Positions 1-64,000 of a stretch of 64,000 nt of DNA are shown piece after piece (within the stretch, counting starts at the first letter, position 1; the number at the start of each line of letters is the position of its first letter). Location: contig OY294049.1 in assembly GCA_958510825.1 (NCBI GenBank), forward strand, positions 23,326,945 through 23,390,944, given 5' to 3'. The notes below the pieces were generated by a model that was not told the DNA's origin, did no database searches, and worked only from the letters and a program-made list of their open reading frames with translations. The DNA is from Brachypterus glaber. Its lineage: Eukaryota > Arthropoda > Insecta > Coleoptera > Kateretidae. The position numbers and the translations under genes were made by a program.

Positions 1-432
1 CGTACATCAAACTGTGGTCATAATATTACCAATAAATAAAAAAATTAGTTGCTACTATATTTTTAAAAATTTACCAAAGACGAATATATGGCGGTCCCAT
101 TTTGAAATTTGGGTAACTAAATTTACTTTATCATCAAAATAACTTCCAACTAACAAACTACACTTTGTCTGAAGTCTCTATATCTTACCGTTATAGAGAT
201 ACAGCTGTTTAAAAATTATACGTTTTAGAAAAATTGGGCATTTTTGTCATTTTAAAATGCCATAACTCCAAAAATAAATGTCAACAAAATCTGAAAAAAA
301 ATCAGGTTCTTTTTGGACAAATATAGCACACTTGAGCCAAAAGTAGGCAAATCAAAAAAGTCAGTTTTCCTTGGGTCCTATTTGGAACAGAATCACCCTA
401 TAGGGATTTATAGGTAATATATGCATACGTGA

Positions 433-588
433 TATCGTAGATAAACCTTTTCTAAAGGTTTCATCGTAGTTGCGTTGAGAAATCACGATGTAGCATTTTT
501 TATACATTGTTATCATAGAAAAACCTTTTATAAAAGTTGCATAGTGGTTGCGCTGAAAAGTCACAATGTACCCCTTTTTAAGAATTCT
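433..588. repeat. diverged tandem duplication, 78-bp unit
   Basis: A block starting TATCGTAGATAAACC at 433 recurs as TATCATAGAAAAACC at 511. Both copies end in a similar TCACRATGTA motif, and they differ at several positions. This is direct sequence similarity; no function is implied. Confidence 0.7.
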
Positions 589-817
589 TCAGGATATCTG
601 CACAACCTCACGTGTTTAGTGCGAAGGTGCATACATAGATCTGCGACAGCAGCACTGTCGCGTACGCCACAGTCCCCCGGTCTTGAATTTCGACCAATCA
701 CATGCCAACGACCCCAAGTGTGATTAAAAAAAATAAACCACAGTGGGTGTCGCTGGTTTGTGGTTTGTTAAAATAGGCTGTCAAAATGTGTCGCTATCAT
801 GACTAGCTACTGCCTTT

Positions 818-876
818 CTAAGCTGAAAGGTCCTATCTGTGTATGAAACCTATGTAGATAGAACCTTTCAGCTTAG
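818..876. repeat. hairpin with 21-bp arms
   Basis: Positions 818-838 and 856-876 are reverse complements with a single mismatch, separated by a 17-nt loop. The stem begins CTAAGCTGAAAGGT. It could be the core of a small foldback element or simply a local palindrome; flanking target duplications are not evident. Confidence 0.8.
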
Positions 877-1181
877 CACGGCATTATTCTATAATAGCCC
901 TTGCCTAAAGTATAGTTCAGAATTTTTTTAACGCGACAGCAACAGTTTTTGACAGCTTATTTTAACTAATCACAGTCAGGTTGGATTGAGGTTGGTCGCT
1001 GGCTTGTGATTGGTAAAATTTAAAGTTGAGGAAGTGTCGCGTAACATCTGAGGCGTTTGATTCTCTTTAAATGGATGCTTTAATTAAGACCGCTTGACAT
1101 CAATTAAAAAAAATGTATCTTACGAAATGAGCCACAAAGGTCCCTAGGGGCCAGTTGTTGAGGGCTATGAACCCCGCACTG

Positions 1182-1206
1182 AACTAAACTAAACTAAACT
1201 AAACTA
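1182..1206. repeat. (AAACT)n microsatellite
   Basis: Five tandem AAACT-type units follow a less AT-rich stretch (about 1130-1180). Pentamer tails like this often end non-LTR retrotransposons, so the upstream 100-150 bp may be a 3' UTR scrap, but no coding part is recognisable. Confidence 0.65.
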
Positions 1207-2167
1207 GCAGATGGGTATCTTTAAACTAAATAAAAACATATTTATATTTCTATCAATCTTTTAAAACTGTTGCAGTGCGATGGACTTTTTAAATGTTTTC
1301 ATAAATATTTACATTTATAAACCGCAGTAGCATTCCACTACCCTTTATTTCTGATTTTCGCATACACTGTGTACTACACAGTATATCTTTTGGTATGTAA
1401 ATGTAAGGTAATTTAATAATACTGATTTTTTAAACAATTTTTATAAGAATAATACAGTTTTATTCAGTGTCGGACTGGGTGCATGATGGCCTACCGGGAA
1501 AGGTGGCCACAAAAATTATAACGTGCAAATCGTCGGGAAGGTCACATACCCTTAGAATTTGTTACCTAGTAAATACTGAACGTTTTTGCATTAACCGGGT
1601 GAGTTTTATTTATGTCCACCCCTAAAATTAAGATTAATCTTCATTCGATAAAAACGAAACTTTAGTGATTTGTATTATTTTACATTGGCTATAAAATAGC
1701 GGATTTAATTTTTTTTTGTTTAACTTTTGGTTTCGCCGGAAATGGCATGTATATGTTTTTTTTTTTAATGGAACACCCTGTAATTTTTTACATTTTTGAA
1801 TTCAGCCCAAAATTTTATGTATAAAAAAATGATTTGTTTTTTTTTTTACTTTTATTTTTTTTTATTTTTTGTTTTTATCATATAAAAACGAGATACACAT
1901 ACACTTTTTGCTTACCTAATCTTTAAAGTAAATTATAATTTTTGCATAAGAAAAATAGCGGAAAAATACCTACTCTACAAATAAATTTTATGAATTTTTA
2001 ATTTTTTAAAACAGATTCGATTCAGAATCCTGGACAATTCCTAAATACCAATTTTCATCAGATCCAATAAAATCTAACAGATTTAGCCGCCATTTTGGAT
2101 CCGAGATTTTGAATTTTGAATTTTTAAAAACAAAATCGGTTTCAGCATTAGGAACTAGGGAAAACTT

Positions 2168-2403
2168 CTTGTTACTAATTTTTACTCATTATGACCAAAA
2201 GCGGGGCTTTGCCAAAAACGCAGTTTTACTCAAAAAGATGTAATGCTACACAAAAGTTTAATTTATTTCTTTATAGAAAACCCCTTGTTACTAATTTTTA
2301 CTCTATTACGACCAAAAGCGGAGCTTGGTCAAAAACGAAGTTTCACTCAAAAAGTATATGTAATGCTACACAAAAGTTCAATTTATATCTTTATACAAAA
2401 AAT
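2168..2403. repeat. tandem duplication, 116-bp unit
   Basis: Two head-to-tail copies begin with CTTGTTACTAATTTTTACT at 2168 and 2284. The second copy carries small insertions. The ORF spanning both is a by-product of the duplication and is not proposed as a gene. Confidence 0.8.
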
Positions 2404-3553
2404 AACTGGCTAAAACGAGCATCTAGGCAAAAAAAGTACTTAGTGTAGACTACCAAATGACTTATGGTATTTAAAAATCGGTAGCGTTATGCAATGTTAT
2501 TTTACATTAAAAGTGGAAATTTTGCTTAAAATATTAGGTTTCTGCTAATTTAAAAGTACACAAATCGTATGAATAAAAAAGTTTTAGTAATTAAATAAGA
2601 AATTTAATGAGTTTAATCTTTTTTAATTATTTTAATTTAAAACAGAACTTAAATGATTGTTTATTTAAAAGTATAGTATTTATTTTAATACTAAAAGCAT
2701 TGAAAAAATTATATGTTTTTTTAGTTTAAACCCTTGTAGAAAAAAAACGCTTTGATATAATTTAATAAAATTTTGAGAAAAATTTTTCTAACTGTTCCTT
2801 AAATGAATAATATTCGTTTGCCCTATTACTTTTTTGAAATTCAGAAGTGAATTTTGTCGACTTTTTGCCAAAAACGCAGCTCTCCTGGCCCATAGTGTGA
2901 CTGACAGACAGACAGACAGACAGACACACATAATTTGTTTTTGTAAGCTACAGCAACTAAGTTTTGTCTTTGTGTGGCCACAATTTAATTTTTAAGGTGC
3001 CTACTCAGCATTTTACCGGTTGCCTGGCAGTGCAGTCCGCCACTGACTGTACGTATTGATTTCAAACCGAAGCAAAAATAATATCTGTGAAATTCGAAAA
3101 ATTCTGGAAAAAATTAAACGTGTCGCTACGACATTTAACTAATTATCGGTATTTTATATCCAATTTTTGTAAACAAGCCAAAGCAAGCACAGTGTTAAAA
3201 AAGCACCCTGGTAACAATAAGAAGACTTTCTTTTCTCCTTCCTGATATTAACACAAACCTGTAAAATTACTTCTGTTCAACAAGAGCGTGTCTTTGATTA
3301 TTCAAAAAATTTAAAAGATATCTCCGCCATATTTAACAGCGTAAATCTCCTATCTCTGTACTATTTCTGTAGCACTGATTTTTTTCTGTAGTAGTCGAAT
3401 TGTGACGAGCACACGTTAAAGAAAATCAGTTTACGCCAAGATATTTGAGGCGGTCGACCGCGGTCTTTTTGTGCCTGCATCCGCGAGGATCTAAATTAAG
3501 GGTCGCCAATGCATCAGTGATTAAAAAGTCTAAATGCTTGGTCTTACTGTTAA
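2404..3553. other. non-coding stretch with (GACA)n
   Basis: No gene is seen. A (GACA)n run lies at 2903-2925 and is followed by an AT-rich stretch that looks like degraded repeat DNA. Nothing else is supported. Confidence 0.55.
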
Positions 3554-4132
3554 ATGCATTTGGTCCAGCGCACAGTTAGGCACCCCGTAAAAATTCATGT
3601 ACGGGGATGCTTTTCAGAACGTGTATTTAGTTACCTAAATTTGTTTACTGAGAATATGAACGCTCACAAAATTTTGAAAATTTACCAGCGTGGACTTATA
3701 AAGTCAGTAAAAAGGATGTTTAGATCAAAAAAAAAAAATGGATATTACAAGAGGACAATGATCGAAAATACCGCAGTCGACTCTGCACCGATTGGAAGTG
3801 GCATCACGACGTTACTTTGTCCTTCACAACCACCGGATGCAAATCCGATCGAAAACGTGTGGGGACTTTTGAAGTCCAAACTTGAAGGGACAAAACTGCT
3901 AAATTTGAAGCAGCTCGCAGCAGCCATTCGTGATAAATGGAGTTCGTTGACAGTAAAATACGCAGAAAGTATGCCAAAAAGGTTTCAAGCCATTCCACAG
4001 AGGGCCAGGGGAAAAAAAGTGGACAAAATTCTGAATTTTTGCATACGGCTATTTTTGATACCGCTGATTTCGAATAAAATAATGAAAAAATTAAAAAAAA
4101 TTTTTTCGCGCTACAGGGTGGTCCAAAATTTT
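3554..4132 (+). pseudogene. broken Tc1-like transposase with 3' terminal repeat
   Basis: The C-terminal half of a Tc1/mariner (DDE_3) transposase. The open frame contains the family motif PDANPIENVWGLLK, which carries the last acidic residue of the DD34E triad. The second catalytic Asp motif (EDND, at 3751) lies in a different frame, so at least two compensating frameshifts interrupt the gene. The N-terminal DNA-binding domains and the first Asp are absent. The reading frame runs into the terminal repeat, and a typical Tc1/mariner end, CAGGGTGGTCCAAAA, begins at 4114. The copy is dead and 5'-truncated. The family assignment is secure; the exact left boundary is not visible. Confidence 0.85.
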
Positions 4133-4561
4133 ATATTTCTTCTTCAATATATTATGCCATCTGTAAAATAAACTATTTTTTTTAATCATACAATATGTAC
4201 TTAAGTATCATCAGATATGTCTAAAAATATATTACATAATTAGTAAAGTGTCTGTATCGTAATATAAAGGTCCTAGAAACGTGAAAATAGTAACTATCAA
4301 TTTAAATCATAAATTAAAAAAAATATATCCATTTGTTAAGTGTGCCTTTCCATGGAGATTTTTCCTTAACTATAGTAATATTATTCTATGGAAAACAGAG
4401 AAAAATAATAAAGTTTTTTATATACGTATTTTTTACGTAGATTTTAACAACAGGTTAATGGTAATCCAATAATTTTGGCTTAACGCACGAAATGTTTGAT
4501 AAAATACATTGAAATACATAATCAATAGAAGACATTTGACACATTTTTATAAAGATCGTAA

Positions 4562-4712
4562 GAAAAATAAAATTTTGGACCACCCTGGTGGAGCGGAAAT
4601 TTTTTTTTGAATTTTTTCATTATTTTATTCGAAATCAGCGGTATCAAAAATAGCCGTATGCAAAAATTCAGAATTTTGTCCACTTTTTTTTTCCCTGGCC
4701 CTCTGTGCATTC
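4562..4712 (-). repeat. second Tc1 terminal repeat in opposite orientation
   Basis: This segment is the reverse complement of about 3997-4140, ending in the same CAGGGTGGTCC motif (read on the minus strand near 4581-4587). It is either the other end of a composite Tc1 copy or a second solo end; about 420 bp of AT-rich DNA separate the arms. Confidence 0.8.
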
Positions 4713-4734
4713 TGGATAACAACGAAGATTTCAC

Positions 4735-6013
4735 GGTGTACTTAGTAGGAGAGAAATAGCATTCACTTTAATGTAAAAGAAATGAATAAATAAATATCGT
4801 TCATAGGACAAAAAATATTGTAGACATGCTCTTGTTAAACAGACTGTAAATTGACTTAATTGTCCAAATAAAAGGTGGTTTGGGTTCTTATGGATGAAAA
4901 ATAAGGATGTGATTTTCGGAATCAGCATAACAAAAACTGTAAGAAGGAGTTCTCGGATTCCAAGTGTAGATTCCAATCCCGAAATTCGAGATCCCAATAT
5001 TTCGGTTATCCCGAATTTTTTTTTGTTTGGGACTCCCAAAAAAGTCCCGAAGTCAAGAAAGTGGTCCCGAAAATAACCGAAAAAATTTAAAATAATTTAG
5101 TTTACTTATAAGGAGACATTCGACGTTTTTTCCGTGTTGGCAACTAAACTTCGGACGATCAAAGACTTAAATCTGTACCACCCGAGGTAAACGACACCAT
5201 GTCACAAAAACGTAATTTTTCGATTTTTTTTAGCTTTAAACGCATGGACATGGCTTTGTTTTCCATTGTATTATTTCCGTTATTTATAGTAACAGGATAT
5301 AGTGCCCTGTATCTCTATATAAAGCGAAAAATGCAAGTCAAGGACATAGTACTAACTCTATTTTACAAAAAATGGTGTCCTTTACCTCCGGTGTACAGAA
5401 ATTCCTTTGTATTTTTATTTTATTTTTAATCATTTTTGTTATAATTTTATGTTTAATAATCAGAGTCGGGATCGGGATTGGTATAAATTTTCGGAATCGA
5501 GATTGGGATCCCAAAAACTGGATTCCCCAATTCCAAGCAATTTTTTCATAGCTAACATAAAATTTGAATATCAAACATTCTTTTTTTGCTAATTAGGTAT
5601 GCGTAAATTTTTCTTTTATGTTTTGGGCTGTTTTGTGTAAAGAAATTTAAAAACTTTACGGTGATTCTTTTTGTTCAAGATTTTTTGCATTTGTTAAAAA
5701 ACAGCTTTTAAAAAAAGACTTTAATGCATGCTTATACGTTATTTAATAGCCCTTGAAACGTACATTTAATGGTATAGAAATTTAATTTTAGAAAAATCCA
5801 CCACGACAGTAATTAATCTGATCGTAAAAAATAGTTTTTTCTATTTTGCGACTCTTATAGGCTCATAATAACACGAATTTTGAGTATTCTTATAGGCCCA
5901 TAAGAGGTCTGTACTTTTTTTTCTTTTGGGTTGGCAACAGACAAAAGCCTATCGCTTGACGTTTTCCGTGCAAATGTCAATGTCGCTTTAAGGCTTAATT
6001 TTCTTTAAAATTT
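4735..6013. other. non-coding stretch
   Basis: No gene is recognised. At 4957-5080 and again at 5464-5545 there is quasi-repetitive DNA built of TCCCGA and ATTCC-like units. The rest is AT-rich and featureless to me, up to the edge of the BEL/Pao LTR-like segment at 6014. Confidence 0.5.
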
Positions 6014-7695
6014 TGTTTTTAGGTTATTTTTTACCGTGTTAAAATTGCGGCTTGGTTAATTGCAGTGAAAAAGAGATGAATATAAAATTTATCAAAATAT
6101 TTTTTATTACAATTTTAAACATGGTGTAAACTGTAATACCAACCCAAAACAAAAATCCCTAAATCAGTCATCAATTTAAATGTAAGTTTTTTTAAATTTT
6201 AGAGCAAAATAAAAAAAATTGTATAAAGCACTTGTTTCATAACACTTTTTTTGCGCCTTAGTACTTTAGGAAACTCGCCGCAAGCGGCTCGTTTTCTAAA
6301 CTTCTACTCGTGCGCTAAAAACGTATATTTTCAAACTAGTACTTTAATATACTATTATCTGTATATAAGGTTCATTAGGTAAACTGAAAGTGACCATCGT
6401 GTTTGAACTAAATAGAGAACATATTAACATATTATTCACAGCGCCTGCGCTAGAATATATTAACAGTTATTATATTATTCACAGCGCCTGCGCTAGAATA
6501 TATACGGTAGTATATTAAAAAATCGTCCTAGACGAAAAATTCTTGGATATAAATATGTTTCATGAAAAAATAAGCAACTTTTTGTTTTGAAATGCCCGTC
6601 TGTCCGTCCGTCCGTCCGTAGTCTGTCCGATGTCACGATTTTTGGAAACACGATAACTCAAGAACTAATAATCCGATCGACTTGAAATTTTCAGGAAAAA
6701 TCAAGTTACGAGAGGAATATTCCTATTGTTTTTAAAAGTAATCCCACCAAAAACAAAAAAGTTATGGGGGTTAAACTTTTTAAAAAACCGAAAAAAACTG
6801 AAAGAAAATTAAGATTGACGTAACATTTTTAGGAAAAAATACTTTTGTTATAAGGCGCAATTCTCCCAATTTTTAATGTAATACACCCAACAACAAAAAA
6901 GTTATGGGAGGTTAAACTTTTTAAAAAATAAAAAAAACTATCATTAAAAAACAAAAATAATTTCAAATTTTTTTCGTTTATTTGCAAAAAGAAAATAAAC
7001 AAAAATTTATTTTTTTTTTAGTTTTTTTTTGAAAAAAAAAAAACCTGGCACACATACACGGTGTATTTGAAATAGCATAACATGTGATTCTACATGATAA
7101 AATATGACAAAAAGTTCCCCTTTGAAAGTGGCTAAAAAAATTGGTTTTTATTTATAACTCGGGAACCCTTTGAGATATATCAACGAGGTTTTGCACTAAT
7201 CCTACCAAGGCCCGTTTTTATGTGTTATTTTCATGTACTTGTTTCAACCAGGGGTGTACGAAACTGGGGGTGCTTATCACTTTTTTGTCCCAAACTTTTT
7301 TCTGTGTAACTTTTTTGCAATTTTATTTTTGAAATATGATTCCCCAGGTCAAAATACATAAAAAAGGTACTCTTATTGTAATACTGCAGGATTAACCATT
7401 TTCGAGAAAAATTAATTTGAAGGTGAAATTCCACGGCTCGAGGACGAAAAATTAAATACTAAAATGTTGAAAACCAAAATTTTAATGATGCAGGGCGAAT
7501 GTACATTAAAAACTAAGAAAAAAACATCATATACAGGTACTTCCAAAAATTAAACCTAATAGAGCTATTGATACAAAAGGGATGATTAATTATATACAAA
7601 TTGAAAAATATATTATATTGACACTTTTTATTCTATATGACAATTTCAAAGATTGACAACCAAAAACTCACAGGTACAGGTAACAATTTATAACA
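6014..7695 (-). repeat. LTR-like segment, copy 1
   Basis: On the minus strand the segment starts TGTTATAAATTG directly after a purine tract and ends in CA at 6014, as an LTR should. It is 1682 bp. It contains a (TCCG)n-rich patch near 6597-6630, a hairpin at about 6266-6300 and a 340-bp portion (7120-7460) related to the foldback element at 56.2-57.4 kb. The LTR call rests on the TG/CA ends and the adjacent polypurine tract, not on an independent 5' copy. Confidence 0.7.
6431..6503. repeat. 43-bp direct repeat inside the LTR
   Basis: ATTATTCACAGCGCCTGCGC and the following TAGAATATAT occur at 6431-6460 and again at 6474-6503 (also at +4151). The GCGCCTGCGC core is GC-rich in very AT-rich DNA. 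A doubled protein-binding site in the LTR promoter is possible, but this is inference. Confidence 0.75.
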
Positions 7696-7710
7696 TTCTC
7701 CCACCTTTTG
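7696..7710 (-). other. BEL/Pao polypurine tract
   Basis: On the minus strand the 15 bases read CAAAAGGTGGGAGAA and abut the LTR start TGTTATAA. This is the expected site for plus-strand priming. An identical tract lies at 11847-11861. Confidence 0.7.
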
Positions 7711-7755
7711 ATTTTAATACAGAAAACAAAATATTAAAATTCATTATTTGTCGTC

Positions 7756-8115
7756 TTATTTTTTTTTATACTCTTCTGTTTTTAAGTCTTTAGATGTCAT
7801 TTCTAGCGGATATAATCTCTGGATAGGACGCACAAGTTCTCCTGTAGCTAGTTTTAGTTTTGCAACCCGCACGTGTCCATCTTTTCCTGGGATAAGTTTC
7901 ATTATTCGTGCAAGGGGCCAATCTAGCCTTTTCTCGTTATCGTTTCCAACCATTACAACATCTCCTTCCTTTAAATTATACATATCTTCCTTACGATTTT
8001 TCTTATGAGAGAGTTGGCCCAAATATTCAATACGGAACCGTTGCCGTAATTGATTTCTTAATTTATGTCGATACCTGAATCTTCTACTTAAACTGAACTC
8101 ATCTATTTGATCCAA
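7756..8115 (-). pseudogene. BEL/Pao DUF5641 domain, unit 1
   Basis: A 119-residue frame with the conserved BEL/Pao C-terminal DUF5641 features: a basic start (RFRYRHKLRNQLRQRF), the central VMVGNDNEKRLDWPLARI block and the terminal RPIQRLYPLE. It lies just downstream of integrase and before the polypurine tract, where the domain belongs. It is detached from integrase by a frameshift. It is identical to 11907-12266. Confidence 0.88.
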
Positions 8116-8263
8116 ATCAGGTACACCAGAAACAGGATTTCCTGGAGAAACATGGCAGGAGTAAGAGGTATCAGCTCAGTTGAATCTTCGGATACATAAG
8201 TAAGTGGCCTCGAATTAATTATTGCTTTACAATCATAGAGAATGGTGTACATCTCTTCATATG

Positions 8264-9021
8264 TTAGACAACTTTTCTCAATAACTCTTTAATAGAACGC
8301 ACTAGGCGTTCCCACCATCCACCCCACCATGGAGCAAGTGGAGGATTGAAGCGCCATTCGATTTTTTGAATTGAACTATATTCATTGATTTTATTCCAAT
8401 CAATCCCATTTAACTTGGTGTTAGTTCCACTATAATTGGTTTGATTGTCACTGTACATGATACTTCAGTGGACAAAGACGTGACTAGTTCAAGATGTACA
8501 GCCCGATAAACTGCACAAGTGAATAAAGCAATCCATGCTTTTTTCCCACCTTTCAGGTATACTATACCAGCAAAATCTGTCCCAGATACTTCAAATATTG
8601 AAGCATCTCTTATTCTTGATTCCGATAGTATTGCTGGAGTAACTTCCATAGGCATAGCTCGATGACGACAACATGTAGTACATTTTCCGATAACAGTGCG
8701 AATTACTCTTCTACTGAAAAGAATCCATACTTCTTCTCTTAATCGGCTCATTAAGATTTGTACTCCTGCATGATTTAATCTTTGATGATGATATTCGATT
8801 AATTTTATAACAAAGGGATGTTTCGGATGTAGTAAAATTGGATTGCGAAAACAATACTTATCATCGCGATTTGCAATCAAAGTTTTTAAACGAATAACCC
8901 CTGTAACATCTTTAAAAAGATTTAAATAACTTACTCTTAAGTCTTGCTCTCCCTTGAACATTTCTTCCTGACTTAAACGCATTATTGTAAGTTCTGATGA
9001 TTCGAGCTCTGCACTTTTCAA
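8264..9021 (-). pseudogene. BEL/Pao integrase, unit 1
   Basis: Two overlapping frames carry one integrase. The first (9021-8410) has the zinc-binding HH-CC domain (YHHQRLNHAG then CTTC) and the first catalytic Asp (GTDFAG). The second (8458-8264) has the second Asp (YSDNQTNY) and the third acidic residue ([14 protein letters not shown]), as in BEL/Pao integrases. A deletion plus frameshift near 8455 removes the stretch between the first and second Asp, so the enzyme cannot be functional. It is identical to 12415-13172. Confidence 0.9.
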
Positions 9022-9129
9022 TAATCCTATAGCGCGTTCTGCCTGTGGTTTACCACAATTAAAAAGAAACCGTTTAATTCAAGCAACCATTCATACAATT
9101 TTTATGTAATTGGAAAATCTTTCCATATA

Positions 9130-9799
9130 TCAAGGAAGTGATATTGCTTGGTTTTTAACGTCTTTTAAAAGTGAATGGGTATCAAAAATTTCAACTTCTT
9201 TATTTGATCCAATTATTGATTTTCTCATTTCATTATAAACTTCCACTTCGTTTACTGTATACTTATTAATGGGCCAAAAATCAGACGATCGTTTAAGCCA
9301 GTTAGGACCCTTCCACCATTGTGTTTCTAAAAGCTTTTTGGCCGAACAGCCCCTTGATGGTAAATCTGCTGCATTTTCATTACCTGGGACAAACCTCCAG
9401 CAAAACTTGTCGGTCAGAAAACGAATTTCTTGAACCCGATTATACACGAATGTAGTCCACTGTTTTTCCTCTCGAATCCAAGTTAAAACTGTGGTTGAAT
9501 CGCTCCAAAAATTAGTTTTAAAATTTTCCATATTTAAGTCCTTAAAAATATTGTCCATTAACCTTGCTCCCACCATTGCCGCCAAGAGTTCTAAACGTGG
9601 TATTGTTATTTTTTTCAACAGGAGCTACTCGAGATTTAGCTTGTAGTAGTTCTACTTTTACTCCCTCTAGTGTTTCACTCCTTACAAATATTACGGCAGC
9701 ATAAGCATCTTGACTAGCGTCGACTAAGACATGAAAAGACACCGAGTCTGGATCCAGTTTTTCTCCAAAAATCCAACGTGACACTTTTAGTTCTTTCAA
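9130..9799 (-). pseudogene. BEL/Pao RNase H region, unit 1
   Basis: The frame 9799-9542 carries FHVLVDASQDAYAAV (the first RNase H Asp), and the frame 9618-9130 carries IPRLELLAAMVGARL, FWSDSTTVLTWI and the downstream GNENAADLPSRG block. The two are separated by a frameshift at a short homopolymer run near 9605-9615. It connects RT to integrase in the usual BEL/Pao order. It is identical to 13281-13950. Confidence 0.88.
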
Positions 9800-9992
9800 A
9801 AGAACTAATTGTTCATGCCACTTACAAAACTCTATTTTTGTATCTTCAGGTACTTGGGAATCCCAATCTATTGACTTTGCCCATTTTTTGCAGTATACGT
9901 TTGGGACGGAGTAGTACTGGACACACTATACCCATAGGATCGAATATTTTATGTGCCATTGATAGAATCACTCTTTTAGTTATCTTCTCGGG

Positions 9993-10164
9993 TTACAGTT
10001 CTTCTAGGACACCACTTCCAAGCATCAGAACATCTTCCGTTTTATTCCAAACTGGTCCTAATACTGATGTTTTGCAGTCCAAAGTTTCTTCTCCTGAGTA
10101 CTCCCACCCTCTTAGATTGAAGCACCCTGTAGCTAAGACTGTTGTTGCTTGAACTATGAAATTG
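9993..10164 (-). pseudogene. 3' stub of BEL/Pao RT, unit 1
   Basis: On the minus strand, unit 1 begins inside the RT connection region directly after the LTR of unit 2, with no fingers or palm motifs. It shows where the duplicated segment was cut: at TGT, in the middle of pol. Confidence 0.75.
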
Positions 10165-11846
10165 TGTTTTTAGGTTATTTTTTACCGTGTTAAAATTGCG
10201 GCTTGGTTAATTGCAGTGAAAAAGAGATGAATATAAAATTTATCAAAATATTTTTTATTACAATTTTAAACATGGTGTAAACTGTAATACCAACCCAAAA
10301 CAAAAATCCCTAAATCAGTCATCAATTTAAATGTAAGTTTTTTTAAATTTTAGAGCAAAATAAAAAAAATTGTATAAAGCACTTGTTTCATAACACTTTT
10401 TTTGCGCCTTAGTACTTTAGGAAACTCGCCGCAAGCGGCTCGTTTTCTAAACTTCTACTCGTGCGCTAAAAACGTATATTTTCAAACTAGTACTTTAATA
10501 TACTATTATCTGTATATAAGGTTCATTAGGTAAACTGAAAGTGACCATCGTGTTTGAACTAAATAGAGAACATATTAACATATTATTCACAGCGCCTGCG
10601 CTAGAATATATTAACAGTTATTATATTATTCACAGCGCCTGCGCTAGAATATATACGGTAGTATATTAAAAAATCGTCCTAGACGAAAAATTCTTGGATA
10701 TAAATATGTTTCATGAAAAAATAAGCAACTTTTTGTTTTGAAATGCCCGTCTGTCCGTCCGTCCGTCCGTAGTCTGTCCGATGTCACGATTTTTGGAAAC
10801 ACGATAACTCAAGAACTAATAATCCGATCGACTTGAAATTTTCAGGAAAAATCAAGTTACGAGAGGAATATTCCTATTGTTTTTAAAAGTAATCCCACCA
10901 AAAACAAAAAAGTTATGGGGGTTAAACTTTTTAAAAAACCGAAAAAAACTGAAAGAAAATTAAGATTGACGTAACATTTTTAGGAAAAAATACTTTTGTT
11001 ATAAGGCGCAATTCTCCCAATTTTTAATGTAATACACCCAACAACAAAAAAGTTATGGGAGGTTAAACTTTTTAAAAAATAAAAAAAACTATCATTAAAA
11101 AACAAAAATAATTTCAAATTTTTTTCGTTTATTTGCAAAAAGAAAATAAACAAAAATTTATTTTTTTTTTAGTTTTTTTTTGAAAAAAAAAAAACCTGGC
11201 ACACATACACGGTGTATTTGAAATAGCATAACATGTGATTCTACATGATAAAATATGACAAAAAGTTCCCCTTTGAAAGTGGCTAAAAAAATCGGTTTTT
11301 ATTTATAACTCGGGAACCCTTTGAGATATATCAACGAGGTTTTGCACTAATCCTACCAAGGCCCGTTTTTATGTGTTATTTTCATGTACTTGTTTCAACC
11401 AGGGGTGTACGAAACTGGGGGTGCTTATCACTTTTTTGTCCCAAACTTTTTTCTGTGTAACTTTTTTGCAATTTTATTTTTGAAATATGATTCCCCAGGT
11501 CAAAATACATAAAAAAGGTACTCTTATTGTAATACTGCAGGATTAACCATTTTCGAGAAAAATTAATTTGAAGGTGAAATTCCACGGCTCGAGGACGAAA
11601 AATTAAATACTAAAATGTTGAAAACCAAAATTTTAATGATGCAGGGCGAATGTACATTAAAAACTAAGAAAAAAACATCATATACAGGTACTTCCAAAAA
11701 TTAAACCTAATAGAGCTATTGATACAAAAGGGATGATTAATTATATACAAATTGAAAAATATATTATATTGACACTTTTTATTCTATATGACAATTTCAA
11801 AGATTGACAACCAAAAACTCACAGGTACAGGTAACAATTTATAACA
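10165..11846 (-). repeat. LTR-like segment, copy 2
   Basis: The second copy of the 1682-bp LTR-like segment, with the same terminal dinucleotides and the same adjoining polypurine tract (11847-11861). It sits between the two internal regions, so the layout on the minus strand is gag-pol, LTR, 3' pol, LTR. Confidence 0.7.
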
Positions 11847-11906
11847 TTCTCCCACCTTTTGATTTTAATACAGAAAACAAAATATTAAAATTCATTATTT
11901 GTCGTC

Positions 11907-12266
11907 TTATTTTTTTTTATACTCTTCTGTTTTTAAGTCTTTAGATGTCATTTCTAGCGGATATAATCTCTGGATAGGACGCACAAGTTCTCCTGTAGCT
12001 AGTTTTAGTTTTGCAACCCGCACGTGTCCATCTTTTCCTGGGATAAGTTTCATTATTCGTGCAAGGGGCCAATCTAGCCTTTTCTCGTTATCGTTTCCAA
12101 CCATTACAACATCTCCTTCCTTTAAATTATACATATCTTCCTTACGATTTTTCTTATGAGAGAGTTGGCCCAAATATTCAATACGGAACCGTTGCCGTAA
12201 TTGATTTCTTAATTTATGTCGATACCTGAATCTTCTACTTAAACTGAACTCATCTATTTGATCCAA
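11907..12266 (-). pseudogene. BEL/Pao DUF5641 domain, unit 2
   Basis: The second copy of the 119-residue DUF5641 frame, with no differences from unit 1 that I can see. It is the one belonging to the more complete copy of the element, followed by its own polypurine tract and LTR-like segment. Confidence 0.88.
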
Positions 12267-12414
12267 ATCAGGTACACCAGAAACAGGATTTCCTGGAGAA
12301 ACATGGCAGGAGTAAGAGGTATCAGCTCAGTTGAATCTTCGGATACATAAGTAAGTGGCCTCGAATTAATTATTGCTTTACAATCATAGAGAATGGTGTA
12401 CATCTCTTCATATG

Positions 12415-13172
12415 TTAGACAACTTTTCTCAATAACTCTTTAATAGAACGCACTAGGCGTTCCCACCATCCACCCCACCATGGAGCAAGTGGAGGATTGA
12501 AGCGCCATTCGATTTTTTGAATTGAACTATATTCATTGATTTTATTCCAATCAATCCCATTTAACTTGGTGTTAGTTCCACTATAATTGGTTTGATTGTC
12601 ACTGTACATGATACTTCAGTGGACAAAGACGTGACTAGTTCAAGATGTACAGCCCGATAAACTGCACAAGTGAATAAAGCAATCCATGCTTTTTTCCCAC
12701 CTTTCAGGTATACTATACCAGCAAAATCTGTCCCAGATACTTCAAATATTGAAGCATCTCTTATTCTTGATTCCGATAGTATTGCTGGAGTAACTTCCAT
12801 AGGCATAGCTCGATGACGACAACATGTAGTACATTTTCCGATAACAGTGCGAATTACTCTTCTACTGAAAAGAATCCATACTTCTTCTCTTAATCGGCTC
12901 ATTAAGATTTGTACTCCTGCATGATTTAATCTTTGATGATGATATTCGATTAATTTTATAACAAAGGGATGTTTCGGATGTAGTAAAATTGGATTGCGAA
13001 AACAATACTTATCATCGCGATTTGCAATCAAAGTTTTTAAACGAATAACCCCTGTAACATCTTTAAAAAGATTTAAATAACTTACTCTTAAGTCTTGCTC
13101 TCCCTTGAACATTTCTTCCTGACTTAAACGCATTATTGTAAGTTCTGATGATTCGAGCTCTGCACTTTTCAA
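12415..13172 (-). pseudogene. BEL/Pao integrase, unit 2
   Basis: Same architecture and same breaks as unit 1: a zinc domain and first Asp in the frame 13172-12561, and the second Asp plus terminal acidic motif in 12609-12415. Because the breaks are shared, they pre-date the duplication. Confidence 0.9.
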
Positions 13173-13280
13173 TAATCCTATAGCGCGTTCTGCCTGTGGT
13201 TTACCACAATTAAAAAGAAACCGTTTAATTCAAGCAACCATTCATACAATTTTTATGTAATTGGAAAATCTTTCCATATA

Positions 13281-13950
13281 TCAAGGAAGTGATATTGCTT
13301 GGTTTTTAACGTCTTTTAAAAGTGAATGGGTATCAAAAATTTCAACTTCTTTATTTGATCCAATTATTGATTTTCTCATTTCATTATAAACTTCCACTTC
13401 GTTTACTGTATACTTATTAATGGGCCAAAAATCAGACGATCGTTTAAGCCAGTTAGGACCCTTCCACCATTGTGTTTCTAAAAGCTTTTTGGCCGAACAG
13501 CCCCTTGATGGTAAATCTGCTGCATTTTCATTACCTGGGACAAACCTCCAGCAAAACTTGTCGGTCAGAAAACGAATTTCTTGAACCCGATTATACACGA
13601 ATGTAGTCCACTGTTTTTCCTCTCGAATCCAAGTTAAAACTGTGGTTGAATCGCTCCAAAAATTAGTTTTAAAATTTTCCATATTTAAGTCCTTAAAAAT
13701 ATTGTCCATTAACCTTGCTCCCACCATTGCCGCCAAGAGTTCTAAACGTGGTATTGTTATTTTTTTCAACAGGAGCTACTCGAGATTTAGCTTGTAGTAG
13801 TTCTACTTTTACTCCCTCTAGTGTTTCACTCCTTACAAATATTACGGCAGCATAAGCATCTTGACTAGCGTCGACTAAGACATGAAAAGACACCGAGTCT
13901 GGATCCAGTTTTTCTCCAAAAATCCAACGTGACACTTTTAGTTCTTTCAA
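13281..13950 (-). pseudogene. BEL/Pao RNase H region, unit 2
   Basis: Same two frames and same frameshift as unit 1. The preceding stretch 13951-14143 encodes the RT-RNase H linker in broken frames ([11 protein letters not shown] is readable), so pol is interrupted here too. Confidence 0.88.
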
Positions 13951-14143
13951 AAGAACTAATTGTTCATGCCACTTACAAAACTCTATTTTTGTATCTTCAG
14001 GTACTTGGGAATCCCAATCTATTGACTTTGCCCATTTTTTGCAGTATACGTTTGGGACGGAGTAGTACTGGACACACTATACCCATAGGATCGAATATTT
14101 TATGTGCCATTGATAGAATCACTCTTTTAGTTATCTTCTCGGG

Positions 14144-14629
14144 TTACAGTTCTTCTAGGACACCACTTCCAAGCATCAGAACATCTTCCGTTTTATTCCA
14201 AACTGGTCCTAATACTGATGTTTTGCAGTCCAAAGTTTCTTCTCCTGAGTACTCCCACCCTCTTAGATTGAAGCACCCTGTAGCTAAGACTGTTGTTGCT
14301 TGAACTATGAAATTGTGTAGTTCCTCCTTGTTTTCTACACTTGTAACACAATTATCCACGTAAAAACCTTTCATTAGCTTTTTTATAACATCTTGTAATT
14401 TATTGGAGTCAATTTGTAAAAGGGCTCGTTCAAGTAATAATTCAATTGTTGCTCCTAGTAAAAACGGACTACTTGATACCCCACACTCAGAGAAAAATCG
14501 TTGTAAAATCAAACAAAAGTCATATGATTTAAAAGAAAACCAATATTTTTTTGCTCCGACAGTGGTTTTTGTTAATTTAAAAAGATATTTTTTAATTTTA
14601 TAAGCCGTTGTAAAAATAAAAATATTCAT
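14144..14629 (-). pseudogene. BEL/Pao RT palm remnant
   Basis: A 161-residue frame. Homology to BEL/Pao RT begins at about residue 48 (CGVSSSPFLLGATI), and the catalytic box is FYVDNCVTS, a YVDN variant that occurs in this clade. Residues 1-47 are not RT-like: they are translated from an AT-rich insertion that separates this half from the RT start at about 14800. The RT block between ADIK and VSSSPF (roughly 45 residues) is missing, so the enzyme is dead. Confidence 0.85.
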
Positions 14630-14800
14630 TGTAATTTGAAAAATGTTTCCTCTTAAATAATTTGAACTTGTAAATGATTTGAATACAAAAACTGGTTATT
14701 TTAAACAGAATTCTTTTAATATATTGACATTTTTTAATAATATAAAGGGAAATATTATAATTTTATCAAGAAAACATTAAAATAAGAAAGAAAGGGACAA
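14489..14800. other. AT-rich insert replacing part of RT
   Basis: Between the RT motif ADIK (ending near 14803) and the resumed RT at about 14488 lie roughly 300 bp of AT-rich DNA with no coding similarity to RT, and the RT residues that should be there are gone. This is a replacement (deletion plus insertion), not a simple insertion. No terminal repeats are seen. Confidence 0.65.
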
Positions 14801-17079
14801 TACTTAATATCTGCGATAACTCCAATCTTCTTTTCTCTAAATCTTAACAAAATAGTCGGAATGAGTTCAATTAAATTGGGGCCGATCTCAAGGCATTCAT
14901 TAAGTGACGGCTCATTTTTATTCTTTGCAGAAGCATCAAATACAGGTCTAATGGACGTTGTGGATCCTAGTTTAATTACGTGTCTGTGAGGCAGATAATA
15001 ACCTTGATTTTCTATTTCTTCCCTAGGTACTATCTCGATTATACCTTCTTCTGTCCATTCTTCAAAAACTCGTTGATAATCCTCATAATAACCATCTGAT
15101 TTTAAACGTTTTGTAGTTGTTTGTAATCTCTTTAAAGCAGCAGTTTTATTATCTGATAAAGGAGAATGGGTTTTTTTCCAAGGCAACATAACCTCATATC
15201 TTCCTGTATCATCAAATTTTACAGTATGTCGAAACTTTTCTTTTACTTCTATTTGAAGAGCTTCTTTCGTCTTTCGCTGAACGGGATCAGTTATGCCTAG
15301 AACATCAAGACTCCACAAATCTGCTACCTTAGCATCTTGTATAAACATTGACATGACTGTAAGGACTGAGTCGACTCGTGTGTTCTCTGCTTTAGATTTC
15401 TTACCAATTAATGTCCACCCAAGTCGAGTTTCCATCGCTGTGGCCCCACATTCCAAATTATAAAGATTTCCGGTAAGTAGTTTACCAAATACATCTGCAC
15501 CAATTAATACAGAAATTGGATCACGACTGCAACTGTAATCAGACAGTTTTATATTCCTTTCTTGGAGCTCTTTTAACCATGGCCCCTTTTCTACACTAGG
15601 TATATTATGACAAATTGTCTCATGATCCAAAACAACAAAATTGCAGCTATATGTATCATCTATACTCTTAACATGTAGACGATAGTCTTTGTGCTCCTGA
15701 GGCTTCGTCTTATTACCTCCAAACAATAAGTGAACCACGTTTTGTTGTCCAATTGCCTTAAGATGTAAATCTTTAGCCACACTACTTAAAACATATGATC
15801 TATGAGACCCAGTATCTAGTATAGCTCTCACGACTCGCTCTTCTTTTTCACCGCAAATCTTAAAACGAATCGTTTGTAAAAATACCTCTGTATGTAGCGA
15901 AATATTTGCCAAATTGTTTTCTACTACTTTTCCTGAATTGGTATCTTGTAAACTCTTGAAATCTTGTTCTGATGTCTTCTTGTTTTCTGGAAAACTTCGA
16001 CACATTATTGTCAAATGTTTCTTTGAACACCAGCCACACTTTATGCGTGCTTTGCAAAACCTTTTAATATGATCTCTCTGCAGACAGTGAAAACAAGCGC
16101 CCTTTTCTTTAACTATATTCTGCCGTTCATTTAAGGTCATATTTTTTGCTTTTTCACATTTTTGACTGCAGTGATTACCATTACAAAAAATACAATTTAC
16201 CATTTTATTTTCCTTTCCACTAAGTAAAGCTGAGGCTGTAGCTACATCGTTATTGATATCTAATTGCTGATTTAATTTTGCTTTAGTTTTTGAATCATTA
16301 TTTAATCCAAAACCTTTCATAGCCATCGTAATTCTTTGTTCATTCTCTACTTCCAGTTGCAGAAATTTCATAAGCTGGGCAAGCCGATCTTTTGACGTCA
16401 ATGGTGTTATTAAATTTGTATCTCCATTTAAGATAGCATTACTCAGACTTAATTGTCTCTGCCATGTTCGTAGCAACTCTTCAGGTAGTGATGATTCGAC
16501 AAGAGGATACAACATGGCTGCACATGTGTCTGTGGTTACTCCCAACGTTTCCAGTGCTCGAATGTGAGTTTCTAACTTGTCGTAAATTATGGATAACTGG
16601 ATGTTTTTACTTGTGTTTGAAGCATTCTTTAGTACTAATGTTAGAAGCTCTCTCACATATACTTCCACAAGCAACTCATCTTTTCCAAATCGACTTTTAA
16701 GACTTTCTATTACCCGATCATAATTCATTTCAGTTACTGAATAACTATTGACCAAATCACTCGCCCTGGAACCTTGAATCATAGATTGATTAAGATAATA
16801 AAATTTATCTAATTTTGATACCTGTTGGTCTTCATGGATCTTTTTAAATTGTGACCACTACTGTAACCACTCCTTTAATTCTCCATTAAATTTCCTTAAT
16901 TCAATTTTTGGTAATGTATAATTATGTTTCTCTTGTTGAATTACCATAGAAGGAAATTGTGAATGTTGTAGTGTAGCTTGTGTACCTTGCCTGTTATCAG
17001 CCTGAACTTTCATCTCAACTTCTACTTTGTCTTGAAGATATTTCGTCCTATACTCATCTCCGCTCTCCATCTCCGTCAT
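14755..17079 (-). pseudogene. BEL/Pao gag-protease-RT polyprotein, one in-frame stop
   Basis: The frame runs from the gap edge (17079) to 14755, broken once by a TAG at 16858-16860. Numbering from the ATG at 16782: a DUF1759 capsid-like region (about 1-160), zinc knuckles near 197-209 and 230-243, an aspartic protease of the DUF1758/Peptidase_A17 type with DTGS at 323-326, and the RT start (RPVFDASAK at 612) to ADIK at 660. The last 15 residues come from an AT-rich insert. The part upstream of the stop (YRTKYL, LPKIELRKFNGELKEWLQ) is also DUF1759-type gag and is in the same frame. The true N-terminus is lost in the gap. Confidence 0.92.
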
Positions 17080-17082
17080 TAT

Positions 17083-17282
17083 NNNNNNNNNNNNNNNNNN
17101 NNNNNNNNNNNNNNNNNNNNNNNNNNNNNNNNNNNNNNNNNNNNNNNNNNNNNNNNNNNNNNNNNNNNNNNNNNNNNNNNNNNNNNNNNNNNNNNNNNNN
17201 NNNNNNNNNNNNNNNNNNNNNNNNNNNNNNNNNNNNNNNNNNNNNNNNNNNNNNNNNNNNNNNNNNNNNNNNNNNNNNNNNN
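17083..17282. other. assembly gap (200 N)
   Basis: A run of N separates two BEL/Pao sequences. Left of it is gag of element 1 and right of it is RT of element 2, both minus strand. The reading frames that span the gap are artefacts. A round gap of 200 bp suggests an arbitrary scaffold gap size. Confidence 0.95.
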
Positions 17283-17530
17283 TGTTGGAAGTCCTGATGA
17301 TGATCAGCGACTTTTATTTGACGAAACATCATTCGGATGTCCGTAGTTAAGGCTACTAAGTGTAGTCTAAAATTAAGTAAAATGGTAAGGAGATCCTGCT
17401 GTAGTTTTGGTCCAGTCAATAGGGTATCATTTAGGGACACACCATTTGACGGGGTAAATGAACCATCGTAAACTACCCTTAATTTTTTCCCCACAACAGG
17501 GTGATGAGGAATTATGAAATTTTTTGTTAC
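17283..17530 (-). pseudogene. BEL/Pao RT N-terminal part, element 2
   Basis: The frame carries KLRVVYDGSFTPSNGVSLND, TGPKLQQDLLTILLNFR and TTDIRMMFRQIKVADHHQDFQ, the classical BEL/Pao RT opening with the first catalytic Asp (TTDIRMMFRQI). It is cut at 17283 by the gap. It lies in a different frame from gag, which ends just upstream, so the gag-RT junction is also a frameshift. Confidence 0.9.
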
Positions 17531-17984
17531 TGTCCAAAATGCGTGCTTCCACCGTGGCTAAAAGGACGACATGCGGGGTAGGGACGGGAACTGCGGCGAA
17601 TCCTGAGAGTGCGTTGGCCGATGTCGACGGAACCGCTGGCTGTAGGGTACGCTGGGGTAACTCGGTGAAGTGTAGCATAGTGTGATGTTTTTTCCCACAC
17701 GTGCGACAAACACTATTTGACTTACAATTGTTGATTGTATGCCTACCGAGGCAATTAAAACACCACTTACGACCTTTAATTATGTCATATCTATCACGCG
17801 AAGATTTTTCAGCAAAATTTGGACATTTAAAAAGCGGATGATCTGCGTCACAAAGCGGACACAAATTTTGAGAAACGGTAGCTACAAAAGAATTTGGATT
17901 TTTAAATTTTTGAAAGTTTTGATTTTGCGGTTTATTAATAAATTGCGGTTTTTTATTGATCGATGAAGAAGCGAATGCGACCAT
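17531..17984 (-). pseudogene. BEL/Pao gag zinc-knuckle region, element 2
   Basis: The frame contains a CPLCDADHPLFKC knuckle, CFNCLGRHTINNC and CRTCGKKHHTMLH, the three Cys/His clusters typical of BEL/Pao gag. It continues to TVEARILDS, which normally leads into the DUF1758 protease, but the protease is absent and RT follows within about 30 bp. This frame is continuous with 18608-18051 apart from a stop at 18048-18050. Confidence 0.88.
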
Positions 17985-18047
17985 TTCCAGCGCGTCACAC
18001 TGCTTATTTAAAAAATTAACAAGTGATTGAAAAGAAGGGATAGAATG

Positions 18048-18608
18048 TTAGTCTACTTGTTCTAATTCAAATCTAGTAGTTATAGTACTATCTAGCCTAT
18101 TAAGAAGCATCTGAAATAGAACAAACTCCCACTTATCTGTAGGTAATTTTAAAGTTTTAAGCGCGGCAACATTTTCAGTAAATGCCGTCACTAGCGACCG
18201 AACATTTTCGGGTGATGAATTATTTTCAGAAAGCTTTGGCGAATTTTCTATAGCTTTCCAGTGAGCTGTAGCTAATATTCGTTTGTTCTCGTAGCGAGAG
18301 ATAAGTGCATTATATGCGATTATATAATTATTATCAGTCATTGGTACCTGACTGACCACATCAAGTGCAGCCCCCCCTCTAAAGAGGAATGCAAGTAGTA
18401 CGTCACTAAGGCTAGAATTGTCATGTATCATAGCTCGATACATATCTATGTACGTTTTCCAACCCTTAACGTCGCCCGAGAACCTAGGAAGTTCAACCCT
18501 TGGCAACTTCATGTTTGCAGTAGAACCGACAGTGGTATCTAACTGAGTTTTATTTGTGACGTCATGAATATCAAATTTGTCATAAATTGACTGAATCGAA
18601 TAATACAT
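18048..18608 (-). pseudogene. BEL/Pao gag DUF1759 region, element 2
   Basis: A 186-residue frame with LPRVELPRFSGDVKGWKTYIDMY, the hallmark DUF1759 entry, and the downstream helical region. It stops at a single in-frame TAA (18048-18050), after which the same frame continues into the zinc knuckles. Confidence 0.88.
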
Positions 18609-18652
18609 ATCCTCAAATTTTCCGCAAATTTCGTATTCTTTATCTAAATTTA

Positions 18653-18871
18653 TTATTTATCTTGTAAAGATAGTGCGGAGAGTATACTATTATGATTCTT
18701 GAAAGAACCATCATATAAGGATTGCACATTAGCGTAACGCATTTTAAATTCGGTTACGTCATCGGGGTTTTCGACCGCCAAATCAGCCGACCTTTTGACA
18801 GCCTCTAGCCGTTTTATGAGGCCATCACGCTGCACTGTAGCGGCCTTATATTTTGTTTCTGCAGTAGACAT
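18653..18871 (-). pseudogene. BEL/Pao gag N-terminus, element 2
   Basis: A 72-residue frame starting with an ATG at 18871 with a coiled-coil-like, charged N-terminal region (KYKAATVQRDGLIKRLEAVK). It is separated from the DUF1759 part by a frameshift near 18650. No Kozak judgement is possible. The position, directly after the leader, fits gag initiation. Confidence 0.8.
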
Positions 18872-20095
18872 TATAATTATTATTATTTAGTAATTGTAAA
18901 ATTATTAAGAAAACCCACCCTAATATTATGAGTAAAGTTTCCGTAAAAGAGTGCAAATATGCGTACGTATGTATTTAAATTATACAAATTGCGGTAATTA
19001 TCGCTAAAATTATGCGATATAAAATTCTAGTTTCGCCCAATGCGAAATTTCGAGAAAAGACTAATCAATATAAATTGCAATAATTCTGCAATTAATTAAA
19101 AAATGCAATAAATCTGCGAGCGTTAATTAGTTATAGTGTAAATACGTAGGTATGTACGTTATATATTCTTCCATTCAACATAACTCGTGAAGTAGAAAAT
19201 ATATAAGCGAAAGAAATGTGTTCCTTTTATACTAATAAAGGTAAACTGCGGTTTTTATACAATAATTGTAAGCGGAAAATTATATGTAATCTAATCAATA
19301 AGAAAAAAATTATAATAAAAATGCAATTAATTTATGCATAATATTAAAACTTAAAGCGGTTAAAATAACAAAAATGCGTATTTTTGATTAAACTACATGT
19401 AATAAAATTAAGTTATATTTCGTTTCACCCTAATTAGCTAAAGTACAAAACACGCGTTCAAACAACCAAGTCTGATCAGCTGTTTAAAAATCGATAATTC
19501 TGAAAATTTACCTATACGCGTGGGTCACTGTACTTTATTAAAATTGTAGCAAAAAGCGGTAGGCGACATTGAACCTTATGGCAAAGCGGTGTACAACCAA
19601 AAAAACGGTATGCGATAATGAACCTTATACGATAAAGACATTTAACGGCAAATAAAAATGATTTAAGACGGATCGGATGACCAAAATGTTTGATACTCTT
19701 CTCAGTGGGACTGTATTGATGGTAAATTCATAGGATAACTGATGATCAAATTTATAATGCTATCAAATGTGCGTGAGTATAAGATGCACTTACCGTTGAG
19801 ATGCTGTGTCCATGCTGTATCTAGCCGGCTAGGATGAGATGCGGTGAAATGCGGTGTATTGCACTATTAAGAGCGCATAATATAAAGTTATGTTGCACAT
19901 TAAATCATTAGAATACACACGCGGATTTTTGTGGTTATAAAATTGCACGTACATGAGCGGTGAGAGTTTTTCTTCATCTTCTGTTTACTTCCTTTTTCGC
20001 CACTAGAGGGCTAATTCAGGCATGCGCACTTATACTCATATAAGAGCGTATAAATATTTAAATGAAACTAAATTATATTAATTTAAAATATATAT
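18872..20095 (-). other. leader and presumed 5' LTR of BEL/Pao element 2
   Basis: About 1.2 kb of AT-rich DNA upstream (minus strand) of gag. It contains several GCGGT-type motifs around 19550-19620 and a strong splice-donor-like GTAAGT on the minus strand near 19785-19795. I could not identify PBS or LTR ends. The junction with the plus-strand gypsy element at about 20095 is where that element loses its gag and protease. Confidence 0.5.
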
Positions 20096-21723
20096 ATGAA
20101 TAAACCAAAAATAACGAGAAGATCGAACAAAAGTAAAAAACTCTATAAATATTGTAGTATTATTAACCGTTCTAAAGAAAAAGTTAGTTTAAATATAGGA
20201 CCTTTGACCGTCGAAAAGTTCGATGAATACGAACGTCGACCATGCCCTAATTTTAATAATTTAACATCTGAGGGTATATCATTTGATTTTTCGAAAATAC
20301 GGACAAATCACATGAATCCCGAAGAAAAGGAAGTAATATTGGATCTTCTTAAAGACTATTCAGACCTTTTTCATATTGACAATAATAATTTCCCTTTTAC
20401 TAGTAAAATTAAACATAGTATTAAAACAAAGGACGAAATACCAGTATATACGAAATCCTATCGTTGTTCTGAAGTCCATAAATCAGAAATAGACAAGCAA
20501 ATAAAAAAAATGCTTGATCAAAAAATAATTAGACCGTCATATAGCCCTTGGAATTCTCCAATTTGGGTTGTTCCGAAAAAACTGGATTCTTCCGGTGAAC
20601 GTAAATGGCGTATCGTTATCGATTTTAGAAAATTAAATGATAAAACCATTTCTGATCGATATCCAATACCAAACATTACTGATCTTTTGGACAAACTAGG
20701 ACGTTGTCAATACTTTTCAACAATAGATTTAGCTTCTGGTTTTCACCAGATTGAAATGTCCGAAGAAGACATTCCTAAAACTAGTTTTGCAACTTCAAAT
20801 GGTAAGTACGAATTCGTACGAATGCCATTCGGGCTTAGAAATGCCTCAGCAACATTTCAAAGAGTCATGGATAACGTATTACGAGGTATTTTAAACGAAA
20901 AATGTCTCGTATACTTGGACGACATAATTGTTTTTAGCACAAGCCTACAGGAACACATAATCAACTTAAAAGAAGTTTTTAAGAGATTACGTAGTGCTAA
21001 CTTTAAAATTCAAACTGACAAGTGCAAATTTTTTCAAAAACAAGTTGCCTTTTTGGGTCATATTGTCACTCCTCAGGGAGTTATGCCCAATCCAGACAAA
21101 ATTAAAGCTATCCAAAAATATCCAATTCCGAAAACACAAAAAGAAATAAAAGGTTTTCTTGGCCTATTAGGTTATTACAGAAAATTTATTAAAGATTTTG
21201 CTAAAATAACCAAACCATTAACAGTTTGTTTAAAGAAAAATAGTAAAATAAATATTAACGATCCAAATTATTTAAACTGTTTTAACTTATTACTTAATGA
21301 ACCAATATTACAATATCCAGATTTTAACAAACCTTTTGTTATTACTACGGACGCAAGCCAATTTGCCTTAGGGGCCGTTTTATCACAAGGTAAAATAGGA
21401 TCCGACTTACCTGTTGCTTACGCAAGTCGTACCTTAAACGAAACAGAAACAAAATACTCAACAATCGAAAGAGAACTTCTGGGAATTGTTTGGGCTGTTA
21501 AGTATTTTAGACCTTATGTTTATGGAACTCGTTTTAAAATAGTTTACAGTGGTTATTTTCGTTAAAGGAGCCTAACTCCAAACTAACAAGGTGGCGCCTC
21601 AAACTAGAAGAATATAATTACGAAATCATATATAAAAAAGGATCATTAAATAAAAACGCAGACGCACTTTCACGCGTAGAAATTAACGCACTAACCGATT
21701 CAAAAGACAAAAATCTTTCATTT
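20096..21723 (+). pseudogene. gypsy RT and RNase H
   Basis: The 489-residue frame contains an RT with TIDLASGFHQI (first Asp at 211), FGLRNASATFQRVMD and the YLDDIIVF catalytic box (DD at 275-276), then the RNase H start ITTDASQFALGAVL. A small deletion of about 14 bp near 21550 removes the TDH-PL block of RNase H and shifts the frame. The rest, LKEPNSKLTRWRLKLEEYNYE to NADALSRV, continues in the new frame up to the start of the integrase region. Protease is not encoded upstream, so pol is truncated as well as shifted. This is a Ty3/gypsy-type enzyme by all motifs. Confidence 0.93.
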
Positions 21724-23304
21724 GTGTCCCCAAGTACTAGCTCAAAAATTAATACAGATAAAGATATTCCTGACTTAATTAGTTTTAACGACGACATTAA
21801 TCCCCATTTACTAAATTATATGGATGAATTTAACAAAACATTAGACCCAGACAAAAACTTACACTATGTCCATTATTGCGGAACCTGGCGACTTAACGTT
21901 AGAACGAAACGAAAACGTTGACTTCGAAATTCAAAACCAGGAAAATCTAGAAAATAACGAAATTGACTTAAATACAATTCACTCTAAGGAAGAAAATCCA
22001 ATAATTAACATTCCCATTGTCACTTGCCCCGTAAACTTCGGTAAAAATCAAATTATTTTTTCCCTTGTGGAATTTGCTCCTGCAGAACCTGCAATCGTTA
22101 ATTTGTATAAAACTAAACAAAGAATGTTTATACAAATTTCAAAAAACAACTTTGAACAACACTTTATTAAAATTATAAAGGAATATATTATTCCAAAAAT
22201 GAAATATTACGTTTATTTTGAAGATAATATATATGAAAAAGTAAGTTCTGTTTTAAAAAAATATTTTAAAAATTCTGAAATTAGTTTTATAAAATGTACA
22301 AAAATGTTAACGGACGTTTTGACAGACGACGAAATTCACATGACAATTAAGAACTACCATGAAGGTAAAACTAACCACAGAGGTCTTGACGAGACAGAAA
22401 CCAAAATTAAAGCCCAATACTATTGGCCAAATCAAAGAAGGTCAATACAAACTTTTATTAATAACTGCGAAATTTGTCAACTTACCAAATACGACAGGAA
22501 CCCCTTAAATATAAAATTTAATCTAACCCCCACTGCAATTAAACCCTTTGAAATTCTACATATAGATAGCATAACCTTAGATAAAACAAAATTTTTATCA
22601 ATTATCGACGCATTTTCAAAATATGCGCAAGTTTACAAGCTTAACTCGTCACAAAGTATAGAACTAGTTAATAGCTTAGTTAGATTTTTTACACATCATT
22701 CTATCCCTAAAGAAATTATTTCAGATAACGGAAGTGAATTTAATAGTGGCATGTTTAAAGAATTATTAGAACTACACAAAATTTCAGTACACTTTACATC
22801 CAGTCAAAACCCGAACTCTATGGTGGAGAGATTTCACTCAACAATAATAGAGCATATACGTTTATCTAATAACCGCGATGAATTTAAAAATGAATCAATC
22901 GAAAATAAAGTTAACTACGCCCTTCCACTAATTTAACGCCCTTTGAAATAATTTCAGGCCATATAACTACAAACACTCCTTTTAACCTAGAAATTGATAA
23001 ACAACTTTTAAATAATTACATTTCTAATCATAAAGAAAAAACTAAAATCATGTGTCAAAAAATTAACGAAAATTTACAGAAAAATAAAGAACATGTCATA
23101 TCAAAAGCTAACGTAAATAGGGAAGAACTTCCTGAAGTAATCCCACAAAAAGTTTTTGTAAAAAATAAACAAAAACAAAGCAAAACAAAAAATAAATACA
23201 AAGCAGAAAATACAGAGGAGGTAAATTAGAATCTCAAAACTGCAATCGATAAAGTTCACATTTCAAATGTTAAAGGCCAAAACATACAAATAACGAAAAA
23301 ATAA
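21724..23304 (+). pseudogene. gypsy integrase
   Basis: The main frame 21866-22936 has the N-terminal errantivirus integrase extension, the zinc domain (H165, H171, C201, C204), and the catalytic residues D234 (LHIDS), D287 (ISDNGSEF) and E321 (MVERFHS). A frameshift near 21870 separates it from the RNase H-linked frame and another near 22930 precedes the C-terminal part (TPFEIISGHITTNTPFNLE). That tail has an in-frame TAG at 23227-23229 and ends with three consecutive stops starting at 23302. All three catalytic residues are kept, but the gene is broken. Confidence 0.92.
23296..23302 (+). promoter_or_regulatory. possible -1 frameshift site between pol and the macrodomain
   Basis: Six A followed by T lie immediately before the triple stop that ends the pol frame. 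The macrodomain frame is exactly -1 relative to pol and is open from here on, without an ATG near its start. The heptamer does not match the strict X XXY YYZ consensus with a preceding A (it is G AAA AAA), so this is a proposal only. Confidence 0.35.
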
Positions 23305-23318
23305 TAATAGAAAATCCA

Positions 23319-23822
23319 GTGTACATTATACATAATGACATTTTTAAATGCGACCCAAGTTTCTCATTAGCCCATTGTGTTTCTCGCGATTTTAAAATGT
23401 CACAAGGAATTGCTTTACAATTTAAAAATAAATTTAAAAATGTAGATCACCTAAAATCCCAAAACAAACAAACTGGCGAAGTAGCTTTCCTTAAAGTAGA
23501 AAATAGATATATTTATTACTTGATCACAAAAGAAAAATTTAATGACAAACCTAGCTACGAAACCTTTAAATTAACGTTACAAAATTTAAAAGCCTTATGC
23601 TTGGAAAATAAAACAAAATCTATTGCTATGCCTAAAATCGGTTGTGGCCTAGATAAGTTAGATTGGAATACAGTCTTAAATTTAATAAAAGATGTATTCA
23701 AAGATTCAGGTATTTTAGTACATATTTTTATAAAAAACGAAAAAAGCTACAACCTTCGCAGTAAGAAAAAAAATAACCCCATGCTAGAAACGCAAAACCC
23801 CAATTCAGAAACTTTCATTTAA
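23319..23822 (+). CDS. TARG1/OARD1-like macrodomain ORF between pol and env
   Basis: A 167-residue frame that closely matches the small macrodomain protein TARG1 (OARD1), which removes ADP-ribose from acidic residues and from DNA ends and hydrolyses O-acetyl-ADP-ribose. Visible blocks: DIFKCDPSFSLAHCVSRD, MSQGIALQFKNKF, TGEVAFLK, RYIYYLITK, KPSYETF and MPKIGCGLDKLDW. K71 and D112 fall exactly at the positions of the TARG1 catalytic Lys84 and Asp125 (constant offset of 13). The C-terminal 25 or so residues are a basic extension (YNLRSKKK). There is no ATG at the start; the frame is open upstream into the pol stop region, in the -1 frame. It shares frame with env but ends in a TAA 21 bp before it. 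Base composition is like the flanking pol and env. A host-gene capture by the element is the simplest reading. Confidence 0.85.
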   Translation: MYIIHNDIFKCDPSFSLAHCVSRDFKMSQGIALQFKNKFKNVDHLKSQNKQTGEVAFLKVENRYIYYLITKEKFNDKPSYETFKLTLQNLKALCLENKTKSIAMPKIGCGLDKLDWNTVLNLIKDVFKDSGILVHIFIKNEKSYNLRSKKKNNPMLETQNPNSETFI

Positions 23823-23828
23823 ATTCAT

Positions 23829-23842
23829 TTATTTTTTTTTAG
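23829..23842 (+). promoter_or_regulatory. candidate splice acceptor for env mRNA
   Basis: A run of nine T followed by AG ends at 23842, directly before the env frame, which has no ATG at its start. Errantivirus env is made from a spliced RNA, so an upstream exon supplying the start codon and most of the signal peptide is expected. The donor was probably in the lost 5' part. Confidence 0.6.
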
Positions 23843-23843
23843 A

Positions 23844-25505
23844 TTGCTCTCATTCGGATATGGAGCAGAAATACGAAATATCACACACAACCTTGGTCTT
23901 TTACCCATTAATCTTGGTTTAGCTAAATTCCAAAGAACGGATCACACATTCGTTCACTATTATGGATTACAACCCTTATACGATAAGTACCATAGTTTAA
24001 ATTTAGAATTTAGAAATTTAGAATTAATAAGTACCAATAAAAGCCTTTACAATAAAGAGCTAGATAACTATAATAAAATTATTAGATATACGCAAAATGG
24101 AATTAAGGAAAAAATTAGTCATATTAACTTAAGTTTTGATAACAATTTGTCGAGGAAGAAAAGAGGATTATTTAACGGGATCGGCTCAGTAATTAAAACT
24201 TTAACAGGCAATTTAGACTCCAACGATGAGAAAAAATTTTACAAAATTATAAGTCATATTTATGAGGGTCAAAGCAATATTCAATACCAACTTCAATTAC
24301 AATATTCAATTAACCATAATATTATAAAAAACTTTAATAATACTTTAAAAGACATTCAGTTCAACGAAGACATTTTAAAGAAAAAGATTATCCAATTAAA
24401 TAACTTTTTAACCGAAAAGGTACAAAACCAAATTTTTGTCCTATTTACACAGGATCAAATCTTAATAATTTATAACTCAATTTTAAATATTTTAGAGGAC
24501 ATTGAAAACTCTATAACATTTTGTAAACTTAATACTTTGCATCCAAGTATTATAAAAACTGTTGACTTGTTTTCAGAAATTAAGAAAATTTCAGAACATT
24601 ACCGTAACCAACTTCCTTTTGAAGTTAAATACGAAAACATTTTAGATTTTGAATCAATTTTAAAAATTAACTGCCAAATAGAACCAACTAGAATTACATA
24701 TTTTTTGTCTATCCCAATCAATTATGAAGAAAATTTTGAACTTTTTCACCTAATCCCCATCCCAACAATGTTTAAATCGGAATTTGTCAAAGTAATTCCA
24801 AACACTCGTTATCTATTAAAATCCAGTAAAAATAAATTTATTCCCCTAACCGACTTATGTACACGAAAAGGAAAGATCTTTCAATGTGCAAGTCAGCTGC
24901 AGTCAAACCAAGAGATAAGCTGTGAAAAACAGGTTATTCTGGAAGAAAATTCTCAAAAATGCTACTATACTCAACTTTCTATACCACAAAACCACATCGA
25001 AATAATACCCGAAATAAATCAGTACTTAGGAGTTTTTCCAATCGACGAAACCCTTCACATACAATGTAACGATGGATCTGAAACGAAAACCCTATCCGGA
25101 ATTTATCTCCTAAAAGAAGATAACTGCCAAATTTTCTTTAAGAAAAATCAATTACATTTTATGGAAAAAACTGTTGGACGCCCCACACTGGTCAGTAATC
25201 TGAAACTCAACATTCAAGAAACCCAAATTCAAGATTTTAAAATAAACTTAAAAACACTCAGACTTCCCGAAATTCCAGAAAATACCATCATCCCGATAGA
25301 AAAATTTAAAATAACTGAACATTACACCTTAACTATAATAACATATTTTATCATTGGAACCATCTTCATAGCATTCTCAATCCGCTGGTACAACAAGCAT
25401 CTGTGTAAAAAACCACAATCAACCGAAAACCATATTGATGGTCAAGAACTTCAACAACTCCAGGAAGGAAGACAACTCAACCTACCGGGGGATGCCTCAT
25501 TCTAG
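23844..25505 (+). CDS. errantivirus-like envelope (F-type) protein
   Basis: An uninterrupted 553-codon frame with the layout of insect errantivirus Env and baculovirus F-type fusion proteins. The surface part is about 107 residues, ending in a furin-type site RKKR (104-107) followed by a glycine-rich fusion-peptide-like stretch (GLFNGIGS). A membrane span lies at about 495-513 and is followed by a 40-residue tail. The first codon is TTG after the acceptor, not ATG, and no signal peptide is seen, consistent with an upstream exon. No break is visible although pol of the same element is degraded. Confidence 0.88.
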   Translation: MLSFGYGAEIRNITHNLGLLPINLGLAKFQRTDHTFVHYYGLQPLYDKYHSLNLEFRNLELISTNKSLYNKELDNYNKIIRYTQNGIKEKISHINLSFDNNLSRKKRGLFNGIGSVIKTLTGNLDSNDEKKFYKIISHIYEGQSNIQYQLQLQYSINHNIIKNFNNTLKDIQFNEDILKKKIIQLNNFLTEKVQNQIFVLFTQDQILIIYNSILNILEDIENSITFCKLNTLHPSIIKTVDLFSEIKKISEHYRNQLPFEVKYENILDFESILKINCQIEPTRITYFLSIPINYEENFELFHLIPIPTMFKSEFVKVIPNTRYLLKSSKNKFIPLTDLCTRKGKIFQCASQLQSNQEISCEKQVILEENSQKCYYTQLSIPQNHIEIIPEINQYLGVFPIDETLHIQCNDGSETKTLSGIYLLKEDNCQIFFKKNQLHFMEKTVGRPTLVSNLKLNIQETQIQDFKINLKTLRLPEIPENTIIPIEKFKITEHYTLTIITYFIIGTIFIAFSIRWYNKHLCKKPQSTENHIDGQELQQLQEGRQLNLPGDASF

Positions 25506-25514
25506 AAGGGGAGG
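25504..25514 (+). other. polypurine tract of the errantivirus-like element
   Basis: The purine-rich AGAAGGGGAGG directly precedes AGTTAC, the typical start of an errantivirus LTR. It overlaps the end of env. Confidence 0.65.
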
Positions 25515-25709
25515 AGTTACATGACCGTCCGGTCATTACCCTTATTTGCATAGGTGCATTTCCCATAGTAATTAGATATTAGTTTATATTATATTTTTTT
25601 TAATTATCATAGTCAGCATTTTACATTGTCAGCATTTAATTATTATTCATTTTTATTTTAACTTAATAAATCAGTCTTGAGTAGAAATCCAAACGAAGAA
25701 CACTTTACT
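25515..25709 (+). repeat. probable 3' LTR of the errantivirus-like element
   Basis: Starts AGTTACATGACC after the polypurine tract. It holds AATAAA at 25665-25670, followed at once by TCAGTC, an initiator-like motif of the kind used in errantivirus LTRs. The proposed end at ACT (25709) is a guess from the AGT/ACT rule; no 5' LTR exists here to confirm the length. Confidence 0.5.
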
Positions 25710-25777
25710 AAAACTCTGTCAATCCTTAAATTTAGAATAAAGTTTTTAAAAAGGCTATTACGAGAATCAGGAAGATA

Positions 25778-25815
<38 letters not shown>

Positions 25816-26551
25816 GTCTCCTATTTTGTGTTTATAATTTGAAAATTCAATTTAACTTCTGAAAAATGTCATATCCTGTGTATTAAATTTACGCCTGATG
25901 TTTAATAAAATGTAGGAACTAGGGTATTTAAAATAAATGCAAAGTCTGAAGGAAAAAAGAGCAAAAAATGATTGCTTAAAATTGAGATTCCGCTAAAAAA
26001 GTGTGCCCATATAACATCAAAGGCACATTTAAATTAGGTAAAGCCGTAAAAGTTAATCTAGTAGGAAAGTATAATTAAGACTACAAACCAATATAACTTT
26101 TGATATCTTCGGTTCTGATTTTCAAGCGGTGTTCTAAGTATAAAGTTTATTATAAAAATTAAATACACTGCAGTATATAGGGAGTTTGTTATGATTCGTA
26201 CAGTTTTTACAAATTTAGTTGTAAAATCTTTTAAATATTTTTAATTCTATGTTTCCAACAATCAAACTAATAAACTGTTTTATAAAACTTCAAATTGGTA
26301 GGGAAAACCTTTTAAAATACAACTTATCATGTTTACCGCCACAGAAAAAAATCTTTAGAAAATATTTTTACTTCACATTTTGTAGTTTGACGGGTCATAC
26401 CCAGAAAACCAAAATAGCTCGAAACTAGTGCAATAAATGCGACCTATTTTTATGGCCTAGAAACATCCTTAAAATGTCCCCAAATGCACACAACTAGCCC
26501 TAATAATATAGCTCGCATTTTTATTTCTAATTTTTGATCCATCCAAACCTG

Positions 26552-26701
26552 AAATAGCATGCTATTTTCGACATATTATATAATAAATTGAAAATATCGA
26601 CCTAAAATAGCTCCTGAATAGCATGTTATTTTTAATCCAAATAAGGTTTAAAATAGCATGCTATTTATGAACTAAATTAGTTCAAAAATATCATGCTATT
26701 T
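26552..26701. repeat. four spaced copies of a 16-bp palindrome
   Basis: AAATAGCATGCTATTT is perfect at 26552-26567 and 26651-26666, with one-mismatch versions at 26617-26631 and 26686-26701. The copies are 34-65 bp apart with dissimilar spacers. Confidence 0.8.
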
Positions 26702-27230
26702 TCTACCTAATTTAGCAGTATATTTTTGATCTATATTTTTGATAGAAATAAAACAGGTGATATACGTAAAAAAGCTTATTATTTATAAACAGGATGATCA
26801 GAATAGGTACAATATATTTGTTTGTGGTTAGGACTTGTATCACAACACACTTTAGATAATTTTTGTTGAAAATTAAAATTTTCACATCCATCTTCTTCCT
26901 CACTCAATTTTCAATATATTTTTAACTCTTATTTTCACTATTATTCACTATTTCACTACTTCTGCTTTCACCACAGCAGTTTTCTTGTACCACTCCTGAA
27001 AAATTGTTAAAAATCATTAAAAAAAAGAGGGAAGGGTTTGGGGGGTTGTAGCCCGTCAGTGCGCCACTTGTTGCAGAATATAGGCAAAATGTGAACTTCC
27101 TGAATGCAAAATTTAATATTCAGCAAAATCTGCAAAAGTTAAATGAATTTTAAGAATAGATATGGATTAAGAAGCTTAAAATCTATAAGCAAACCTATTT
27201 TTATTAGGTCAATCCTGGACCGTCAAGGAT

Positions 27231-27383
27231 AAATCTCTGCTCATTGGCAAAAGCGTTAAATTTAAGACGATGTTGCAAAAAATCATCTAAAGATTTATTT
27301 GTTTTCCAGAGAATACATAAAATATAAATTTTTAAAATATAAATCACTGCTCTTTGGTAAAAGTGTTAAGTTTAAGACGATGC
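27231..27383. repeat. diverged direct repeat, 111-bp period
   Basis: A 42-bp block starting AAATCTCTGCTCATTGG at 27231 recurs as AAATCACTGCTCTTTGG at 27342. Both are followed by TTAAGACGATG. Confidence 0.75.
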
Positions 27384-27511
27384 ATAGCGATGTTGCAAGA
27401 AAACCATATGGTTTGGACTTTTGGACTAAATATTGTGAGATATTTTACGATTTTTTTATCTTTGTAGAGAATACTTATAAAAATGTAACCCAAATAGTAT
27501 ATTCTATAACT

Positions 27512-27612
27512 AGTATGAAATAGACAATATTCCGCGCGAGCGGAAAGTTTGTCATACGAGCCGGCAGGCGAGTATGATGGTCCCGCGAGCGCGGAATGAC
27601 TATTTCATACGT
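27512..27612. repeat. GC-rich imperfect palindrome
   Basis: The outer arms GTATGAAATAG and CTATTTCATAC enclose TTCCGCGC / GCGCGGAA and an inner TCATAC / GTATGA pair. The centre is rich in CGAG/GCGG units, in sharp contrast to the AT-rich flanks. It resembles in design the foldback at 42959-43158. Confidence 0.75.
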
Positions 27613-28118
27613 GTTGTAGACTATACTTTTTCTTCGACTGCAAATATGAAACACTGTATGGCTTTAAACTGTGGACAAGGTTAAAAACAATGTTTCTTGT
27701 GACTCGACATTGTAAATGCAACAAAACACATATTTTTAAATAAAGCAATTAATGGTATTTAATAATTTTATCAAATCAGTACTTAAAAAATATTATTATT
27801 TAATTTTAGCACATATTTACAAATTATAATGCAAAAATTAAAGGTTATGTCAGATTATTGTGACAGATATCAGGTTTAAATATTTAACAATAGATGGAGT
27901 AGTTTTAATTTTTTGAACTAAATTGATTAAAAATTGGTCAAATATTAAGAAAAACCAATAAACTTTAATAATTACATTACATGTTTACATGTTTGTTTAA
28001 CCTCGTACTATTCTACTTAATTAAGCATCCCCTAAGTCCAGGACTTGTGTGGGCTAGTAGTAGAGGGAACCACCGGCTTATACTGACTTTCGAACCAGTG
28101 TCTAGGGAGTGTCCGTTT

Positions 28119-28119
28119 C

Positions 28120-28185
<66 letters not shown>
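28119..28185. repeat. (AAT)n microsatellite / non-LTR tail
   Basis: About 22 trinucleotide units. On the minus strand it follows AATAAA and is the 3' tail of the non-LTR element at 28.2-30.9 kb. On the plus strand it follows a possible 3' UTR (28021-28118). Confidence 0.85.
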
Positions 28186-28398
28186 TTATTCATTCCAATA
28201 TATCATGTACATGATATAGGACAAGTCAACGTGTAGGTATACATAAATAATTAAATACATGTAATATAAAACTTAGCTAATTAAAACATATAATAAAGGT
28301 ATGTAACAGTTAAAAACGATATGCTAAAAATTCATCAATCGAATAAAATGCATTTGAAATCAAAACATCTTTGATTGATTTAACATACAAAGAATATT

Positions 28399-28905
28399 TT
28401 AAATTTTTAATTCTGTGAGGCACTTTATGTATAATATAGCACCATAATAAAAAGGATTCTGTTTAGACATCTGCAGATTATGTCTGGGGAGTAGAATATT
28501 CTCAGCATTACGGGTATTATAATTATGATTATTCTTAAATAAGTCAAAGGCATTTAAATTTGATCTCACAAACTTTAAAATTTCAAAGATATAAAGCGAG
28601 GTAAATGTTAAGAGGTTTTCATTAATAAAAGTGTTTCTGCAGGAATCGCGATACTTTAGTCCGTACATATTACGTATTGCTCTTTTCTGTATAACAAATA
28701 CTCGATTTGCTTCGGTAGAATTACCCCACAAAATTAAACCATAACGCACTATAGACAAAAAGTTAGACATATAAAAAACACGTACAACATTCTTGTTGCA
28801 AATTTGACTAAGACGTTTTAAAGCAAAACAATTACTAGAGCATTTTTTGCATACATAGTCAACATGTTCTTTCCAATTTAAGGACATGTCAACATGTATC
28901 CCCAA
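28399..28905 (-). pseudogene. non-LTR ORF2 C-terminal region
   Basis: A 168-residue frame with the post-RT pattern found in Jockey/CR1-like elements: LGIHVDMSLNWKEHV (thumb), then RYGLILWGNS and VIQKRAIRNMYGLKYRDSCR. It is separated from RT (29879-28944) by a frameshift near 28925. Confidence 0.85.
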
Positions 28906-28943
28906 GACTTTAGTGGATGTAACCTGATGAATGCTTTTGTTGT

Positions 28944-29879
28944 TTAATTTAATAAGATTGCTTTCCTTGCAAGCTCTCTATCGCAGTTAGATGAAACTAA
29001 TGTAAAGTCATCAGCAAAGGCACACCAAAATATTTCCAAAACTAAGTCAATATCATTACAGTACAACAAAAATAAAAGTGGGCCCAATACACTGCCTTGA
29101 GGAACGCCTATTTCAATATCAAGCTCTTCCGATAAAACTCCAAAAAAATCAACTATCTGTTTCCTATTTTTCAGATAATCTCTCAAAATTTCCAGACACT
29201 TTCCGCGCAGACCATAAAATTCCAGCTTTTGCAGTAGAATCTCATGGTCTACGCAGTCAAAAGCTTTGGACAAATCAATAAATAGCGCGATTACCCTATT
29301 TTTAATATCAACGTTATCATAATTATAATGTATCAGTTCACACAGAGCAGTAATAGTGGATTTACCTTGTCTGAAGCCATGCTGGCGTTTACTAAGTATG
29401 TTGTTGATATTCAAAAAGTTTATTATTCTTTTAAATAAAACCCTCTCTATAATTTTTGAAAAGGCAGACAAAAGAGATATAGGCCTGTAATTACCTAACA
29501 CTTTAGGGTCACCTTTTTTATATAAACAAATTACTTTTGAGATTTTTAGTAGACTAGGGAAACATCCGTCAATTAAACACAAATTTATTAAAAAGGAAAG
29601 AGGTTTTACTAATTGTTTTGAAGACTTTTTTATGATAGAAACAGGAAAATTGTCAAGGCCACAAGAGTTAGAATTTTTTAAGTTTTTAATAATCTCATGA
29701 AGTTCGTCTTCAGTAACGGCATCTAAAAAAATTGTATTTGATATCCGTTTTTTATGTGAATTCACGTTATTTGAAGAACTGGAGTTATTTTTTAAATTGT
29801 TTGCAATATTTTTTGGAAGATTTATAAAATAAGTGTTAAACTCATTAGCAATTTTGACTTTTGTCGCTAGTTTCTTCAT
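28944..29879 (-). pseudogene. non-LTR reverse transcriptase
   Basis: A 311-residue frame with the RT motifs in order: SCGLDNFPVSIIKK, YRPISLLSAFSKIIER, FRQGKSTITAL, LFIDLSKAFDCVDHEIL (first Asp), IGVPQGSVLGPLLFLLY and FADDFTL (catalytic box FADD). The start is shifted out of frame from the endonuclease-linker frame near 29870. Motifs are intact but the ORF is not continuous. Confidence 0.92.
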
Positions 29880-30708
29880 TATTTACTACAAAAGTCTCCG
29901 GTTTTGGTGTGTTTTTTGTATTGTTTTGGGATTTAATCAATTTCCACACAGTTTTTGTTTTATTTTGAGAATTTAAAATTTTTGAATCTATGTCAGTTCT
30001 TTTCGCCGCACGGATAACTTTCTGATAAATAGATTTATATTGTTTATAAAAGTCATTAGATACCCTACCAATTTTTTTAAGTTCAAATAATTTTTTTAAG
30101 GTTTGTGAAGAACATTTAATGCCAGAAGTAATCCAGCTCTTTGTTGAATAATTTTTAGGTTTATTAGAAATGACGGGAAAACATTGTTCAAAATAATTAT
30201 TTAAGGTACTTATAAAATTTTCAAATTTGACATTGGCAGATAGATCACAATTTATTACATTTTGCCAGGTTTCACAACTTAGTTTATTTAAAAAAAGTTT
30301 TATATTTTTATTAGAAAAAGATCTACCAGAGAAAGATACATTTTGCTTAAAATCTAAATTAAAACAAATTTTTTGAGAAGAATGATCTGACAGTCCGTTT
30401 TGGTTAATATCCTTTTTGGTTATATAATCATTAAAATTAGTAAATATATAGTCTATACAGCTAGACTTTTGATTTTGTTTTCCTAATCTAGTAATATCTT
30501 TAAATACAGAATGTTTATTATATGAATTGGTTATATCTAGAAGCCTAATTTTCCTGTCTATTTCAATTTTTTCGTTTGAGCACAAATCTATATTTAAGTC
30601 ACCGCAAAGTATTAACTTATCAAATTTCATTTTACAAATTAAAAAGAGTGCTTCATCCAATTTCGAATAAAATGTTCTGAATATCACCATCTGTGGAGCG
30701 GTAAACAC
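29845..30708 (-). pseudogene. non-LTR endonuclease (C-terminal half) and linker
   Basis: The frame carries ILCGDLNIDL, SSCIDYIFTNF and GLSDHSSQ, the last three conserved blocks of the APE-type endonuclease, then a Lys/Asn-rich linker before RT. The N-terminal catalytic blocks are missing; upstream minus-strand sequence to about 30890 is endonuclease-like in other frames. Confidence 0.88.
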
Positions 30709-31045
30709 ATAGCATACAAACAGTTTGATTTTTTAAGTTTATCTTACAAGCAGCACATTCGAAATTTAGTTCAGTGCTTAAATTAACAATATGTTCTAGA
30801 TTTGTAACATCAGTATGACCAGACTTAGCAAAAATAGATACGCCTCCGTGAATCTTTCTTTGTCTACTATAATAACTTTATGTAGTTTTAACCCAAAACT
30901 TTAAATTGCATTAAATTATTCAATGTTTCAAAATATATATATTTTTGCTAATTTTGCTACAGTTTTCTTTACTTTTATAAACAAGAGATGGCACTACATG
31001 TGCTCATTCTAACACAAAAAGTGTGTGTATTTGCTTACATTCTAA

Positions 31046-31151
31046 AGGGAACTGTAGAGATTTTATATTTTGGCTACCCACCCTAACACACCCCCTATTA
31101 GGGGGGGTAGCCAAAATATGAAATCTCTATAATCTATAATAACGCGAGAAC
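31046..31151. repeat. left arm of an old inverted repeat, itself a hairpin
   Basis: Two GAGATTT-to-GGCTACCC blocks (31049-31078 and 31105-31135) pair with each other around an (ACACCCCCTATTAGGGG) centre. The right part through GCGAGAAC (31151) is the reverse complement of 36031-36096. The arm is interrupted at 31152 by a non-LTR insertion and resumes at about 32421. Confidence 0.75.
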
Positions 31152-32420
31152 TGGTGTTTGTTGTTTTGTTTACTTACACTACTGGACTTGACCAAAGCCT
31201 TTGATTGTATAGACCCTGAAATATTGCTTTGTAAACTCTATATTTACCTCTTTGACCCAGCGAGTTATAGGCTCCTCTTATCATATCTGACAGACAGGCT
31301 ACAATCAGTTTTTGTAAATGGTTGTAGGTCACAAGTATTGAAAATAAAAATTGGAGTTCCTCAAGGGTCCATTCTAGGCCCTTTACTTTTTTTAATATTT
31401 ATAAATGATTTACCTTTTTTCTTGGCCTTAGCAGATATTTTAAAACTTTTTGCCGATGATACATCGTACGGTGTCAAAGACAAATTACTAGCTGCAGTAA
31501 TTGAGAAGAGTAGGAATATACTTTCAAAGGCAATTTAATGGTTTAATAGCAATAGACTTTCCCTTAATATAAACAAGACTGTAAACATCATGCTCACCCT
31601 TCGTCAGTCAACTGATATTGTACCTTCTACATCAGAGAGTGCCAAGTTCCTATGCTTACATATAGATTCGAAACTGCTATGGCACCAACAAGGAGACGCA
31701 TTAGCCACTAAATTAAGCTCTTATATATATCTGTTACGTAATTTATCTAATAGCCGCACCGCCTATTTCACTCTAATTCAGTCGCATATTTCTTATGGAC
31801 TCTTGGCTTGGGGCCATTCTACTATAAACGACCGAACTTTTAAGTTACAAAGAAGAGCTATTAGAGTTGTAGCTAAAATAGGATATCGTGATGATTGTAA
31901 ACCATTTTTTATTTCACTTAACATCCTAACCCTGCCTTGTCTCTATATTCTGGATAATCTCATATTCATTAAAACTAATGAATATAAATATAAAACTTAT
32001 GAAGCCTCACACAATCAAAACACCAGAAATAGAAACAATTTGTGTCAAAATTTTATAAGATTGTCCAGAAATCAAACTGGTATAAACTACTATGCGATAA
32101 AATTCTTTAATATTTTACCTAGTAAAATAAGGCAACTAAAACTAGAAACTTTTAAAACCAAAATTAAACGCTATCTTGCAAACAAGGCCTTCTATAGCTT
32201 TGAGGAGTTTTTATCAAATAATTTTAATGACTTTGTTTTTTAATTTTCGTGCAAAAATTTTTATGTATTGTTTTTTGTATTTTTATTTATTTTTTTACTA
32301 TTACTTGTATCTTTTTAAATATTGTATTTAAAAATATCTTGAGTACCTAGTGCTTATAATTCTTATGTTTGACTTGTGTAACTACTGTATAACACGAATA
32401 AATGATTTGATTTTGATTTT
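31152..32420 (+). mobile_element. non-LTR retrotransposon 2, 5'-truncated
   Basis: The RT palm and C-terminal region of a second, distinct non-LTR element, ending in AATAAA and a (GATTTT)n tail at 32394-32420. It sits within the inverted repeat: the uninterrupted version of the target survives near 36025-36035. The 5' truncation is typical of target-primed reverse transcription. Confidence 0.85.
31158..32243 (+). pseudogene. non-LTR RT fragment and C-terminal region
   Basis: The frame 31158-31538 carries DLTKAFDCIDPEILL, IGVPQGSILGPLLFLIFIND and FADDTS. The frame 31590-32243 carries the thumb and C-terminal blocks (ISYGLLAWGHST, LQRRAIRVVAKIGYRDDCKPF). An in-frame TAA at 31536-31538 ends the first frame; the same reading frame stays open into the second, so a single stop splits the ORF. 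The endonuclease and RT fingers are absent. Confidence 0.9.
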
Positions 32421-32485
32421 GATTTGATTATGTAGTGTATGAATTTTGGTACAATTTGCGTTACGTAATACTTGAACGTTCCCAA
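32421..32485 (+). repeat. dispersed 60-bp repeat, copy a
   Basis: TGTATGAATTTTGGTACA through ACGTAATACTTGAACGTTCC. It recurs as a reverse complement at 35988-36027 and in direct orientation at 36118-36172. This is the continuation of the inverted-repeat arm interrupted at 31152. Confidence 0.8.
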
Positions 32486-32520
32486 AGCAGTCGTAGAAAA
32501 ATAAATTTTTTTTTTTTTTA

Positions 32521-32766
32521 TTTTAAAAAATCAAACTTTTAGTCATCATTCACTTTATTAATAATTTAGGTTAGTTACCGGTTTCGATTATCATCGTCAG
32601 ACTAGCCAAAAATATATAAAAATACTATGTTTTTGACCTTTTTTGACCTTTTATGGATATAGTATTTTTATATATTTTTGGCTAGTCTGACGATGATAAT
32701 CGAAACCGGTAACTAACCTAAATTATTAATAAAGTGAATGATGACTAAAAGTTTGATTTTTTAAAA
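32521..32766. repeat. perfect 107-bp-arm palindrome
   Basis: Positions 32521-32627 and 32660-32766 are exact reverse complements, around a 32-nt loop that contains two TTTTTGACC units. Each arm includes GATAATCGAAACCGGT and, on the right arm, AATAAA. No target duplication is evident. The lack of any mismatch suggests a recent origin or gene conversion between the arms. Confidence 0.9.
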
Positions 32767-33939
32767 TAATATCTCTTCACTATAAGTATACGTACGTTAA
32801 ATTATGGATCTCAATATTTTTGATTTTCGCAATTGGGTAAATAAATTTTTGTTGGATAATTATATCATTTTTATGTGTGTAAGTTAACTTTTAGTATTAA
32901 AACTTGGACTAGAATACCACTTGTACAAATATGTCGTTAAAGTTGGTCTCTCTTTACTCTCTCTAAAAACAGTAAGAAATCTTATTAATAGAGTTGCTCA
33001 ACTTCATGGTGGATTAAATATCAAAGAAAAAGTACGGTTTCTGTTTTGGCCGTCGGGAATAACCACAACATCACTCTTTGATAGATATTTCAGTAAAGCC
33101 GACGAAGGACCACAGAGTCAGATAGCTAGTGACCATTGTAATTTCATTATTTTCTCCCGGCTGTATTTTATACAGTGTGTAAATTAGGTCTGTAATCACC
33201 CGATTAACAGATTTCAGTTACAAGGTAAATAAAAAACGCTCGGACATATCGATTTTTAACCGACTTCCAAAAAAGGAGGAGGTTATCAATTCGACGTGTG
33301 ACTTTGTATTTTTATGCTTGTTCCCGCATAACTTTGGAACGGATGAACGAAATTTGATAAAACCTTTTGAAACCTAAAGATAACATTCAAGAGATGGTTC
33401 CGTTTTAATTTGATAATGCTAATGATAATGATAATCGGATAATGCCGGGTAAGCCGGATAATTAAGATAAATCCAATCGTTTTACCGCAATCACACTTAA
33501 AACCGGCTTAATTTGGTTTTAATACCAACCAAATTTTTAGAAAATGGTCGGATAACTCGGATAAGCCGGATAACTTGATTAAGGGATCACTCAAATATTA
33601 CGGCATCTTTTAAATACCGCTAAACTTGATTCTGTGGACCTGTATATTAAAATACCAAGAGATAATTATAAAATTTGTTTACACCATAAGGCGTTATTTG
33701 ATTATTACTTAACGTTTAACAAAGGTTTTCTTTAGTATTTTGTTTAGAATAAGGTTGGTTGGACTCTAGGGCGCTGAAATAAAAATACTACTAAATTTAT
33801 TTTTTAGAAATTTTAAAATGATGACATCACAACGCACTAATATTGCGTTGTGACGTCAACAGCTTGTCGAGATGGATGGACAACTATAATTTAGCTTAGA
33901 TGACGTTACAAATCTACAAGTTCTCTAAAAAGTAAAAAA
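32767..33939. other. non-coding stretch with repeat fragments
   Basis: Includes AACCGACTTCCAAAAAAGG at about 33260, a motif common in insect repeats, then several GGATAAGCCGGATAA-type units (33430-33580) and a small hairpin at 33822-33858 whose arms contain TGACGTCA-like ends. The ORF at 32921-33187 has no recognised domain and I do not call it. Confidence 0.5.
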
Positions 33940-34154
33940 TAAAAACTTTTAGCAAAAAAAAATTAACGAAACTTCTGTCTCTAAAAAGTAAAACATATAA
34001 AATAAGTCGATGCCAATTTCACAGCAAACAATTTAGCAACAAAAACAATTGTTAGTATTTAATTTAGGCAGTGGTGAAATTGGCACCGACTTATTTTTTA
34101 TTTTTTACTTTTTAGAGACAGAAGTCGGTTCATTTTTTTTGCGAAAAGTTTTTA
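33940..34154. repeat. foldback element with about 82-bp arms
   Basis: 33940-34022 and 34074-34154 pair imperfectly (roughly 85 percent by eye), sharing CTTCTGTCTCTAAAAAGTAA and GCCAATTTCAC, around a 51-nt loop. MITE-like. Confidence 0.8.
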
Positions 34155-34632
34155 CAGTTTTTTTTTTTCAGTTACAAGTAAAAAAAAGCGCTCTGACAAG
34201 GTATTTTTATAGTTATACACAATAATTTTGGGGCCAAGGGGTAAAAAAGTGCCTTCGATATACTGCCGTGCTAAGCTCAGAGGTGGCTTTTTTGTCATAT
34301 GATAAAAATATCAATCAATATTAATTCATTTTCTCATAATAAAATTACTCTATTAAAGCTACCGTATTTTCATTAAATTTGGCATTTACTAAGACAATTT
34401 GCCGTATCTATCTTATCTATGTCCTTATTAATAGTTATGGAAAACAATTGTGACTTTCGTTGACAATTAAATTGCTTTATCCATCTCTTATTATCGAGCT
34501 TATTATTTAAAATAATTTATCTTAATAAGTATTTTTATAACAAAAGAAGTACGTAAAATGATATAATATTTGCGGATAAACCTTTTTTTCTTCATTTTGC
34601 TCATGAATTTATAAGATACGCCAAATCTCCTT
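34155..34632. other. non-coding, part of a dispersed repeat
   Basis: 34195-34310 (ATAGTTATACACAATAATT, CCAAGGGG) is related to 36240-36320 and, inverted, to about 36425-36460. No gene is seen. Confidence 0.5.
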
Positions 34633-35248
34633 AAGGTCGATTCAGGCATAATTATCACTAACTACACTAAACTGAATTAGGAAATTAATAAATTAATAAA
34701 ATTAAGAAACATAACCTCAAATTCTATGATAAATTTTCCGTGGTTTGTAACAATTAAGATAAAGTATAAAATATAGCATAAAATAATGATAGAATCTTAA
34801 AATACACCATATAAAAAGAAATTCTGAAATACACAAACTTTAACGCAAAATTTTATAAACAATCGTTATCCAAGTATAAAAATAAAAATGAAGATGGCGA
34901 CACCTCTGTATTTTAAAAATTCGTACATTTTCAGTGTTAAGGTAGTAGTAGTAGTAGTTACATAGGAAAATAAGAGGCACTTTTGGAGATAAGTTGGTTT
35001 TAAAGCACGATTTTTAGTTCCAACAACTGCAAATATAGTAACAATCTTCCTGCGCAATAGATATTGTTTTTTTTACTTATTCAGTCTTAGTTACACATGC
35101 TTATTATCTATTTGGCATTTACCTTATTGTTGCAAACCACGGAAAATTTATTATAAAATTTAAGGTTATGTTTCCTAATTATCTTAATTTTTTAATTTCT
35201 TAATTGAGTCTAGTGTAGTTAGTGATAATTATGCCTGAATCGACCTTT
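34633..35248. repeat. foldback/MITE-like element, about 120-bp arms
   Basis: 34633-34751 and 35129-35248 are inverted copies (about 90 percent by eye), both carrying AGGTCGATTCAGGCATAATT and TTTTCCGTGGTTTG. The 377-bp centre contains a (GTA)n run near 34945-34960 and no gene. Target duplication is not obvious. Confidence 0.85.
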
Positions 35249-35798
35249 AGTATTATAAGTTAAAAATAATAAATTTTAAAGTGGTAACTATAAAAATTTC
35301 TATTTTACCGAGTATATTACCGTTTAATTATCTAATAATTAACATTTTTATAACATTAACAACTAATTAACCTTTTATCTTTCCGATTCAAATCAAATTT
35401 TAATTTTTTTTGACTTGGAATATAATTTTTAGTGACTAAGAACATTGAAAATTAAAAACTGTTAATATCTCAAAATGGCCAAAATACCACTTCTGAGTTT
35501 AGCACGGCAGTATATGTCATACTTAAATTTATTTTAAAAGAAATCAGAATTTATGAAATGCCGTTTTGATTAAATATTTTTTTTTTTAAATAGAGTAATT
35601 TTTAAAGACTGTTTTTGCTATTTGGCTTTTAACATGTTTATGTTTCGTTTTATGTAAAAACTTCTTTGGGCCTTTATACATGACTGACGATTTCCATAAT
35701 AAATATTAGACATTATAGTATATTACATACTGAGGTGGAAAATGTTTCATTTCCTGAGAGAAAGTTAGCAAACCGAGGAGCTTGCTCCGAGGCTTGTT

Positions 35799-35941
35799 CT
35801 CCATGAAAATAAAAAATAACTTTTAATAATTATTAATGTTAATATTTATATTTTTAAAATTATCAATAATTATTAAAAGTTATTTTTTATTTTCATGGAG
35901 AAGATTAATGTTAATATTTATATTTTTAAAATTATCAATAA
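35799..35941. repeat. perfect 36-bp hairpin plus direct repeat
   Basis: 35799-35834 and 35865-35900 are exact inverted copies (CTCCATGAAAATAAAAAATA and on). The loop sequence TTAATGTTAATATTTATATT and its continuation occurs again directly after the stem at about 35904-35941, so inverted and direct repeats overlap. This pattern suggests replication template switching. Confidence 0.85.
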
Positions 35942-35987
35942 CTTTTTAGCTAAAAAGCTAAAAGTAATTTAAGTAGGTTGGGGAACG

Positions 35988-36172
35988 TTCAAGTATTACG
36001 TAACGCAAATTGTACCAAAATTCATACACGGTTCTCGCATATTATAGATTATAGAGATTTCATATTTCGGCTACCCCCTAATAGGGGGGTAGCCTGGAAT
36101 AACGAGGTAACCGAGGTATGAAGTGTATGAATTTTGGTACATTTTGCATTACGTAATACTTGAACGTTTCCT
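35988..36172. repeat. inverted pair of the 60-bp repeat with empty site
   Basis: The reverse copy (35988-36027) and the direct copy (36118-36172) flank the TATAGAGATTTCATATTTC / GGGGGGTAGCC segment (36050-36096). GTTCTCGC next to ACACGG here is the form without the non-LTR insertion seen at 31152. Confidence 0.75.
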
Positions 36173-36897
36173 TAGCATTAATTTAGAGAAATAAAAATCT
36201 ATTTTTAACTTGCTGAGATTTATGACATTCCGATTAAGCTATTTTCATAGTTATAGGTACACAATAATTCTGTGAGCAAGGGGAGAGAACAATCTTTATA
36301 AAGTGCCTTTGACATATGTGATAGTTATTTTTTTAAAGAAATGAAAATTTATGAAATGACATTTTGATTAAATGAAATTTTTTTCGACTTTTGACAAATG
36401 TCAAATTTACTTTTTAAATTCGTTTTTACCCCTTGGCCTGCTAAATAATTGTGTAAAACTGTCAAAATAGACTAATCTAAATGTAATAAATGTAATAAAT
36501 CTAATGTGTTTGACTATGTAAGTTAAAAATATATTTTTTGGGGACCCCGTTCGATCACCTTTTAGGGACTTCTAGCACCCAAAGGAAAGTGATCCAGAAC
36601 CTGGAGTTTGCAAATACCCTTATTTGAATGTACGTTAACACATAAAAAATACAGCTGCGAAAAAATAAAGGAATAAAACTGGTCATCAGCTCTCTTAGAC
36701 TAATCCGTAAGATTTCCGAAAAAAAATACTGAAAACACAATGCATGCGCCTTCGCCAAAATTGTAAATAATTCCGTACTACTCTTTAACAAGAGTCTGCT
36801 AATTTACATTATTTATATTGTGATATTACAGTTTTTAAAAAGGTAATTTTTAAGTTTATGCGAAAAAATTAGTATTACCATATTTTTAAAGTAAATA
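36173..36897. other. non-coding stretch
   Basis: Contains a further related copy of the ATAGTTAT / CAAGGGG repeat (36240-36330). I see no gene. Confidence 0.5.
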
Positions 36898-37530
36898 TAG
36901 GGTGATCGTTTCAAAACGAGCCACCCTAAATATCTCGCAAACTAAGGATAATGTGAAAAATCTAAAAATAGGTCAATTTGATTTTTCGAGGGGGAATATA
37001 TGGTTTTGGGCATTCTATTTCTCATCCCCTAACCCCCAGCTACCCCAACATTGAAATTTAAATAGGGAACCCCCAAGAACTCGAAAAAAGCTATCTTTTG
37101 GTTAAAAAAATTAAATTTACCATAATTGGAAAAAAATACTAACAAAAATAGCTTAATATTTAATTTAAAATAAATAAATTAGATTTATACCAAATATATT
37201 TTTAATTATTTTTTCTAATGGGTAATGAAATTCTAAGCTATTTTTGTAAATATTTTGTTACAATTATTTTTATATTAAATCATCCCTACGTTAAGGGTTG
37301 GTAAATTTAATTTTTTTTCCGAAAGATGGCATTACGTATCAGAAGATGGGGGTTCCCTATTTAGATTTCAATTTTGGGGTAGCTGGTGGTTAGGTGGTGA
37401 GGGATACAACACTCAAAACTATACACTTAAGTTTCCCCCTCGTAAAATCAAATTGACCTATTTTTTAGATTTTTCAAACTGTGCTTAGTTTGAAATATTT
37501 AGGGTGGCTCGTTTTCAAATGATCACCCTG
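36898..37530. mobile_element. 633-bp MITE with about 190-bp inverted repeats
   Basis: The ends read TAGGGTGATC (left) and the inverse of CAGGGTGATC (right), flanked by TA on both sides (36896-36897 and 37531-37532), which is the Tc1/mariner pattern. The repeats share ACGAGCCACCCTAAATAT and the GGGGGTTCCCTATTTA-type block. It has no coding capacity, so it is non-autonomous. Confidence 0.88.
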
Positions 37531-37858
37531 TATGCATATTTGAAATAATTTTACCATATTATTAAGTATTTTTTTCTTATATAATGTAATTTTACAATAT
37601 ATTTATACAAATATTACATTAGCCGTATAATATTATTACATTAGATATAATAAAATGTTACACAATATTTCTAAGGCACGAGAATATTTAACAATCACTA
37701 GATGAGTCCGACATGTCTCACCTAGTGTATCAATCCTTGTTACAATGTAAACCACTCTAGAAAAAGCCCTTTTTTCGCATGCACGCGATAACCACCAATA
37801 AAATAAGGGAAAGCGTACGCCTGATGTCACTTATCTAGTACTTCACTGGTATGGTGCC

Positions 37859-37994
37859 CTATAAAAAATGTCGCATTAAAATGTATTAAAACACATTTAG
37901 ACGATTCCAAATATGTATTAAAAATTACTTTTCAATACGTATTTGGAATCGTCCCTATTTGTTACAATACGTTTTAATATGAAATTTTTTATAG
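37859..37994. repeat. foldback with 65-bp arms
   Basis: 37859-37923 pairs with 37930-37994 (shared CTATAAAAAAT, GACGATTCCAAATA). Outer ACCACTCTAGAAA (37750) and its inverse (38029-38041) suggest that a larger, more degraded inverted repeat encloses it. Confidence 0.75.
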
Positions 37995-38038
37995 GATGGT
38001 AATCGCCCACATGTGAAAACAAGGTTCTTTCTAGAGTG

Positions 38039-38880
38039 GTAGGACCTACCACGGGTAAACTTTCGTTTGGCCGAAACCTGCTACATTAAAAAAATTAATT
38101 TTTAGGTCTTTCTTTATTTTTTACATTTTTTATTTTATTTTTTTTTTACATTTTTGGTAATTTTAGAGTACTATTTTATAGTTTTGTAGTAAAATTTACG
38201 TATTATAAGGATTTTTAGAATATAATTTAATTAAAAACATTTAATTTTTATTCGAAACAATGAGATGTTGCCAAAACGTGGACTTTAGATTAGCCGAAAT
38301 CTGCTATAGAAAAAAATAATTTACAGATTATTTCCAATAAGAAATTTTCCACCTTGCTTTTCTTGTTGAAATGCGCTGTTGCCAAATTGCTCACTTTAGA
38401 TTAGACGAAATATGCTGTAGAAAAAATCAATATACAGGTCATTTTCTTTACTTCCAAGAAAAGATAACAATAAGAAACACCAAACAGCAGCAAAACCAAC
38501 GTTAACGTAAACCAACACACCCCATTAAAAAAAAACACCAAACAACAAAAAACCAAATCAAACTCGGCACGGAGCTTATTATTTAGTAACAATAACTTTT
38601 CGAAGCTAAAGAAAACACTCCAATTTTTTTTCTATAGCAGATTTTGGCTATTAAAAAGTTCACAGTTTGGCAACAGCACATTTCAGCAGGGAAAGCGAGG
38701 TGGCAAGTTTCTTCTTAAAACTAAAGGAAATCGTATGTATGTTAATGTTTTCTAAAACATATTTCGGCTAAACTAAAGTGCACATTTTGGCAACCGCGCT
38801 TCATTTCCATCACTGAATTCATCTGATGTTAAATTTTCTTGCAACAGATTTCGGCTAAAGGAAAGTTGAGCTCCTACCAC
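38039..38880. repeat. long foldback built from six copies of a 45-bp motif
   Basis: A motif of the form GTTGCCAAA..TTTAG-TTAGCCGAAATCTGCTA occurs three times on plus (about 38055, 38265, 38372) and three times inverted (about 38635, 38755, 38842). The order is mirrored, so copies 1/6, 2/5 and 3/4 pair. The outermost flanks GTAGG and CCTACCAC also pair. The centre (38450-38620) is unique AT-rich DNA. Confidence 0.78.
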
Positions 38881-38974
38881 TGTCACTGGTAGGTATACAG
38901 GTTATTTCCATCATAAAGTGTGGAATTTTCAAAATAAATGAATTCGATAACTAATATTTTAGTTTAGGACTGAG

Positions 38975-39200
38975 GTACATGTATATATATATATATTAAT
39001 ATTATCATAATATGATAATATACAGGGTGGAGGATTAAATTTCTCATTTATTTTATTTTATTTATTTATTTATTGACTTAAAATTGCTACAAAGTCATGG
39101 AGAGCCCCAAATAAGCTTAAGCTTGTGCTAGGGGCTCTACAATAATTTTGATACAAAATTATAAAAATTAGAAAGGTGTCTGCAGGAAATAATCACATTA
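38975..39200 (-). repeat. 3' scrap of a minus-strand non-LTR element
   Basis: (TA)n at 38983-38997 is followed by CAGGGTGG, then TTTATTTTATTTTATTTATT (a minus-strand A-rich tail) and about 130 bp with an internal GAGAGCCCC / GGGGCTCTAC hairpin. No coding part remains. The interpretation is tentative. Confidence 0.4.
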
Positions 39201-39222
39201 AATTAGGTAGGGTTTCTTCAAG

Positions 39223-39408
39223 TTTTCTGTTCCTGAGGATTTAACAAAAATTAATAAAAATATCTTAAACGAAGCCAAAGATAAGCTTGGCGAAAGAAAT
39301 ATTTGGCCATTTGATGGATATATATTTACTAAAATCGATGGCAAAGTTATAAAAATCACGAGCTTAGAACATTTAGAAGAACCACTTCCGGAAGCATCTG
39401 AAGGCTAG
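39223..39408 (+). pseudogene. ORF1 C-terminus of non-LTR element 3
   Basis: An open stretch ending in TAG at 39406-39408. It encodes LNEAKDKLGERNIWPFDGYI followed by a short dG-K block, a pattern seen at the C-terminus of many non-LTR ORF1 proteins with an FP-like domain (nucleic-acid chaperone). The upstream part is missing. Medium certainty. Confidence 0.55.
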
Positions 39409-39516
39409 CACCATAATAGACTTTTTTAAATTTTATGAGCAATTACTTAATAAGTTTAACGTGGGGTATCTTTAAGGACTTTTTTTTTACATTTTTCTAA
39501 ACTCTGCTAAATAAGT

Positions 39517-40545
39517 GTGATGTGTGTGGGTGAAAACGTGGGTGAGGATGGAGTGGGAGATACGAAGATTGTTGAGGATATTATGAGAGCTGTTGAGGTG
39601 GTAAGAGGTGATAGAATATTAAATATTTTACATATGAATATTAGGTCAATTAATAAAAATTTTGATGAGCTTATTGCATATTTAAATATTATTAAAATTG
39701 ACAACATTGATATTATTATTCTATCTGAGACTTGGATTGTAAGTGAGGTAAGCAATTTTAATATTCAAAATTTTAATATTTTTTACAATGAATCGTATTA
39801 TAATCAAAATGATGGTTGCATTGTTTATATTAGAGATACAATTAATGCTGATGTTAAGATAATAAAGACAAATCAAATAAACTTTCTGAGATGTGTTTTT
39901 GAAATGAACAACATTTCTTTTGGTCTAACAACTTGCTACAGACCTTATGGTTCCAATGTTTCGGTATTTAATAATGACCTCGGTCATTTTTATCAAACTT
40001 TACAAAAACAGGATATTGAAGTATTTTCAGGTGACATAAATGAAGATTTGTTAGACCAAAATAATAATGATGTTAACAAGTATTTAGAAATATTTTACCA
40101 ACATGATATGTTTTCTTATATCACTGTTCCTACTAGAAAACAAAAAACATTATTAGATCATTATATGGTAGGATTTAATAGTAGTAATATTAGAAAAAAT
40201 ATAAGTACATATTCTTATTTATTTCAAACTGACTTAAGTGACCACGATTTTATCTTTCTAAATATTAATGAAAATATAAACAAAAATTTTACTAAAAAAA
40301 ATACTAATCGAGAATATAAAAAAATTGATTATATAGCTCTAACTGATAAACTTAAAAATGAGGACTGGTCAAGTACATTTCTAGATAGAGATATTGAAAA
40401 TTGCTACAATGTTTTTTTAAACAAACTAAATAATTATATAAATTTATGTACAAAAACAATTGCAGAAAAAAACAACAAAAATACAAAACTAAAACCGTGG
40501 ATAACCGTAGGGATAATTAATGCAATTCGAAATAGAGATATTTAA
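39517..40545 (+). pseudogene. APE-type endonuclease of non-LTR element 3
   Basis: A 342-residue frame. Conserved blocks: HMNIRSINKNF, ILSETW (catalytic Glu), TTCYRPYG, VFSGDINEDLL (usually GDFN), LLDHYMVGF and LSDHDFIFL (catalytic Asp-His). GDIN and LDHYMV are slight departures from the common GDFN and DHIF. The frame ends in a TAA at the edge of an A10 run (40544-40554), after which the same frame continues (HFTEHRKAEYKNNRNIL). Confidence 0.9.
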
Positions 40546-40741
40546 AAAAAAAAATTAAAAAACATTTTACAGAACATCGTAAAGCTGAATATAAAAATAA
40601 TAGGAACATTTTAAACAGATTAATAAAAACAACTAAAAATCAATATTATACAAATGAACTTAATAATGCAAAAAATGACTTAAAGAAAACATGGCAGGTA
40701 ATAAATCAGGCTTTAAACACTGATCAGTGTAAAAAAAGGAA

Positions 40742-42439
40742 ATGTACGATATAATAAACGAGGAAGGGGGTAAAATTACGGAAAACAAAAATAAAGCCAA
40801 TTATTTTAATAAATTTTTTGCTGATATTGGGGAAAATATGGTAAGGAAAATTGACATGGTAAAAAACACAGAAACAGAAAATGTTAACACTGCTTTAAAT
40901 TCTTTATTTCTTAAGCCTGTCTCAGAAAATGAAATAATTCAATACATATCTAACTTAAAAAATAAATCTGCTTGTGGCCCCGATGGTTTATCAGTAAACA
41001 CTATTAAAACTATCCTATTATATTTTTAATATTATTTTGGAAAAAGGCGTAATCCCTAAGGCCATGAAGCAATCTATTATTACTCCTGTTTTTAAGGCTG
41101 GTGACAGATCCTTGACAACTAACTATCGTCCAATTTCTGTCATAAGTAATTTTGCTAAACTTTTTGAGTATTGTTTAAAGGAACGTCTCATGAGTTTTCT
41201 AGAAAACAACAAACTTCTAAGTAATAGACAATATGGCTTTAAAAATGGTATCAGTACGGAAAATGAGGTTTTGAATTTTTATAAAATTGTTATTAATAAT
41301 TTAAACAAAAAGAAAAAATGTTTATCTATTTTTTTAGATTTGGCTAAAGCCTTTGACATGGTGGACCATAAAATTTTGTTAAAACGATTACAAAAACTAG
41401 GTATTAGAGGATTAGCCTTGTCTATTTTTAAAAACCACTTAATGGGAAGGGTCCAGCGTGTCAAAATAAATGATATTTTAAGTGACCCACTTGATGTTAC
41501 TAGGGGCAGCCCCAAGGGACAGTAATGGGTCCTATATTATTCTTGATTTATATTAACTCAATATATAATATAATACATTTTCCGGGTGATATCTTTTCGT
41601 ATGCTGACGATACAGCCTTAGTTTTTATAGGAGATTCATGGGACGATGTGTACAGAAATGCAGAAATTGGTTTGAGGTTGATAAAGCTCTGGCTTGATGT
41701 GAGCCTTCTCAGTTTAAACGTTAATAAAACAAAATTTTTAACATTTTCTGCAACCTCAGTTGATCAACCTAGGAAAAATACTTTAAAAATTCATAAATTT
41801 AACTGCAGTACTTTCCAGTGTAACTGTTCAGATATTCAACGTTCTACTTTTATCAAATATTTGGGTATTATAGTTGACCAACATTTAAAATGGACTGATC
41901 ATATAACGTTTTTAAATGGAAGACTGAGAAGGCTCATATACAAGTTTTATCAGCTTCGTGATATTCTTGGTTGGGATCTAAAACTTGTTGTTTATAAAGC
42001 ATTAGTTGAGTCGATAATTAGATATTGTATTTGTATTTGGGGTGGACTTTATGAAAATAATCTTCATGGCCTTGAGGTTACCCAAAACTTTTTACTAAAA
42101 ATATTATTTAACAAACAAAGAAGATTTTCAACCGATCAATTATATCGTGAAAATCAAGTACTAACAATTAGACAGTTATATGTGTATCAGATTATTCTTT
42201 GGTCTCATAAAAATCAGTTATCTATTCAACATAAACATGCAACCAGATTTTTAAGTAATAACTGCTTACAAATACCACAATTTATTAAAGCACATACTCA
42301 ACGGTCAATTTTTTATCTAGGACCCAAATTTTTTAACTTGATTCCAGTAAACCTTAGATCTCTAAGGGGAAATAGATTTAAAAATGAGCTTAAATCATAT
42401 ATTGTAAACAATAACCATCTCATAAATGACATTTTTTAA
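40742..42439 (+). pseudogene. reverse transcriptase of non-LTR element 3
   Basis: Three successive frames carry one RT. 40742-41029 has NKFFADIGENM and KSACGPDGLS; 41037-41525 has YRPISVISNFAKLFEYCLK, LDLAKAFDMVDHKIL (first Asp) and TRGSPKGQ; 41525-42439 has MGPILFLIYINSIYN, the SYADDTALV catalytic box and the C-terminal region. Frameshifts lie near 40740 (A-run), 41030 and 41522 (one base missing at the PQG-like motif). Otherwise well preserved, so the copy is fairly young. Confidence 0.92.
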
Positions 42440-42476
42440 TTGTATAATAAACGTTATCGCTATTTCTCACTTATCT

Positions 42477-42560
<84 letters not shown>

Positions 42561-42958
42561 ATTTTTTTTTCTCCCTCTTTTTCTCTCTGTCTCTCTCATC
42601 TCTCTCACATTCACACGCGCATCACATCACACACTATCCAGTTCGTTCTGTACAGTTTTTTATATTTTATATACTTGCTAACCATACCACATAAGTTTTT
42701 ATAATTAAAATACTCTAATGTTTTATAATTAAATTATAAATTGATTTTTATTAAGTATGTTATCCGCACACAAACGAAAGTTTAGGCGGGTATAGGTTGT
42801 ATAAACAATTTAAGTTGTAAATATTTTGTATTAATAAAAATTAATGAATTGAAATTAATTAATGAATTGAATTGATTACTTAACTTGTACCATTTTTTTA
42901 ATAATTTGTTAACTTGATTTACTAAAATTTGGATTTTATCATAGTTAATATAACAAGA
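42440..42958. other. 3' UTR with (TC)n and AT-rich flank
   Basis: A long (TC)n block at 42479-42561 is followed by a degraded TC-rich part and the tail of the non-LTR element. The ORF over the TC block is a low-complexity artefact. Confidence 0.75.
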
Positions 42959-43158
42959 CCGAGGGATTTTTTCGGCTAATTTTGTTGTTTGTATTTACGA
43001 AAGCTTTTTTGCTTAGCAACGCACGAGACACAGTGAATGCATATAAAAACCACGACCGCGTAGCGGGAGGGGTTTTTGCATTCGCTGGGTCGAGTGCTTG
43101 ATAAGCAAAAAGGTTTTCGTAAGTACAAACAGCAAACTTAGACGAAAAAAACATGAGG
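42959..43158. repeat. foldback element with GC-rich centre
   Basis: 42959-43053 and about 43068-43158 pair (shared TTTACGAAAGC / TTTCGTAAGTAC and TTTTTTGCTTA), around ACGACCGCGTAGCGGGAG. The outer ends are CCGAGG and its near-inverse. Short arms of about 90 bp, no coding. Confidence 0.8.
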
Positions 43159-43281
43159 TTGCGTTGTATTTGTTAAGAAAAATTCACAATTCAAATAAAC
43201 AAAATTATAAACTTTAATTAAAAATGAAAATAACCACAAGAAGAATTTTTAAAACGTTTCTTTATAATATATTATATTAAG

Positions 43282-43767
43282 CTAATTAAAAGTACAATTG
43301 TGAAACACACAATTTTCAAATTTTAGTCCTTGTTTTGTATTTGGTGCAATAATGCTTGAAGATGAACTAATGGTTGTTGTTGCCCTATCTTGTGCTAAAT
43401 TCTTGTCTTGTACCAAAGGTAATACTGGTGCTAAATTAGATTCTATATTAGATGAACGAATTTTATCTAATATGGTGGTATGATGTTCTTCATTTAGTTG
43501 TAAATATGGCTTTATAGATGAGGAACTTGAGTGGCCACTAATTTTTATTAATTCTTGCTCTTGTACTCCTTGCTTAACCATATTTGAAATGACTGTGGCG
43601 CGACTAGAATGATTTGTAATTTTTCTCTTTTTTGTGTCCAATCCAGCCTTTTTCGCAGATATTTTATTCCACTTAGAAAAAGTATTTTTTCCAACTGGGC
43701 TATTCTTGTACCATATTCCGGTTTCTTTCCAGTTAGGATTCGCAGTTAAAAAAAATCGATTAGTAAT
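43282..43767 (-). pseudogene. Crypton-type tyrosine recombinase, C-terminal part
   Basis: The catalytic half of a tyrosine recombinase of the Crypton / DUF3504 kind. In the 178-residue frame the first 17 residues come from the inserted Tc1 end; the rest carries GIWYKNSPVGKNTFSKW, HSSR (70-73, the H-x-x-R box), GH (95-96) and the Tyr nucleophile candidate Y105 (SIKPYLQL). A Ser/Thr-rich tail follows. The matching N-terminal half with the first Arg lies at 47585-48371; the two were one gene before the Tc1 insertion. Confidence 0.85.
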
Positions 43768-44470
43768 TACACTTCTGCTTAAAAATATCGGCCCACCTAA
43801 AAAAATACACATTTTCAAATGCTAATAACTCCAAAACTATTCAATAGATTTATTTGACCTTTTTTTTATTTTAAAGCTTGAACTTTTAGCTCTTAATTAC
43901 TGGAATAAAAATTATCAAAAATCTTTTTTTAAACCGGCAGCAATGAAAATTACACAGCTATGTTTTTTTACTGCTTCTTTCGATATGCGCACGGTTTGCC
44001 ACTGCATATTTTTTTACAATTTAATTAATTGATTTTATAGGCCAATTAAATGGGAGTAATTTCTTTTTTAACTTTTTAATTTTCCTTTTCTCGTTTAGGA
44101 GATATACGGTTTTTTCTGAAAATAAACATTTTTGCAAATAACAAAAAACTACACAGTGGATTTAATTGATTTATTTTTTAATTTGAAGCTTAAGTCCTTA
44201 ACTTTTATTTATTTAATTTAAGTTTCTGGTGCAAACATGTTTAAACTGGGTTTACATTGCTTAAATAGTCATGTTTTTTTTACCCAATCTTTTTTGATGC
44301 AATTTAACCACAAACTCAAATGTTTCCATAAGTTTTAAAACTTATTCTAAAAGCCACACTTATTGTGACTGATTCCTTCTTTTATTTTTTATCATAAGTC
44401 TTCTCATTTAGGAGAAAAGTTTTTCGGAAAAAGTGACTTTTTAATCAGTGGGCTAGTGCCACCCCTGTAA

Positions 44471-45386
44471 AACTGTATATGACGGAAAAGCGTCGATAGA
44501 ATATAAAGATCTATTGCACTTCTATAACTTTAGCTTAAATAAATACATTTAATTAACACGTTTTCTGCGTTAGCAACTTTTTGGTTCCCAGCTCAGACTG
44601 CGTTTTGAGGCATATATGTCGAACGAACTTTGCACAGACTGTTTAAATCTCTAATGGTACTCCAAAAACAAGTTCTAACGTCTTTTTAAGGACTTTTTGC
44701 TTTTTAATTTTTTTTAAACAAAATATTTTATCAAATAAAATAACAATAAACAAATTTTAAATTTTATTACAATTATTTAATAACAATTATAAACACAAAA
44801 AAACGTATTAGACGTGTATGTTTTTTTACAACAATGCTGTTTTTCGTTATTATTAGTTACATTACATTATGGTCAATAAAACATTCAATTTAATTTAACA
44901 AAACACTAAAACTAACCAACATTACACGGTTGAGGCTAGGTTATCAATGTGTATACACTATAGTTAAAATTTATCTACATAAATATTATAGACGTTATAG
45001 TCATATTTCCCAATGTTTTTCATACAGAATTAGGTTTTAAAAATGGTTTGAGGCAGCTGTATATAACATGCCTGGCAGCATTTACTCCTATTCTTTTCAA
45101 AATAATAATTCCATTCCTTTTTTTGTACATTTTCCAATTTTTTTTTCACAAATATTCCATACCGTAATTTAACACAACAATAGTTCAGAACCACACAATT
45201 ATAGTCCAGCCACATATATTCCATAAGCAGTTTATTTTAAAAAATATGTATTATTTTTCCATCAAATTTGTTCCTATTTACCAGCACTTATTTCCAAGCC
45301 ACCCATGAGGTAAAGTGATTAGCTCGTTTTTTTTTATACTGGTTTCCCCATTAGGCCTAATCCACAAAAAACTTGCAAACTCAATA
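44471..45386. other. non-coding part of the Tc1-like element core
   Basis: AT-rich DNA between the left long repeat and the minisatellite. The short frames have no recognised domain. Confidence 0.55.
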
Positions 45387-45540
45387 AGAATAATACAGAA
45401 CACAATAACAGAATACTCAATAACAGAACACAATAACAGAATGCTCAATAACAACCATACAAAACACAATAAAAGAATACTCAATAACAAAACACAATTA
45501 GAGAATACACAATAACAGAATACTCAATAACAATAATACA
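45387..45540. repeat. minisatellite of AACACAATAACAGAATACTC type
   Basis: About six diverged units of 20-36 bp built from ACACAATAACAGAATACTCAATAACAG-like sequence, inside the Tc1-like element, just left of the palindrome. Confidence 0.8.
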
Positions 45541-45542
45541 GG

Positions 45543-45727
45543 ACACAAAATTTTGAAAAATGTGTTTTTAGTGTAATTACTGCTCGTATTGAGATCTACT
45601 GATCTGTATAACTGGCATATTACATGAAACTATGCTATAGTTATATGTAATATGCCAGTTATACAGGTCGGTAAATCCTAATAAGAGCCGTAATTACACT
45701 AAAAACACATTTTTCAAAATTTTGTGT
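45543..45727. repeat. 185-bp palindrome (foldback MITE)
   Basis: About 83-bp arms (ACACAAAATTTTGAAAAATG start) with few mismatches around an 18-nt loop. It lies just downstream of the transposase stop, so it may be a later insertion or the element's own subterminal structure. Confidence 0.85.
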
Positions 45728-45765
45728 TATAACACTGTTCTGTAACGGGTGCGATATGTCTAATA

Positions 45766-46791
45766 TTAATATCTGGTATTTCCCCCCCTAGCCCTAAGTA
45801 CATCCTGTACTCTATTACTCATAGAGAGAATTAGGTTTCTTATAGTATTCTGAGGTATATTTTACCATTCTTCCTCGACTGCTATAATTAGTTCTGGAAT
45901 TGTCGCTGGCGCTGGGTTCCTTGATCGAATTTTTCTTTTTAACTCATCCCAGAGATGTTCGATTGGGTTAAGATCGGGGCTATTAGCTGGCCACTCTAAG
46001 ACGTCGATACCGACATCTCTTAAGTATCGTCTGACATTTGCTGCAGTATGCGGCTTTGCATTGTCTTGCATGTAAATAAAGTCATCGCCTATAAATCCGG
46101 CGTAAGGTACGACGTGCTCTTCCAAAATTTCTTCGACATACCTTTCCGCTGTAAGACTTCGCCTTTGCCGTCCACGTTCTTCCCTTATAATATAAACGGG
46201 TTCAGTTTTAGCTTCCAATGATATACCTCCCCATATCATGCACGATCCACCACCATAACTAACTTTTTCTGCAATGCAGGCCTGTGCATAACGTTCTCCA
46301 GGACGTTGGTAGACACGCTGTCTTGCATCATTCCCAAATAGACATATCCTGGTTTCATCAGAAAACATAACCTTTGCCCATTGGTTTCTGTCCCAGTTTA
46401 AATGTCTTCTTGCAAACTGCAGCCTGGCACGACGATGGTTAGCAGTTGCGGCCTTATAAGAGCAAAGGTTTCTTTCAAAAAGCCTTCGATCAATAGTGGA
46501 CCTACTTACTGCTACACCTCTTGTTTCTTTAAGCCGTGATCTCAAATTAACTGAATTTAGACGACGATTCCGCAGGGAATTAAGCTCGATAAATCGGTCA
46601 TCCCGAGCGGACGTGCACCTATGTCTGCCAGCTCCTTGGCGTCGACTAAAGGAACCGGTCTCCTCAAAACGTTGGAATACTCTTCTTACCGCTGCTCTCG
46701 TAATATTTAACTGTTGAGCAACATAACGCTGACTGTGCCCTTCTTGTAGCAGAGCTACAGCTTGGGCAGCTACTTCCGGACTTGTTTCCAT
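45766..46791 (-). pseudogene. Tc1 transposase (DD34E) with one premature stop
   Basis: The 309-residue frame (46791-45862) starts at an ATG and has a first helix-turn-helix (about 10-45, SQRYVAQQLNITRAAVRRVF), a second (about 65-120), and the catalytic triad D145 (SDETRI), D243 (QDNAKPH) and E278 (SPDLNPIEHLWDELK), with exactly 34 residues between the last two. A TAA at 45862-45864 ends it after EEEW, but the same frame continues for 31 more residues of clear Tc1 C-terminal type (NIPQNTIRNLILSMSNR) to a second TAA at 45766-45768. So one nonsense change separates it from a full-length gene of about 341 codons. Confidence 0.92.
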
Positions 46792-47584
46792 TTAAATAAT
46801 ACAATTAAATAAAATTTTAACGAGTTAAAAAAGTATTGTCACATAAGTGACAAGTCTTGTCAATCATAAAAAAGTTAGTTACAGGGGTGGCACTAGCCCA
46901 CCACTTAAAAAGTCCTTATTTACCAAAAAAACATAATTTCTCCTAAATGAGAAGACTTATGATAAAAAATAAAAGACGGAATCAGTCACAATAAGTGTGG
47001 CTATTAGAATAAGTTTTAAAACTTATGGAAAGATTTGAGTTTGTGTTTAAATTGCAACAAAAAAGATCGAGTAAAAAAAACATGACTATTTAAGCAATGT
47101 AAACTCAGTTTAAACATGTTTCCAACAGAAACCTAAATTAAATAAATAAAAGTTTACGATTTAAGCTTCAAATTAAAAAAAAATCAATTAAATCCATTGC
47201 GTAGTTTTTTTGTTACTTGCAAAAATGTAAATTTTTAGAAAAAACCTTATATCTCCTAAACGAGAAAAGGAAAATTAAAAAATTTAAAAAGAGATTACTT
47301 CCATTTAATTAGGCTATAAAATCAATTAATTAAATTGTAAAAAAATATGCAGTGGCGAACCATGCGCATATCGAAAGGTGCAGTAAAAAAACATAGCTGT
47401 GCACTTTTCATTGCTGCCGGTATAAAAAAAGATGTTTGATAATTTTTATTCCAGTAAGTAAGAGCTAAAAGTTCAAGCTTCAAAATAAAAAAAAACGAAT
47501 AAATCCATTAAATAGTTTTGGAGATATTTGCATTCAAAAATGTGTATTTTTTTAGGTGGACCGATATTTTTGAGCAGAAGTGTA

Positions 47585-48371
47585 TATTTTTATTCCGTTT
47601 TTCTACCAGTTTTTTATATAATCGAACAGGACATTTATCAGCATTCTGGGTATTTGGTGTAAGCCATTTATTGTCACTACATTTTTGATCTCCTCCTTGA
47701 CAAGTTTTCGTAAATACCGGATTTTAAATAATTCTTCCAGATTTCTCACCGTTATTTTTCATTTCTTCTTGAAAATGCCCCAATAAACAATTTACACCTT
47801 CGCCGCCGCGCCAAGCTAATTCAACAGACGCGATGTGAAAAAATTTCATCTGGAGTCCACTAGGAGTATTTTCATCATTTGCGTTAATCATTAAATGGTA
47901 CTCGTCCACCTCCAGAGCAGATGCACTTAATTTTCTTTTCGCTGGGTTTGATTGGAGTTGCTTTCTAATTGCGTTTTTAGCCATTCTAGCGTTCGAAAAC
48001 TCTACATCTATAAAAGGATTAAAGCTTCTTTGGTATTCGGTAAAATATTTTTCCTGTAAAATTTTTGCCGTCGTATTCCATATTGTTTTTACGGAACACT
48101 CTTTGTATTCTTCCCCGTTAACTTTCCTCATATTTATAGCCCATGTTTTTAATACTGATGCTATTTCATCGATTGTGGTTGTGCTGTCCAATAAATAACC
48201 TTTTTCCTCGCAAAATTCAGTAAACTGCTTCCATATGGAATTTTTCGTCCTCACAGTGTTAACCAGCACAGCTGATTTTAAAATTATTTCCACATTTTCT
48301 TCAGAAATACTAGCAAATCTATCGCCCATTTTTAAAAGTTTACTATGAAGACGCGCAAATGACTTATTCAC
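47585..48371 (-). pseudogene. Crypton-type tyrosine recombinase, N-terminal part
   Basis: The 215-residue frame (48371-47724) starts at an ATG and has a core-binding helical domain (about 35-110, RTKNSIWKQFTEFCEEKGYL) and the catalytic-domain entry with the first Arg, R188, in ELAWRGGEGVN. It ends at a TAA at 47724-47726, but the same frame is readable further (NPVFTKTCQGGD, KCSDNKWLTPN) to the Tc1 insertion at 47584. Together with 43767-43282, the R, H-x-x-R, H and Tyr signature of the family is complete. Broken by an insertion and at least one stop. Confidence 0.85.
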
Positions 48372-48910
48372 AAACTAATTTGACAGTACTTTTCATAGGT
48401 GCTGTGATATTGTTCAAATATTATTTTCTTGGTTACCCGCAACTAAAATACATAGTAACGGAAAAAATCCTCAGTACCAGGGATTTTTTCGATTTAAAAA
48501 TAGGTGATTCGCTGAAAAATGTACCCGATTCGTGACTGGATTGGTTGAATGACATAATAATAATGAAGTGTGAATTTTTCAGCAAAAATATTAATATTGT
48601 AATTATGACATATGTTTGACATACATAGATTTTTATTTCTTTCAAATTTTTTTTTTGAGGAGGTCAAAAAAGTATTCAAAATGGTAATTTTAAAGAAAAT
48701 TTCATTATTTTTTTAAATAAAAATTATATCAAATATATCAAATATACACCATTTTGTCCTCTCATTAAGCTCATAACCTTTCTTTAAAATTAATACTTAT
48801 GTTACATAATCGAGATCCCATCTACCGTTAGGTGTAGGGGTAAAGTTTTAAAATTTTACCCCTATGTTACATAAGTTATCTAATTTTTTTTTAGTAGTAA
48901 TATCATAAGT
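48372..48910. other. flank of the Crypton gene
   Basis: AT-rich. A small perfect-looking hairpin GGGGTAAAGTTTTAAAATTTTACCCC-type lies at 48836-48861. No gene. Confidence 0.5.
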
Positions 48911-49161
48911 ACTTAGCCGAGTGTGTCAGATACGACAGGATCAGGTTGCAAGTCTTTGAAACTCAAAGACTGAACCAAGAGGAACTAAGAGATCTCCCCT
49001 GGGCCAATATCCTGACCTTTATTGAAAGGACGGGCAGGTTCAAGGAGGACTCAAATTAGTAAATGGCTGGGATTGCCTGGGGTGACAAAAAGGGCCAGAA
49101 ATGGCCTAGTTGTCCGAATTTGGCCAACCCAAAAATTTACTACTACTACTACTACTACTAC
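48911..49161 (+). mobile_element. 3' scrap of non-LTR element 4 with target duplication
   Basis: A 251-bp insertion flanked by the 13-bp direct repeat TAATATCATAAGT (48898-48910 and 49162-49174). The first 150 bp encode a typical RT C-terminal tail (LPWANILTFIERTGRF, stop TAG at about 49057). The 3' end is a (TAC)n tail. Much more GC-rich than the flanks. A textbook 5'-truncated insertion. Confidence 0.85.
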
Positions 49162-49171
49162 TAATATCATA

Positions 49172-49353
49172 AGTGCATGTTGAATTATCGATAATTATTT
49201 CACTGTATAAAAAAAATATTTTGCTTGGCAATTGTTTGAGTGCATTTTTGGCAGGTCGAGGAATTTTGACGAAAAATGCACGAAAACAACTTCCTTAAGC
49301 AAAATGTTTTTTTATATACAGTAAAAAAATTACGTATAATTCAACATGCACGA
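49172..49353. repeat. foldback with about 85-bp arms
   Basis: GTGCATGTTGAATTAT (49173) and its inverse ATAATTCAACATGCAC (ending 49350), with shared TTTTGCTT and GTGCATTTTT blocks. The non-LTR scrap at 48911 lies immediately to its left. Confidence 0.8.
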
Positions 49354-50901
49354 ATTGGATTTTGAAAGACTATTTCACAAACAAAATAAGGAAGTATATA
49401 ATTTTATCATGTTTAATGTTGTTTCATATTTAAATTAAAAAAAAAATAAACAACAATATTACTTTTTTATGCTTGAGATTATTCCAATATTATTCCAATA
49501 AAATAGTTGTTATCTTATATTTTAGCATTTAAATAAAAATCATTGCTGTTTTTGTTTAAAAAGTTATTTTTCAACTGAAAAGAAATTAAATAACGGTTGT
49601 TTCCACCAGTAAAAAAACAATTTGCGATATAATAAAGTTTGGCAACGCTGTACTGGTACCAGTTATTTGATGTTTTGATTTCGGTCATTTAAAAGAAGTA
49701 AATTATTTACTTCTTTACTGTAAATATATTTTTAATAAATAAGTGTTTAAATTAGTTTTGAGTGACCTGTTTTTAATACCAAAATTCAATTAAATAAATT
49801 AAAATTTATGAATGTCAGTGATTTAAAGCTTTTAAGATGGAAAGTGCATAAAATGTAATATATTTCTGAAGTTAATTAGGGTTTATATCTAGGATGTTTT
49901 GGTAATAAAATGAGCATTTATATTGGTTATCAATAAAAATAAATTAACTAAAGGTAACACATTTTGCAAAAATATAACATTTATTAAGATGTCAGTAACT
50001 GTCAGTTTCTTGTTTCCATAGTAACCAAGTGATAATTGCACATTTGCAAAACTTATCAGATTCATTTTAATCTGATTTGTCAAGAAACTAAAAATGCAAG
50101 GTTTTGATTGGCCTATATATTGTTTGTGAAATAGTTATCGTTATTTTAATGGTCAGCAGTGTACATTCTTAAAAAAAAAATTAAATGACATTTATCTTTT
50201 CCGAAGGAAATTTCATAAGAAATCAAGTTTTATTAAGAAAAAGTTCAGCATTGACGATTTTGCGGTAATTCCAGCGTACTAATTACACCAGAGCTTTGCA
50301 GAAACACGGCGGTTGGCTTTGAACGGTGCAATTAGCCGAAAACAGCCATGGGCTCTCTTACTACTTATATGGTTGCCTCTGATCCCTCTACTGTTCCTGG
50401 CACGCCATGCTGCCGTGTTAAGCTAAAATACCTCATTCGCATACAGTTGGAATAAAAAAAAGTACTACAGCATGGAACGTTGAGGTACACCTAATTTTTA
50501 AAATTTGTTTTAAATGTTTTATTGACAATGAAATTTTTAGGGTTCTGTACACTATCAGTGGATTTAAAAACGGTATAAAATATATTCCTATTTGTAAAAA
50601 TTACAGAAATTATAGAACTAAAAAAATAACAGAAATAAAAAAATATAATGAATAAAATAGCGAAAAACAATAAGGTACCTTATTTAATAGCAGTTAAAAC
50701 TTTTAAAGGACCCCAAATCTTCATTTCTATATATTCTAGCGTGTAGAATTCTCCAATTTGTAGGCCATTTTTCTTACCTTAGCCCCAAAATATATTATTA
50801 AAATTGATTTTTGTTGCTGGCTTATGTGAAGTATGTTAACATATTTGACACTTGGAAAAATTATGTTTCAAACAAGATGACTATTATACTTAGTTTTATA
50901 T
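49354..50901. other. non-coding stretch
   Basis: No gene recognised. 50270-50430 is less AT-rich (CACGGCGGTTGGC, CACGCCATGCTGCCGTG) and may be a degraded repeat. ACTATTTCACAAACA near 49370 is inverted near 50130, perhaps the ends of an old element. Confidence 0.5.
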
Positions 50902-51324
50902 AGGGTTATTCACGGAAGTGGCCTATTAAACGTTTATGGAGAACCAATAACTTTAAAAGTCTGCTAATTTTTACTTTGGGGTTTTTGAATATGGCCTATC
51001 GATTAAAAATATTTTCATGCTTGTGCCACTTCCGGTTGTACCGGAAGTGGCACTCAACTTTGAGTTTTTAAATGGAACACCTCATATATTTTTTAATTTT
51101 TAAAATTTGCATTAAATTTGCTTTATTTTGATGTATAATACTTCATGTCTATCTTCAGTAGTTTTTGAGTTATTCAAGTTTTTATCGAAAAATAAGTAAA
51201 TTCAAGCACCCCTAAAAACAATAATTTCTCCTTGATTTTTTCAATTGGAGAAAAGATGTTTTGTGTTTTGCTCAATGATGCTTAAACGAATTATCCTATG
51301 CTAAAATGGAACCCAAAAATTATA

Positions 51325-53390
51325 CAGGGTGTCTGAAAAAGCAGGTCAAATCTAACAAATTTAATATAGCCATAACTCATTTTTTTTAAACGGCACCCTA
51401 CATTTTTTTTATTTGGTTAAATAGAGAATTAAATTTGCTTTAAAATAAGTATAGGATACCCTATACCTAACTTTAACCGTTTTTGACCTATGTGCAAATT
51501 ATTGTGAAAAAGCCGTATTTCTGTTAAAATTTGTTATATTTTATAAAATAGGCCAGAAAAATTAATCGATTTTTATTTATTTACCTCAAAGATCATTATA
51601 TTTACCTTAAAACTAAAGTCCCTATTAAAGTTAGCTAAAATATAAATTTGGAATGCTGTTTTATCGTTGGTACCACCATGGTGGTTGTTATGCTACCGAG
51701 TTACACCAACTATTAGATAAATTTAGTTCAAGGAATTATTCTCATACAAGAAAATAACTTTTAATAATAAATTATGGTATAATAAAATAAATAACTGGTA
51801 AAAAATTAAGTGTGAGTGGTTAAATGTTTAATGTTCAAGTACTCAAGTTAAAGAAAAAGACTTATTCCTAAAAAAAAGTGGACTTTAATCAAATTATTAA
51901 AATATGCATTTTTTTATAAATAATAAATGATTGATAAAGACTAATTTTTAACTGTTGTTTATTATTAAAATTAAGTTTATTTAAACAAACAAAACTGAAA
52001 GTTTCTAACATAAAATAAATTAATTTATTAAGTGTTCAAAGTGGCCACCATTTTGTCTTAAACAAGCCGCTAATCTGGCATTTATAGAATTTTCTGAAGC
52101 TCTACGAATTTCATCAGGATTAATTTGCTGAAATGCTGCTCGAACTCGGTTCTTTAAGTCATCTTTAGTAGTAGGTGGAGTAGCATACACAATTCTTTTA
52201 ATATTACCCCAAAGATAAAAATCTAAAGGAGTGAGATCGGGTGATCTTGGAGGCCATCTCCAAGGTCCTCTGTAAGCGTACCATCTATCTTCAAATATAG
52301 ATACTAACTCATCATAGACGCCTCGAGTATTATGTGAGGGGCAACCATCCATTTGATAGTATATTTCATTATAGATATTAAGCGGCAAATTATCAACAAA
52401 ATTTCCAACCACTATCCTTATAATTTCAATATATTTATTACCAGTTAAATTTTCGTCATAAATGTAATACTCCAGACTGTCGTCCATTAAAATACAAAAT
52501 ACATTAAAACTAAACTTTTGCTGGTTATTTACTATCCACGTACTGTGTGGATTTTCATGCGCCCAGTAGTGTACATTTCTTCTGTTAAAAATACCCTGTT
52601 GAGAAAATTTAGCCTCGTCCGTCCAAATTATTCTTTTTAAAAAGTTTGGTTTTTCTTGAATATTTATCAAAAGATTTTCACAAAAGTCCACTCTATTTTG
52701 AAAATCATTAGGTTTTAAGGCCTGTATTTTTTGCTTTTTGTAATCGTGCATCTTGTGGTTTTTTAAAATTCTTTGGTTGCTTGAATAGGAAATTCCCAAG
52801 TCGTAACTAGCTGCAGGAATTGAGGCATGTGGATATGCATAAAAGTAACCCAAAACATTGACTTCGTTATCTTCGTTTTTTGTAATTGGTTTCGTAAGAG
52901 ATTTCACTGCATTTTCTTTTCCAAATTGCGAAAAAATTTTGTGTATTCTTCTAAATTTTTTACATGACATTCTTGGTAAATCAGGATATTTTGTATTAAA
53001 TTTTCTGCAGGTTCTACTAATTATTTTATCATTTTCACCAAAAATAGCAAATAAATCCAAAATAACAGGGTAAGAATAAGCCTCTGCCATTATTTTACAC
53101 TAATTTATCACGATAAGAACGATAAAATTTAGGTTAAAAGAAATAAAAACACAATACAATTTTAAAAATTTACGTAATTGCAGAAATACTGCAAAATAAT
53201 TCTTTTTCACATTAATTTGCAAATAGCTCGAAAACGGTTAAAGTTAGGTATAGGGTATCCCCTATTTATTTTAAAGAAAATTGAATTCTCTATTTAAACA
53301 AATAAAAAAAAATGTAGGGTGCCATTTAAAAAAAAAGAGTTATGGCTATTTTAATTTTGTTAAGTTTGACGTGCTTTTTCAGACACCCTG
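51325..53390 (-). mobile_element. mariner-like DD41D transposon
   Basis: 2066 bp, flanked by TA (51323-51324 and 53391-53392). The ends are CAGGGTGTCTGAAAAAGC at both sides in inverted orientation, and the inverted repeats extend to about 210 bp (51325-51535 and 53180-53390). It encodes one intact transposase on the minus strand. It could be autonomous by structure. Confidence 0.92.
52020..53090 (-). CDS. mariner-like transposase, DD41D, intact
   Basis: A 356-codon frame with an ATG at 53090 and TAA at the left end. The N-terminal part (about 1-70) is helical DNA-binding, DUF4817-like (IISRTCRKFNTKYPDLPRMS); a second helix-turn-helix-like segment follows (about 80-120). The catalytic Asp residues are D158 (IWTDEAKF), D248 (YQMDGCPSHN) and D290 (PPRSPDLTPLDFYLWGN), with 41 residues between the last two. 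The length is normal for the family and no stop or frameshift is seen. It is enclosed by matching inverted repeats, so the element has all parts expected for cut-and-paste transposition in the nucleus. Confidence 0.93.
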   Translation of the reverse strand: MAEAYSYPVILDLFAIFGENDKIISRTCRKFNTKYPDLPRMSCKKFRRIHKIFSQFGKENAVKSLTKPITKNEDNEVNVLGYFYAYPHASIPAASYDLGISYSSNQRILKNHKMHDYKKQKIQALKPNDFQNRVDFCENLLINIQEKPNFLKRIIWTDEAKFSQQGIFNRRNVHYWAHENPHSTWIVNNQQKFSFNVFCILMDDSLEYYIYDENLTGNKYIEIIRIVVGNFVDNLPLNIYNEIYYQMDGCPSHNTRGVYDELVSIFEDRWYAYRGPWRWPPRSPDLTPLDFYLWGNIKRIVYATPPTTKDDLKNRVRAAFQQINPDEIRRASENSINARLAACLRQNGGHFEHLIN

Positions 53391-53815
53391 TATAAATTTT
53401 TGGATTCCATTTTAGCTTAGAATGATTCGCTTAACCATCATTGAGCAAAATACAAAACAACTTTTCTTCTATTTAAAAAATCAAGGAGAAATTATTGTTT
53501 TTAGGGGTGCTTGAATTTGCTTATTTTTCGCTAAAAACTTGAATAACTCAAAAACTACTGGAGATAGACATAACGTATTATACATTAAAATAAAGAAAAT
53601 TTAATGCAAATTTTAAAAATTAAAAAATATATGGGGTGTTTCATTTAAAAAATTAAAGTTGAGTGCCACTTCCGGTACAACCGGAAGTGGCACAAGCATG
53701 AAAACATTTTTAATCGATTGCCCATATTCAAAAACCCCAAAGTGCAAATTAGCAGACTTTCAAAGTTATTGGTTCTCCATAAACGTTTAATAGGCCACTT
53801 CCGTGAATATCCCTG

Positions 53816-54614
53816 TATATATCTGACTTAGTTAAGTCCTCAAATGACTTTAGTGACAAGTTAGATTTAAATGGTACAATTTTTGGGTGTAGTACTTTTT
53901 AAAGATCGCAACTGTACGCCCTTTTGAGTAAATATAAATACACCACTGAAAGAAGTCCGATATAATGCCGAGAAGCCACAGAATAGGCTTGAACAAGGTC
54001 TGAAGCGGATCTAAAACCCCCGTACTATTTGTAGACCTAGAAGACCTGAAGGACACCGTAGAGTACGGATGCCCTTCAGGCCAGATTTGGTGGTCTATGA
54101 AAAGTACGGATGAGCTTTAGGTTTGCTTCGTAGGCCGGTGATACCCCCTCCGAAAAAGAAATTGATAATCGCCTAGGTCATATCCTGTTTTTTTTTTGGT
54201 CTCTAAAATAATATCTGAAATTGGCCCTAGAGACCATTTTTTCCCAAATTTAAAGATAGGTTTTGAAAAAAATAGGTCCATAAAGATTAAGGATGCGGGT
54301 GCGAACATTTACCTTATAACGGCAGTACAGCTCGTCGTTCCTTCGCTTATTACCTACCTACCTACCGTATGTACTTAATATCGGTTTTACTTAAGCTCTA
54401 TTCTCACTTATCATGCAAAGTTTCGGCTTTGTTATAAAGACTGCACCTTGCAGCCTACTTCGATGTACACAGGATGTTGGCATTTTCAACATTAAGAATA
54501 ATTATAAAAATAAAGATATAGTCAAATTCGTAGATATTTGGACTGATGTCATCTCAAAATAGCACCTGAATACTAGCATGTTTTGCATTTCACCCATTTT
54601 TTTTTATGGTAATT
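53816..54614. other. non-coding stretch
   Basis: 53990-54130 is less AT-rich with repeated AGTACGGATG / CGTACTATT-type words. A hairpin GGTCTCTA / TAGAGACC lies at about 54200-54236, and a short (CTAC)n run at 54352-54364. No gene. Confidence 0.5.
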
Positions 54615-55163
54615 GGCTGTTCTGGATGATCCCTAATAGCAAATTACCAGACTTAGAATTCGTTACGTACCGTAGTTATTGAGTTTATTTATTGAACGAT
54701 GTATTTATTGAACGATTCAACAATTTTGAAACTAGTACTAGCTACTATCAGGGCCGTGAGCAGGATTTGCTCTTGGGGTAAAATTCTACAATCTTAAATA
54801 AAAGAACGTAAGAAAGACCTAGCGCCGCAGGAGAAATTTTTTACAAATTTAATGGTCTATTTTAATTTTAAATTTTTCTTTTCATTGGGAAAAAATGGCT
54901 GTTCTGGATGATCCCTAATAGCAAATTACCAGACTTAGAATTCGTTACGTACCGTAGTTATTGAGTTTATTTATTGAACGATGTATTTATTGAACGATTC
55001 AACAATTTTGAAACTAGTACTAGCTACTATCAGGGCCGTGAGCAGGATTTGCTCTTGGGGTAAAATTCTACAATCTTAAATAAAAGAACGTAAGAAAGAC
55101 CTAGCGCCGCAGGAGAAATTTTTTACAAATTTAATGGTCTATTTTAATTTTAAATTTGTCTTT
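54615..55163. repeat. 282-bp tandem duplication
   Basis: GGCTGTTCTGGATGATCCCT begins at 54615 and again at 54897; the copies are nearly identical over about 265 bp. The duplication is much younger than the degenerate array it lies in. Confidence 0.92.
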
Positions 55164-55610
55164 TAAATTTAAATTAATTAAATTTAAATTAATTAAATTT
55201 AAATTTAAAAGTTACAAAAATGCAGGAAATTTTAGGGTGGCAGGCGAAACTTTTTCTAATTTCACTCATAAGTTCCACAATCCTAAATAGAGAAAAATTT
55301 AAGAAAGCCCTAGTGCCACAGGCAATTTTTTTTAAACTTGATGATCTATTTTAATTTTTAAAGAGTTTTATTATTCTAAATTTCACAAAAAATTCAAAAG
55401 AGCTCTGGCTCCGCAGGCGAAAGTTTTTACGAATTTCACGCTTAAGTTCTACAATCTTAAATAAAAAAATGTAAGAAAGCCTTAGTGCCACAGGCAATTT
55501 ATTTTACAAACTTTTATTTTAAAACAGTTTTATAATTCAAATTTCACCAGAATGTAAGAAAGATCTAGCGCCGCAGTCCAAAATTTTTATGAATTTAAAG
55601 GTCCACTTGA
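54780..55610. repeat. degenerate array around CTAGCGCCGCAGG
   Basis: CTAGCGCCGCAGG, or variants such as CTAGTGCCACAGG and CTGGCTCCGCAGG, recurs about seven times (54821, 55103, 55235, 55309, 55404, 55480, 55566), each time followed by AAATTTTTTACAAATTT-like sequence and often preceded by TAAGAAAG. Units are roughly 75-130 bp. Confidence 0.75.
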
Positions 55611-56240
55611 GCAGCAATATACAAATTACCTTCCAAATTACAGAATACAATAATAATAAATCAATTAAAAAAGTAATTAAACCTTTTTAGCCAAAATTCA
55701 CAGTTTTTTAATATTTCCCTGTATTTTATGCAAAAAGTAGCTAAATTCCAGGTTTTCTAAATGATCCCTTTTAATTCCCTGACTTTTCCCTATTTTTCCT
55801 AATCTGTAGAAACCCTGTACAAAGAAAACTATCAGAAAATAGATGTACATAATATATATTATATACTTATAAGATTACAGTCATTTAAATTTCGCTTGAT
55901 TAAAATTTTTCCTAATCAGAAATGTCAGAAAATTTTAAAAATTGTAGTTTAAAACCCTCCTGGGGAGGCTTGAAGGTTCTGAGAAGAAAAAATATTCTTA
56001 GAACATTCTTAGAATAATTTTAGAATAATCCCAGAAAATTTGTTATATAAGGGCAGCGAATGATGCCTAAGTAATAATTGGCCAATTAAAATCAAGGCAC
56101 GTTTTTATATAAAATTAATTGTTCTGAATGTTAAAGATTTGTTCTTAAATATTGTAGAAATTAAAACTTTCAAGAAAGGATAAAAGTATTTATTCACAAT
56201 TATACAGTAAAATGTCCCTTTAATACATTATAAAAGTGTA
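55611..56240. other. non-coding stretch
   Basis: AT-rich DNA with a few ATTCTTAGAAT-like short palindromes near 55990-56040. No gene. Confidence 0.5.
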
Positions 56241-57446
56241 CAGGGTTATTTAGAAATAGGGTCATTAATTTTAAGAAGTAATTCTACATAGGAATACATG
56301 AATAAAAGTTCCTATAAATATATATCTAAAAATGCCTCTTTGAAAGTGGCTAAAAAAATCTTTTTTTATTTGATAACTCAGGAACCCTTTGAGATTTACC
56401 AACGAGGTTTTGCATGTGAACTTAAAGTCCCTCCTTCATATGTTATTTTTATGTACCTACTTATTTTAACCAGAAACGTGCCAAACGGGGAAGCCTTATC
56501 AGTTTTTCGTCCCAAAGTTTTTTTCTGTGTAACTTTTTTATAATAACTTTACCACAGGTTGATTAATTTAAAGTTCCAGTCTGGGATTGTTTCTCGTAAA
56601 AAATCGGGTTGGGATAAGAGGATAAAATGGGGTAAAAACAATTTTTTTTAATTTATTTTTCGTTTTAGGAAAAAAGAAACTTTTTTTGAAAAAAGTTTTT
56701 TTGCAAAATTTTTATTTTAATTTTTGTTTTTTTATTTTGTTGGCAGTGCTATTTTATTATTGGAACAAGATTCCTTAGGTCAAAATACTTAAAAAAGGTA
56801 CTCCTGTTTTAATACTGTAGGATTAACCGTTTTCGAGAAGGTGAAATTTCACGTTATAAGACGACAAATTAGGATTGATTTATCATCATTAAAATGTTGG
56901 TTTTCACTATTTTAGTATTTAATTTTTCGTCCTCAAACCGTGAAATTTCACGTTCAAATTATTTTTTCTTGAAAACAGTTAATCCTACAGTATTATAACA
57001 AGAGTACATTTTCTATGTATCTTGACCTGAGGAATCATGTTCCAATAATAAACTTACAAAAAAAAAGAAATACATTTGGGACATGCCTCAGGTTAAAATA
57101 AGTACATTAAAATAACTTATGAAGATGAGCCTTATTAGTTCACATGCAAAAGGTCGTTGCTATATCTCAAAGGGATCCTGAGTTATTAAATAAAAACAGA
57201 ATTTTTTAGCCACTTTCAAGGAGGCTTAGCTTCCTAACGACGCATTTTTAGACATAGGTTTATAGGAAAACCTCGTTGCTGTATTTCAAAGGGTTCCTGA
57301 GTTATAAAATAAAAACCTTTCCACATTCAAAGGGACTTAGCTCCATACGACGCATTTTTAGAAATATGTTTATAGGCACTTCTTTTTATATTTTCCTTTG
57401 TAGAATCAATCCTTAAAATTATTGACCCTTTATCTGAATAACCCTG
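56241..57446. mobile_element. 1.2-kb foldback element
   Basis: The ends CAGGGTTATT (56241) and AATAACCCTG (57446) are inverted and flanked by TA (56239-56240 and 57447-57448). The two halves are diverged inverted copies over most of their length, meeting near 56950, with shared GAACCCTTTGAGAT, AACGAGGTTTTGC and GGTCAAAATAC blocks. There is no coding capacity. The left half is related to 7120-7460 in the BEL/Pao LTR-like segment. Confidence 0.85.
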
Positions 57447-58532
57447 TATTATTATTATTTACCTTTAAACAACTTAAAGAAATATATCTTTTCTAACCAA
57501 GGGCAGAAAAGAGCTCTTTTCTAACCTATTTCAGCTTTAGGTTATGTCTCATAGATGGCGAAACAATCGCCAAATCAAGATAAGAAAATCCAAACATTTT
57601 TGTTTGTTTCTATTACAAATACTTTAAGTATAAAATATTTATGTAAAAGTAAAATTAACAAGAACAATGAATAACTAATTTTAATTTTAAGTTATATTAT
57701 ATTACATAAGGGGTGTTCCATAAAATACGTCACACCTTTTTAGGTGATTTTAGACCCCCCCCCCATGTCACATATTGTCACAAAGTCTTGATCCTGAAAA
57801 AATATAAAGTTTTTTAATTTAATATTTTCTAATTATTATTACTTATTCAAAGAATTTTTAAGTATAGCATACAAAGCAAAAAAAAGCATACAAATTTATG
57901 TATGTGAAACAGGAAATATAATTTTCATTTACCTTTAGTTTTCTTGACTTTATATTTTTATAGTAGCTGTTGTTGGGTTGCCTATAATGCAAGCCTCTTA
58001 TGTAAATCAGGTCAAAATTGACAGTTTGCTAATTAAATTAGATTTCTGTAGATATGTTCCCATATAAAACAGTAAAATTGTACTGTTTTACAATTTCATA
58101 AGCAAAATACCGTATATTTTGATGGTTTTTTATGAAATTTAAAATAACTAAATCAAAAATAAAGTAATTTGTATAAAATCTAGACATAAATAAAATATCC
58201 CAAGTTATATCTTGGTCAAACTAGTAAGGTTATAACTATATTTCTATTCTATTTTTGACTTGAAATACAGAAATATTTGTATTAAAAAACATAACAGACA
58301 TCATAAAAGGCTGTGATAAAAGGTGGAATTTAAAACGAAGTGAGCTAAATTCGTAGAATCTACAAGTAAATTAAGGCAAACGTAAATACGTGAAATTAGG
58401 CAAACCTACATACATAAATATCAAAAATATCAAACTAGTTCCATATAAGGCGTTTTCTGAAGAACAAAAGAGTGTGTTACATGTCATTTTCATAAGGGAT
58501 CGTAGGAAAAATATATTGCAGCGTCAGAACTT
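57447..58532. other. non-coding stretch
   Basis: 57716-57790 (GGGGTGTTCCATAAAATACG, followed by a run of C at 57755-57764) looks like a common dispersed insect repeat. The rest is AT-rich without recognisable features. Confidence 0.5.
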
Positions 58533-58757
58533 TCATGAGATGCTTACGCCTTTTTTTCTCATGCGGGCAACATAGTTGTGGTAAGCCGAAGGATATCGAT
58601 GATCAGTAATTTTTGTTAGCTCGCTGACTGGAAGAGTTAAAATTTGTCCAGTGAACTGGAAGGCCTGCACACGCCGATAATGCACACTTTCACGACTAGT
58701 CACTCCTCTCCACACGAAACTTGGATAAGGGAGTAATTTTTTATAATACACTGTCAA
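58533..58757 (-). CDS. small ORF of unknown identity
   Basis: A 74-codon frame with an ATG at 58757 and TGA at 58533. Its composition is more balanced than the flanks, and the predicted peptide (VWRGVTSRESVHYRRVQAFQ, HNYVARMRKKG) is of ordinary globular complexity. I do not recognise it. It could be a degraded exon or processed copy of a host gene, or part of an unrecognised repeat. No splice sites or polyadenylation signals were convincingly linked to it. Confidence 0.3.
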   Translation of the reverse strand: MTVYYKKLLPYPSFVWRGVTSRESVHYRRVQAFQFTGQILTLPVSELTKITDHRYPSAYHNYVARMRKKGVSIS

Positions 58758-59909
58758 ATTATTATAAAAATTGGGTGAATGAAAATAAATTTAAATATCC
58801 TACTTAAAAAATAAAAGAAACTCGTATGGTTTAAAATAAAAGCAATATATTTTGCATCGACAGCTTTTTAATTAAATTATTAATAACAAATTAATTATTA
58901 GTATTAATTACAACAGTAAGCGGCATAGCCGATGAGACTGTGTCCCTAAAAAATAAATAAAATAATACAATAACATTTTTCTAAATACAACTCTTGCTTT
59001 TTTTTATATGACTTCATAGGGTAAAACCCCCAATTATTGGCACATAAGAAATTTTCCACATATATATCATTATAACTTATTAAATATTTCATGTTATTAA
59101 GAATAAAATATTTTACATCATTTAGTAGTTATTCTATTTTATATATTATATAAAATTTAAACTGATATCTTAATAATATTAAAGAATTTTTTAAATTAAT
59201 TACAAGAATACACAATTTCGTATTATTGGCACCTTTTTGCTAATTTGGCATCCAGATTTTCCTATTATTGGCACCTAATTTTTGATTTAAAGCAACGGAA
59301 AAAAAATATTAAGTACCTACTTTTTGTTGAATAATAAACATTTTAGTATCAAAATAAATATTTAAATTGGAATATTGCAGTTTAATACATATTAAGTAAA
59401 GTCTGTAAACAAAAACTCAAATTTATTTTAGAAATACAACATTTTAAATTAAAGTTAAAATATTAGTTACCTAATAGTTACCTAATACTTATTGGTATCC
59501 ATGAAATAATACCTAGTTACCTAGGTACACTTATCTAAAAGAATTATTAGGTTTTTAGACTAATTTTGATGGGCAAGTTTTTCATACAATAAACCTGTGC
59601 CAATAATAGGACTTTAATATAATTTGGAAACCTATTATGGGCACCGTGATAAAAAATTAAATTCTAAAGAAAAATTAAGTTTATAGACAAAATTAAGTGT
59701 AAAATTTATATACGTACATATGCATTGAGGAAAAACTGTAACTGGTTGCCAATAATTGGAATAGGATTTTTACTAAAGAGGCTAATTATTGGCACCTGTG
59801 CCAATAATTAGAATTTAGTTTAATTTTGTATACTTTTATATATTGGGAAATATATTATGATTTTTTATATTAAGTTTTTTATAACGTAAAAACTTGGATA
59901 TGTTTTTTA
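58758..59909. other. AT-rich stretch with TATTGGCA motif cluster
   Basis: No gene. It contains eight or so copies of TATTGGCA / TGCCAATA (see findings), ending just before the proposed LTR of the Mag-like element. Confidence 0.6.
59782..59811. repeat. hairpin of two TATTGGCA motifs
   Basis: CTAATTATTGGCA and TGCCAATAATTAG are perfect inverted 13-mers around CCTG. It is the densest part of the motif cluster. Confidence 0.85.
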
Positions 59910-60052
59910 TGTAGTAGCCGCCTCGGCGATTTCAGTATTGTATAGACAGTAAGCAATATACGTTGTAAATTCAACTGTGTGTTTAATTATTTAAATTGAT
60001 AATTAACAACCAAAAATTAATTGTTGTTATTTGGTTAGCACCCAAATTAACA
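59910..60052 (+). repeat. proposed 5' LTR of the Mag-like element
   Basis: Starts TGTAGTAGCCGCC and ends TTAACA, giving about 143 bp; a start at 59901 is also possible. The call rests on TG/CA ends, on the PBS just downstream and on the distance to gag. Confidence 0.5.
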
Positions 60053-60053
60053 C

Positions 60054-60062
60054 TGGCGACGA
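60054..60062 (+). other. candidate primer binding site
   Basis: TGGCGACGA lies 1 nt after the proposed LTR end. It is complementary to the 3' end of a tRNA-Ser (GCT-type) as I recall it; the match breaks down after nine bases. Confidence 0.5.
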
Positions 60063-60126
60063 ACTGATGGTTAATTGTTATAAACAATTAGTGTAAAATT
60101 AAGTGCAATAAATTTCCACGTGCAAA

Positions 60127-60916
60127 ATGACCGAAAAAACGGTAATGTCGGTTGGACACCTTCGCGAGTTTGATGTGAACCTTAATGACTGGAGTATTTT
60201 TAAACCCCGGTTAACAAACTATTTTGAAACAAATGGCATATCCGATGAAGGAAAGAAAAGGGCCATATTTTTGAACCTATTAACGGAAGATTCATATCGA
60301 TTGATATTTAACCTTTGTGTGCCTAAGTGTCCCGAAGAAAAAAAGTTTTCTAAATTAGTAAAACTTTTTACCGAATATTTTGGAAGCAAAAAGGCCGTGT
60401 TTGTTGAAAGGTATAAATTTTATAACGCATTCAAGACGCCAGCAGAATCCATTAATGAATGGGCTGCAAGTTCGATCCCTAACTGCAGCTTGTGAATTTG
60501 GGGACGAATTGAACATGTGTCTTCGAGATCGCTTTATAATGGGTTTAGAAAATGGGGGTTCAATCATGAATCATTTGTTTGAAGAAAAAAACGACATATC
60601 ATTCGATGACGCTGTGAAGATAGCGGCCTGCAAGCAAGCAACGTTCGAAAATTTGAAATTGGCGCCGTGTTCCAGTTCCGCTGTGAAACAAGAGGTATTT
60701 CAGCTGCGTGGAGCGCAAAAACCCAGGTCCGATTCCCGTCAAGTGAGGGGAGAGCGGAGAGAACGCTGTACAGTATGCGGACGCAACAATCACCAGGTTA
60801 ATAAATGTCAGTATAAGGATTGCATATGTCATGTGTGTAAACAAAAGGGTCATCTTGCCCCGATGTGCCCTAATAAACAAAATTCATACAATAAAAATAA
60901 TTCAAAAAAACAATAA
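60127..60916 (+). pseudogene. Mag-like gag
   Basis: The first frame (ATG at 60127, to about 60470) has the gypsy capsid pattern (VNLNDWSIFKPRLTNYFETN, KRAIFLNLLTEDSYRL). A frameshift near 60470 moves it to the frame ending at 60916, which continues VRSLTAACEFGDELN and carries two CX2CX4HX4C zinc knuckles (C130-C143 and C150-C163 in that frame). It ends at a TAA just after a run of seven A. Capsid and nucleocapsid functions are clear. Confidence 0.9.
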
Positions 60917-62903
60917 AAATAATTATAATAAATCGCATAATTATATTGAGTCAGAAAGTTATCTTTTTAGCATTTCAGAAAACATTTTTAATGTTGAAGA
61001 CGGTCAACAAAACAAACCTTTTTTGTTACCCGTCGTTATTGACAATAAAAAAATTTCATTTCATGCCGACACCGGTGCGTGTATAAGTGCGATTTCATAT
61101 GATTTTTATAAAAACAATTTTAGCGATAAAAAGTTAAATAAAACAGATAAGGAAATATTTGTTTATACAGGACAAAAATTTAGTCCTATGGGCAGTATTA
61201 AATTAAATTTTTCGTACAATAACTCCAATAATGATGTCGAAATTTTTGTTATAAAAAATGGTGGCCCACCAATTTTGGGTCGGGATTTTTTCACTATTTT
61301 TAACATGGGTCTGTCCCAATTAAATTATTGTGACGATAACTATGAAATTGAGCAATTAAAGTCAGAATTTAAGGAACTATTAGAGCCCAAATTAGGTACT
61401 TTCAATAAACATAAAATTAAAATTTCTTTAAAGGATGACAAAGTTGCCCCAAAGTTTTTCAGAGCGCGAAGCATACCCTATGCTATTAAGAAAAAGGTCG
61501 AGGATGAACTAAATAGGTTATTAGAGCTGGATGTTATCTCTAAAGTGGACTATAGTCAATGGGCCACTCCGGTCGTCCCGATTTTTAAGCAAAATGGGCA
61601 AATACGGCTCTGTGCAGATTTTAAAGTCACTATAAATCCTCACATTGAAGTGTTGCAGCATCCCTTACCTCGTGCAGAGGAGCTATTTGCCAAGGTAAGT
61701 GGAGGTGAGGAGTTTACAAAGTTAGATTTGAGTAATGCTTATCAGCAAATACTACTAGATGAGGATTCTAAATTATTGGTAGTAATTTCAACCCATTTAG
61801 GTCTTTTTAAGTACCATAGATTACCCTTTGGGGTATCTTCAGGCCCCGCCGAATTCCAGAAAATTATGGAGGCCCTATTTACAGGTCTTGAGGGAGTTTG
61901 CGTGTTTATTGACGATATTTTAATCACTGCGCCCTCTAGAAAATTACATATGGCTCGATTATGTCAGGTTTTGAAAATATTACAAGATTCCGGTTTTAAA
62001 ATTTCCTTAGAAAAATCTTTCTTTTTTCAAAAATCCGTAAAATACCTGGGCTATATGATCTGAAAAGACGGAATTTCCCCATGTAGTGATAAAATTGAGG
62101 CAATACAAAAGGCTCCTATTCCTCAAAACATTACGCAATTAAAATCTTTTTTAGGGTTAGTTAATTACTACGGTAAATTCATAAACAATTTAGCAAACAT
62201 TTTGTATCCTCTGTATAACCTGTTAAAAAAATCAGTCAAGTGGGAGTGGTCTGAAAGTTGTAATGAATCTTTTAATATAATAAAAAATAAATTTACATCT
62301 AGTGACATTTTAGTTCATTATGATTCTAATATGCCTATCAAATTATTCGTAGATGCTTCAGATTACGCTATTGGTGCCTTGCTCTGTCACGTCATAGATA
62401 AAATAGACAAACCTATTGCCTATGCGTCTAGGGTCATGAATTCAGCAGAGGTTTCTTACTCCCAATTGGAAAAAGAGGGACTTGCTATAATATTTGGGTT
62501 GTGTAAATTTCACGATTATCTTTATTTAAGGACTTTTACGCTTGTCACTGATAATTTACCACTTGCATCGATTTTTAGTCCTACTAAGGCCATACCGCAG
62601 TTTTCAGCTAACAGGTTGCGTCGCTGGGCAGTAATTTTATCAAATTATAATTATAAAATTGAATTTGTAAAATCTGAAAAAAATAAGTCGGATTTTTTAT
62701 CCAGACTGCCTATTGAATCACCCTGTATAGATAAAAATATGGAAAAGGTAGACTTAAATTATGAAAATTATTTTGGTAGCATTTCTGAGGTTCAAATTAA
62801 GTTCTCAGTAGTACGCCAATGTACAGAAAAGGATATTTTTTTACAAAAAATTATTAAATGTGTTAAGTCAGGTTTTTGGCCTAGTGTTTTTTTTTTTAAT
62901 TGA
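60831..62903 (+). pseudogene. Mag-like protease, RT and RNase H
   Basis: The frame overlaps the gag end and is +1 relative to it; the A7C run at 60904-60911 lies in the overlap. It has the protease HADTGACISAI, RT with KLDLSNAYQQI (first Asp), FGVSSGPAEFQKIME and the catalytic box FIDDILIT, then RNase H FVDASDYAIGALL and DNLPLASIF. A TGA at 62061-62063, in the GYMI-KDGIS motif, is the only stop inside this frame up to 62903. The frame is lost in a T-run at 62886-62898. Confidence 0.92.
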
Positions 62904-64000
62904 AAACTTTAAACCTTTTTTAAATAAAAGACTAGAGTTATCAGTAGAATCTGATTGTTTAATCTGGAATAATCGACTGGTGATCCCAGACAAATTACAA
63001 AAACAAATATTAGAACAATTACATGCAACACACATGGGCGTAAGCAAAATGAAGGGTTTGGCAAGGTCTTATTTTTGGTGGGGGTCCTTAGATAAAGACA
63101 GAAATGTTTTGTAAGCAATGCGATGCCTGCAACTTAAATAGTCAAGCACCTAAAAAAAATGTTTTATCGCCCTGGCCTTGGCCAGAAAAAGCATGGGAAA
63201 GAATTCATTTAGACTTTTGTACGCTTTTTAATAAAAACTTTTTAATATTGGTCGACGCGCATTCAAAGTGGCCTGAAGTAACGTTAATGACGTCAACCAC
63301 TACTCAAGCTACAATAACTGTTTTGAGGTATACATTTGCCAGGTTCGGACTCCCTGTTTTTTTATGTTGCGATAACGGCCCATCGTTCCGTTCACAGGAA
63401 TTTAAATCATTTTTAGAAAAAAAATGGAATTAAGTTAATTTTATCTTCCCCATATCACGCCCAGAGCAATGGTCAGGCGGAGTGTGGAGTGAAAATAGTA
63501 AAAAATGGTCTCAAAAAGGCTTTTTGTTGTGAAAACCAAAATTTAGACATTCATCATGTTCTGTGTAATTTTTTATTTGATTACAGGAATTCTAAACACT
63601 CCACTACGGGTGTAACTCCCGCGGAGTTAATGTTTCGTCATAAAATAAATGACCGATTTAGTTTATTGTCACCCTTTTCTCAATCTACGGTAAAAGAAAA
63701 TGTCATAAATAGTCAAAATAGACAAATTCAAAATTTTAAGGGGAGAGGTTTGGTGTCATTTAATTTTGGTGATACGGTGTTAGCTAGATATTATTCAAAT
63801 AATAAATATTTTTGGGCTAAAGGTATCATTAATAAAAAACTAAGTAAAAATCTTTATGAGGTAAATGTTTCGGAATTTAATGCTGTATGGAAACGTCACG
63901 CAAATCAGTTAAATAAATATATTAAATCTGAACCCTTACCTATACTACCCGATCCGTCTCAAAATATATCGGAAGTTAAAAATACGGAAAGTAATGTCGA
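62860..64000 (+). pseudogene. Mag-like integrase, cut by the window end
   Basis: Three frames. 62860-63114 has the zinc-domain His part (LEQLHATHMGVSKMKGLARS). 63104-63433 has the zinc Cys pair (CKQCDAC), the first Asp (HLDFC) and the second (CDNGPSF). 63434-64000 has the terminal Glu (YHAQSNGQAECGVK) and the C-terminal domain (NFGDTVLARYYSN, WKRHANQLNKY). Frameshifts lie near 63110 and in the A-run at 63417-63424. Catalytic residues are kept. The reading frame is open to the edge. Confidence 0.88.

What the first reader, a model, noticed from the sequence alone, without database searches (positions are those of the whole stretch)
23319..23822. TARG1/OARD1-like macrodomain carried by an errantivirus-like retrotransposon
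Between integrase and env lies a 167-residue frame with the full small-macrodomain pattern of TARG1, including the Lys and Asp known to be catalytic in TARG1 (K71 and D112, constant offset 13). It has no introns and matches the AT-rich composition of pol and env. Macrodomains that reverse ADP-ribosylation are known counter-defence factors in several RNA viruses; I do not know of one described in an insect LTR retrotransposon. If conserved in the family, it would suggest that these elements counter a PARP-type host defence or process ADP-ribosylated DNA ends during integration.
Basis: partly seen in the sequence, partly recalled or inferred. Interest (0 to 1): 0.92.

Follow-up and report, generated by a model that had tools for sequence, protein, structure and literature searches.

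The report
Macrodomain enzyme inside retrovirus-like jumping genes
Virus-like jumping genes in this genome carry, inside their replication protein, an enzyme domain that most likely strips ADP-ribose tags, and they have kept its active site, which hints at a little-explored host defence.

Summary
Window 23319-23822 encodes a TARG1/OARD1-class macrodomain (PDB phmmer 9e-39; AF2 model 0.8 A from human TARG1) with both catalytic residues. It is not a separate gene: in the ~97% sister copy L045 it ends one open 1392-aa Pol frame, RT-RH-IN-Macro. The window copy is 5'-truncated and frameshifted.

It is not a stray host copy. All 150 scored places in the genome match it (638 candidates). Eleven diverged lineages read here keep it in pol, after IN (2) or between RNase H and IN (9). 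Of the 20 best env loci, 18 have it upstream; the other two also lack RNase H. Lys71 and Asp112 stand in 14 of 14 own-genome rows. Pol-macro fusions occur in aphid and sawfly records. An apparently unrelated LTR element is gag-macro only. In some lineages a degenerate second macrodomain precedes IN.

Likely role: particle-borne mono-ADP-ribosyl hydrolase; activity and target are inferred. Fish retroviruses with macro domains are in print (PMC4977317, passage); none in insect elements came up in ten searches.

The parts
20126..25790 (+). body of the element copy shared with sister copies (5'-truncated: no gag, no LTR pair found)
   Evidence: blastn against L045 and, for the first part, L044, about 97-98% identity; no LTR pair in 18500-28500
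20576..21067 (+). reverse transcriptase
   Evidence: Pfam RVT_1 2e-38; own HMM
21320..21615 (+). RNase H, split over two frames
   Evidence: own HMM, two pieces
21992..22309 (+). RNase H-IN linker of about 106 aa, candidate degenerate macrodomain
22322..22492 (+). integrase zinc-binding domain
   Evidence: Pfam Integrase_H2C2 3.4e-13; own HMM
22544..22936 (+). integrase core (first frame); the next open frame 22915-23229 is shifted
   Evidence: Pfam rve 2.5e-10; frames
23286..23765 (+). TARG1-class macrodomain; open frame 23274-23822
23529..23531 (+). codon of Lys71, equivalent of TARG1 Lys84
   Evidence: gapless alignment, column check
23652..23654 (+). codon of Asp112, equivalent of TARG1 Asp125
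   Evidence: gapless alignment, column check
23823..25505 (+). envelope frame, baculovirus-F type
   Evidence: Pfam Baculo_F 3.7e-21 for 23844-25505; frame

Best explanation
The frame is a catalytically equipped TARG1-class macrodomain that is a standing module of Pol in the env-carrying Ty3/gypsy (errantivirus-like) elements of this genome. Made as part of Gag-Pol, it would travel in the particle and there, or in the newly entered cell, remove ADP-ribose that host transferases place on the element's proteins or on the 5'/3' phosphate ends of its RNA and cDNA, so that reverse transcription and integration can go on. Shown: homology, fold model, conserved dyad, in-frame Pol position, conservation over many lineages, recent copies. 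Inferred: hydrolase activity, packaging, and ADP-ribosylation of element parts as the thing countered.
For: TARG1 match and fold. Dyad kept: own-genome rows 14/14 for both; other LTR rows Lys 11/11, Asp 10/10 (one row ends before it); other retroelement rows 4/4 (two of them identical). In-frame with Pol: L031 1465 aa in a copy with LTRs of 241 bp at 99.6% identity, L033 1496 aa, L045 1392 aa; seven further pol stretches of seven have it between RH and IN. Purifying selection: in 21 of 21 lineage pairs macro pN 0.22-0.38 against pS 0.57-0.87; 14 recent L031-type copies pooled w 0.25 (L026 left out as shorter, pairs not independent). Other LTR elements in aphid and sawfly records and unnamed assemblies. 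A gag-macro element without detected RT, RH, IN or env keeps the domain: the shared place is the particle, not integrase. TARG1 hydrolyses ADP-ribose from Asp/Glu and from DNA and RNA end phosphates (PMC7050489 and PMC8053099, passages).
Against: No activity, packaging or expression data. No report of ADP-ribosylated retroelement parts showed up in the listings of ten paper searches. Several lineages have ACGL, GSGL, ASGL or GCGK instead of GCGL in the loop, so binding may be altered in some. Eight window-family copies give w 0.70 pooled, as dead copies would, so no support there. The macrodomain changes 1.3 to 3.0 times as fast as RT at amino acid sites in all 21 pairs. The protein search with the L033 macro region found nothing.
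Confidence: 0.6

Rival explanations
1. Same enzyme, but the main job is cleaning of ADP-ribosylated cDNA or target-DNA ends and repair proteins at integration, not counter-defence.
For: In the pol frames read here the domain lies on one side or the other of integrase; TARG1 cleaves ADP-ribose from DNA end phosphates and is recruited to damage (passages).
Against: The gag-macro element carries it without integrase; the place beside integrase may just be a tolerant site in Pol.
Confidence: 0.22
2. The domain is an ADP-ribose, PAR or RNA reader that brings Pol or Gag to host sites; hydrolysis is not needed.
For: Macrodomains are readers as well as erasers (PMC7050489 passages); TARG1 binds RNA (PMC8053099 passage); loop variants ACGL, GSGL, ASGL, GCGK.
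Against: Lys and Asp of the dyad are kept in all full retroelement rows; a reader would not need both.
Confidence: 0.12
3. Processed host OARD1 copy that landed in an old element by chance.
For: No intron in the frame; about 45-55% identical to animal OARD1 and unnamed relatives.
Against: Same reading frame as Pol in the ~97% sister copy, present in many lineages and species, dyad conserved.
Confidence: 0.01
4. Passive passenger: a domain captured once and carried along, useful only as a folded spacer in Pol.
For: A second, degenerate macrodomain persists before IN in some elements, which shows that such a fold can be kept without a complete binding site.
Against: The first copy keeps the HC, GIA and GxGxD stretches and the dyad in nearly all rows, while the second has lost the glycine loop and the N-terminal binding stretch, though in P0074/P0078 a Lys and an Asp still align with the dyad (letters); the gag-only element keeps the full site too.
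Confidence: 0.05

Closest known systems
TARG1/OARD1/C6orf130 (ALC1-like macrodomain class)
   Same: Model within 0.8 A, 44-45% identity, Lys/Asp dyad
   Different: Free host protein against a domain of a retroelement Pol or Gag
Macro-domain ORFs of fish endogenous retroviruses (Basta et al. 2009, seen only as one cited sentence in PMC4977317; my look-up of the paper by a recalled DOI failed)
   Same: A reverse-transcribing element carrying a macro domain
   Different: Retroviruses of ray-finned fish; described there as additional open reading frames; class and position not seen here; not compared by sequence
Macrodomains of corona-, alpha- and hepeviruses (MacroD-type)
   Same: Proposed counter to host ADP-ribosylation (PMC10891851 and PMC7050489, passages)
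   Different: Other macrodomain class; best solved matches here are TARG1, then DarG; alphavirus domains at 12-16% identity
DarG antitoxin (and the phage antitoxin AdfB that counters DarT; PMC11481870, abstract)
   Same: DarG is an ALC1-like macrodomain that reverses ADP-ribosylation of DNA (PMC7050489 passages); AdfB is a parasite's protein against an ADP-ribosylating defence
   Different: Bacterial; DarG 20-24% identical and without the acidic member of the dyad (passage); the abstract does not say that AdfB is a macrodomain
dUTPase between RNase H and integrase of non-primate lentiviruses (recalled, no call)
   Same: Accessory enzyme at the same place in Pol
   Different: Unrelated enzyme

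Membership tests
TARG1/OARD1-type macrodomain | macro fold closest to TARG1 | tested here: met
TARG1/OARD1-type macrodomain | Lys84/Asp125 dyad | tested here: met
   K71 and D112
TARG1/OARD1-type macrodomain | minimal free protein without extensions | tested here: not met
   part of Pol; so it is a TARG1-class domain, not an OARD1 gene
TARG1/OARD1-type macrodomain | ADP-ribosyl hydrolase activity | not testable with these tools
   needs an assay
Errantivirus-like (env-carrying Ty3/gypsy) | PR-RT-RH-IN order | tested here: met
   RT-RH-IN in window and PR-RT-RH-IN in L031-L033 (the protease matches are weak)
Errantivirus-like (env-carrying Ty3/gypsy) | baculovirus-F type envelope | tested here: met
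   Baculo_F 3.7e-21 in window, also L032, L033; the L031 env frame had no Pfam hit
Errantivirus-like (env-carrying Ty3/gypsy) | LTRs and gag | tested here: inconclusive
   L031: LTRs 241 bp, gag frame 525 aa with Retrotrans_gag just under cut-off; not found in the truncated window copy
Errantivirus-like (env-carrying Ty3/gypsy) | RT groups with named errantiviruses | not tested
   no named errantivirus sequence was at hand
MacroD-type viral macrodomain | MacroD class by sequence and fold | tested here: not met
   TARG1, then DarG rank first
Processed host OARD1 copy | inserted by chance, not part of an element frame | tested here: not met
Macro-domain ORF of fish ERVs | sequence relation and position | not tested
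   no sequence or paper at hand

The most novel reading that the evidence does not exclude
Macrodomains are a basic part of the Pol of env-carrying Ty3/gypsy elements: an active TARG1-class domain plus, before integrase, a degenerate second macrodomain that survives as the 'RNase H-IN linker', even where the active copy has moved behind integrase. The same enzyme was taken up independently by a gag-only LTR element and by other retroelements, which would mean that ADP-ribosylation is a general, so far unseen defence of arthropods against retroelements.
Probability: 0.35. Interest if true: 0.95.

Novelty: new variant of a known kind. Interest (0 to 1): 0.86.

Why it matters
The passages I saw on host control of these elements speak of piRNA silencing (PMC13172572, PMC12992720). 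An ADP-ribose eraser kept in the Pol of many lineages, and kept by a gag-only element with no other enzyme detected, points to ADP-ribosylation of element proteins, RNA or cDNA as a second pressure, and makes it testable: which transferase, which target, which step. It would also extend virus-borne macrodomains from the MacroD-type domains of plus-strand RNA viruses to TARG1-type domains of reverse-transcribing elements.

Tried and rejected
Separate gene with its own start: rejected, Pol-internal in L045.

Host OARD1 gene of this genome: sought with the Cylas OARD1-like protein P0069; retroelement-like copies filled the 150 scored rows (486 candidates), so the host gene was not separated and donor and direction of capture stay open. 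A search for copies of the gag-macro frame P0090 did not complete.

Search with the L033 pol macro region against the protein database: none of 305 candidates at E 1e-3. IMG/VR: one contig at 34% identity, fetched as L034 and not used.

Window-type linker as a second macrodomain: profile evidence not significant (6 of 200 shuffles as high; 10 of 100 with four sequences); groups D and E likewise (41 and 15 of 100). Clear only for groups C (P0074/P0078) and B (L032/L033), 0 of 200 each and 0 of 100 each. Between groups (60 shuffles each): A-D and C-E clear, C-D weak (0 of 60), D-E 1, A-C 2, A-E 4 of 60, the others 7 to 35 of 60. Foldseek on the window linker gave nothing at E 0.001. So stated as likely, not shown.

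dN/dS: the first F1 pooling used wrongly oriented loci and is dropped; the L035-L038 macro value came from unaligned rows and is replaced. F1 pooling used 8 of the 15 copies L001-L015 (the other seven were shorter). Between lineages dS is saturated, so only pN against pS is used. For the gag-macro pair L050-L051 the macro part has 2 synonymous and 4 other changes (w 0.5), too few to speak; the whole frame gives w 0.35. and each stopped with a script error after the lines cited.

Trees: the macro tree gives 11 own-genome pol macros as one clade (99/97), but the split between most retroelement rows and most other rows is weak (73/89), and P0079, P0081, P0085 fall on the host side. 31 of 101 rows were left out of that tree as long, near-identical, partial or to thin it; the first tree has 100 rows (without P0090). 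The RT tree does not resolve the window's place. Macro and integrase trees disagree on L037 and P0077, so module exchange is possible.

Full report
What was checked. The 167-aa frame at 23319-23822 + is a macrodomain of the TARG1/OARD1 class: Pfam Macro 1.9e-8, human OARD1 9.3e-39 without gaps over residues 4-137, AF2 pLDDT 90.7 with 39 sequences, and Foldseek best row TARG1 with ADP-ribose, rmsd 0.8 A, TMt 0.96. The constant offset to TARG1 Lys84 and Asp125 is right. Chance is excluded.

What it is part of. Upstream lie RT, RNase H and integrase in shifted frames, downstream a baculovirus-F type envelope. The sister copy L045, about 97% identical, has RT, RNase H, linker, integrase and macrodomain in one open frame of 1392 aa. 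The copy starts at 20126, where sister copies L044 and L045 run on, and no LTR pair was found around it.

Own genome. P0001 matched all 150 scored places (638 candidates, so a lower bound) at E 1e-41 or better; by hand count 127 of them have no stop inside, and many lie in frames of 1400-1700 aa. L031 is a whole-looking element: LTRs 241 bp at 99.6%, gag frame 525 aa, pol 1465 aa with the macrodomain last, a 581-aa frame in the place of env that has no Pfam hit. In L033 the macrodomain lies between RNase H and integrase, in L032 too by position and letters although Pfam did not list it at E 0.01. Seven more pol stretches were fetched, one of them (L041) chosen because its env family had no macro row: seven of seven have the domain between RNase H and integrase. 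For the 20 best env rows, 16 have a macro row some 1.6-1.9 kb upstream (matched by hand), two more showed it when fetched (L055, L056), and two did not (L054, L057); L054 has RT and IN but neither RNase H nor macro, L057 has IN but no RT or RNase H within 3.6 kb, so these look like deletions. A different gypsy-type element in the window at 61587-63641 has no macro match.

Two positions. Integrase places the window and L031 in one clade with L037 and P0077 (99/98), which carry the domain before integrase; none was found behind integrase in the L037 copy. With nine lineages of the other kind, the position behind integrase is probably derived; on the integrase tree it needs two changes, on the macro tree window and L031 stand together (100/95), so the number of moves is open. 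All 11 own-genome pol macros form one clade (99/97), so one old capture can explain this genome's pol-borne copies; the disagreement over L037 and P0077 hints at exchange of the module.

Selection. Lys71 and Asp112 stand in 14 of 14 own-genome rows, in 11 of 11 (Lys) and 10 of 10 (Asp; one row ends before it) of other LTR rows and 4 of 4 of other retroelement rows; of 71 remaining rows Lys in 70 and Asp in 68 of the 69 with a letter there. In 21 of 21 lineage pairs macro pN is 0.22-0.38 against pS 0.57-0.87; RT pN is 0.12-0.27, so the macrodomain is constrained but changes faster than RT in every pair. Window against L031: macro dN 0.247, RT 0.232, IN 0.397. Fourteen L031-type copies pooled give w 0.25; eight window-type copies 0.70, as for decaying copies.

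Other genomes. The macro region of L031 pol finds 16 proteins among 314 candidates: four of Uroleucon formosanum, one of Athalia rosae, two of Planococcus citri, one of Ephemera danica and eight from unnamed assemblies. P0076 and P0082 have the macrodomain directly before integrase; P0074, P0077 and P0078 have macrodomain, linker, integrase; P0079 and P0080, whose RT lies far from the others, also have it between RNase H and integrase. P0085 has a GDSL esterase match (under cut-off) plus macro, P0087 an RVT_1 match that the Ty3-type RT model does not see, plus macro. Ephemera P0083 shows no element domain.

A gag-macro element. Searching with a weevil OARD1-like protein brought up some 65 of 150 rows (hand count, by identity and span) of what looks like another repeat, about 41 with open frames of 499-517 aa. 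Two were read. The single long frame is a Gag-like part (Pfam PNMA 0.007-0.008, under cut-off) followed by the macrodomain. In the copy L052-L051-L053 the LTRs of about 1117 bp match at 99.8% over 476 and 100% over 641 bases. The 3.56 kb of L051 behind the frame hold no + strand frame over 73 aa, and no RT, RNase H or IN match was found in L051-L053 (models from Ty3-type elements). Its Gag part has no significant match to the five gag or presumed gag frames compared, and its macrodomain is as close to animal OARD1 as to P0077, which suits a separate capture. An element in which this is the only enzyme detected makes a passenger role unlikely and places the common site of action in the particle.

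How it most likely works. TARG1 removes ADP-ribose from Asp/Glu, from O-acetyl-ADP-ribose and from 5' and 3' phosphates of DNA and RNA (PMC7050489, PMC8053099; passages). I think the retroelement domain does the same to marks set on Gag, Pol, RNA or cDNA by host transferases. Counter-defence is my first choice, end cleaning at integration the second; both rest on inference.

Literature. Ten searches (listings seen) gave one direct precedent, a sentence in PMC4977317 on macro domain proteins in fish ERVs citing Basta et al. 2009 (paper itself not found). PMC13172572, PMC12992720, PMC12440569 and PMC12062965 do not hold the macrodomain and ADP-ribose words searched for in their main text. Chary and Hayashi 2025 is not held, so prior description there cannot be excluded.

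Noticed in passing
L050 2129-3676 (-), L051 891-2441 (+); LTRs L052 4526-5001 with L051 1-641, and L053 411-1526: Non-autonomous LTR element with a single Gag-macro frame and nearly identical LTRs; about 65 similar rows, two read.
   Followed up: partly
P0086, P0087 (Planococcus citri), P0081, P0085: TARG1-class macrodomains in proteins with another kind of RT (P0087) or a weak GDSL esterase match (P0085), perhaps non-LTR ORF1 or ORF2 proteins (recalled likeness): further captures.
   Followed up: partly
window 14755-18608 (-): DUF1759 and weak aspartyl protease matches, probably BEL/Pao-type Gag-Pol in pieces (class recalled); 200 bases inside 17054-17494 read N.
   Followed up: no
window 28399-30708 (-): RVT_1 frame at 28944-29879, probably a non-LTR retrotransposon (kind recalled).
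   Followed up: no
window 61587-63641 (+): Second gypsy-type RT, RNase H and integrase in broken frames, without a macrodomain match.
   Followed up: partly
window 26552-26734: Overlapping palindromic repeats with the core AAATAGCATGCTATTT.
   Followed up: no
L055, L056, L054: Internal-deletion and frame-damaged copies with near-identical integrase scores; L055 has no RNase H match but keeps macro and IN.
   Followed up: no
PMC7050489: The review prints Glu125 for the TARG1 dyad, while the PDB sequence has Asp at that place.
   Followed up: no
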